Positions 1 through 41,409 of a stretch of 41,409 nt of DNA are shown here, one piece after another. The position numbers and the translations under genes were made by a program. How positions within the stretch are numbered: the first letter of the stretch is position 1; each line of letters begins with the position of its first letter. The notes under the pieces are model-generated. The model worked only from the letters and a program-made list of their open reading frames with translations. It was not told the DNA's origin and made no database searches. Source of the DNA: Planctomycetota bacterium (GTDB taxonomy: Bacteria > Planctomycetota > Planctomycetia > Pirellulales > PLA5); NCBI GenBank assembly GCA_003576845.1, contig QEVJ01000042.1:1-41409 (forward strand), in the 5' to 3' direction.

Positions 1-801
1 CGTGGCGATGGAGACGCCATAGGTGACTTTGTAGGGCACTTTCCACAGCACCGTGCCATCGCCGGGATCGTGCCCGACGATGTGCTCGGGCGTCCAGGCG
101 ATGAGTTGGCGGCGGCCGGCGTGCTCGATGAGGATCGGCGTGCAATAGCCGGCCGGGTCGTCGCCGGCGCGCCACACGACGCGGCCATCGCGGCCGTCGA
201 GGGCCAGCAGACATCCGCCGGGCTTCGCGCCGACGTGAACGATCGCGCGGTCGCCGTCGATTATCGGCGACGCGGCGAGGCCCCATTCGGGGATCGCCGC
301 GCCGTGCTCTTTCACGGTGTCGACGGACCAGACGAGCCGGCCCGTGTCGAGTTCGACGCAGCAGACGTGGCCCAGCGCCCCGAGCGTGTACACACGGCCG
401 TCGGCGATCGTCGGCGCGGCCCGCGGACCGTTGCCGTAGTCCAGTTTGCCGTACACGACCGGGTAGATGTGTCTCCACAACTCGCGGCCTGTGTCCGCGC
501 CGAAACACACGATCCGCTCGACCTCAGCCGGCTCCTTCTGGCGATCCATTGTGACGACGCGATTTCCGACGACCGAAATGCCGGAATATCCGCCGCCGAT
601 CGGTTGCTTCCAAAGTTGCTTGGGACCGCCGTCCGGCCATTTTTCGGGCAACGGGGGCGCTTGCCAGGTTCCGTCGCCGCGCGGACCGCGCCACCGCGGC
701 CAGTCTTCGGCCTGCGACACGGCCGACAAGCCAGAGAGAAGCAACAGCGCGGCAAGGGCGTGCAGCGAACGGCCCTCGCCAGGATTTCTCTCGAACTTCA
801 T
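1..801 (-). CDS. PQQ-like beta-propeller secreted protein, C-terminus cut by window edge
   Basis: The first 267 codons are visible; the rest lies left of the window. The protein opens with a signal peptide (residues 1-27, hydrophobic ALLLLSGLSAV ending before EDWPRWRG). The DWPRWRGPRGDG segment is the hallmark start of planctomycete PQQ-binding-like propeller proteins. Blade-like repeats follow, such as CFGADTGRELWRH, CVELDTGRLVWSV and LDGRDGRVVWRA, each with the A-x-D-x-x-T/D-G-x-x-x-W pattern. The fold resembles BamB and quinoprotein dehydrogenases, but I see no proof of PQQ binding or enzyme activity; many planctomycete members are periplasmic proteins of unknown role. The start is ATG at 801 with GGGGAG at 810-815 as ribosome binding site. 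It is divergent from the Gly/His-rich gene at 1023. Confidence 0.85.
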   Translation of the reverse strand, partial: MKFERNPGEGRSLHALAALLLLSGLSAVSQAEDWPRWRGPRGDGTWQAPPLPEKWPDGGPKQLWKQPIGGGYSGISVVGNRVVTMDRQKEPAEVERIVCFGADTGRELWRHIYPVVYGKLDYGNGPRAAPTIADGRVYTLGALGHVCCVELDTGRLVWSVDTVKEHGAAIPEWGLAASPIIDGDRAIVHVGAKPGGCLLALDGRDGRVVWRAGDDPAGYCTPILIEHAGRRQLIAWTPEHIVGHDPGDGTVLWKVPYKVTYGVSIAT

Positions 802-894
802 GCGGATCGCTCCCCGCGAACGCTTCGACCGACTTGTCGGGCTACCGATTGCCCGGCCACAGCGGGCAGTTTTCCGCCATCTTAACCCGGCCGG

Positions 895-917
895 CCGTCC
901 CAGGTCACCTGGGACGG
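895..917. promoter_or_regulatory. Near-perfect 23-nt palindrome between divergent genes
   Basis: Arms CCGTCCCAGGT (895-905) and ACCTGGGACGG (907-917) are exact reverse complements around one central base. It lies in the 221-bp gap between the divergent starts at 801 and 1023. There is no T-run on either side, so it is not a terminator. It could be an operator or a transcript hairpin; this is inference. Confidence 0.5.
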
Positions 918-1022
918 AAGGAACCGCAGATTCTCGGAAAAATACCGTGTAACAAACCGGAGCGTCCTACGCCTGACGAAGTTGCCGGACAAAACGTCAA
1001 CCTCATTGTAGGAGTTCAAGTC

Positions 1023-2114
1023 ATGCAACGGTTTGGAACAATCCTGGTCGCCGCCGCTTTGGCCGCGGTGGTCGCTGTGCCGGTCGAACATGCGTTCGCC
1101 GGCGGAAAGGGCGGCAAAAGCGGAGGGGGCAACTCCGGCGGCCGCTCGTCGGGTCGGTCCTCCGGCGGTTCGTTTCACGGTGGGTCCTTTAATGGCGGTT
1201 CGTTCAAGAGCAGCGGCGGGTCGATACCTGGCGGCGGGTTCTCGTCCAAAGCCAAAGGTTCACAGGGCAACGCATCGAACCGAACCGGCAAGGCGCCGAT
1301 CCAGGTCGGCGGCTCGGCCGAGAAGGTGCGTCGGCCGCAGATCGGCGACGCGGTGAAGAAGCCGGTCGACGGAATCAAGCGGCAGCCGATCACCGACGTG
1401 GTCAAGAAGCCGCAGCCATTCCCCAAGCCGCTGCCCAAGCCTTTCCCGAAGCCGATCGATCCGCCGCACAACGGCCATGCCGGAAACGGGCACGGCCATC
1501 ACGACGGCCACGGTCATCACGGGCACCACGATCACCATCACCACGGCTTCTGCTTCACGCTGCCACTGCTGCCGTGCCCACCGGTGATTCGCGAGGAAGT
1601 TGTGGTGGTCGAACAAGTGGTGGTTCCGGCTGCTCCGCAAGCCCCTGCGGCTCCGACCGCTTCCGAACCCGCCACTGACGCCGCGGCCGACGAGGCGAGC
1701 AAGCAAGCCGCGGCCGACGCCGCCGAAAAAGCCCTCGACAAGGCTCAGGCGGCCGACAAGCTGCCGGCCGTGCCCGTAGGCTCAACGCTGACCCTCGAAG
1801 GCCAGAACCTCGGCGAGAAGCAGGGCAAGGTTTCGCTGCAAATCGGTCAATTGTCGCTACCCACGACGATGGTCAGGTGGGACGGAAAGAGCACGACGAT
1901 CACGCTGCCCGAAGTCGGCCTCAGCGAAGCGACGACCGCGCAGATCCACGTGTTCACGGCCGAGTCGAAGCTGGTCAGCAGCCTGGCGGTCCAACTCGTG
2001 CCGGAAAGCGCGGCGGATGCGGCGACGAAAGCCGCTCCTCAAGACGCGACGAGCGCCCCGGCGCAATCGGCCGGCGATCCTGCGGTCGGTCAGTCGCAAG
2101 TGGCGAACAACTAG
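1023..2114 (+). CDS. Secreted Gly/Ser-, Pro/Lys- and His-rich protein with C-terminal IPT/TIG-like domain
   Basis: The product is 363 aa. ATG at 1023 is chosen because AGGAG lies at 1010-1014 and it directly precedes a signal peptide (residues 1-26, MQRFGTILVAAALAAVVAVP then HAFA). The same frame is open further upstream, but that part has no export signal. After the signal come a Gly/Ser-rich stretch (about 27-80), a basic Pro/Lys repeat segment, a histidine-rich cluster at about 149-175 that could bind metal, a hydrophobic linker with Cys, an Ala-rich stretch, and a terminal segment (about 255-330: VGSTLTLEGQNLG..VSLQIG..MVRWDGKSTTITLP) that reads like an IPT/TIG Ig-like fold. Function is unknown; a cell-surface or periplasmic structural role is inferred. 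The gene is monocistronic, bounded by the terminator at 2149-2201. Confidence 0.8.
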   Translation: MQRFGTILVAAALAAVVAVPVEHAFAGGKGGKSGGGNSGGRSSGRSSGGSFHGGSFNGGSFKSSGGSIPGGGFSSKAKGSQGNASNRTGKAPIQVGGSAEKVRRPQIGDAVKKPVDGIKRQPITDVVKKPQPFPKPLPKPFPKPIDPPHNGHAGNGHGHHDGHGHHGHHDHHHHGFCFTLPLLPCPPVIREEVVVVEQVVVPAAPQAPAAPTASEPATDAAADEASKQAAADAAEKALDKAQAADKLPAVPVGSTLTLEGQNLGEKQGKVSLQIGQLSLPTTMVRWDGKSTTITLPEVGLSEATTAQIHVFTAESKLVSSLAVQLVPESAADAATKAAPQDATSAPAQSAGDPAVGQSQVANN

Positions 2115-2148
2115 CACCCACGAATCGCCACCCAAGTTCGTTCGCCCG

Positions 2149-2201
2149 CCGGTCGGTGCGCATCCGTGACGCCCATCACGGACCGCACCGGCCGGTTTTT
2201 T
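2149..2201 (+). terminator. Strong rho-independent terminator
   Basis: A long stem is formed by CCGGTCGGTGCG (2149-2160) with CGCACCGGCCGG (2184-2195, one G-T wobble), continued by TCCGTGA/TCACGGA (2163-2169 and 2176-2182) around a 6-nt loop. Six T follow at 2196-2201. It starts 35 bases after the stop of the upstream plus-strand gene. Confidence 0.9.
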
Positions 2202-2341
2202 ATTTGCGGGGCGCGGAGCTCGGGACGTGCGGCGCGGCGTTTCGCGCCTATCGTTGCCTCTGCAGTGGATACCACGTAGCGCGCATAAGACGGCCGGGTC
2301 GATTGGCGACGCCATGCAAATCCTCGACGACCAAGTTCGTC

Positions 2342-5300
2342 CTACAGACCGATCTGACCAACGTCGGCCGTCAGAGAATGGACCGCGCCCGCCGAATGCG
2401 ACAAGGCTCGGCTCGACCGCATGGGCCTCCTCGTCGCGCGGCCATCCGCGGCGCTCACGATCGCTTCATCGACCGCTCGCAAGACGACACGCTGCGGTTC
2501 CGCGCTCGTCGATCGCACGGCCGCGCGCACCATCGCTCGCGCCGCCGCCGAGATCGTCGCCACGTCCACCGCCCCGCTCGGAGAATCGTCCGCGAATCGC
2601 GACGGCACTCCCGCAACCAGCGCCGACGGACCTTGTGCCGCCACGGTAATCGTCGCGTGCGCGGTGCCGTCCGTCGCGCCGACGTCGTTGTTGTCGACGG
2701 TCGTTTCGCCCAGCCCCAAGTAAATCGGATGCGCCACGCCCGACTCGCCGACGATGATCTTGAACGCGCCGATGGACAGCACGATATCGGTCGAAAGACC
2801 CGCGGAGCCCGCGAGCGCTTCGAGCGTCACCGATCCGAGCAAGAACGCATCCGCCGTCGGATCGTAACCTTCGTCGAGCAGGCCCATGAATCCGCCCGTC
2901 CCGTCCCAGGCCGCATGAATCGCGTTCGTGCTCGTGTAGAGCGTTCCCGTCTTCGCGCCGACGACGAGCGCTTCGTCGCCGACGCCGTTCGGGTTCAGTG
3001 TGCCGGCCGACACCCACGCTTCGGGCCAGCGCGTGTCGACGATTTCGTCGTCGAAATTCGTCGCCACGATGTTTGGATTGGCAATCGTGCTCGCCGTTGC
3101 CTTCACCACGCCCTCGTTCGTCGCCGACACATCGAGCGCCAAAGTCTGCATGACTTCATAATCGCCCATCGACGCCCACACGTAAAGCGTCACCGAATCC
3201 TCCGGCCCGTCGAGTTGGACACTCGGTACCGACTCCGGCAACTCGCCGCCGCCGGGCGTGCTGCCGGAAGTCGTGATATAGATTCTCGCCGGCGTCTCGG
3301 TAAGCAACGACTCGCCACCGTCCTCGCCGCCCGACTCGCCGCCCAACATCTCCTCTCCGCCGCCCATCATTTCGCCGCCGCCCCCACCGCCGCCTCCCAT
3401 CAAAGATTCGCCGCCGTCGCAGTCGCACCGGTTCCGCAAGAGAACGAGGTCCTTGACGTTGACTTTTCCGTCTCCGTTTACATCGCCTTGCAACGGCAAC
3501 GCCGACGTGCGCCCGAAGTTGTTTGCGAGAATCGACAGGTCGGCGCGATCGATGCTTCCGTCGACGTTCAAGTCGCCCATGGCGGCAGAGACCGAGTTCA
3601 GCGCGTCGAAACGGCCCGAACCACTTACCTGATCGTATCCGGTTGTACCAATGTCGATCGCGGTTCCGTTGAGAATCGTCGTGACCTGGGCGGGCGTCAG
3701 ATTCGGATTCGCGTCCAGCACCAACGCCGCGATCGCCGCCACGTGCGGCGCGGCGGCGGACGTGCCGAAAAACGGGTTCTGATCGAAGTGTCCTAATTGG
3801 CCTATGCGTGTTTCCACTCCGTCGATTCCAGCCCCATCCAAGCTGTTCCGCTGCACGTTTGTTTGTGTGGCGAAGTTCGTGTAAACGGTCGAGGGTCCGC
3901 GCGAGCTATAGAAGGCCACGTCGTCGTTTCCTGGATCGCCGGAATTGATTGCAGCAACGGCCACCGCGCCGTTCGCCGCCGGATGACCAAAAACCGCATC
4001 CCCGATGGTCGTGTACTGCTGCCCAGAGTCGCCGCGCGTCCAAAGCTCCAGTTCGCGCGCGGCGCCGCTGACGCGATTGATTGCCACATAGGCCAAAAGG
4101 GAAGTTGTCGTCGATGGATTCGTGAACTCGACGAACTCGTGAGGCGGAAACCCTCCTGCGGCTTGATTATCCGTGCTCTGGTCGAGAATGAAATTGTCGG
4201 AAAAACGGCGCAGGTACAAATCGTAATTGTTCGTCGATGCGCCGAACGCATCGCTCCACTGCAAATCGGCACGAAAGGCTCCTTCTGGCGGGATTTCGAC
4301 GATTTGCCCGATATTGGTTCCCGCTCCAGAATCAAAGTCGTGCCAAAAGCCGTTTCCTGAGTTTGGTCCTTGATTGTACGCGGCTTGGTAATGATCGGGA
4401 CTCTCGTTACCCGCGGCGCTCACATAGACGACGCCGTTTGAAATAGCGCTTGCGACAGCCTGCGCTACGGGCCCGTCCTCGAAGTACGGTTCGTTGAACC
4501 ATCCAAGATCGTCGACAATGACTTTGACCCCCTGTCCTACGAGCCAGTTGATCGAACCCGCCATCTGCAGGGTCGTGGCGGGACCGGAAAAGAAGAGCTG
4601 CGCGCCGGGCGCAAGGTCGTGAACGATCTCCAGCATCGCCGTGCCTTCGTTCCCGCTTCCGGGCCGAGTAGGATCGATCGTGATCGATGTCGGCAAATCG
4701 AAGTTCGGCGAACCCTGCACCGCGGAGCGGTTCGTCACCCCGTCGGAAATCACGCCAACGCGGGTCCCGCTGCCGTCGATGCCCTGAGTCGCAAAGCGGC
4801 TACGCGCCGTATTCGAGCGGAGGATTCCATCGCCCGCGCTGTTTACGGACCCGGTGCGCGTCGTCGGCGCGAGCGGCACGTCGATGGAATAGACGAACGG
4901 TTCAGCGGCGACTTTCACCAGGTTCGCGCCGGAAATCCACCCTTCGATGAGGGTCACGCTTTCGTACGCGTAAGACGCTGTCGAGTACGAAAGTCCCAGG
5001 GCGATCAGTTGCGCCACAGCGTCCACTTCGCGAGCGTCCACGCGCACGGTGACCAACAACGCGCCAGAATCATTGAATCGCAGTCCTGGCACGGTTGCTA
5101 AATCGACGTCGCCCTTTGCCGCGAGGTCGGACGCGGTCCGAAGGTTCTTGGATAGCTTGCCGCGGATTCCATCCTGTGCTTGAGAAACTTCGAGCAGAAC
5201 CGATGGCCCCATGTCAACCGGCGAATTGCTCGTCTCGGACTGTTTCGAGAACCGGCCAAGGCGTGCTCGCGTTACCGGCAAGCAGCGTGCGGCCCTCAAG

Positions 5301-5408
5301 CTGTTCAATGCTGAATTGGCGTGAACGTTTTCGCGTGTCCACTGGCAACAAAGAAAGCTCGCGATCACGTACAGCGATTCGACGAAGTATTCGTGCCGTC
5401 CATTCCAT
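2342..5408 (-). CDS. Secreted S8-family (subtilisin-like) peptidase with dockerin, apparent frameshift near the N-terminus
   Basis: The gene is read in two frames. The start is ATG at 5408 with AAAGGAG at 5415-5421. The first frame encodes an N-terminal FSIEQLEGRTLLAG motif, the planctomycete LEPR-type surface-protein signature, and stops at a TGA at about 5214. The main body continues in the frame displaced by one base, down to 2342. The body has a peptidase domain with VGVISDGV (Asp codon near 4744), NEGTAMLEIVHDLAPGA (near 4648), SAAGNES, and FFGTSAAAPHVA (Ser near 3760). The usual catalytic His of HGTH is Glu here. Then follow a dockerin type I pair (DLNVDGSIDRADL and DVNGDGKVNVKDL, about 3430-3582), a Gly/Glu low-complexity linker (3300-3420) and a C-terminal beta-sandwich-like region, perhaps cohesin-like. 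The break may be a sequencing error or a real mutation. The upstream PEP-CTERM gene overlaps it by 44 bases. Confidence 0.8.
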
Positions 5409-6138
5409 TGTGGACTCCTTTCTTTATTCGTAAAGTATGAATCGCGGATATGCCGGCACCGAATGACACTAGCCCAACTAGCATCAACGTAACGGCAGAT
5501 GGTTCGGGTATCGGCTGCAACGCATCGATCGCCGCTTCGATCCGGAACCACCGAGGACCGGTTGTCACGGTGCCAATTTGGAAGCCATTGATGACCAAAG
5601 TAGCCGTTGGCCGATCAACAGATGTCAACACGTAAGGGTCGAATTGAGTCGGAAGTTCATCCGCTATGAGGCCAGTCAACGATAAATCCTGCCAATGAAA
5701 CCGGAATCGCGGAAATTCGACCGCGAAGGGAAATATTCCAGCTATTTGTCCGGAAATGAAGTCGCCGAGCGGCGGTATTGGCTCTCCGCCCAGCGACACG
5801 CCGAGAAGCACATCGTTGCCCAAGTCCAGCGCGAATCCGAGAGATGGGTCCGTGCGAAACTCGTGTGGGCCAATTCGAATGAAGAATCCAAGTTCGCCCG
5901 CGTGCGGACCAAACTCGTACCGCCCTCGCTGCGGATCGTCCGGCAACAAATCGACCGCGTCGAGGTCGTAAGCGAACGTCCCAGAGAACGGCATCCCGCT
6001 TTCGATCCCATCCGGCAGCACGTTGAACGGATCGCTCACGTCGATCGTGCCGCTGAGGCGGAAACGGATGATTTCTCCCGCGGCGCTGCCAGTGAGCAGC
6101 GTCGCCACGATCAGGATCGTCAGGAATCGAAACATCAT
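5365..6138 (-). CDS. PEP-CTERM sorting domain protein
   Basis: The product is 257 aa. The start is ATGATG at 6138 with AAGGAG at 6147-6152; an upstream in-frame extension lacks signals. The N-terminus MMFRFLTILIVATLLTGSAAG is a signal peptide. The C-terminus carries IPEPSAVTLMLVGLVSFGAG, then a transmembrane stretch and basic RIKK, that is, a PEP-CTERM anchor processed by exosortase and linked with exopolysaccharide-type surface display. The middle (for example FRLSGTIDVSDPF, FSGTFAYDLDAVDL) is beta-rich and resembles other short PEP-CTERM proteins of unknown function. Oddly, about 17 residues follow the basic cluster, where the family normally stops, and they overlap the ribosome binding site and start of the protease gene. 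A one-base slip would give a stop right after the basic cluster. Confidence 0.85.
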   Translation of the reverse strand: MMFRFLTILIVATLLTGSAAGEIIRFRLSGTIDVSDPFNVLPDGIESGMPFSGTFAYDLDAVDLLPDDPQRGRYEFGPHAGELGFFIRIGPHEFRTDPSLGFALDLGNDVLLGVSLGGEPIPPLGDFISGQIAGIFPFAVEFPRFRFHWQDLSLTGLIADELPTQFDPYVLTSVDRPTATLVINGFQIGTVTTGPRWFRIEAAIDALQPIPEPSAVTLMLVGLVSFGAGISAIHTLRIKKGVHNGMDGTNTSSNRCT

Positions 6139-6630
6139 CGTTGCATCTCCTTCCTCGCGTCGAGGAAGCCTGAGGAATCTATCATAGCGCCCCCCCCCCC
6201 GTGTCAATCGTCTGGTCGAAAAAACGATGGCGGAAAATTGACGCATCAAAAACGAGTTACCTGTGGTTTAGTGAACCTCACCGGGGCACCGCAAGCGCGT
6301 GGGGTAAATGCCCCTGGTGCGGCGGACCGCGTGATCGCCGGACGGCCTGTGAGCCGCGTGGGCATGAGCGCCGATCGGGGTTCTCGCCGTTGCCGGCAGG
6401 CGCGGGTTCAACGGTTAGAAACGTTGCGGCATTAGGCGGGCGTGAGAATACGCGACCGGAATTAGAAAAAGGGCGACCCGCAGGCGTGAGGAAAGGAAGC
6501 AGTGACCGCGGGCCGGCGCGACGGGTCCGCCACCATCCTTTCATCTTCATCACCACCCCCACTTCTGTCAACGAATTTCCTCCCGACACGGATAATCCCG
6601 TGGCCGGTTCGAGCGGCTTTCGCGTTCGAA
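6139..6630. promoter_or_regulatory. 492-bp gap: promoter region of the PEP-CTERM gene with an 11-C tract
   Basis: No convincing gene is present. The gap separates the kinase end (6631) from the PEP-CTERM start (6138), both minus strand. Eleven consecutive C (6190-6200; G on the coding strand) lie 52 bases upstream of the PEP-CTERM start codon, a place where length change could alter promoter spacing. The remainder shows no repeat or RNA that I can recognise. Confidence 0.5.
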
Positions 6631-8877
6631 TCAGGCTCTTGGCCCCGCCGCGATTTCCGCCAGTGCCGCCAGATCGCGCTGCACCGCGCGGGCGAGGAGG
6701 TAGATCAGGCCGAAGCCGGCCAGGCTGCTTACGCTGAGGATGGCGAGCAGGTAGCGGTCGCTCGTGCCGCCGCCCAGCGTGACCATAATCGTCACGCCGA
6801 ACATCGGCAGCGACGCGGCGAGCACGAGGTAGCGCCACGTGAGGCGTTCGAGTTCGACCAATCGCCCCGCTTCGACGCTGCCGTCCGGATCGTTCGGATG
6901 GATTTCGCCGACGCGGAGCAGCGCGGGATAGAACGCGCGTGTCGCGAGCCACGTGATGGCAAAGAACGGATACGTTGCCGCGATCAGCCCGCCGAGAGCG
7001 AGCGACGCGATGAAGTGCAGAAAATCGTGCCAGACGAGATCGGCGCCGCCCAAGCGAATCGCCGCCGGATAAACGACGCCCGCCACGGACCACAGCGCGA
7101 TGCCGACGACCGCCGTGATGCGGCCGAGATTCAACGCCCGCGCTCGAAGGGCCGCGGCTTTTTCGGGCGAAGGACGGACGCCGCGGCGAAGCTCGGCCAG
7201 AGAGCGCGACAGCGGCCAGGCGAGAATCACCATCCACGCGATGCCGATGGGAAACGCCGTGCCGTTGACCGCGGTCTGCGTGTTCCAAAAAACTTGCTGC
7301 GCGTCGTGGAAATGTTCGACGATGTGCGCCCGGTTGTAAACGTAGTTGAACACCGCGGCCAGTCCGTTCGGCACGAGCGCACACGCCAACAGTGCGGCGA
7401 TCGGCCAGCGCAATGCAAACCGCGCCGGCAAACTCGAACTCGGCGCAAGTAAGCGTTCCGTCTGCGGCCGCAGACAGCACCACAATCGCCGTGCCATCTG
7501 CGCCGCCGACGCGGGGCGATCGTTCGGGTCCGGCGAAAGGCACTCGACCAGCAAATCGACCACAGGCCGGGGCGCGACGGCGTGCAACGCCGCGATCGAC
7601 TCCGCGTCGAGTCCCGCACGCCGGCGGGCGATCATCGTGTCGAGCGTCGCCGTCCAACCGTCGCCGAATTGCTCGTCCGAGAGCGGACGCTTGCCGGAGA
7701 GCATCTCCCACAACATCACCGCGAGCGAATAAACGTCGCTGCGGCCGTCGAGCGAATCGGCTTGCCGCGGGTGGCCGATGTGGCACGCTTCGAGCTGCTC
7801 GGGCGACATGTACGCCAGCGAACCGCCGAAATACGCGGCCGGCGCCGTGCCGTCGAGTTCGGCGCAAAAGCTGATGTTGAAGTCGACGAGCTGCGCCGCG
7901 CCCTCTGCGGTGAGCAACACGTTGGCCGGCTTGATATCGCGATGCAGCACGCCGCGCTCGTGGGCATAAGAAAGCGCCTTGGCCAACTGCATGCCGATGA
8001 GGCAAACCGTTTGCGGCCAATCGGACTTTGCCAATCGTTCACGCAGGTGCGAACCCAGCGGCACGGCGTCGCCGCGGCGAGACAGCGCCAGATCGACCGC
8101 TTCGAGCAGCGACTTGCCCGAACGTTCGCCCGCGGGAACGCTCCGTGCGCGGTCCATCGCGCCGTGCAGCGTGCCGCCGCTCACGTATTGCATGTACAAG
8201 AGCCGCAACTGCCTGTCGGGCAAAATCCGCTGATCGAACACGCGAACGATGTGCGGATGGTCGAGTTGGGCGAGCGTCTGCGGTTCGCGGCCGCGATCGG
8301 CGGAAACCTTCAGCGCCACGAGCCGCTGCATCGACCGTTGGCGGGCGAGAAACACGGTCGCGAACGCGCCGCGCCCCAACCGTGCCAGCAAGTCGAAGTC
8401 GTCGAGCTTCGTGCCGACCTCCAATTCTTCGACGCGCACGACGTCGTAGAACGGCTTGGTGTCGTCGCCGCGTTCGACGCCCAACATGCGGCGGAGCGTC
8501 GCGGCTTGGCGCGGATAACGCTCCACGTACTCTTCGGGAGTGACGGCGTCCCCCGCCAACCGCCGGCAATGGTACTCTTCGTACAGCAAATCGGCCGGCG
8601 GTCCGTCGCTGCCGATGAGTTCCGGCAGGTCGGCCGCGTAGTCGTCGAGCCGCCGGCGGTCTTGACGTTGCCACCGCCGCTCCAGGTCGTACTTGGTCAA
8701 CTCGACCAGCGCCAACCGCCGCAAACTGGGAGGTCCCTCGGGCAGGAATCGCGCAATTTCCGGCACACCTTCGCCGTCCCACGCGGCCGCGAACGCTTCG
8801 AGCCGTTCGGCGAGCGCTTCCCAAGCGGCGTCGCCGTCGCCGAGATCGAATCGCGTCGAATCTGCCCGGAGCGTCAT
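6631..8877 (-). CDS. Membrane Ser/Thr protein kinase with multi-pass C-terminal domain
   Basis: The product is 748 aa. Residues 1-155 are a charged, likely helical N-terminal region typical of planctomycete kinases. The kinase domain spans about 158-465: G-loop GRGAFATV (168-175), Lys190 in VALKV, LHRDIKPANVLL (HRD 312-314), DFN at 332-334 where DFG is usual, and YMSPEQ (SPE 358-360). After it come about six hydrophobic segments between 489 and 729, so the kinase faces the cytoplasm and the C-terminus is embedded in the membrane; no WD40 or TPR repeats are present. It is divergent from an ECF sigma factor 235 bp away, a pairing common in planctomycetes and suggesting a kinase-controlled sigma factor (inference). 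The start ATG at 8877 opens a normal N-terminus. The unusual DFN could weaken magnesium binding, or be tolerated. Confidence 0.9.
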   Translation of the reverse strand: MTLRADSTRFDLGDGDAAWEALAERLEAFAAAWDGEGVPEIARFLPEGPPSLRRLALVELTKYDLERRWQRQDRRRLDDYAADLPELIGSDGPPADLLYEEYHCRRLAGDAVTPEEYVERYPRQAATLRRMLGVERGDDTKPFYDVVRVEELEVGTKLDDFDLLARLGRGAFATVFLARQRSMQRLVALKVSADRGREPQTLAQLDHPHIVRVFDQRILPDRQLRLLYMQYVSGGTLHGAMDRARSVPAGERSGKSLLEAVDLALSRRGDAVPLGSHLRERLAKSDWPQTVCLIGMQLAKALSYAHERGVLHRDIKPANVLLTAEGAAQLVDFNISFCAELDGTAPAAYFGGSLAYMSPEQLEACHIGHPRQADSLDGRSDVYSLAVMLWEMLSGKRPLSDEQFGDGWTATLDTMIARRRAGLDAESIAALHAVAPRPVVDLLVECLSPDPNDRPASAAQMARRLWCCLRPQTERLLAPSSSLPARFALRWPIAALLACALVPNGLAAVFNYVYNRAHIVEHFHDAQQVFWNTQTAVNGTAFPIGIAWMVILAWPLSRSLAELRRGVRPSPEKAAALRARALNLGRITAVVGIALWSVAGVVYPAAIRLGGADLVWHDFLHFIASLALGGLIAATYPFFAITWLATRAFYPALLRVGEIHPNDPDGSVEAGRLVELERLTWRYLVLAASLPMFGVTIMVTLGGGTSDRYLLAILSVSSLAGFGLIYLLARAVQRDLAALAEIAAGPRA

Positions 8878-8991
8878 GGGCGCACGGTTGGTCGGGAAGT
8901 CGGTCGCGGAAACGGGCGGCGATCGTGGCCGGACGAGGCCTTCCTTCAGGCCGCCGCATCACCCGAACCTTTCGATTGTCGCCGCCGGGTT

Positions 8992-9008
8992 GCCGATTGG
9001 CAATCGGC
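8992..9008. promoter_or_regulatory. Small inverted repeat in kinase/sigma intergenic region
   Basis: GCCGATT (8992-8998) and AATCGGC (9002-9008) form a 7-bp stem with a 3-base centre. With the second hairpin at 9068-9088 it sits between divergent start codons 8877 and 9113, so a binding site or 5' hairpin is possible. Confidence 0.35.
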
Positions 9009-9067
9009 GACGGCGAGATTGCGCTGGATGCCGGGCGCGTCCCGGTGCGATAAGATAGGACGATTCG

Positions 9068-9088
9068 CGAGCGTGCTTCGCACGCTCG
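9068..9088. promoter_or_regulatory. 9-bp perfect hairpin just upstream of the ECF sigma gene
   Basis: CGAGCGTGC (9068-9076) and GCACGCTCG (9080-9088) pair perfectly around TTC. It ends 24 bases before the ATG at 9113. Only two T follow, so a terminator is unlikely; an operator or a 5'-UTR hairpin of the sigma factor gene is possible. Confidence 0.4.
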
Positions 9089-9112
9089 TTCATTCCCGCC
9101 GGACGCAGCACT

Positions 9113-9718
9113 ATGTCCGATACCGAACAAGTTCTGGTCGAACGCATCCGCCGCCGCGATCCGGTGGCGTTAGGCTTATATATGGAAGCCCGGCGCGATG
9201 CTCTGATGGCGTATGTCGAGCGGCAATTGGGCGCCGCCCTCCGCCGCAAAGTCGAACCCGAGGACATCTTGCAGGAAGTCGGCGTCGAAGCGGTGCGGGT
9301 GTTGCCGACGATCGAGCTCGACGGCCGCGAGCCGCTCGCCTGGCTCTGTCAAATCGCCGAGCGGCGGATCATCGACGCCCATCGCCGCTTCTTCGACGCC
9401 CAGAAACGCTCCGCCGGACGCGAAGTGCCGCTCGATGCCGGCAGCACGAACCAGGTGGGTCTGGTCAACTTGCTCGTCGTGACGATGACCACGCCGAGCC
9501 AGGCGTTCTCGCGCGATCAACGCGAGTTTCGGCTGCATCAGGCGATCGAAAAGCTTCCGAGCGAATGCCGCGACGCGCTCCGCATGAGGTACGTCGAGGG
9601 CCTGCCCTCGAAGGAAATCGCCGAGCGCTTGGGCAAGTCCGACGGCGCCGTGCGCGTCATGCTGACGCGGTCGCTCAAGCGGCTCGAACAGCTTCTGGCG
9701 GCCGACGAAGCGCCGTAA
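9113..9718 (+). CDS. ECF-type RNA polymerase sigma factor, planctomycete type
   Basis: The product is 201 aa, a normal ECF length. Region sigma-2 includes KVEPEDILQEVGVEAVRVLP (46-65), the polymerase and -10 contact segment; sigma-4 is at about 144-192 (IEKLPSECRDALRMRYVEGL then SKEIAERLGKSDGAVRVMLTR), a helix-turn-helix that reads the -35 element. A linker of about 45 residues joins them. The pattern matches the Sig-70_plancto1 group (established family, assigned by eye). No anti-sigma gene is adjacent; the divergent Ser/Thr kinase is the likely partner by context. The start ATG at 9113 gives MSDTEQVLVERIRRRDPVAL, a normal ECF N-terminus. Confidence 0.92.
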   Translation: MSDTEQVLVERIRRRDPVALGLYMEARRDALMAYVERQLGAALRRKVEPEDILQEVGVEAVRVLPTIELDGREPLAWLCQIAERRIIDAHRRFFDAQKRSAGREVPLDAGSTNQVGLVNLLVVTMTTPSQAFSRDQREFRLHQAIEKLPSECRDALRMRYVEGLPSKEIAERLGKSDGAVRVMLTRSLKRLEQLLAADEAP

Positions 9719-9877
9719 GTCGCAAAGGACGCTCGGTTCGCACGGCGGCAATTGCTGAGGTCGTCGAGGTCGTCGGCGGAGGTCGCGGCGACGACCGCCA
9801 ATTAATAACCAAACTGCCCGCCGCCCACGGTCCACGGTTCACTTGACGAGACGCGGTTGCGGCCGAACGCCGCGCCG

Positions 9878-12277
9878 TCATTTGAGCTGGTCGACCAGCC
9901 AGTCTGCCGCCGAGGCGTCCGCGGCGATCGCCAATTCCTCGCCCGCTTTCTCCCGGACGTATGCCTTCGCCGTTCTTTCGTGGGCGCGCAACGCATCCGG
10001 CACTTCCAACGCACGGTTCTGAGCGTCGACGAGGCGGCAGAGCATCAATGGCCGCGGCGCCAATGCGGCGGCGATGTCGCACAGATCGGCGCGGAGCAGC
10101 ATACCCGGCACGACCGATTGGAGCGGCACATAGACGAACGGTCCATCGAGCACGCCGCGGAAGCTCGCCAGACCGCGGTCGACGCTTACCGCAGCGATTT
10201 CGTCGTCGTACAGCGCCAGGAGCAGCGCGAGCATGCCGCCCAGCGGCTCCGCGTCGGCGGGACGGCCTTCGATGCGTCGGGGAACGCGGAGATTCGCGTC
10301 ACGCGCATTGGTCCCGGCGAAGGACGCGCCCCACACCGCGATCCGCGCGGGGTCGACATCGTCGCGGCTGCGGAGGTATGCGAGCACGGTCCGCGCGTCG
10401 CGAAGTTGCTGGGCGACGAGCGGGTCGCCGACCATCAAACCGGACGCGGCCCGCTCGGTAGACGTACTGAACTGACCGCGCGACGCGTCGCCGGCGGTTT
10501 CGCCCGTATCGCGGATGTCCGGCAAGCACACGATGCAGCCGGCGCGCACGAGTCGCGCCAGGTCTGCGGTCCGATTCTCGAAAAAACCCGCCTTACCGGA
10601 CTGGGTGAGGCAAAGGACCGCGGAGTTGCGAACTCCGGCTCGTTGCGACTTGTGCAACACGACGAGCGGCACAACCAGGTCGCGTTCGGTGGCCAGCCGT
10701 ACCCGCTCGATGACAACGTCCGAGCTGTTCGCGCCCGCCGGCGCGCTCTCCGCGGCGGCGATGCGCACGGGCGACGCGGATACCTCGCCGAGCAGCTCCG
10801 CGAGTTGTGCCCGCAATCGCCGTCGCAACTCTGGCGCGGACATCTCGTCGCGCTCCCGACGCGCCGCCGCAAGCGCTGCGTCCGTGCTTGCGGCCAGCAA
10901 CTCGTGCAGCAACCGCGGCTTCGTTTGCTCCTTTGCGGCCGCCGTCATCGCCACGAGGTCGCCGGCCGACCGCCGCTGGCGGAATTCCGTGGCGCGAATC
11001 CCGAACCACGTTGCGAACGCTTCGTGGATTCTCTCGCGGTGAATCGGGCCGATGTTGTTGCAGTGACTTGCTTCGGGCGGCGAGCCTGAGAGTCTGCCGC
11101 GGCCGTGCGCGAATGCCAGGTTCGATCGCGCGTCGTGCAATTCCCAGACGCGTTCGAGCCGCCGCCACACGGGGTCGCGCTCGCCGTCCCAAGCGAATTC
11201 GTGACCGTACACGAGCCGCCGAGGCGCGATGGCCGCGACGATCTCCCACGGCAAACACGTCTTTCCGGGCCGCGCGGAGAATGCGAGATTGCGGGTCGAT
11301 TCCCAACTTGCACTGCCCGCGTAGTCGAACCAGGTTTCCGCGTCGTCGGGCAAGGGATAACGCGTCTCCGGCTGCGGGCCTCCGAAATTGAACGGCACGG
11401 CACAGGCAATGCGATCGTCGAGCGCCGCCGCTGCCGCGCAGGGATCGCCGCCACCCGCCACGCTGCCGAGCAGGATGATTCGGCTCGCGTCGATGCCGCG
11501 TTGGGCCAACAACACGTCCACGCCGCGCATCAAGTCCCACGCCAAGGAGCCCAGCAGGCTCTCGCCCGCGAGATAAAGCTCAATGCTGCTGTCGTAGCGG
11601 AAGTAGTAGTCCTGGCGGCCGAGTCGGAATTCGCGCGCGAAATCGTCCGCCGACCGGAAACCGTGCTGCCCGCGCTCGCCGTGCCCGAGGTGGTCGGGCA
11701 CGAGAACGTAACAGCCAGCGCGGGCCCAGGTCGCGCCCATGTCTTGCAATTCGCCTTCGTGCTTGGGCGCATGATGGCTGTGCGACAAGAGAATGCCCGG
11801 CGACGCGGCCTGCATCTTCGCCGGCCGATAGAGATTAGCCGTGACCCAACCGCCCGGCCGGTTCTCGTAGACGAGGTTCTCGATCGCGTAGCCATCCGCT
11901 TCGATTCTGCCCGTAACGAACGTGCGGACGGCGTTCGGCGTTTCCGGAAAGCGCAACAGCGCCTGCCGCAAGTTTCGCACGCGCGCGGACCGATATGCGT
12001 CACAATCTTTCCGGGAACGAACCGCCTGGTTTGCCGCGCGGCTTTCGTCGCCGGCGCGTCGCAGGGCGGTGCGCAAATCGCGTCCCAAGGCGTCGCGCAC
12101 GGACTCGCGCTCCGCGTCGGGAACCACGATCGGCGAAAGGCGCACCAGGGCTTTGGCAAGCTCCGCTTCGTCGCCTTCGGCAACAGCGAAAGGCGCGGGG
12201 CCAATCAACGTCACTAGCAAAAACACCAGCCGCGGGTATCGGCGTTTCCACGCCCGGGCAGAACCAACTGCCGCCAC
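9878..12277 (-). CDS. Secreted tandem alpha/beta-hydrolase (acetyl-xylan-esterase/dienelactone-hydrolase-like)
   Basis: About 799 aa from a GTG at 12277, chosen because it precedes a signal-like stretch (KRRYPRLVFLLVTLIGPAPF then AVA); the frame is open further upstream into the DUF1501 gene, so the start is uncertain. Two hydrolase domains can be seen. The first has GILLSHSHHAPKHEGELQDM, VPDHLGHGERG and RIILLGSVAGGGD, where the nucleophile elbow reads G-S-V-A-G and lacks the expected central Ser. The second has LPDIRDTGET and RIAVWGASFAG, with an intact Ser elbow, and a late LAPRPLMLCRLVD. So the second domain is probably the active one. The family acts on esters of plant or algal polysaccharides or similar; the substrate is unknown. 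It lies 140 bp downstream of DUF1501 on the same strand, probably one operon. Confidence 0.8.
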   Translation of the reverse strand: MAAVGSARAWKRRYPRLVFLLVTLIGPAPFAVAEGDEAELAKALVRLSPIVVPDAERESVRDALGRDLRTALRRAGDESRAANQAVRSRKDCDAYRSARVRNLRQALLRFPETPNAVRTFVTGRIEADGYAIENLVYENRPGGWVTANLYRPAKMQAASPGILLSHSHHAPKHEGELQDMGATWARAGCYVLVPDHLGHGERGQHGFRSADDFAREFRLGRQDYYFRYDSSIELYLAGESLLGSLAWDLMRGVDVLLAQRGIDASRIILLGSVAGGGDPCAAAAALDDRIACAVPFNFGGPQPETRYPLPDDAETWFDYAGSASWESTRNLAFSARPGKTCLPWEIVAAIAPRRLVYGHEFAWDGERDPVWRRLERVWELHDARSNLAFAHGRGRLSGSPPEASHCNNIGPIHRERIHEAFATWFGIRATEFRQRRSAGDLVAMTAAAKEQTKPRLLHELLAASTDAALAAARRERDEMSAPELRRRLRAQLAELLGEVSASPVRIAAAESAPAGANSSDVVIERVRLATERDLVVPLVVLHKSQRAGVRNSAVLCLTQSGKAGFFENRTADLARLVRAGCIVCLPDIRDTGETAGDASRGQFSTSTERAASGLMVGDPLVAQQLRDARTVLAYLRSRDDVDPARIAVWGASFAGTNARDANLRVPRRIEGRPADAEPLGGMLALLLALYDDEIAAVSVDRGLASFRGVLDGPFVYVPLQSVVPGMLLRADLCDIAAALAPRPLMLCRLVDAQNRALEVPDALRAHERTAKAYVREKAGEELAIAADASAADWLVDQLK

Positions 12278-12417
12278 CGAACGCCACGCCGTTGTCCGTT
12301 CGCATCCATCGACATCCCCGCCTCGCCTGCCACTCGTGCTAAACGACCGACGCGATACCAGCACGCGCGACGCGAAGCCAGATCCCGCCGCGTAACCAGC
12401 GGTGATTTCAACGGCCG

Positions 12418-13758
12418 TTAAGCCAAAATCCCCTCGACGACCTTGCCCGGCGATAGTCGCACCGGCCGATTCTGTCGGTCGTGCATCTCGGTATGCGGAT
12501 CGATTCCCAGCAAATGCCACACGGTTGCCAAAAAGTCCGCCGGGCTTACCGGGCTGTCCTTGACGTACGCGCCCTTCGCGTCCGAAGCGCCGAAGATCGT
12601 GCCGCCGCGCGTTCCACCGCCTGCGAGCACCGTCGTATACGCGTCCGGCCAATGATCGCGCCCGCGGTCCTTGTTGATGACCGGCGTGCGGCCGAATTCG
12701 CCGGTGTTCACCACCAGCGTCGTGTCCAACAGCCCGCGGTCGCGCAAATCCTCGACGAGCGCCGCGAACGCCTGCTCCATCGGCGGCACGCGGTGCTTGA
12801 GCGTGTTCGCGATGTTGCTGTGGTGATCCCAGGCTTGATTGAATTCGTTGTAGCCGACGAACCGCACGCCGATCTCGACCAGCCGCCGCGCGAGGAGCAG
12901 CGACTGCCCCATCTTGGTGCGGCCGTAGCGATCGCGCGTCTTGTCCGACTCGCGCGTCAGATCGAGCGCTTCGCGAACCCGCGGATCGGTCAGCAATTCA
13001 TACGCGGTCCGGCTGAACAACCCGCGGCTCCGCACGGGCGCCGCGTCCATGTCGCGCCGCAGCGCGTCGAGGTTTTTGAGCAGTTCGTACCGCGACCCGA
13101 CCCGCTCCGGCGACATCGACTCCGGCAGCGACATCGCCGGCGGACGGAAGTCGGGCTTTTGCGGCTCGCCCGAGATGAGCAGCGGATCGTACAGTCCGCC
13201 CAAGAAACCGCCGTACTGCCCGGGCATTCGGTTCGATGGACCGGGAATGCTCAGCCACGTCGGCAGCGAAATGCTCGTCGGCAGCCCAGCCTGCGGCGGT
13301 TCGAGATAGTTGAGTACGGCCCCCGGCCCGGGAAAGTCCTTCGCGTCGGCTTCGCGGTCCTGGTTCGGCTGATCGGTCGAACCGGTGAGCGTGATGTAAG
13401 TTCCCGCGATGTGATTGTTGAACCCGTGCGTCATCGACCGCACGAGCACGAGGTCGCCGGCAACCTTCGCGCACGCCTGCATCGGCTCGCCGAGCCGCAT
13501 TCCGCCGACCGCGGTGTCGATCGGCTTGAACTCCCCACGCACCTCGGCCGGCGCGTCGGGCTTCGGGTCCCACAAGTCGATATGACTCGGCCCGCCTTGC
13601 AGCAGCATGAAGATGCAGCTTTTCGCCGCGCCTCGCCGCCGTGGTTCGTGCTGTTCGTTATCGGCCGCGGACGCCTGAGTTAGACGCGACGCCAACGCCC
13701 CCGCGCCGCCGAACACGCTCAACGCCCCCACGCGCAACACGTCCCGGCGATCGAGCAT
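12418..13758 (-). CDS. DUF1501 family Tat-exported protein
   Basis: The product is 446 aa. ATG at 13758 is chosen because AAGGAG lies at 13765-13770 and the N-terminus MLDRRDVLRVGALSVFGGAG is a twin-arginine signal. Hallmarks of DUF1501 include CIFMLLQGGPSHIDLWDPKP, SMTHGFNNHIAGTYITLTG, VNTGEFGRTPVINKDRGRDH and a C-terminal LLGIDPHTEMHDRQNRPV. The family is related to sulfatases and alkaline phosphatases and is abundant in planctomycetes, usually paired with DUF1549/DUF1553 cytochrome-type proteins. Here that partner is absent and the downstream gene is a tandem hydrolase. It is periplasmic; the reaction is unknown. Confidence 0.92.
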   Translation of the reverse strand: MLDRRDVLRVGALSVFGGAGALASRLTQASAADNEQHEPRRRGAAKSCIFMLLQGGPSHIDLWDPKPDAPAEVRGEFKPIDTAVGGMRLGEPMQACAKVAGDLVLVRSMTHGFNNHIAGTYITLTGSTDQPNQDREADAKDFPGPGAVLNYLEPPQAGLPTSISLPTWLSIPGPSNRMPGQYGGFLGGLYDPLLISGEPQKPDFRPPAMSLPESMSPERVGSRYELLKNLDALRRDMDAAPVRSRGLFSRTAYELLTDPRVREALDLTRESDKTRDRYGRTKMGQSLLLARRLVEIGVRFVGYNEFNQAWDHHSNIANTLKHRVPPMEQAFAALVEDLRDRGLLDTTLVVNTGEFGRTPVINKDRGRDHWPDAYTTVLAGGGTRGGTIFGASDAKGAYVKDSPVSPADFLATVWHLLGIDPHTEMHDRQNRPVRLSPGKVVEGILA

Positions 13759-14194
13759 TGGACTCTCCTTAAATTCCAGTGGCGAGCTTGAGCCCGGACG
13801 AAAATCCGTTTCCGATCGCTCGGGCGAACGCATCGACGACCGTTGATTCTACCACCGGCGAGCGCGATCTAGCAATGCTGCTCCGGCGTTTCGGCGAGGC
13901 GACCTTACCCGCTCAACCGCGCACGGTCCGCTCGACCCAGCCAAGGCGCGTCCACGATCGCGCATGCACTTTCCACCGCGAAGATGACCTCGTCCACGAC
14001 GTGTAACATCGAGTCGCGATTCGCGCTTGAAAAATAAGTGGACAGCGATCGCGCCGATGCCGCGCGCGTTCTTCGCCTTTTCTGTGTCCGCGCTCGGCGG
14101 CGTTTTCGGATCACCTTTTGATACGCGCCGCTGACTCTCTCTCGCACGCGCGTCGTCGTAGCACGTGGCAGCGGCCTAGCCAAAGGAGATCCAG
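13759..14194. other. 436-bp non-coding divergent gap
   Basis: It separates the divergent DUF1501 gene and the NlpC/P60-like gene. I see only their ribosome binding sites (AAGGAG complement at 13765-13770 and AAAGGAG at 14182-14188). Short open frames on both strands are arginine-rich and have no gene-like features. No repeat or RNA was recognised. Confidence 0.5.
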
Positions 14195-15160
14195 ATGGAC
14201 TCGCCGCTTGCGTTTCTTATGCGCTATCGCCAGCTTCGCGTGCGATATGCGGACCCCACGCTTAGCACGGCCGCCGCGCCGGTTACGGAGGAAGTCGTCG
14301 TGTCCCTGCGCCGCTATCTGAGCGCCGTGGACGACCCTTGCAACAACAAGAAGAAGTTCAAGACCGAAGAAGCGCGCAAGACGTGCAAGAGCGATCCCGA
14401 AATGGCGGAAAAGCGCCAGGACTTCGTCGACTTTCTCGAGAATCACTTGCGGCCCAAGGACCGCGTGCTGCCCGATGGGCCGGGAATGGGCGAGGCGCGG
14501 CTGGCGGTCAATCGCGCATTCAACGGCAAAGGGTCGCCGGAAGACTGCGAAACGGCCCTGCAATGGGCGGTCGAAAAGGGCGAATGCCCGCCCGGCCAGG
14601 CGAACGTTCAGCAATACTGCGACGATCACCTGGGACTCGACTGCAACGGCTTCGTCGACCGATTCTTCCGCCGCGGCGAAGCTCATTTGCCGAGCGAATA
14701 CGTCGCCGGCAGGAGTCCCACGATTCGCAACTCGCTCGATGAAGTCGAGCGCGGCGATTGCCTCTTGTGGTGCGACAAGACGGGAAAAGTGTTCGCGTTT
14801 CCGCCGGACCGGCACATCGCCCTCGTCGAGCGGACGGTGCTCGCCGCGTCGCTGCGGCCGAAGCACATCGACAGTTTTGAGTCGTCGTTCGACGTTTCCA
14901 GGCTCAGCATCGGCCGGCGGATTCACGTCGTCGAGTCGACGGGCGGACTCGGCCCGAGCGAATCGTTCTACGCCGTCCGCGCCGTCAAGACCGACAAGAA
15001 AGGCCGGACCATTTTCCAGGTCTTTCGCCCGCGCAAAGGCACGCTCAGTTGGGTACGGATCGTCCCGGGCCTGATTCTGGAATTCCGGGCGGTTCGCAAG
15101 TGGGCGCCGGGGTTCTTCAGAGACCTCAAAAAGTCCGCCGAGCGCGCACTGGCGAAATGA
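14195..15160 (+). CDS. Hypothetical protein with NlpC/P60-like cysteine peptidase features
   Basis: The product is 321 aa, start ATG at 14195 with AAAGGAG at 14182-14188. There is no signal peptide. The segment HLGLDCNGFVDRFFRRG (145-161) resembles the LDCSGFV nucleophile helix of NlpC/P60 papain-like peptidases, with Cys150 as candidate nucleophile; VERGDCLLW (184-192) resembles the GDLLFW strand, and DRHIALVE (205-212) supplies a candidate His207. These three elements in the right order suggest a divergent NlpC/P60 fold, which commonly cleaves peptidoglycan peptides, though Asn replaces the usual Ser after Cys. The first 130 residues contain five Cys and a lysine-rich part (KKKFKTEEARKTCK) and are not recognised. 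The C-terminal part is beta-rich. Function is unproven. Confidence 0.6.
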   Translation: MDSPLAFLMRYRQLRVRYADPTLSTAAAPVTEEVVVSLRRYLSAVDDPCNNKKKFKTEEARKTCKSDPEMAEKRQDFVDFLENHLRPKDRVLPDGPGMGEARLAVNRAFNGKGSPEDCETALQWAVEKGECPPGQANVQQYCDDHLGLDCNGFVDRFFRRGEAHLPSEYVAGRSPTIRNSLDEVERGDCLLWCDKTGKVFAFPPDRHIALVERTVLAASLRPKHIDSFESSFDVSRLSIGRRIHVVESTGGLGPSESFYAVRAVKTDKKGRTIFQVFRPRKGTLSWVRIVPGLILEFRAVRKWAPGFFRDLKKSAERALAK

Positions 15161-15355
15161 CGGCGCGGATTGAAGCGGCCCGCGAGACGTTTCGTCGGCG
15201 CTGCGACACAGTCAGGCCGCCGAACGCGACCCCTCGCTTGAATAAATGGCGTAAACCCAAGCCAACGGCCGGAATCATGGTTGGCGAATGAGTCGCTCGC
15301 ACAGCGATGGTGAAGCGGGCGAAGCCGGTACCGCCTCGTACTCAAGATTCGCGCG

Positions 15356-15691
15356 TCATTTGTTGCCGTTTCCGAAGGTTCCCCATCCGTCACAATAACC
15401 TCCTAATGGTCGAGCAAGCGAGCCGAGTAGGTCTTCGGTCGACGTAATCTCATCGTGGGTTGCGAGCATTTCGAGGGAACACCAGCATGTCCACTGAGAT
15501 CTCTCGCGACCGACATCCTCGACGAGTCTTGCCGTGAACCCGGCCAGGGATGCAATTCGGACGAATTCCATCCCTGCGTCAAGCGACAAGAACGCGACGT
15601 GAAAGTCGATCACCATCGGACGAGACATATCTGCGCCGTCGTTGGCGACTCGGCGCAGCGCGGCGGCAGTAGAGGCGTCCAAATGTCCCAT
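15356..15691 (-). CDS. RraB-like (ribonuclease E inhibitor domain) protein
   Basis: The product is 111 aa. IDFHVAFLSLDAGMEFVRIA and the end GGYCDGWGTFG resemble the RraB fold, whose members end in a G-G-x-Y-D-G-W-G-T motif (here GYCDGWGTF, one residue longer). The alpha/beta pattern in between (FTARLVEDV..WTCWCSLEML..EITSTEDLLGSL) fits. In Enterobacteria RraB binds RNase E; in distant bacteria the fold occurs with unknown role, so an RNase E link is inference. The start ATG is at 15691; the ribosome binding site is weak (AAGGCGAGG about 15 bases before). It begins 36 bases after the aldehyde dehydrogenase stop on the same strand, so it may be co-transcribed with it. Confidence 0.65.
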   Translation of the reverse strand: MGHLDASTAAALRRVANDGADMSRPMVIDFHVAFLSLDAGMEFVRIASLAGFTARLVEDVGRERSQWTCWCSLEMLATHDEITSTEDLLGSLARPLGGYCDGWGTFGNGNK

Positions 15692-15727
15692 AACTCGCGA
15701 TAGCCTCGCCTTTTGAGTCGCTCTTGA

Positions 15728-17206
15728 CTACCCCAGCGCCACCGTCACCGTCTTCCACTCCGTATACGCATCCAACCCGCGTTCGCCCAGTTCGCGTCCC
15801 TGTCCCGACATTTTGAACCCGCCGAAGGGCGCCGCGGCGTCGAACACGTCGTAGCAGTTCACCCACACCGTGCCGGCTTTGAGCGACGCGGCCAGCTTGT
15901 GCGCCTTGCCCACGTCGCGCGTCCACACCGCCGCGGCCAGGCCGTAAAACGTGTTGTTCGACCGCTCGACGATCTCGTCCACGTTCTTGAACTTGAGGAC
16001 GCTCAGCACCGGGCCGAAAATCTCCTCGCGGGCGATCTTCATTTCGTCCTCGACTCCCGTGAACAGCGTCGGCTCGATGTAGTAGCCCCGCTCGCCAAAC
16101 CGCTTGCCGCCGGTGACACACTTCGCCCCTTCGCTCTGGCCCAGGCCAATGTACTTCATGATCTTGTCGAACTGCGCTTTGTCGACCTGCGGCCCTTGCT
16201 CTGTGGTCGGATCGAGCGGGTCGCCGAGCTTTCGCGTCTTGTTCATCGACGCAATGCGATCGACGAACTCGTCGTGAACCTTTTCTTCCACGAACAACCG
16301 GCTGCCGGCGCAGCAGCATTGGCCCTGGTTGAAGTACAACCCGAAATGCGCTCCGGCCGCGGCGGCGTCGAGGTCGCTATCGGCAAACACGATGTTCGGG
16401 CTCTTGCCGCCCAGCTCGAACGAGAGGCGTTTGAGCGTTTGCGAAGCGTCGCGCATGATCGTCTGCGCGGTGATGTGCTCGCCGGTGAACGCCACCTTGT
16501 CGACGCCGGGATGCTTGACGATCGACGCTCCGGCCGTGGGACCATAGCCCGGGACCACGTTAATCACCCCGTCGGGAATGCCGGCCTTTTGCGCGAGGCG
16601 GGCGAGGCGCAAGCAAGTGAGCGGCGTCTGCTCGGCGGGCTTCATCACAATCGTGCAGCCCGCGGCCAGCGCTGGTCCCCATTTCCAGGCGACCATCAAG
16701 ATCGGGAAGTTCCACGGAATGATCTGACCCACGACGCCCACCGGTTCTCGGCGGGTGTAGGTAAAGTAGTTGCCGCGGACCGGAATCGTCTGCCCGTGCA
16801 GCTTGTCGGCCCAACCGGCGTAGTACCGCAGGCAATCGATGGCGAGCGGCAAGTCGGCGGCCCGGGCATCGCGGACCGGCTTGCCGTTGTCGAGCGATTC
16901 GAGCGCGGCCAGCTCATCGAGTTCCTCGGTCATCAAGTCGGCGAGCTTGTTCATCAGCGCCCCGCGGTCGCGGGCGTCCATCGTCGCCCACGGCCCGCGT
17001 TCGAGCGCCTCGCGGGCGGCGTGAACCGCTTTGTCGACGTCTTCCGCGTCCCCCTCGGCGACTTGGGCGATGACTTCCTCCGTCGCCGGGTTGATCGTCT
17101 CGAACGTCTTACCGCTGGCGGCGGGAATCCACTGCCCGCCGATGAAACAGTTGGTCTGGCGAATCTGCGGGCGAGCGATTTTCGGTTCGGAAGCGACGGT
17201 GGCCAT
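15728..17206 (-). CDS. Aldehyde dehydrogenase (NAD-dependent, ALDH1/2-like)
   Basis: The product is 492 aa, a standard family length. It oxidises aldehydes to carboxylic acids. Catalytic elements are present: FELGGKSPN (Glu264) and [12 protein letters not shown] with the middle Cys298 as nucleophile, PWNFPI (cofactor region) and KPAEQTP with Lys189 for [13 protein letters not shown] carries Glu where Ser is common in other ALDHs. The start ATG at 17206 has CAAGGAGG at 17213-17220. The C-terminus [20 protein letters not shown] is the usual oligomerisation end. The substrate cannot be told from sequence; the gene has no obvious pathway neighbours except the downstream RraB-like gene. Confidence 0.95.
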
Positions 17207-17452
17207 GAGAAACCTCCTTGGCGAGCGGTCGCCGATGGGACGACGGCTCGCGGTGTGCGTTGGATTCGGCGAGACAAACGAGGCCGGCGCGCGTCGACCC
17301 CGATAAGGAATTCTAGCGAGTTTCCCCGCGCCGGTCGATCAACGACCCGCGGTAAGCCGCGCGATCGGAACACCGTAAACTCGGCCGGACGTCTCCGTCG
17401 GTCCCTTTGCAGTTGCGATCGAGCTGACGATTGGCCACGGCGTTTCGCAACG

Positions 17453-17713
17453 TCAATCGTCGCTTTCGTCGCCGGCTTGTCCGTCGCCGTTCGTTTCGGC
17501 GGCGCAGCGGGCGCCCGCTTGCTGCTCGGCCTCTGCACTCGCGGTAAGCGCCGCTTCATAGGCCTCGCGTGCGGCCGCAAGCTTCGTGCGGCGTTTTTCG
17601 AGCTTGGTCTCGGCAGCGGCTAACTTTTCCTCCGCGCGGCGGACCTTGTTCTCCAACTTGGCGATCCTGCCGCAGACTTTTCCTTCGGCCGTAGTCGCAG
17701 GGTTCTTCTTCAT
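17453..17713 (-). CDS. Small coiled-coil protein, 86 aa
   Basis: The frame is open further upstream, but ATG at 17713 gives MKKNPATTAEGKVCGRIAKL, a tidier start. Residues about 15-65 form heptad-rich, Lys/Glu/Ala-rich helix (LENKVRRAEEKLAAAETKLE, then KRRTKLAAAREAYEAAL), followed by an acidic, Gly-rich tail. Two Cys (at 14 and about 70) flank the coil. I do not recognise a family. The ribosome binding site is weak, and a spurious open frame cannot be excluded, though the heptad pattern supports translation. It lies 140 bp downstream of the 208-aa gene on the same strand. Confidence 0.5.
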   Translation of the reverse strand: MKKNPATTAEGKVCGRIAKLENKVRRAEEKLAAAETKLEKRRTKLAAAREAYEAALTASAEAEQQAGARCAAETNGDGQAGDESDD

Positions 17714-17853
17714 GGCAAGAATCCCAAGTGGAAAGAATCGGCGTTTTGGCCCACGGCGCGAGTGCCGGAGCATTGAGTTTACCTACCCTCATTATACCTA
17801 CGACCGCGCGCGGCCCCAAGTCGCCCGCCCGACGAACGCGCCGCTCGGCCCAG

Positions 17854-18480
17854 TCATTCGTCGCAGTGCCAGGCGATTTCGTTCAGGTCGACGCGCAGGG
17901 TGAGAATCGCCGGTTCGCGAACGGTTCCCCACGCGTCGTCGACTGCGTCGGCGGGCGCACCATCGGCGAGCAAGCGTTCCAACACCGGCACGGCACATTG
18001 GCGGTGGTCTTCGCGTCCGAAAGCCCGCAATCCCTCGGCAAATGCCGCGAGCGTGCCGAACCGCGCGAGCCACGGCAAGCCGATTGCCGCGATCTTCGCC
18101 GACAGCCGCCGGGCCACGCGGTCGGCCTCGTCCGCATCGCGAACGATCCAGTCGCGCCATGTCCGTTTGGCCGAAAGCTGCCCGATATTCCGGGTGAATG
18201 TCGCGAGGTTTTGGGCCCGCCGTGGATCGTCGCAGAGCGCCAGGTGGTTTGCCAAGGTCCGGCAGTGAACTCCCAAGTTCGCGGTGACGACCACGGGGCC
18301 GTAATCGTCGGCAACGTCGGACGGCAGCGTCACGAAATGCTCGATCTCGCCACCGAGCGACCGCCGCCACAAGTTGCGGGCCAAATCGAACGAAAAGCCG
18401 ACCGGCACAAGCGCCGAATCGACCTGTGCTCGAACCAGACGCAGAACGCCGAGCGAACTGAACCTCAACGCGGTGCTCAT
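17854..18480 (-). CDS. Uncharacterised protein, perhaps DUF4304-like
   Basis: The product is 208 aa from ATG at 18480 (MSTALRFSSLGVLRLVRAQV); upstream residues in frame look like spacer. The pattern LVPVGFSFDLARNLWRRSLG, then EIEHFVTLPSD..VVVTANLGVHCRTL, resembles the opening of DUF4304-type proteins (long hydrophobic-plus-aromatic lead, then a strand with LGVH). The middle and end are Arg/Ala-rich helices with a conserved-looking WRDWIVRDADEADRVARRL. No signal peptide or membrane segment. Family assignment is tentative; no function is offered. The GC-rich base use matches neighbouring genes. Confidence 0.6.
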   Translation of the reverse strand: MSTALRFSSLGVLRLVRAQVDSALVPVGFSFDLARNLWRRSLGGEIEHFVTLPSDVADDYGPVVVTANLGVHCRTLANHLALCDDPRRAQNLATFTRNIGQLSAKRTWRDWIVRDADEADRVARRLSAKIAAIGLPWLARFGTLAAFAEGLRAFGREDHRQCAVPVLERLLADGAPADAVDDAWGTVREPAILTLRVDLNEIAWHCDE

Positions 18481-18622
18481 AAAATCACCAGACGCTAGCA
18501 GTGCAGGCGGCGCCAACCAGCGCTGTCGAGGGCCGTCGGACGACATCAATGTCTGAGCCCCGCGACGCGCGCTTGGGCCTTCCATGTAGAAACGGCAATA
18601 ACTTCTCGAACGGGTTTTCGTT

Positions 18623-18727
18623 CTATGAGCGGATTGTAAAAGAGACGCTTCCCTCCGTCGCGTTAGTTTCGGTGAAGAACGAGTGTGGCAAACGTTCGCC
18701 CTCGAACAAGTGCATCCACTCCGTCAT
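18623..18727 (-). CDS. Tentative small ORF, 34 aa
   Basis: It starts at ATG 18727 inside the ATGA overlap with the preceding small frame and ends at TAG 18623-18625. It reads MTEWMHLFEGERLPHSFFTE and ends FTIRS. The non-arginine-rich composition is unlike the random frames around it, but it is too short to judge. It may be the second half of the preceding frame after a shift. Confidence 0.22.
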   Translation of the reverse strand: MTEWMHLFEGERLPHSFFTETNATEGSVSFTIRS

Positions 18728-18891
18728 TGTCCCGCTCCGCGTAGGCGCCCGTCAATCAGCGCCGACAGGTTTTGCGCTGAAATCGTCGAGCCTTTTGCCC
18801 GGTCCATTGACGTTTGCGCGGACGACGAGTCCTGTGCCGCTTCGCGCACCTGCGGTTCAACGTGCGGCCCCGTGCCCCGTGCGTCGGACAT
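18724..18891 (-). CDS. Tentative small ORF, 55 aa
   Basis: It begins at ATG 18891 and stops at TGA 18724-18726. The sequence MSDARGTGPHVEPQVREAAQ, later AKGSTISAQNLSALIDGRLR, has a plausible helical C-terminal half. The stop overlaps the next ATG as ATGA, the classic coupling arrangement. There is no clear ribosome binding site, and it may be a remnant of a larger gene or chance. Confidence 0.25.
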   Translation of the reverse strand: MSDARGTGPHVEPQVREAAQDSSSAQTSMDRAKGSTISAQNLSALIDGRLRGAGQ

Positions 18892-19019
18892 GGTTATTCG
18901 ACCATCGCGCGTGCCGAAGGCCTTTGCCGGGCAACGAGTTGCGAGCGGCGCGTGCGAATCGTGAATCTTCCGTTTGGAAGGGCAGATTTCGCTAGCCCAA
19001 ATTGCCGAGAGGCCATAAG

Positions 19020-20069
19020 ATGAGCGGCATGAGCACCGGCGGAAACGAACGTAACTACTGGGTGGGCTTCGATCTTGGCGGCACGAAAATGCTCGCCGTC
19101 GCATTCGACGCCCAAATGCGGCCGGTGGGACGCAAGCGGAAGCGGACCGAAGGGCACCAGGGATCGCAGATCGGCCTCGAACGGATCGCCCAGACGATCG
19201 AAGACGCTTTGCACGAAGCCGGGGTCGCCCCCGACCGCCTCGCCGGTATTGGCGTGGGCTGTCCCGGGCCGCTCGACCTCGACCGCGGAATCATGCTCGA
19301 CGCGCCGAATCTCGGGTGGCGAGACGTGGCGATCCAGGACTTTCTCCAAACCAAATTCGGCTGTCCCGCGCGGATTTGCAACGACGTCGATGCCGGCGTG
19401 TACGGCGAATACCGCTTCGGCTCCGGCCGCGGGTCGCGGTGTTTGCTCGGCGTGTTTCCGGGAACCGGCGTCGGCGGCGGCTGCGTTTATGAAGGCAAAA
19501 TCTTGCGCGGACGCCGCGGCTCCGTGATGGAGATCGGCCACGTCCGCGTCGCGCCCAACGGTCCCATGTGCGGGTGCGGATTGCGGGGATGCCTTGAAGC
19601 GGTTGCGAGCCGAATGGCGATTGCGGCGGCTGCGGCTCAAGCGGCCTATCGCGGCCAGGCGCCCCATCTCTTGGCCGAAGTCGGCACCGACGTCGCCAAC
19701 ATCCGCAGCGGCGCGCTCGCCAGCGCGATCGCGGCCGGCGACGAGGCGATCGAACAAATCGTCCGCGCCGCGACCGACGCCATCGGCATCGCCGTCGCCG
19801 GCGCGATACACTTGCTCGGTCCCGACACGATCGTCCTCGGCGGAGGCATGACCGAGGCGATGACCGGCCTGATCGTCAACGGCGTCCGCGAGTCGGCTAT
19901 CCGCAACGTGATGCCGGCGTTTCGCGACACGTTCGAAGTCTTTCCGGCGCTCTTGGGCGACGATGCCGCCGTGATGGGCGCCGCCGCTTGGGTTCAAGCG
20001 TCCTGTGCCGAAGACGCCGCGTGCAACCATGCTTTCCGAGAACCTACGACAGCGACTGGAACGGCTTAA
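19020..20069 (+). CDS. ROK family sugar kinase
   Basis: The product is 349 aa; ATG at 19020 is preceded by GAGAGG about 8 bases away, and a second ATG at 19029 is possible. ROK hallmarks: DLGGTK at residues 18-23 (phosphate loop), GIGVGCPGPLD, NDVDAGVYGEYRFGSGRG and the zinc-binding CGCGLRGCLEAV at about 184-195. GPDTIVLGGGM near the C-terminus completes the ATP site. ROK enzymes phosphorylate glucose, fructose, N-acetylmannosamine and similar sugars; the exact sugar is not determinable. No N-terminal DNA-binding domain, so it is a kinase rather than a repressor. Its last 41 bases overlap the start of the RNase H-like gene, so the genes are translationally coupled. The downstream DapA/NanA-type aldolase hints at amino-sugar or sialic-acid-like metabolism (inference). 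Confidence 0.9.
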   Translation: MSGMSTGGNERNYWVGFDLGGTKMLAVAFDAQMRPVGRKRKRTEGHQGSQIGLERIAQTIEDALHEAGVAPDRLAGIGVGCPGPLDLDRGIMLDAPNLGWRDVAIQDFLQTKFGCPARICNDVDAGVYGEYRFGSGRGSRCLLGVFPGTGVGGGCVYEGKILRGRRGSVMEIGHVRVAPNGPMCGCGLRGCLEAVASRMAIAAAAAQAAYRGQAPHLLAEVGTDVANIRSGALASAIAAGDEAIEQIVRAATDAIGIAVAGAIHLLGPDTIVLGGGMTEAMTGLIVNGVRESAIRNVMPAFRDTFEVFPALLGDDAAVMGAAAWVQASCAEDAACNHAFREPTTATGTA

Positions 20070-20991
20070 CCGCGAATCGCTGCCGGCGGTGCGCGGTGAC
20101 GTTGCGCCGCCGCGCGCCGCGCCGCCGATGAATCGCGGCGTAGTCCTCTCGCCGTCCGCACAAGCAGCGTCTGCATCCACGTTGCCCGGCGAAGTCGCCA
20201 TTGCCGCTTCGGCCGAACACTGGCTGATCCGGCAAGACGTCGCAGCTCTGTGGCCGCGATTCGACGCGCGGATCGACGCAGGGCGGTGCGCTTCTGCCGA
20301 GCGCGTCGAACCAATCCCGTTTACGCGACCATCGGCGCGATCGCGCCGCCATGCAATGGAAATCGCCGCGCTCGCCGCTGCGTTCCCCCGCGACGCGATG
20401 TTCCTCGACCTCGAAACTTGCGGCCTCGCCGGCTCGATGGTGTTTCTCATCGGCCTCGTGCGGCACGACGGCGAATCGCTCGTCGTCGAACAACTTCTCG
20501 CCCGCAATTATGCCGAGGAGCAGGCGATCCTCGGCGCCCTCTGGCAACGCGCGGCAGAAGCGACGCTGCTCGTCACGTTCAACGGCAAGTCGTTCGATTG
20601 GCCGCTCGTGCAGTATCGCAGCACGTACCACCGCATCGCCGCGAGCGACTCGGCGTCGTCGCTCGCGCACGTCGACGTGCTGCACCACGCCCGCCGCCGG
20701 TGGCGCGAGCGGTTGCCCGATTGCCGGCTGCAAACCCTCGAACGTTTTCTGTGCCGTCGGCATCGCAGCGGCGACATCCCCGGCCGCGAGATTCCCGAAG
20801 CTTATCGCCAATACGTCGCCACGGGCCGCGTCGACCAGATGCAGGCGATCCTCCACCACAACGCCCTGGACCTCATCACCCTGGTCGAACTGTCGATGCT
20901 CCTCACGGCGGAAGGCGACCCAACGCACGTCGCGAACTCGGCCGAAAGGCGAAACGACGAATTCCCCATCTTCAACGAAGAAGCTGCCTAA
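20029..20991 (+). CDS. RNase H-like (YprB/DnaQ-type) exonuclease domain protein
   Basis: The product is 320 aa, start ATG at 20029 within the end of the ROK gene. Motifs of the RNase_H_2 (YprB) group: FLDLETCGL with Asp127 and Glu129, LVTFNGKSFDWPL with a third acidic Asp at about 190, HVDVLHHARRRW, and HHNALDLITL with the last Asp at about 282. Together they form a DEDD-type metal site for 3'-5' exonuclease action on nucleic acid. The first 90 residues are unrelated, low-complexity (Pro/Arg/Ala-rich) and perhaps a spacer. Why a nuclease overlaps a sugar kinase is unclear; simple operon packing is the cautious reading. Confidence 0.8.
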   Translation: MLSENLRQRLERLNRESLPAVRGDVAPPRAAPPMNRGVVLSPSAQAASASTLPGEVAIAASAEHWLIRQDVAALWPRFDARIDAGRCASAERVEPIPFTRPSARSRRHAMEIAALAAAFPRDAMFLDLETCGLAGSMVFLIGLVRHDGESLVVEQLLARNYAEEQAILGALWQRAAEATLLVTFNGKSFDWPLVQYRSTYHRIAASDSASSLAHVDVLHHARRRWRERLPDCRLQTLERFLCRRHRSGDIPGREIPEAYRQYVATGRVDQMQAILHHNALDLITLVELSMLLTAEGDPTHVANSAERRNDEFPIFNEEAA

Positions 20992-21036
20992 GCGGCCGAA
21001 GGTCGCCTCCAGCCACGAAACCCAGCCCCCAGCCCT

Positions 21037-21960
21037 ATGCTCGCCGGCGTACTCCCCGTCTTTCAGACGCCTTACCACGACGACGAGTCAATCGACTACG
21101 CCACGCTCGAACGCGAGATCGACTGGCTTTTCGCCAGCGGCGCCGACGGGATCGTGATGGCGATGGTTTCCGAAGTCTTGCGCCTATCGACCGAGGAACG
21201 CCGCGAGCTGGCCGCGTCCGCCGGCAAGTTTGCGCGGGGCCGCGGACCGGTGGTAATCAGCGTCGGCGCGGAGAGCACGAAGCTGGCCATCGACTTTGCC
21301 CGCCACGCGGAAGAGGTCGGCGCTGCCGCGCTGATGGCGATTCCTCCCGTCGCGTCGGCGCTCGACGAAAGCGAGGCGCTGCGCTATTTCGCCGCGATCG
21401 CCGCCGCGGTTGAGTTGCCGCTTATCGTCCAAGACGCGAGCGGTTACGTCGGCCGTCCGCTGCCGATTTCGCTCTACACGAAGCTGCTGGCCGAATTCGG
21501 TCCGCGAATCCTGTTCAAGCCCGAAGCGACGCCGATCGGCCCGCGGCTCACGGCGCTTCGCGAGGCGTCCGGCGGCGCAGCCCGCGTGTTCGAGGGCACG
21601 GGCGGAATCGCGCTCGTAGATAGTTTCCGCCGCGGCATCGTCGGCACCATCCCCGGCGCGGATTTGATTCGCGGCATCGTCGCCCTCTGGCAAGCGCTAG
21701 CCGCAGGCGACGTCGAGCGGGCCGACCGGCTTTCGCTCCCCATCGTCGCTCTCGTTTCGCTGCAAACGAGCCTCGACGCCTTCCTCGCCGTCGAAAAGTA
21801 TCTGCTCGTCAAGCAAGGCATCTTCACGAGCGCCCGCGTCCGCGGCCCGGTCGGTTTTACGCTCGACGAAGAAACGCGGCAAGAAGTCGACCGGCTCTTT
21901 GCGCTGGTCGAACGCGCGTTGGAAGCAGCGGATGAAAGTAGGATGGGGCGAACAAAGTGA
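21037..21960 (+). CDS. DapA/NanA-type (Schiff base) aldolase family protein
   Basis: The product is 307 aa, a (beta/alpha)8 barrel of the family of dihydrodipicolinate synthase and N-acetylneuraminate lyase. The Schiff-base lysine is Lys161 in LFKPEATPIG, and the Tyr137 in DASGYVG is the usual acid/base. The front GTTGE motif is replaced by MAMVSE at about 41-46, so the exact substrate differs from classic DapA and is unknown. The start ATG at 21037 is 45 bases after the RNase H-like stop. The last seven codons (SRMGRTK) come from a repeat that invaded the 3' end, so the original C-terminus may have been different. Confidence 0.85.
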   Translation: MLAGVLPVFQTPYHDDESIDYATLEREIDWLFASGADGIVMAMVSEVLRLSTEERRELAASAGKFARGRGPVVISVGAESTKLAIDFARHAEEVGAAALMAIPPVASALDESEALRYFAAIAAAVELPLIVQDASGYVGRPLPISLYTKLLAEFGPRILFKPEATPIGPRLTALREASGGAARVFEGTGGIALVDSFRRGIVGTIPGADLIRGIVALWQALAAGDVERADRLSLPIVALVSLQTSLDAFLAVEKYLLVKQGIFTSARVRGPVGFTLDEETRQEVDRLFALVERALEAADESRMGRTK

Positions 21961-22024
21961 GGCCCACCGGCGGCAGCGATGTTGGTCGTTCTCGGTGGGC
22001 CTCGCTTCGTTCGACCCAACCTAC
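21938..22024. repeat. MITE/REP-like inverted repeat, overlapping the aldolase stop
   Basis: Two 32-base arms (21938-21969 and 21993-22024) pair at 28 of 32 positions with a 23-base loop. The left arm includes GTAGGATGGGGCGAACAAAG and the right arm ends GTTCGACCCAACCTAC. The repeat encodes the last codons of the aldolase. A half copy occurs at 27206-27237. Confidence 0.85.
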
Positions 22025-22053
22025 CACGATCCGAGCCCGCCGTTTCCGTCGCA

Positions 22054-23259
22054 TTACCGATCGATCTCGCCCATCACGATATCCAGAGAACCGACGATCG
22101 CCGGCACGTCAGCGATGAGCACGCCTTTGCAGATTTCGGGGCAGACGGACAAATTGCAGAAACAGCTACTGCGGGCGCGGGCGCGCCACGGAATCGACGA
22201 GCCATCGCTGACGAGGTAAAAGCCCATCTGGCCGCGGGGCGCTTCCGTTTCGAGATAAACCTCGCCCTTGGGGAGTTTTTCGGTCAGCTTCACCGGCGTG
22301 CCCCAGTCGCCCGTCGCGGTCGTGTACTTGTCGATCGCCTGGCGAACCAGATCGACCGACTGGACGACTTCGAGCATCCGCACGTAAAACCGGTGCCAAC
22401 AGTCGCCGACCACGGCCTCTGGCGGAACGGGCGGATACTGGTGGTCTTGCGGGTAATGGCCGTTCTTCTGCACGATCACCTCGAAGGCGTAGCCCTCGTA
22501 CATGCCCGTGTAGATCGCTTCCCCGTCTCGGCGAAGGTCTTGATCGACGCCGCTGCCGCGAAGCACCGGGCCGGTGCAGCCGTAATCGATCGCCATTTCC
22601 GGCGACAGAACGCCGATCCCCGCGGTCCGCTTGATGAAGATCGCGTTCTCGGTCAGCAGCGTGTGGAACTCGTCGATGCACGGCATCAACTCGTCGAGAA
22701 ACTGCTCGCATTTCTGCACCCAGCCGCGCGGCAAATCGGCCGTCGCGCCGCCGACCGTCAGGTAGCTATACGTGAGCCGCGCGCCGCAGACGTCCTCGAA
22801 CAGGTTGAGTATCTTCTCACGCTCGCGAAATGCGTACAAGAACGGACTGAATGTGCCGAGGTCCAGGCCGTACGCGCCCATGCCCACCAGATGGCTCGCA
22901 ATCCGGTTCATCTCCGCGATGATCACGCGGAGATGCCGAGCCTTCTCAGGCAGGTCGTAATTGAGCAGCTTTTCGACCGTCAATGCCCAGCCGAGATTCA
23001 TGTTCATCCCGGCCAGATAATCCATCCGGTCGGTGTACGGAATCCACTGCCGCGGCGTGAGGTTTTCGCCGATCTTCTCCGCACAGCGGTGCAAATAACC
23101 GATGTGGGGCGTCACCTCGGAGACGACTTCCCCGTCCGTCCGCAGCACTAGCCGGAGAACGCCATGCGTGCTCGGATGCTGCGGTCCCATGTTGACGAGC
23201 ATCTCGTCCGTGCGGACGTCGAATTCGATGATGCGGGGATCTTCGAGAGCGGAAGACAT
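22054..23259 (-). CDS. nuoD: NADH-quinone oxidoreductase subunit D (complex I 49-kDa-like)
   Basis: The product is 401 aa. NuoD motifs: DEMLVNMGPQHPSTHGVLRL at the N-terminus, IGYLHRCAEKIGENL, YTDRMDYLAGMNMN and RGQMGFYLVSDGSSIPWRAR near the C-terminus. NuoD makes the quinone-binding cavity with NuoB, in the peripheral arm of complex I at the membrane. The start ATG is at 23259. The gene is the last of a minus-strand nuo cluster and is followed by convergent genes, so the usual nuoE onward is elsewhere. It is near full family length. Confidence 0.97.
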   Translation of the reverse strand: MSSALEDPRIIEFDVRTDEMLVNMGPQHPSTHGVLRLVLRTDGEVVSEVTPHIGYLHRCAEKIGENLTPRQWIPYTDRMDYLAGMNMNLGWALTVEKLLNYDLPEKARHLRVIIAEMNRIASHLVGMGAYGLDLGTFSPFLYAFREREKILNLFEDVCGARLTYSYLTVGGATADLPRGWVQKCEQFLDELMPCIDEFHTLLTENAIFIKRTAGIGVLSPEMAIDYGCTGPVLRGSGVDQDLRRDGEAIYTGMYEGYAFEVIVQKNGHYPQDHQYPPVPPEAVVGDCWHRFYVRMLEVVQSVDLVRQAIDKYTTATGDWGTPVKLTEKLPKGEVYLETEAPRGQMGFYLVSDGSSIPWRARARSSCFCNLSVCPEICKGVLIADVPAIVGSLDIVMGEIDR

Positions 23260-23260
23260 A

Positions 23261-23296
23261 GGGCAGGGGTCGGGATTCGGGGGTCGGGATTCGGGG
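23261..23296. repeat. Short GGGATTCGGG-type repeat near nuoD start
   Basis: Two near-identical stretches (GGGTCGGGATTCGGGG type) follow the nuoD start codon on its upstream side. Related motifs lie at 23594-23622 and 24261-24287. Confidence 0.6.
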
Positions 23297-23322
23297 AACT
23301 ACGCGTCAGCTCGCCCTGTGGC

Positions 23323-23532
23323 TTATCCGAATTCGCTGCGCACGAGACGGTCAAAGCGCTCCCACGATAAATGGCGCTCGTATTCCGCGTTCTTGGGAAA
23401 CCAGCCGAGTCCGCCTCGGCTAATCGTAAGTTTGCCCAACACTTCACCATCCGAGGCGACTTCGACAATCAGATCCTTGTTGACGATCTCGACTTCCGGC
23501 GTTTGCTTCAACCAAACCGCGTGCTCGGCCAT
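23323..23532 (-). CDS. Small conserved-looking protein between nuoC and nuoD, 69 aa
   Basis: ATG at 23532 is the best start; the frame is open upstream into the nuoC end but that part is not protein-like. MAEHAVWLKQTPEVEIVNKD and the end WFPKNAEYERHLSWERFDRL make a compact beta-rich protein with hydrophobic strands and a C-terminal helix. It resembles small planctomycete proteins I recall ending in a W-x-x-F helix, but I cannot name a family. The ribosome binding site is weak. Composition is less GC-rich and not arginine-rich, favouring a true gene. Confidence 0.55.
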   Translation of the reverse strand: MAEHAVWLKQTPEVEIVNKDLIVEVASDGEVLGKLTISRGGLGWFPKNAEYERHLSWERFDRLVRSEFG

Positions 23533-23593
23533 CGTGCGCGCCTGTCGAATGGAAAGGAGTACTACAACTTTCTGCCCGAGATAGTTATTTCGC

Positions 23594-23622
23594 TGAATGC
23601 CGAATCCCGAATGCCGAATCCG
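23594..23622. repeat. GAATCCCGAATGCC-type repeat between nuoC and the small gene
   Basis: The stretch GAATGCCGAATCCCGAATGC is made of the same short word as the repeats at 23261-23296 and 24261-24287; here it is in the complementary orientation. Confidence 0.6.
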
Positions 23623-23623
23623 G

Positions 23624-24157
23624 TTATCGCCCGCGGATGCCGTGGTATTCGAGCGGCATTTCGTAGTCTTTGCGGAGCGGGTGCCCGACCCAATCTTCCG
23701 GGCAAAGAATCCGACGAAGATTCGGATGGCCGGTAAACCGTACGCCGCACAGGTCATAAACCTCGCGTTCGTGCCAGTCCGCCGTGCTCCAGATGCCGGA
23801 AACGCTCGGAACCTCCGGGATTTCGCCCGGTCGATCGTCCTTCCACCGCGGCAGGATCACTTTAAGGACGAGGCTGTTCTTGTTCGGCACGCTCCAGAGG
23901 TGATAGACCACCTCGATGTGCGGTTGCCACGCGACCTTGGCCGCCTTCTTCGCGTCCGGCTCGAAATAGTCCACGGCCGAAACGCAGTTGAGCATGTCGA
24001 ATCGGAGCTTGGGATCGTCCCGGAGATGGCGGCAAACGTCGACGATGCCGTCGGCGGCGACTTCGATCCACGGATCGATCGCGTCGAGGTTCGCTCCGGT
24101 AATTTTGCCGGGAAACTTCTTCTTGAGCTGTTCGACAAAGTCGGCGCCGCTAGGCAT
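23624..24157 (-). CDS. nuoC: NADH-quinone oxidoreductase subunit C (complex I 30-kDa-like)
   Basis: The product is 177 aa, usual for a stand-alone NuoC. Family motifs: FDMLNCVSAVDYFE (about 54-67), VYHLWSVPNKNSLVLKVIL, SVSGIWSTADWHEREVYDLC (the W-x-x-A-x-x-x-E-R-E-x-x-D signature), GHPNLRRILCPEDWVGHPLR and the end KDYEMPLEYHGI. It belongs to the peripheral arm of complex I and supports NuoD. The start ATG at 24157 has no clear ribosome binding site. NuoB, normally between A and C, is not encoded in the 131 bp to nuoA. Confidence 0.95.
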   Translation of the reverse strand: MPSGADFVEQLKKKFPGKITGANLDAIDPWIEVAADGIVDVCRHLRDDPKLRFDMLNCVSAVDYFEPDAKKAAKVAWQPHIEVVYHLWSVPNKNSLVLKVILPRWKDDRPGEIPEVPSVSGIWSTADWHEREVYDLCGVRFTGHPNLRRILCPEDWVGHPLRKDYEMPLEYHGIRGR

Positions 24158-24165
24158 GGTGGCTG

Positions 24166-24240
24166 ACGTTTCAAGTTTTAAGGTGCAAGGCTCAAATAAG
24201 GCTTAAGGCTCAATGCTCAAGCTCCAATACTCAAAGCTCA
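24166..24240. repeat. Low-complexity CTCAA-rich spacer
   Basis: Repeated words such as GGCTCAA, GCTCAAG and ACTCAAAGCTC fill the gap between nuoC and nuoA. Looks like a degenerate short tandem repeat; it precedes another repeat at 24261-24287. Confidence 0.5.
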
Positions 24241-24260
24241 TGGCGGCGGTCGCGTATACG

Positions 24261-24287
24261 CCCGAATCCTGAATCCCGAATCCCGTC
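24261..24287. repeat. GAATCCCGAATCC-type repeat next to the nuoA stop
   Basis: CCCGAATCCTGAATCCCGAA (24261-24280), followed by TCCCGTC, is built from the same short word as at 23594-23622. Confidence 0.6.
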
Positions 24288-24288
24288 C

Positions 24289-24945
24289 CTAGCTTCGCAC
24301 AAGTTCCAGCTCCCGCGAACCTTCGCGGCTTGGGCCGGCTCGCTGGCGGCTTACCGCGCGGACCCAGTCCAGGTCGCCGCGCTTCCAGACGTAGGCAAAG
24401 CCGACCATCAGCACGGCAAAGAACACGCCGATGTCCGCCAGCGAAAGCACGGCCAGCGATCGGGCATCGGCTTTGATCTTGTCGGTGGCGGCAACGGCCT
24501 GGCGCTCGATCGACGCATTTGGGTCAGTCGGCGCGAGGTACGACGCGGTGCTCGCTTCCGGAACTCCCAACTCGTCGAACGTGGCTTTGGCGGCCGAAGT
24601 GAACCCAAGCTTCTGCCCGCCGGCGCCGTCGGGCGCCTTTTCGACCAACTCGACCGACGTCGAAGCCATGTTCGTCGTCTTGCCGAATACGGTCGCCCAG
24701 GGGAAGAAGAACGCCACTTCCACGTCGAAGATGATGAACAGCAGCGCGACGACGTAAAACCGCAGGTCGAACTGGACGTAGCTCGAACCGATCGTCGGCT
24801 CGCCGCATTCGTAGATTTCGGTCTTCTCCGCGTGCGGGTCCTTGGGCCGCAGGAACTTGCCCAGCAGCAAATTGGCGAACAAGAACAAGAAACCGACGCA
24901 ATAAAACAGCGCGAGATACGCGCCGATCATCGTGGGGGTGGTCAT
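24289..24945 (-). CDS. nuoA: NADH-quinone oxidoreductase subunit A, with enlarged C-terminal loop
   Basis: The product is 218 aa; classic NuoA is about 120-150 aa. The N-terminal membrane segment, the loop KTEIYECGEPTIGSSYVQFD and FYVVALLFIIFDVEVAFFFP are standard NuoA. Between the second and third membrane helices there is an extra segment of about 70 residues (about 95-165, Ala/Ser/Thr-rich), then a last helix VLSLADIGVFFAVLMVGFAY with a basic tail. NuoA is a membrane-arm subunit near the quinone site. It heads the minus-strand nuo cluster; start ATG at 24945. Confidence 0.95.
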   Translation of the reverse strand: MTTPTMIGAYLALFYCVGFLFLFANLLLGKFLRPKDPHAEKTEIYECGEPTIGSSYVQFDLRFYVVALLFIIFDVEVAFFFPWATVFGKTTNMASTSVELVEKAPDGAGGQKLGFTSAAKATFDELGVPEASTASYLAPTDPNASIERQAVAATDKIKADARSLAVLSLADIGVFFAVLMVGFAYVWKRGDLDWVRAVSRQRAGPSREGSRELELVRS

Positions 24946-25417
24946 GGCGTCGCGGATCGTTCGGCCAAAGGCGCGGAACCGGACCGGCCGCGGGGATGGA
25001 CCTGCGGTTTCGCCCGGAGGAAAGCTCGTATTGTAGGGCCGACCTGCTCGCTTGCAAGCCGCGCGATCGCTCGGAATTCGCTAGGCGCGAGCCTCGAACC
25101 GAGCTTTCGGGTCCAACCTGTTGCCCGGAGCGCAGCAAAGCCGACGCCGTCGGTGCATTCCCCCACCCGTCCGTGCGGTACAGTTGAATTAACAGCGGGC
25201 CGATGTGTATTCTAAAGTGCTTGTGCGCAAACCGGTTCCGGCCGAACCGATGCGCCCTGCAAACTTAGATTTGCGATGGGTGCCACTGCTGGCTTGTCCA
25301 GCAGTGAGATTTGCCGTTAGGCGTTGCCTCGCGAATCGCACTGCCCGACAAGCCAGCAGTGGCACCCAATTCCTAGTGTTTACAACGTATTTACCCCTTT
25401 AGCCAAGGCCGCCTTCC
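24946..25417. other. 472-bp divergent gap between nuoA and ilvB
   Basis: It must hold the promoters of nuoA and ilvB. Apart from the inverted repeat at 25277-25368 I see no T-box or attenuator (no leader-peptide pattern upstream of ilvB). Confidence 0.5.
25277..25368. repeat. MITE-like inverted repeat, 30-base arms
   Basis: Left arm 25277-25306 (TGGGTGCCACTGCTGGCTTG and on) and right arm 25339-25368 pair at 28 of 30 positions around a 32-base loop. It is in the 472-bp gap between nuoA and ilvB. No gene or transposase is linked. Confidence 0.85.
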
Positions 25418-27190
25418 GTGTCCACCGCGACCAAGACCTCGACCGCCGCTTCGCTTACCAATGGCGCCGATATCCTCGTGCAATCGCTGGTCAACCACGA
25501 CGTCGAGGTGATCTTTGCCTATCCCGGCGGCGCGAGCATGCCGCTGCACCAGTCGCTCACCAAGTTCAAGGACCGCCTGCGAACCATCTTGCCGCGGCAC
25601 GAGCAAGGCGGCGGATTTGCCGCTCAAGGTTATTCCCGCACGACCGGGCGGCCCGGCGTCTGCATGGCCACGAGCGGGCCGGGCGCGACGAACCTCGTCA
25701 CGTCCATCGCCGACGCCAAGCTCGATAGCGTCCCGCTCATCGCAATCACCGGCCAGGTGCCGACGCGGGTCATCGGCACCGACGCCTTTCAAGAAACGCC
25801 CATCGTCGAAGTCTGCCGCTCGATCACCAAGCACCATTACCTCGTCACCGACGTGAACGATATCGCCCGCGTCATGCGCGAGGCGTTCCACGTCGCGACG
25901 ACCGGCCGGCCCGGTCCCGTGCTCGTCGACGTGCCCAAGAACATTCAGCAGGCGACCTGCATTCCGAACTACGACGCACCGATGAACCTGCCGGGCTATC
26001 GCTTGGCAGAGCAGAAGCGAGCGCAGCCAGAGCAGATCAAGCAAGTCGCCGCGGCGATCAAGCGGGCGAAACGGCCGGTGATTTACGCCGGCGGCGGAAT
26101 CATCTCCTCCGATGCGAGCGACGAGCTGCGGAAGCTCGTGGCGCAGACCGAGATTCCGGTGACGATGACGGTGATGGGCCTGGGCGCGTATCCCGGCGAG
26201 GACCCGCTGTCGCTGCACATGCTCGGCATGCACGGCGCAGCCTATGCGAACTATGCCGTCGAAGCCTGCGACTTGCTCATCGCCCTCGGCGTGCGATTCG
26301 ACGACCGCGTCACCGGCAACGTGGCCGCGTTCGCCAAGAACGCGATGATCGTCCACGTCGACGTCGATCCGTCGGAGATCAACAAGAACAAAGAGGCCCA
26401 CATCCCGATCGTCAGCGACGTGAAGTACGCCCTCGCGGAACTCAACAAGATCGTCGAGCCGCCGGAAGATCTGAGCGACTGGCACGCGAAGATCGACCAC
26501 TGGAAGCGCGAGGTTCCGCTCCGCTACGACGAAAAGTACGCCGGCATCTTGCAGCAGCACGCGATCAGCGAACTGTGGAAGAAAACCAAGGACCGCGAGA
26601 CCTACGTCGCGGTCGGCGTGGGCCAGCATCAAATGTGGGCGGCGCAGTTCTACAAGCTCGCGCGGCCGCGGAGCTGGATGAGCAGCAGCGGTCTGGGCAC
26701 GATGGGCTTCGGCTTGCCCGCGGCGATGGGCGCGCAGGCGGCGCATCCCGGGGCGCTCTGCATCGACATCGACGGCGACGGCAGCTTCTTGATGAACGTC
26801 CAGGAACTCGCCACCTGCCACTGCGAAAAGCTCCCCGTCAAGGTGCTGCTCCTCAACAACCAGCACCTCGGCATGGTCGTGCAATGGGAAGACCGTTTCC
26901 ATCAAGGCAACCGGGCGCACACGTACTTGGGCCCGATCGACCACCCCGAAGCCATCGGCGCCGGCAACGGCATCGGCAACGACCAGCGCTACCCCGACTT
27001 CGTAACGATCGCCAAAGGCTTCGGCTGCGGCGGAGCGTTCGTCAAGAACAAAGCAGACCTGAGCGCGGCCCTGGATGAAATGCTCGCCTACGACGGCCCG
27101 TTCGTCCTCGACGTGCAGGTGCCGTATCAAGAACACGTGCTGCCGATGATTCCATCGGGGGCGACGGTGCGCGATATGATCGTGGGGTGA
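25418..27190 (+). CDS. ilvB: Acetolactate synthase large (catalytic) subunit
   Basis: The product is 590 aa. It condenses two pyruvates (or pyruvate and 2-oxobutyrate) in branched-chain amino-acid synthesis, using TPP, magnesium and FAD. Motifs: [31 protein letters not shown] with the TPP-activating Glu62, [27 protein letters not shown], and the TPP-binding [17 protein letters not shown] through [15 protein letters not shown]. The start is a GTG at 25418 with a weak ribosome binding site, so an alternate start is possible. No regulatory subunit ilvN follows; downstream is a minus-strand gene. Confidence 0.96.
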
Positions 27191-27205
27191 GAAGGCCATC
27201 GAATC

Positions 27206-27237
27206 GTACGGTGGGTCGAACGATTGTGAGGCCCACC
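27206..27237. repeat. Half copy of the GTAGG..GGCCCACC repeat
   Basis: GTACGGTGGGTCGAACGATT (27206-27225) followed by GTGAGGCCCACC matches one arm of the inverted repeat at 21938-22024 with one extra base and a few substitutions. It sits just after the ilvB stop. Confidence 0.75.
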
Positions 27238-27306
27238 ATGCGCCGGCTGCCGTCCGAAAGATCCGGCGGTCCTCCTTGTCGCTTACCTGGTTATTTCGCG
27301 CTCCGG

Positions 27307-28164
27307 CTATAGGTCATAATGTGGCCTCGTAAGCGTGACCATGGTTTTGACCAAGGGAACTTGTAATTGTGCAACGAGCCTTTCTATGTCTTTGATCGGC
27401 ATGGTGTTTTCTGGCCGCGGCTTTTCTGGCGGAAAAACGCCAACATCGCATGAGAAGCGTTTCTTGGCTCGTCTGTATTGCGCGCGGGCTTCGACGCTCA
27501 AGACATAAATCGCTGGTATCAGAAGCTTCACACCAGCCTTGGCCACATGCCCATTGGACAATTGATGCCCTTTTACGTGCAGCCACTTGATCGTTTCACC
27601 GGTCGCTGGCCAAGTCTCTTCGACGACTGAGCACGCCGAACACCAAACTTCGAACGTGTCGGCGCCCCATTGGTACTTAATCGCTGCAATTTGTTTAAGG
27701 TCGATGGGTTCTGGCAATTCGTCAAAACCACCTTCCGGAAAACATCCCACGTTTTCCGGCGCGGTTTTGACTGCGAATGCGAGACGGAGCGCTAGTTCGC
27801 TCGAAAACGTAAAAAAATCCGTTGTGCCTCGCTTGTCGAGGAGAAAGTCGCCATACTCAAATGACACGTGTTCGTCTAGAGTTGCCTCGTGTACGAGCGT
27901 GTTTCGAACAAAGCGATAGAGTATTGTTTCTAGTGTTTGATACTCGCCATTGAACTCAATACGGACTTGAATCCCCGCGGTGATTTTTTCTCGCTCGTCG
28001 ATCAAGAACTGCTCAAAAGCTTCTCTGTCCTTGAGGCCCGTCGACTTTGGATACCGCTTACGAGACGTTGCTGCGACAGCGAGCAGTATGGAGATAAGAG
28101 CGCCTTCAAGGCGTCCCGCCTGAAACAGCAACTGACTATCGTCGATACGGTCACGAACGCTCAT
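27307..28164 (-). CDS. Uncharacterised HEPN-like protein, AT-richer than neighbours
   Basis: The product is 285 aa from ATG at 28164 with AAGGA about 10 bases upstream; a GTG 24 bases earlier is less likely. YRFVRNTLVHEATLDE (about 84-99) contains R-N-x-x-x-H, the HEPN-type RNase catalytic pattern, after a helical region ALISILLAVAATSRKRYP. The middle is Phe-rich (TDFFTFSSELALRLAFAVKT), with a possible zinc or disulfide pair CSAC at about 170-173, then a basic region. HEPN proteins act in toxin-antitoxin and antiviral systems, or as antibiotic nucleotidyltransferase partners; here no partner is visible. Hand counts of four 60-base lines gave 50-58% GC, against about 65% in one ilvB line, so a foreign origin is possible. 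Confidence 0.55.
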   Translation of the reverse strand: MSVRDRIDDSQLLFQAGRLEGALISILLAVAATSRKRYPKSTGLKDREAFEQFLIDEREKITAGIQVRIEFNGEYQTLETILYRFVRNTLVHEATLDEHVSFEYGDFLLDKRGTTDFFTFSSELALRLAFAVKTAPENVGCFPEGGFDELPEPIDLKQIAAIKYQWGADTFEVWCSACSVVEETWPATGETIKWLHVKGHQLSNGHVAKAGVKLLIPAIYVLSVEARAQYRRAKKRFSCDVGVFPPEKPRPENTMPIKDIERLVAQLQVPLVKTMVTLTRPHYDL

Positions 28165-28288
28165 TGCCAATGGTCCTTTGGAACGCACCAGCGGGCTTTC
28201 ATCGTCGTGAATGCTTCAAACTCTGCTGACACGAAATCGCTAAGGTGGTTCGCCACGCGCAGCTTGATTCTCGATCAAGTCATCGTAG

Positions 28289-28310
28289 GTCAGGCACTCC
28301 CGTGCCTGAC
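28289..28310. repeat. REP-like hairpin GTCAGGCAC..GTGCCTGAC
   Basis: Nine-base arms GTCAGGCAC and GTGCCTGAC pair perfectly around TCCC. The leading GTAGGTCAGGC word recurs with variation at 30749-30775 and exactly at 40392-40402, pointing to a REP-like family. Confidence 0.65.
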
Positions 28311-28393
28311 GAACGCGACGAACGACGGTCGAAAAGAATTGACGCAGGCTGCAACACGTCGCGCCACTCGGCCGTCAGCCACGGAAGTGTCGT

Positions 28394-28530
28394 TCCGCCT
28401 CTGCGACCTCTGCGCGTCCTCTGCGACCTCGGCGTTAAAAAACGAACCCGCTTGTTACCGCTTGCGGCCGCGAGACGCGCTGGGCACTCTATGCTCCTCG
28501 TCCGCCAGCCTCCGCGTTAAAGAATCGCAC
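28394..28530. repeat. Diverged copy of the 38.8-kb tandem repeat
   Basis: The stretch GAACCCGCTTGTTACCGCTT and then GCGGCCGCGAGACGCGCTGG matches the 169-bp unit word order (GAACCCGCTTGTTTTTGGTT, then GCGGCCACCAGCCGCGCT). CTCTGCG words precede it, as in the 38.7-kb region. Confidence 0.55.
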
Positions 28531-28581
28531 CTAACCTGTCGGCTTAGGTCGGATACTGCCAATCCGCCCGACATCCAGCGC

Positions 28582-30597
28582 TCACCAAATCCGCACCCGC
28601 TTCTCCGGCGGCAGCCAGAGCTTGTCCCCTTCCTTGATTCCGAACGCCTCGTAAAACTCCGTCAAGTTCCGCACGACCCCGTTGCAGCGGAATTCCGGCG
28701 GCGAGTGCGGGTTCGTCGCCAGCATCCGGCTCATCGCCGCGTCGCGATATTTCGCCCGCCACACCTGCGCCCAACCGATGAACACCCGCTGCGACCCGGT
28801 AAATCCGTCGAGCTTCGGCGCTTCTTTCCCGCCGAGCGAGATTGTGTACGCCTTGTGCGCGATGGTCAGCCCGCCGAGGTCGCCGATGTTCTCGCCGATC
28901 GTGAGCGCCCCATTCACCCGCTGATCCGGCGCCTGCTGCGGCGAATAGACGTTGTACTGCTCGATCAGCATCTTCGTCCGCTTCTCGAACTCAGTGCGAT
29001 CGGCTTTGGTCCACCAGTCGACGAGATTCCCGTCGCCGTCGTACTTCGAGCCTTGATCGTCGAACCCATGCCCGATCTCGTGCCCAATCACCGCCCCGAT
29101 TCCGCCATAGTTCACGGCGTCGTCCGCTTCGAGATCGAAAAACGGCGGCTGCAAGATCGCCGCCGGAAACACGATCTCGTTCATCTCCGGGTTGTAATAC
29201 GCGTTCACCGTCTGCGGCGTCATGTGCCACTCGTGGCGATCGACCGGCTTGCCCAACTTGTCGAGCTGATAGTCGAGCGCGAATTCCGCCGCCCGCCGCG
29301 CGTTGCCGACGAGATCGTCCGCCTTGATCTCCAGCTTCGTGTAATCCCGCCACTTGTCCGGATAGCCGATCTTCGGCGTGAACTTCGCCAACTTCGCCAG
29401 CGCCCGGGTTTTCGTCTCGGGACTCATCCAATCGAGCGCCAGAATGTCGACGCGATACGCTTCGACGAGATTCGCCACCAACGCCTTCATCCGCTCCTTC
29501 GCCTTGGGCGGAAAGTGCTTCTCGACGTACACCTTCCCGACCGCTTCGCCCAGCGACCGCTCGACCAGCGACACGCCCCGCTTCCACCGCGGCTCGATCT
29601 CCGGCATGCCGTTCATCGTCTTGCCGTAAAACTCGAAGCTCTCCATGACGAACGGCTTCGCAAGCACGGATGCCCTACTCCCGATCGCGCGCCATGCGAG
29701 ATAATCCTTCCAATCGTCGATCGAATACCGACCGAGCGTCTTGGCCAGCTCCGTCACGAAGCTCGGCTGCCCGACGATCAGCTCTTCCACCTTCGCCGCG
29801 CCGATCGTCGCGAACCACGGATCGAGATCGAGTCCTCCGGCGAGCTTTTTCAACTCCCCGCGCGACAGCTTGTTGTACGTCTTCTCCGCGTCGCGATTGC
29901 GGACGTTGTCCCAATGACCTTTGGCGATCGCGGTCTCCATCGCCATGATCTGCGCCGCGGTCTCCTTCGCCTTCGGGCGCTTCGCCAGTGTGAGCATCTT
30001 CTCGATATGCGCGACGTACGCCGCCCGCAGGCCCTCATACTTCGCCTCGCGATAGTACGACTCGTCGGGCAGCCCGATGCCGCCCTGATTCAGATACGCG
30101 ATGTTCTCGCTCGACTTCTTCGAGTCCGGCCCGACGTACATGCTGAAGAGCCCGGAAATGCCCACCCGCTGCAGCGCCGCAATCTGCCGCAACATCCCCG
30201 GCACGTCCTCGATCGCCGCGATCGCATCGAGTTCCCCCTGAATCGGCGCGAGCCCCAGCTCCTCCGCCCGTTGCTCGTCCATGAACGAAGCATACAAGTC
30301 CGCGATCTTCTTCGCCTCCGCGTCGCCTTGCTGCTTGGCGGCGTTCTCGATAATCTCCCGCACCCGCTTCTCCGACTGCTCGCGCAGTTCGAAGAACGCC
30401 CCGTACATCGGCTTATCCGCGGGTATCTCGGCCGTGCTCAGCCACTTGCCGTTCACGCTCCGGAAGAAATCGTCCTGCGCCCGCACGGCCGGATCGAAGT
30501 AATCCTCGATAACGCCCGACTTGAGCGCATTCTCCGCCCACAGGCTCGCACAAAGCCCCACAATCACGGCAACCGACGCGATAATCCGAACGAACAC
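28582..30597 (-). CDS. M13 family zinc metallopeptidase (neprilysin/PepO-like)
   Basis: About 671 aa from a GTG at 30597 with GGGAG eight bases upstream; a TTG at 30627 is an alternate start. The N-terminus MFVRIIASVAVIVGLCASLW is a signal peptide, so it acts outside the cytoplasm. M13 hallmarks: DDFFRSVNGKWL near the N-terminus, NAYYNPEMNEIVFPAAIL, the zinc motif GHEIGHGFDDQG (His506-Glu507-x-x-His510), and the third zinc ligand in GENIGDLGGL. A C-terminal CNGVVRNLTEFYEAF..W is typical of the family, which ends with a Trp. It cleaves oligopeptides. No obvious operon partner. Confidence 0.95.
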   Translation of the reverse strand: MFVRIIASVAVIVGLCASLWAENALKSGVIEDYFDPAVRAQDDFFRSVNGKWLSTAEIPADKPMYGAFFELREQSEKRVREIIENAAKQQGDAEAKKIADLYASFMDEQRAEELGLAPIQGELDAIAAIEDVPGMLRQIAALQRVGISGLFSMYVGPDSKKSSENIAYLNQGGIGLPDESYYREAKYEGLRAAYVAHIEKMLTLAKRPKAKETAAQIMAMETAIAKGHWDNVRNRDAEKTYNKLSRGELKKLAGGLDLDPWFATIGAAKVEELIVGQPSFVTELAKTLGRYSIDDWKDYLAWRAIGSRASVLAKPFVMESFEFYGKTMNGMPEIEPRWKRGVSLVERSLGEAVGKVYVEKHFPPKAKERMKALVANLVEAYRVDILALDWMSPETKTRALAKLAKFTPKIGYPDKWRDYTKLEIKADDLVGNARRAAEFALDYQLDKLGKPVDRHEWHMTPQTVNAYYNPEMNEIVFPAAILQPPFFDLEADDAVNYGGIGAVIGHEIGHGFDDQGSKYDGDGNLVDWWTKADRTEFEKRTKMLIEQYNVYSPQQAPDQRVNGALTIGENIGDLGGLTIAHKAYTISLGGKEAPKLDGFTGSQRVFIGWAQVWRAKYRDAAMSRMLATNPHSPPEFRCNGVVRNLTEFYEAFGIKEGDKLWLPPEKRVRIW

Positions 30598-30651
30598 GAT
30601 GAACACTCCCGTGTGAAAGAAACGCAACGAAACTCACTCGAAAACGGGTAG

Positions 30652-30748
30652 CAGCCTGTTGAAAAAGGGGACTGACCCTCTCAGGCACGTCGCAATCTGC
30701 GGCGAAAACGCGCTTTCCCAAGGGTCTGTCCCCTTTTTCAACAGGCTG
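30652..30748. repeat. MITE/REP-like inverted repeat, 28-base arms
   Basis: Left arm 30652-30679 (CAGCCTGTTGAAAAAGGGGA and on) and right arm 30721-30748 pair at 27 of 28 positions around a 41-base loop. The word pattern (GAAAAAGGGGAC.GACCC) is known from REP-type elements in other GC-rich bacteria. Confidence 0.9.
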
Positions 30749-30764
30749 GTAGGTCAGACGGGTT

Positions 30765-30826
30765 GGTCAGGCCAAGCGGCAACCGACATCATCCCCCCAA
30801 TAAACCCCGCCCGCGCCGGCCTGACA
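30765..30826. repeat. GTCAGGCC repeat, copy 1
   Basis: GGTCAGGCCAAGCGGC (30765-30780) and CCGCGCCGGCCTGACA (30811-30826) flank a variable middle; the ends GTCAGGCC and GGCCTGAC are reverse complements. The same pair recurs at 40394-40456. Confidence 0.8.
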
Positions 30827-31300
30827 ATGCGGCAAACCCAAACCCATGCGGCCGGCGCCTTTTCACCAATTCCCGCCAACGAATCCTTGTCCTTTACTGC
30901 GGGAGGTTATTGAACAAAATCCTGGGAAATTCGGGGGGTAACGTTCAAAAACTCCCTCTTCTGGATGGCGTCAAAGCGGACCCGCAAACGCCCCAAGCTC
31001 GATCTTCCCATCGGACACCGCCAAGCGTAGCAAATCTCCGTCCAACTTTCCATGAAGAATTTTACACCTACCGGAAAAAAATCGCCCCCGCCTCGCCCTC
31101 CCGCATTTGATTGACGCCCCCAAGCCGACCATCGTACCATAGAGCATCGCTTTTCTCGTCCCGCGGCCGCCGTTTCGCCGTCGCACAATCCGCGGCCAAG
31201 ATCGCGGCGCCGAGGACGAATCTCCTTTCGCGCACAAGTATCTTACGCCCTCGACGCGCCGACCGGTCGAGCGCGCCGCATCGAATACGTCGGGTGTAAC

Positions 31301-34300
31301 GTGGACGCGACCGGCAAGACCGCTTCCGACGACCGCGCATCCCGCCTCCGGGACGTCGTGGACGATTACCTCCGCCGCCGCGCCACGGGCGATCCTCAAA
31401 CCACCGCCGATCTGATCGCCCGCCACGCCGACCTGATGCCGGAACTGGCCGACGCGCTCCAATCTCCGTCCGCGCCCCCGCCCAAGCCCGCTGCCCCCGC
31501 CACCCATCTCCACGAAACCGTCGTCCTCGACGCGCAACTCGCGCCGCAACCGGGCAGCGGTAATGGCAACGGTCGGTCGACGGGCCAAAGTGTCGAACTT
31601 GGAACCCCGAGGCCCGAGTCCCGCGCCCCGAGCCCCTCCTCTCACGATTCCACGCTCGGCCGCGGCCTCAAGGTTCGCTGCCCCTCCTGCCAAAACTACA
31701 TCGAAACCGTCGTCGATGGCTCCTGGGCCGACATCACGTGCAGCGTCTGCGGCAGCCACTTCAGCCTGGTCGACGACGCCGAAACCACCCGCGCCGCGAC
31801 CGCCGTCACCACCGTCGGCCACTTCGACTTGATCGAGCAACTCGGCGTCGGCGCGTTCGGCACGGTCTGGAAAGCCCGCGATCGCGATCTCGACCGCACC
31901 GTTGCCGTCAAGGTTCCCCGCAAAGGCCAGCTCGAACCGCACGAGGCCGAGCAATTCCTCCGCGAAGCCCGCGCCGCCGCCCAGCTCAGCCATCCCAACA
32001 TCGTCAATGTCCACGAAGTCGGCCGCGACGGCGACACGATATACATCGTCAGCGACATCGTCCGCGGCGTGACGCTCTCCGACTGGATGACCAAGGAGCC
32101 GCTCACGGTCGCCCAAGCCACGCAAGTCACCAGCAAGATCGCCGACGCCCTCGACCACGCCCACAACAAGGGCATCGTCCATCGCGACTTGAAGCCCGGC
32201 AACGTGATGCTCGATGCCGACCTCGAGCCGCACATCATGGACTTCGGCCTCGCCAAGCGCGACGTCGGCGAGTTGACGATGACCATCGAAGGCCGCGTCC
32301 TCGGCACGCCGGCTTACATGTCGCCCGAGCAGGCCCGCGGCGAAGGCCACCACGCCGACCGCCGCAGCGACATCTACTCGCTCGGCGTGATGTTCTTCCA
32401 AATGCTTACGGGCGAGCTTCCCTTCCGCGGCAACACGCGGATGCTCATCCTCCAAATCCTCAACGAAGAGCCGCCCAGCCCGCGCAAGATCAACCCGGCG
32501 ATTTCCCGCGATCTCGAAACGATCGTTCTCAAGTGCCTCGAAAAGGACCCGGCCAAACGCTTCACCACTGCCCGCGAGTTTTGCGACGAGCTCCAGCGCG
32601 TCCAGCGCGGCGAGCCGATCCTTTCCCGACCCGTCGGCCGCATCGAGCGCACGTGGCGCTGGGCCAAACGCTTTCCCGCCGTCGCGTCGCTGCTGGCAAC
32701 GGTGCTCGTGCTGCTCGTCACCGTCGCGGCCGTCGCCACCACCGGTTACGTCCGCACCCAAACGGCTCTGGCCGACGTCGAACGCCAAAAGGGCGAAGCC
32801 GAAGCCGCCCGCACGGAAGCCGAAAAGCAGCGCATCGAAGCCGTCGGCCTCAAGAGAAAAGCCGACGATCTCGCGACCACGGCCGAAGCCAAACGCATCG
32901 CCGCCGAGCAAGCCCAGGCCCAAGAACGCATCGCCCGCCAGCGCGCCGAAGAATTCCTCTACGCCCAAAAGGTTCGTAACCTCTGCAAGGCCTGGGAATC
33001 GACCGACCTGCCCGACGACATCACGCCGCTGCTCGACGATCTCAAACCCCGCAATCCCGGCGATCCCGATCTTCGCGGCTGGGAATGGCACTACCTCTAT
33101 CGCCAGATCAACCGGGCGTTCGACCAGACGTTGGTCCATGCGCCCAACGTCGCCGTGAGTTCGCTCGCGTGGACCGGCGACGGAAAGCGCCTCGCCTCCG
33201 CCGGCGACGACGGCACGATCGTCGTTTGGAACGCCGACTCGTTCGACCCGCTCCGCCGCCTCGCGGGACACAAGGGCAAGGTCAATCGCATTGCCTGGAA
33301 TCCGGCCGGCACGCGCCTCGTCTCTGCCGGCGCAGACGGCACCGTGAAGATGTGGAACCCAGACCAGGACAAACCGGTCTACTCCCTCTCGCTCCGCGAA
33401 GACGCGGCCGGCATCGGCGTCCCCGACGTGTGCTTCGACCCGGAAGGCAACCGCATCGCCGCCGTTTACCGCCTGCAAGACATCCGGCTCTTCGAGGCCG
33501 AAACCGGCAACGTTCTCAAGACGCTCGAAGTCGCCGGCGACCGCAGCCGCGACCGCGGTTCGTTCTATTACGCCCAAGTCGGCGGACTGCGGCGCATCGC
33601 TTGGAGCCCCAACGGCGCCTGGATCGCCGCCGGTTGGAACGACGGCAAAATCCAGCTTTGGGATGTCGCCACCGGCGCGCCCTCCGGCGAACCCCGCAAC
33701 AGCTACGGCGGCCAGGTCACCGACATCGCCTGGAATCGCGACAGCCAGCGCCTCGCTTGCGTTAGCAGCGGTCTCCGCGTCTGGAACATCGGCGCACGCC
33801 AAGAACGATCTTATTATGGCAACGTCCGTCAGTTGTTCGCCGCCGCCTGGCATCCCAAGGAAGACCTGCTCGCGGCCGTCGGCGGCGATGGCTTCGCCCG
33901 CGCGTGGGACCTGCGCCCGACGGCCAACGACCAAAACTACGACGACGCGGCACTCCGCCGGCTCACGCAGCTTTCCGAATCGCTCGCCTGGCATCCGTCC
34001 GGCGAGTTCATCGCCGCCGGCGGCCGCGACGGAAAAGTTCGCGTCTGGCGCTTCTCCCCGCCCCAAGGCGAAAACCGCCGCGACCGCGGCGGCCGCTCGA
34101 TTGCTTCGCTCGCCTGGAACCCCGACGGCTCGCAACTCCTCACCGCCCACGGCGACAAGACGATCCGTTTCTGGGATTCCGCCACCGGCGAGCGCAAGAA
34201 CGTCTGGCGACTCCGCAGCGGACAGCTTCGCCAGGTGGTCTGGAATCGCGACGGCACGAAACTCGCGATCGTCGCCGGCGAAGGCGATCAAACCGGCGTC

Positions 34301-36700
34301 TTTCTCCGCGACGCGACCGGCAAGGAAATTGGCGAGCTCGCGGGCATGCACTTCTTGTTGCGCGGCTGGATTACTGGCGTCGTCGGCGGCCCCATCTCCA
34401 TGCCCCAGGGTCCGGCACATTCCGTCGTCTGGCGGCCCGACGGTACGCAACTCGCCACGACCCACTACAACGGCACGATCGGCATCTGGAGCGCCGAAAA
34501 CGGCCGCTTCGTCCGCGCCCTCCGCGGATTCGGAAACGGCGTGATCGACTGGAGCGCCGACGGTAAATACATCGCGGGCCCCGGCAACAACCAAACGGTC
34601 GTCGTCTGGAACGCCGACGACGGCAAAGAAGTCGCCTCGCTCAAGGGGCACCCCGGCTTCGCCCGCGCCGTCGCCTTCAGCCCCGACGGAAAACACCTCG
34701 CTTCCGCCGGCGCCGACGACACCATCCGCGTCTGGGACACCCAAACCGGCCGCCAGGAACTCCGCCTCTTCGGCCACGGCAACATCGTCCTGCTCAAGTG
34801 GGAACCCATCCGCGGAAGCCGCATTGCCTCGCTCGCCAGCGACAACAGTGTTCGCCTTTGGGACGCGACCACCGGCTTGGAACTCCTCACGCTTCGCCCC
34901 TCGCAGAACCAGTCCTGGAGCGACAGCCAGCCCTTCACGCTCGACTGGAGCCGCGACGGACAGCACCTCGCCTCCCGCGGCCTCGAACATTCCGTCCGCA
35001 TCTGGAATACCAACCGCGTCATCGAAACGATCGACCGCACGAAGTCGGCCGACCTCGCCTTCGAAGGCGATCTCGTTCCGCACAACTACACCTGGAAATA
35101 CCTCGACGACGGCTCCGACCAGGACGACGCTTGGCGCGAGCCGGACTTCGACGACTCCCAGTGGAAACAGGGCAAGCCGCTCTTCGGCTACGGCGACGCC
35201 GGCATCGTCACCACCGTCGATTACGGCGGCAACTCCCGCGACAAGCACGTCACCACCTACTTCCGCACCGAATTCCAGCTCGCAGACCCGACGAAGCTCA
35301 CGAGCCTGATCCTCGGCCTCGCCTGCGACGATGGCGCCGCGATTTACCTCAACGGTTTCGAGATCGCCCGCACCAATCTCCGCCCCGGAGCGGGCCATTC
35401 CACGCTCGCCACCCGCACCGTGAACAACGCCAGCGAAGCCAACCTCGACTACGTCGTCGTCGATGTCTCGAAACTGCGTCCCGGCCGAAACGTCCTCGCC
35501 GCCGAAGTCCACCAGGCCAGCAAAACGTCGACCGATCTCGCGTTCAGCGCCGTCCTCATCGCCGACGGTCTCGACACCCTCGTCGCCATGCTCGAAAGCG
35601 AAGAACCCGACCTCGAAGAGCAAGCCGTCGCCCGGATTTCCGATCTCGGCCCCTCCGCCCGCGCCACGGCGCCCGTGCTCGTCGCCTATCTCCGCAAGAG
35701 CCGCGGCGCCGGCGTCGACGATGCCGTGATCCGCGCCCTCCGCCGCGTCGAAGGCGACGCCGTCGTCGTCGTGCCCGCCCTCATGGAAATCGTCGACGGT
35801 CCGCCGATCTTCGACTATCGCTACGTCGAAACGCTCCGCACCATGTCGGCCTATCCCGCCGAAATGAATCGCATGCTCCCGGTGCTCATCCGTAACCTCG
35901 GCGTCGAAAACCCCGCCGGCGAAGCCGCCGAATCGACGGTCACCGACTTCGCCCGCGTCGACGCGACGTGGTTGCCCAAAGCCCTCGCCGATGCGGCCAA
36001 CAAGCCCGAGCCCCACCGCGCCGCCTGGTGCCGCATCGTCGCCCGGTTGCCCGGCGATCGCCAATCTCTGCGTCCGCACGTCGACGCGCTTGCCGCCAAT
36101 GCCCAGTCCGCGGAACTCAAGCTCGCCGCCGCGGCCGCCCGCCTGCGAACGTCGCCGCGCGTCGAAGAAAGCCTCGATCTGCTTCCCTACGTGCGTCTCT
36201 CGCCCGCCTTGCAGCAACTCGGCTGGTCGCTCGAAGGCGGCGTCCTCTCAACCCCAACGACGGTTCGCGCACCGGTCCTTATCGACCTCGTCCCGCCGCC
36301 CGAACACGCGCTCGTCGCCGAAATTGAGTCGCTCAGCGAAACCCGCGGCCTCGTCCTCGCCGTCTCCACCGGTTCCCGCCGAGCCCACCTCCTCGTCGAC
36401 TTCAACGGCGCCTCGGCCATCGAAAACGTCGACGGGAAGTCGATCAATTCGAGTCCGACCCGCGCCGAAGGAAGCTTTCTCAAAGTCGGCAAGAAGTCGA
36501 CGCTCGTCTGCACGGTTCAAGAGAACCGCGTCCGCGTTACCATCGACGGAGCCCAAGTCATCGACTTCGAGGGCAGCCTCGACCGCCTCTCGCAAAACGG
36601 CAACTGGCAACCCGGCGATCCCGACGTTCTCTACCTCGGCAGCCACGGCCCGCTACGCATCCACGCGCTCCGCCTCGAACCGGTCGCCGCGGCAAAGTAG
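31301..36700 (+). CDS. Giant Ser/Thr kinase fused to WD40, Ig-like, HEAT-like and LamG-like domains
   Basis: The product is 1799 aa from GTG 31301 (MDATGKTASDDRASRLRDVV). A zinc-ribbon-like CPSC..CSVC (Cys127, 130, 147, 150) precedes the kinase (about 174-440): GVGAFGTV at 182-189, Lys204, VHRDLKPGNVML (HRD 294-296), DFG 314-316 and SPE 341-343, all intact. A transmembrane helix (about 459-481), a coiled coil (484-555), LRGWEWHYLYR (591-601) and about 13 WD40 blades (612-1240) follow. Then come a beta-sandwich/galactose-binding-like region (about 1260-1425), HEAT-like helices (about 1425-1625) and a LamG-like domain (about 1650-1799). Since the C-terminal part is presumably outside or periplasmic, it probably senses a surface ligand and signals inward (inference). 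Confidence 0.93.
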   Translation: MDATGKTASDDRASRLRDVVDDYLRRRATGDPQTTADLIARHADLMPELADALQSPSAPPPKPAAPATHLHETVVLDAQLAPQPGSGNGNGRSTGQSVELGTPRPESRAPSPSSHDSTLGRGLKVRCPSCQNYIETVVDGSWADITCSVCGSHFSLVDDAETTRAATAVTTVGHFDLIEQLGVGAFGTVWKARDRDLDRTVAVKVPRKGQLEPHEAEQFLREARAAAQLSHPNIVNVHEVGRDGDTIYIVSDIVRGVTLSDWMTKEPLTVAQATQVTSKIADALDHAHNKGIVHRDLKPGNVMLDADLEPHIMDFGLAKRDVGELTMTIEGRVLGTPAYMSPEQARGEGHHADRRSDIYSLGVMFFQMLTGELPFRGNTRMLILQILNEEPPSPRKINPAISRDLETIVLKCLEKDPAKRFTTAREFCDELQRVQRGEPILSRPVGRIERTWRWAKRFPAVASLLATVLVLLVTVAAVATTGYVRTQTALADVERQKGEAEAARTEAEKQRIEAVGLKRKADDLATTAEAKRIAAEQAQAQERIARQRAEEFLYAQKVRNLCKAWESTDLPDDITPLLDDLKPRNPGDPDLRGWEWHYLYRQINRAFDQTLVHAPNVAVSSLAWTGDGKRLASAGDDGTIVVWNADSFDPLRRLAGHKGKVNRIAWNPAGTRLVSAGADGTVKMWNPDQDKPVYSLSLREDAAGIGVPDVCFDPEGNRIAAVYRLQDIRLFEAETGNVLKTLEVAGDRSRDRGSFYYAQVGGLRRIAWSPNGAWIAAGWNDGKIQLWDVATGAPSGEPRNSYGGQVTDIAWNRDSQRLACVSSGLRVWNIGARQERSYYGNVRQLFAAAWHPKEDLLAAVGGDGFARAWDLRPTANDQNYDDAALRRLTQLSESLAWHPSGEFIAAGGRDGKVRVWRFSPPQGENRRDRGGRSIASLAWNPDGSQLLTAHGDKTIRFWDSATGERKNVWRLRSGQLRQVVWNRDGTKLAIVAGEGDQTGVFLRDATGKEIGELAGMHFLLRGWITGVVGGPISMPQGPAHSVVWRPDGTQLATTHYNGTIGIWSAENGRFVRALRGFGNGVIDWSADGKYIAGPGNNQTVVVWNADDGKEVASLKGHPGFARAVAFSPDGKHLASAGADDTIRVWDTQTGRQELRLFGHGNIVLLKWEPIRGSRIASLASDNSVRLWDATTGLELLTLRPSQNQSWSDSQPFTLDWSRDGQHLASRGLEHSVRIWNTNRVIETIDRTKSADLAFEGDLVPHNYTWKYLDDGSDQDDAWREPDFDDSQWKQGKPLFGYGDAGIVTTVDYGGNSRDKHVTTYFRTEFQLADPTKLTSLILGLACDDGAAIYLNGFEIARTNLRPGAGHSTLATRTVNNASEANLDYVVVDVSKLRPGRNVLAAEVHQASKTSTDLAFSAVLIADGLDTLVAMLESEEPDLEEQAVARISDLGPSARATAPVLVAYLRKSRGAGVDDAVIRALRRVEGDAVVVVPALMEIVDGPPIFDYRYVETLRTMSAYPAEMNRMLPVLIRNLGVENPAGEAAESTVTDFARVDATWLPKALADAANKPEPHRAAWCRIVARLPGDRQSLRPHVDALAANAQSAELKLAAAAARLRTSPRVEESLDLLPYVRLSPALQQLGWSLEGGVLSTPTTVRAPVLIDLVPPPEHALVAEIESLSETRGLVLAVSTGSRRAHLLVDFNGASAIENVDGKSINSSPTRAEGSFLKVGKKSTLVCTVQENRVRVTIDGAQVIDFEGSLDRLSQNGNWQPGDPDVLYLGSHGPLRIHALRLEPVAAAK

Positions 36701-36736
36701 CAATCCCGATCTGCACCGCCGTTCACAATTCACCAT

Positions 36737-38242
36737 TCACGACTTTCCATTCACGATTCCCCCGCCCTCGCTCGCCCGTCGCCGATCCACCCACCGCCCC
36801 ACCGCGAACCCTACCGCCACGAACGCCAATCCCGCCGCCGCCTCGCGCGGATTGGCCACCGCCATCATCGCCAATAGCCACACGTAAAACGCCACGAACG
36901 CCGCCGGAACCGCGGGATAAAACGGCGTCCGATACGGCCGCGGCGCGTCCGCCCGCTTCACGCGCAGCACGAACACCGCCAGCACCGCGAGCAGATAAAA
37001 AATCGAACCGCCGAAGATGCAATAGTCGGTGAGCACGTCGAACAGCCGCCGATTCGACGCCAGCAACTCCGGGCCGATCCCCACGTCGCCGAACAACACC
37101 AGCACGCAAGCCCACGCCGATAGCCCCGCAATCGCGACCGCCGGCGTTCCGGTGCGCGGATCGATCCGTCGCAGCAGAGCAAACTGCCGAAAGTCGCGGC
37201 CCGCCGCGAACAACACCCGCGGCCCGGTAAGAATGTTCTGGTTCAGCGCCCCGAACACCGAGACGAGCAGCATCACGTTCAGCAAGTGCTCGCCCCGCGG
37301 CCCGAATGCCCGCTCGAACACGATCCCGGCAGGAATCGCCGTCCGGGCAATCTCCACGTCGCTCGCCGCTTGAAACAGCCCGACGTTCACGCCCACGTAC
37401 AACGCGATCACCACCAGCAACCCGCCGGAAAGCGCCAGCGGCACCGCGCGCTCCGGCGATTTCACCTCCTCGGCGACCACCGTCAGATTACCCCAGCCGT
37501 CGTAAGTCCACATCATCGCCGACAGCGCCGCGCCAATCCCGGCCCACAGTCCAACCGCGGGAAGCGGCGACTCCCCGGCCGCGCCGCCGTCGCCGGGAAG
37601 CGTCGCATCCGCGCCGAGAGCGAGAAACGGCAACACGACCAGTGCCAAGATGAACGCGACCTTGACGACCGTCGTGATGTTCTGCATCCGCCCGCCCCAG
37701 GCAACGCCCGCGATGTTCACCGCGGCGAGCAACGCAATCACGCCGACGGCCGAAAGCTTCTCGACCCACCGCCACTCGCCCGCGTCGAACGTCCAGCCCG
37801 CCGCCTTGAAGAGCCCCCGCGCCGACATCGTCATCGCGACAGCGAGCGCCGCGATCGCTCCCGTCCGCACGACCCAAAACTCGGCCCACGCCCAAGCCAG
37901 CGCCCACGCGCGGCCGTAGGCTTCGCGAAGATAAACGTAAGAGCCGCCCGCGTGCGGAAACATTGCCGCGAGCTCCGCCTGCGACAGCGCCCCGCAAAGA
38001 TTGACCAAACCACAAACGATCCACAGCCCCAAGGCCAGCATCCGCTCGTCGCCCAGATTGTGCGCGACCACCGCCGGCTTGAAAAAAATGCCCGACCCGA
38101 TCACGCCGCCCACGACGATAGTGAGCGCCGTGAACGTGCCCAGCGCCGGCCTAAGAGTCGCCTCGCCGGTCCCCTTCGCCGACTTGGACGATGCGCCCAG
38201 CGAATCGTCGACGGCATCGTGCTCTGACGACGGTGAGTTCAT
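36737..38242 (-). CDS. APC-family amino acid/amine permease
   Basis: The product is 501 aa from ATG 38242, the first with a short acidic N-terminus MNSPSSEHDAVDDSLGASSK; an upstream in-frame extension is unlikely. About 12 hydrophobic segments fit an APC transporter, starting with GTFTALTIVVGGVIGSGIFF (the APC helix 1 GSGIF motif). AMFPHAGGSYVYLREAYG (helix 3) and WTYDGWGNLTVVAEEVKSPE (helix 6) are typical. It imports or exchanges amino acids or polyamines; the substrate cannot be called. It is convergent with the kinase, with 36 bases between stops. C-terminal residues after 470 are basic and likely cytosolic. Confidence 0.92.
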   Translation of the reverse strand: MNSPSSEHDAVDDSLGASSKSAKGTGEATLRPALGTFTALTIVVGGVIGSGIFFKPAVVAHNLGDERMLALGLWIVCGLVNLCGALSQAELAAMFPHAGGSYVYLREAYGRAWALAWAWAEFWVVRTGAIAALAVAMTMSARGLFKAAGWTFDAGEWRWVEKLSAVGVIALLAAVNIAGVAWGGRMQNITTVVKVAFILALVVLPFLALGADATLPGDGGAAGESPLPAVGLWAGIGAALSAMMWTYDGWGNLTVVAEEVKSPERAVPLALSGGLLVVIALYVGVNVGLFQAASDVEIARTAIPAGIVFERAFGPRGEHLLNVMLLVSVFGALNQNILTGPRVLFAAGRDFRQFALLRRIDPRTGTPAVAIAGLSAWACVLVLFGDVGIGPELLASNRRLFDVLTDYCIFGGSIFYLLAVLAVFVLRVKRADAPRPYRTPFYPAVPAAFVAFYVWLLAMMAVANPREAAAGLAFVAVGFAVGRWVDRRRASEGGGIVNGKS

Positions 38243-38681
38243 AGACGAGCGCCCGCCTCCCACGGGCCGACGCATTGTCCCGAGTAACCCCCGAATCGGC
38301 AAGGCAAGAAACGTATGACCGCGCCAGTGGCCTTCCGGCCACAACCAAGACATTTAAGAACACGGAGGCGCCGAGAGAATGCAAATGGCAAAATGAGGAT
38401 CATCAGAATGACCGCGGAGGCACTCTTTCCGCAACGCTTTGTCGGATTTCCACGGGCCCTCCGTACTACAAGACTACAAGCGCCTGAATCTTCGCCCGCT
38501 GAGAAGATTCTGTCGCGTCAAGCGGAATGAGCAATCTGCCCGCTGCCCGCCCACGAACCACTTCCCACTGTCCACTTAACTCAATTCGCGGAGCACAAGC
38601 AAACGACTCTGTGGGCCTCCGTGAGACGTCCGTACTACAAACGCGGAGAACCTTGCATTATCGCGAAGATTTGAGCTTGTT

Positions 38682-38838
38682 CGTTAAACGCGGAGGACGC
38701 AGAGGAAACGCAGAGGGGATGTCAATGATGTATCGCGAGACACGTATCTTGCAGCTCCGTGAGGTGCGAAGCGTCGCGGAGTTCTCATAGAATCTACTCT
38801 GCGCCACCTCTGCGTCCTCCGCATCCGCTGCGTTTAAG
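38682..38838. repeat. Inverted ACGCGGAGGACGCAGAGG-type repeat
   Basis: TTAAACGCGGAGGACGCAGA (38685-38704) and its reverse-complement counterpart CCTCTGCGTCCTCCGCATCC (38808-38827) face each other. This word is a typical dispersed repeat of planctomycete intergenic DNA. Confidence 0.65.
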
Positions 38839-39158
38839 AACCAACTCTCGTTTTGGTTGCGGCCACCGGCTGCGCTGGGGTCTTCTGTGTTAAAGGAACC
38901 CGCTTGTTTTTGGTTGCGGCCACCAGCCGCGCTTGCGTTTCGTGGTTTCGCACTTTCGCGCTTTCGCGATGCGCAGAACCGGTAGAGGCGCATCCGCTGC
39001 GTTTAAGAACCAACTCTCGTTATGGTTGCGGCCACCAGCTGCGCTGGGGCCTTCTGTGTTAAGGGAACCCGCTTGTTTTTGGTTGCGGCCACCAGCCGCG
39101 CTTGCGTTTCGTGGTTTCGCACTTTCGCGCTTTCGTGATGCGCGGAACCGGTAGAGGC
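38821..39158. repeat. Two tandem 169-bp units
   Basis: GCATCCGCTGCGTTTAAGAA begins at 38821 and again at 38990; a third partial GCATCC begins at 39159, so the period is exactly 169 in both steps. The copies differ at only a few sites (for example GTTTTGG versus GTTATGG). Each unit contains the word GGTTGCGGCCACC twice. Confidence 0.9.
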
Positions 39159-39213
39159 GCATCCTCTCTCCAAAGACGGACGTTGTAGCCCGGATCGGCA
39201 CGACGACGATCGC

Positions 39214-40341
39214 CTACGGCAAAATGCGCCCCACGCCGAACTGATCGCCGTTCGTCGCCGGCTTCCCGTCCACGAAGTCGATCTCCAGCAGCTTCTCGCT
39301 GTGAACCGGCCGCCCCTTTTCGTCCGCAAGCGCCGCCACGATCTTCCGCGTCCTCACGTCGATCACTTCGCCCGTCGACGGATACGCGAGCACGTTGTCG
39401 ATCGCCGCCGTGAACGTCACCCAGCCCGGTTGCTCGCGGAGCGCAATGCTCGCGACCTGCTTCGGCGGCATCGCGGTCGCGTCGAACACGTGGACGCGGC
39501 TGTTGTATCCGTCGGAAAGCCAAATCTCCCTCTCGTCGGGCGTCAGGCCGATCCCGTGGCTCGGACAACCGTGCCGCTTGGGCTGCCCCTTGGCAAACCC
39601 GGTCACCTCGACGCGATGGATCACCTTGTTGGTCCGCAGGTCGGCAATCTCGAAGCCCAGCAAATCGTTCACGTTCGCAAACAGCAGCGTCTCGTTCGCG
39701 TTAACCGTAAACGGCCGCACGGGCGCCGAAAACGGCCCGACCGTCCGCTCGATCTTGTGCCCGTCGGTCGTCGCCACCGACAACAGCGGCGAACCGAGCC
39801 CCGCCAGATACACCCGCATGCCGCTCGTGCCGAACACCGTGTTGTGCGCCTTCGACTTCAGTTCGAGCCGCTTGATCTCGTCCCCCGTCGCCGCATCCAC
39901 CACGTACCACACGTCGTTTTCCAGCGACGGAAGATAAATCACCGACCCATCCGGCGCGATCGACATCCGGTCGCATCCCTTGTCGAATGTCTTCTGCCAC
40001 AGCACGCGATCGGCATTTAAGTCGATCGCGATCAACTGCTTGAGCGTGCTGACGTACAGCCGCCCGGACCTGGCATGGGCGCAGATTCCCTTGACGTTCA
40101 GCACCTTGCCGCGGTCGTCGACGCCATATCCGGCGAGCGAAATCCGCTTGACGAACTTGTGCCCGTGGTCGATATCGAACACCAGCACGCCGTGCCCGCC
40201 CCATTCGACGTAATCCCGCACCCCCGGCGAAGCCACGTACAAGAACCGCTGCCGATTCTGTGCCGCCGCCGGATCCGCGTGCGCCGCGCTCGCCGCGAGT
40301 ACGAACAGCAGCAACTGGACGAGCTTTACATGGCGGTGCAT
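39214..40341 (-). CDS. Secreted YncE-like beta-propeller protein
   Basis: The product is 375 aa. ATG at 40341 is preferred because GGAGA lies about 8 bases upstream; an ATG at 40359 and a longer open frame exist. The N-terminus MHRHVKLVQLLLFVLAASAA is a signal peptide. Repeated motifs (GVLVFDIDHGHKFVKRI, LIAIDLNADRVLWQKTF, VVDAATGDEIKRLEL, VHVFDATAMPPKQVASI) are 7-bladed propeller strands of the YncE/cytochrome-d1-like lactonase type. Role is unknown, probably periplasmic binding. The gene is downstream of the nirBD fusion on the same strand, 287 bp away. Confidence 0.85.
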   Translation of the reverse strand: MHRHVKLVQLLLFVLAASAAHADPAAAQNRQRFLYVASPGVRDYVEWGGHGVLVFDIDHGHKFVKRISLAGYGVDDRGKVLNVKGICAHARSGRLYVSTLKQLIAIDLNADRVLWQKTFDKGCDRMSIAPDGSVIYLPSLENDVWYVVDAATGDEIKRLELKSKAHNTVFGTSGMRVYLAGLGSPLLSVATTDGHKIERTVGPFSAPVRPFTVNANETLLFANVNDLLGFEIADLRTNKVIHRVEVTGFAKGQPKRHGCPSHGIGLTPDEREIWLSDGYNSRVHVFDATAMPPKQVASIALREQPGWVTFTAAIDNVLAYPSTGEVIDVRTRKIVAALADEKGRPVHSEKLLEIDFVDGKPATNGDQFGVGRILP

Positions 40342-40393
40342 CGAGATTCTCCGCTGCATGAGGTGGCGATCGGCAACTCGTACGCCAACGCGT

Positions 40394-40456
40394 AGGTCAG
40401 GCCAAGCGGCGTTCGACTCACGACCATCGACGAACTCGACCCGCGCCGGCCTGACA
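40394..40456. repeat. GTCAGGCC repeat, copy 2
   Basis: AGGTCAGGCCAAGCGGC (40394-40410) and CCGCGCCGGCCTGACA (40441-40456) repeat the ends of copy 1 at 30765-30826, while the middle differs. The copy is in the 287-bp gap between nirBD and the YncE-like gene. Confidence 0.8.
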
Positions 40457-40628
40457 CTGCAATTTGCAACACGAGGGATGGCGTGGAAACAGAAAGCGCT
40501 CGATCGGATTGTACTTCGAGCAGCCGCGCAGGGAAATCCACGGCGTGTTGGTCGCGCCCCTTGGTCGCGTCGATGTGCGTCCGCTGCAAGAGAATCGCGA
40601 AGGTTCGTGGAGCGGGGCGCGGCAAATG

Positions 40629-41409
40629 TCAAGCCATCGCCACGTTTCGCCTGCGGAAATCGCCGTCTAGTATCTCCCGCGCCTTCGGTGCATCGCATGC
40701 CGAGATGCAGTGCAGGTTTGTCGCCAACAGCGCGTCGAGTTGCTGGCGCCGAGGAAGCAGCAGGAACACTTCCCCACGAACGACGCGCACGGGAAATACC
40801 TTGACCGCAAGGTCCTCGCCGGATAAACACGCGCCGCTCGCGAGCGAGTACGTTTTCTTGTGCAGCGGACAAGCAATTTTCGGCGTCTCGCCCTGCGCGC
40901 CGAGAATCCCCCGCGACAGCACGAACGCATTCTTGTGTGGGCACATGTTCTGGCAAGCGTACCACTCGCCGCGCGACGTGAAGTTGTACACGGCGATCTG
41001 TACGTCGCCATACTTGATCGTCGCGCCGCCGTCCTTGGGAAAGTCGGTCTCCGCGCCCACGCTCACCCACGTGGGGCCGGAGTGCTGCCCGCGACCGATG
41101 CTGCGGCTTTTCAAACGACGGCCGTTGCCGAAGTGTGACGACTTGCCGTTCGTCTCGGCATGCCCCTCAGCCGCCACCTCGCGATGCTCCGCCGCCGCGT
41201 GGCCGTTGCCGTTCGTAGATGCCACGAGGCCCGCTCCCAGCCGCGCTCCGCCCGGCAACTTGATGTCTTCCAGCCGCACGCCGTCCTTCGGCCAATCCGC
41301 CGGCCGATTCTGGCCCCGTTCGGTAACGATCTCGATGCCCACCTCGGTCTCGGGCGTGTTGACGAACTGCTCGAACATCCGCCGCCGCGCCGGATCGCGG
41401 ACGACTTCC
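40629..41409 (-). CDS. nirBD: NirB-NirD fusion (nitrite reductase large and small subunits), N-terminal part outside
   Basis: Only the last 260 codons are present; the frame continues through the right window edge. EVVRDPARRRMFEQFVNTPE, then ETEVGIEIVTERGQNRPADW, is the end of NirB, the NAD(P)H nitrite reductase large subunit (siroheme, 4Fe-4S). A Ser/Gly/His-rich linker (GLVASTNGNGHAAAEHREVA and on) joins it to NirD (WVSVGAETDFPKDGG..VYNFTSRGEWYACQNMCPHK). NirD carries a Rieske-type pair, CPH and CPLH, so it could hold a 2Fe-2S cluster; many NirD lack these. It reduces nitrite to ammonium in assimilation. A true fusion or one in which a stop was lost cannot be separated here, but the linker supports a fusion. 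Confidence 0.85.
   Translation of the reverse strand, partial: EVVRDPARRRMFEQFVNTPETEVGIEIVTERGQNRPADWPKDGVRLEDIKLPGGARLGAGLVASTNGNGHAAAEHREVAAEGHAETNGKSSHFGNGRRLKSRSIGRGQHSGPTWVSVGAETDFPKDGGATIKYGDVQIAVYNFTSRGEWYACQNMCPHKNAFVLSRGILGAQGETPKIACPLHKKTYSLASGACLSGEDLAVKVFPVRVVRGEVFLLLPRRQQLDALLATNLHCISACDAPKAREILDGDFRRRNVAMA

Follow-up and report, generated by a model that had tools for sequence, protein, structure and literature searches.

The DNA analysed here, called the window below, is a stretch of 41,409 nt belonging to contig QEVJ01000042.1 of the Planctomycetota bacterium assembly GCA_003576845.1, a draft of 289 contigs and 7.05 Mb. On its minus strand are two adjacent genes preceded by a promoter-like element (Table 1). 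The downstream gene is predicted to code for an exported S8 (subtilisin-like) peptidase with a dockerin, as a rule made as one chain, in which the normal order would be a LEPR-type surface motif, a pro-domain, the S8 domain, the dockerin and a C-terminal domain. The upstream gene codes for a PEP-CTERM protein. Since the start of the peptidase gene lies inside the end of the PEP-CTERM gene, the two are probably co-transcribed as a two-gene operon. The homologue of the peptidase gene in a second planctomycete genome, G021, is likewise preceded by a PEP-CTERM gene.

Table 1. Position of the genes, of the expected frame switch and of the promoter-like element in the window.
Feature	Position	Strand	Remarks
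LEPR ORF of 64 codons, N-terminal part of the peptidase gene, ended by TGA	5214..5408	-	Motif FSIEQLEGRTLLAG
S8 peptidase and dockerin type I body, 956 aa	2342..5212	-	Displaced by +1 from the LEPR frame; predicted model has a subtilisin fold
Interval expected to hold the surplus base (frame switch)	5214..5282	-	Placed from motif and stop; not pinpointed
PEP-CTERM protein gene, upstream	5365..6138	-	44-nt overlap with the start of the peptidase gene
Promoter-like TTGACA-C-G11-CGC-TATGAT, candidate phase-variable promoter	6181..6207	-	Spacer of 15 nt; 42 nt in front of ATG 6138

The two reading frames of the peptidase gene

The ATG at 5408, which has a strong Shine-Dalgarno sequence (AAAGGAG) in front, opens a frame that contains QFSIEQLEGRTLLAGN and is terminated by the TGA at 5216-5214. 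The frame of the peptidase is open from about 5614 to the TAG at 2344-2342 and is displaced from the former by +1, (5408-5212) mod 3 being 1. The earliest ATG of this frame is that at 5212, located one base past the TGA. The whole span from 5408 to 2342 measures 3067 nt, that is, 3 x 1022 + 1. A first-pass annotation of this DNA had placed the LEPR motif in the 5408 frame with a TGA near 5214, described the peptidase body as displaced by one base and counted 3067 bases with remainder one, and these three observations were confirmed. It was not possible to place the frame switch within the overlap by codon statistics, because this stretch is compositionally atypical and both frames score alike.

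Downstream of the stop, the body runs uninterrupted for 956 codons and has a gene-like GC content by codon position, 0.62/0.51/0.74. It was recognised above the cut-off by the profiles of the S8 subtilase family (PF00082, 59.4 bits against a cut-off of 21.8) and of dockerin type I (PF00404, 34.4 bits against 22.9). The predicted structure of its first 544 residues had a mean pLDDT of 78.6, and when this model was used for a fold search the matches were dominated by subtilisins, Csp subtilases being also present.

The N-terminal motif was searched in the six frames with the strict pattern [FLIVM]x[LIVMF]ExLExRx[LMV][LM], which gave one match in the window and one in a further 400 kb of this genome. 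The looser LExRx[LMV][LM] gave 3 matches in 441 kb versus 0 in shuffled DNA, and a chance origin was discarded on account of this rarity. The profile of the planctomycete extracellular (LEPR) motif, PF07595, gave the short ORF 13.9 bits, under the Pfam gathering score of 25.5, and the consensus and the equivalent position of the motif are shared with the homologues that carry it in frame; therefore, we call it LEPR-like only. The window protein resembles the Planctomycetota LEPR-motif S8 peptidases (PF07595 plus PF00082, often with dockerin PF00404) in the order of motif, pro-domain and subtilase and in having a dockerin, and it differs from them in its sub-threshold PF07595 match and in the frame broken between motif and pro-domain.

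Regarding the Asp-His-Ser triad, the Ser is present (GTSAAAPH) and the Asp region reads VGVISDG. It is noted that the residue aligned with the catalytic His of subtilisin, in the HGT motif (window 4600-4680, minus strand), is Glu in 39 of the 41 motif-bearing family sequences, inside NEGTAM/DEGRAM, and Lys in the remaining 2. A paralogue in the same genome (L002, G000:C97:1895-3193) has Lys in place of the His and reads GSAASA where the Ser motif would stand, so that the catalytic Ser is missing; it is probably inactive. From these residues, the family may be active by another arrangement or may be partly pseudo-enzymatic.

Relatives and the origin of the break

A search of more than 650 planctomycete genomes gave homologues with identities as low as about 30%. 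The two closest relatives having the N-terminus, which belong to Planctomycetota bacterium KLAP142 (L051) and to Isosphaeraceae bacterium KatS3mg108 (L081, main contig of 4.8 Mb), are about 45-47% identical and have motif and body in a single frame, as do 23 further distinct loci, giving 25 homologous loci in all. Every homologue with a recognisable LEPR motif has it in frame except the window gene and that of G021; in some homologues no such motif was recognised in any frame. In the G021 gene (L021), the LEPR motif and the pro-domain run in one frame as far as NFAGLTGAG and the break occurs at a GGGG run before VKVGVIS, about 440 nt further in than the window break and with the opposite displacement. 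No orthologue above about 47-51% identity was found among the more than 650 genomes, and the only congener compared (G001) had no close one. Single-sequence scans of genome-contig and viral-contig collections gave no relatives, and an alignment-based scan of contigs gave six. Judged against these distant relatives, the break appears to be private to the window gene.

We consider it very probable that the gene is broken by one surplus base located after the LEPR motif and ahead of the pro-domain, as a private one-base indel due to either mutation or assembly error. In such a case, ribosomes starting at 5408 would produce only a peptide of 64 residues, and the body, if produced at all, would come from re-initiation at the ATG 5212, without the export motif, and would remain unexported. 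With no decay visible in the body, the indel must be very recent or else be absent from the organism as an error of assembly or sequencing, and these two possibilities have near-equal odds. On the other side, breaks occur in two of the few closest homologous genes, and relaxed selection could also explain this.

The first-pass annotation had left three options, error, mutation and programmed frameshift, and had suggested a comparison with orthologues. The comparison, with the closest relatives being only about 45-47% identical, gave no conservation of the break at the 25 in-frame loci; error and mutation are maintained and programmed frameshifting is not. If the base were an error only, the gene of the cell would be one open frame, and to this we assign somewhat less than an even chance. 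The undecayed body, the relatives without a break and the fragmentation of the draft into 289 contigs agree with it, but there is no long homopolymer at the break site and the other long genes of the window are intact. A real recent mutation, that is, an incipient pseudogene or a null allele within the population, possibly tolerated since the operon would be only sometimes expressed, comes very near to an even chance. It is favoured by the G11 tract in the promoter spacer of the window operon and by the PEP-CTERM and S8 pair of G021, where the peptidase gene has a break of its own and the leader of the PEP-CTERM gene contains the simple repeat (TC)11 (L148, G021:C161, minus strand). However, these are just two cases and the second could be an assembly error too.

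A programmed +1 ribosomal frameshift joining the LEPR N-terminus to the body is scarcely credible. The body is intact, and at the end of the overlap, where the frames meet, the base after the TGA is C, a weak context for a stop and similar to that of the programmed +1 frameshift of prfB, in which the CTT codon re-pairs well in +1. In contrast to prfB, the window gene has GGT before the TGA, a poor codon for +1 re-pairing, and neither a slippery codon nor a Shine-Dalgarno-like stimulator; inspection of the sequence and folding against shuffles detected no slippery site, prfB-like signal or unusual RNA structure at the break, the folds being no more stable than the shuffles (z of 0.39, 0.38 and -0.43). 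Since the relatives carry the gene unbroken and the 25 loci need no frameshift, a private mutation or an assembly error is indicated instead, and programmed frameshifting was rejected. The reading as two genes by design, in which TGACATG would couple a short LEPR peptide to a cytosolic peptidase with a start of its own, is very improbable as well. A single base separates the stop from the start codon, as would be expected of it, but the relatives make one chain, the body holds a pro-domain and a dockerin, which are features of exported proteins, and there is no Shine-Dalgarno sequence in front of 5212.

Another apparent frame break was seen in the same assembly at L114 (12043-14632, G000:C110), near 13675, where the two halves of a long gene are open in different frames. 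A scan based on a codon-model Viterbi was too noisy, its tuned version gave L114 as the one convincing additional case, and a strict version found nothing in this assembly. The frequency is roughly one detected break per 400 kb scanned, which fits error or mutation.

The poly-G promoter-like element upstream of the probable operon

The frame break in itself is ordinary and of little weight, apart from telling annotators that both fragments belong to a single gene; the part worth following is the poly-G promoter upstream. On the minus strand, the sequence in front of the operon reads TTGACA-C-GGGGGGGGGGG-CGC-TATGAT, followed by GGAAGGAG and the ATG at 6138. The arrangement TTGACA-N15-18-TATNAT occurs 1 time in the window, with an expectation of 0.01. 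Apart from the G11, no poly-G tract in the 7.05-Mb assembly reaches 10, and the one other tract, of 9 G, is not promoter-like. A long homopolymer is placed between the -35 and -10 hexamers, as in homopolymer-spacer phase-variable promoters. In porA of Neisseria meningitidis, a poly-G tract in the -35/-10 spacer makes a phase-variable promoter (van der Ende 1995, as cited in PMC5084427), with tract lengths such as 12G (PMC4235727). The window element is like that of porA in having TTGACA and TATGAT with a spacer of mostly G11 upstream of an exported-protein gene, and unlike it in belonging to a planctomycete and in being a candidate identified by its layout. An incomplete literature search found no report of porA-type promoter phase variation for the phylum.

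When TTGACA...G8...TATNAT was searched in 296 genomes of the order, six occurrences were found in five genomes and 0 in the reversed control; this control tests the promoter context only, and tract lengths and downstream genes are more telling. The tracts are 8 to 15 long; genome G109 has another two promoters, imperfect ones, with tracts of 14 to 16. Besides the window genome, four genomes of the order show the layout in front of genes whose products are predicted to be exported. The genes that follow the tracts code for PEP-CTERM proteins in the window and at L142 (above the Pfam cut-off), LEPR proteins at L144 (above the cut-off) and L193 (by motif), DUF1573-like proteins at L140 and L197 (both below the cut-off, L197 with a C tract in its -35/-10-like spacer), beta-rich secreted-looking proteins at L143 and L184, a lipoprotein-like protein at L145 and a small membrane protein at L185. 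This last case shows that the pattern extends beyond large surface proteins. Many further long G tracts of those genomes lie outside promoters.

It is an even chance, in our estimation, that the operon is a contingency locus in which slippage of the G11 would switch the PEP-CTERM protein and the LEPR-dockerin protease on and off, and that the poly-G-spacer promoters in front of exported proteins would mark a group of phase-variable surface genes not yet described for the order. If the locus is of this kind, the frame break would be a null allele tolerated in an on/off gene. Homopolymer phase variation is familiar mainly from host-associated pathogens. Should PEP-CTERM, LEPR and other exported proteins of this sort be switched in the same way by free-living planctomycetes, the resulting clonal surface diversity could be tested directly from the tract lengths in existing reads.

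Promoter spacers with poly-C were also considered as part of the poly-G pattern and rejected, the 4 sites having short tracts (8-9 C) and lacking the same gene bias. The poly-C spacer sites are found in front of no clear gene, a tRNA-like stretch and genes resembling those of anti-sigma-factor antagonists.
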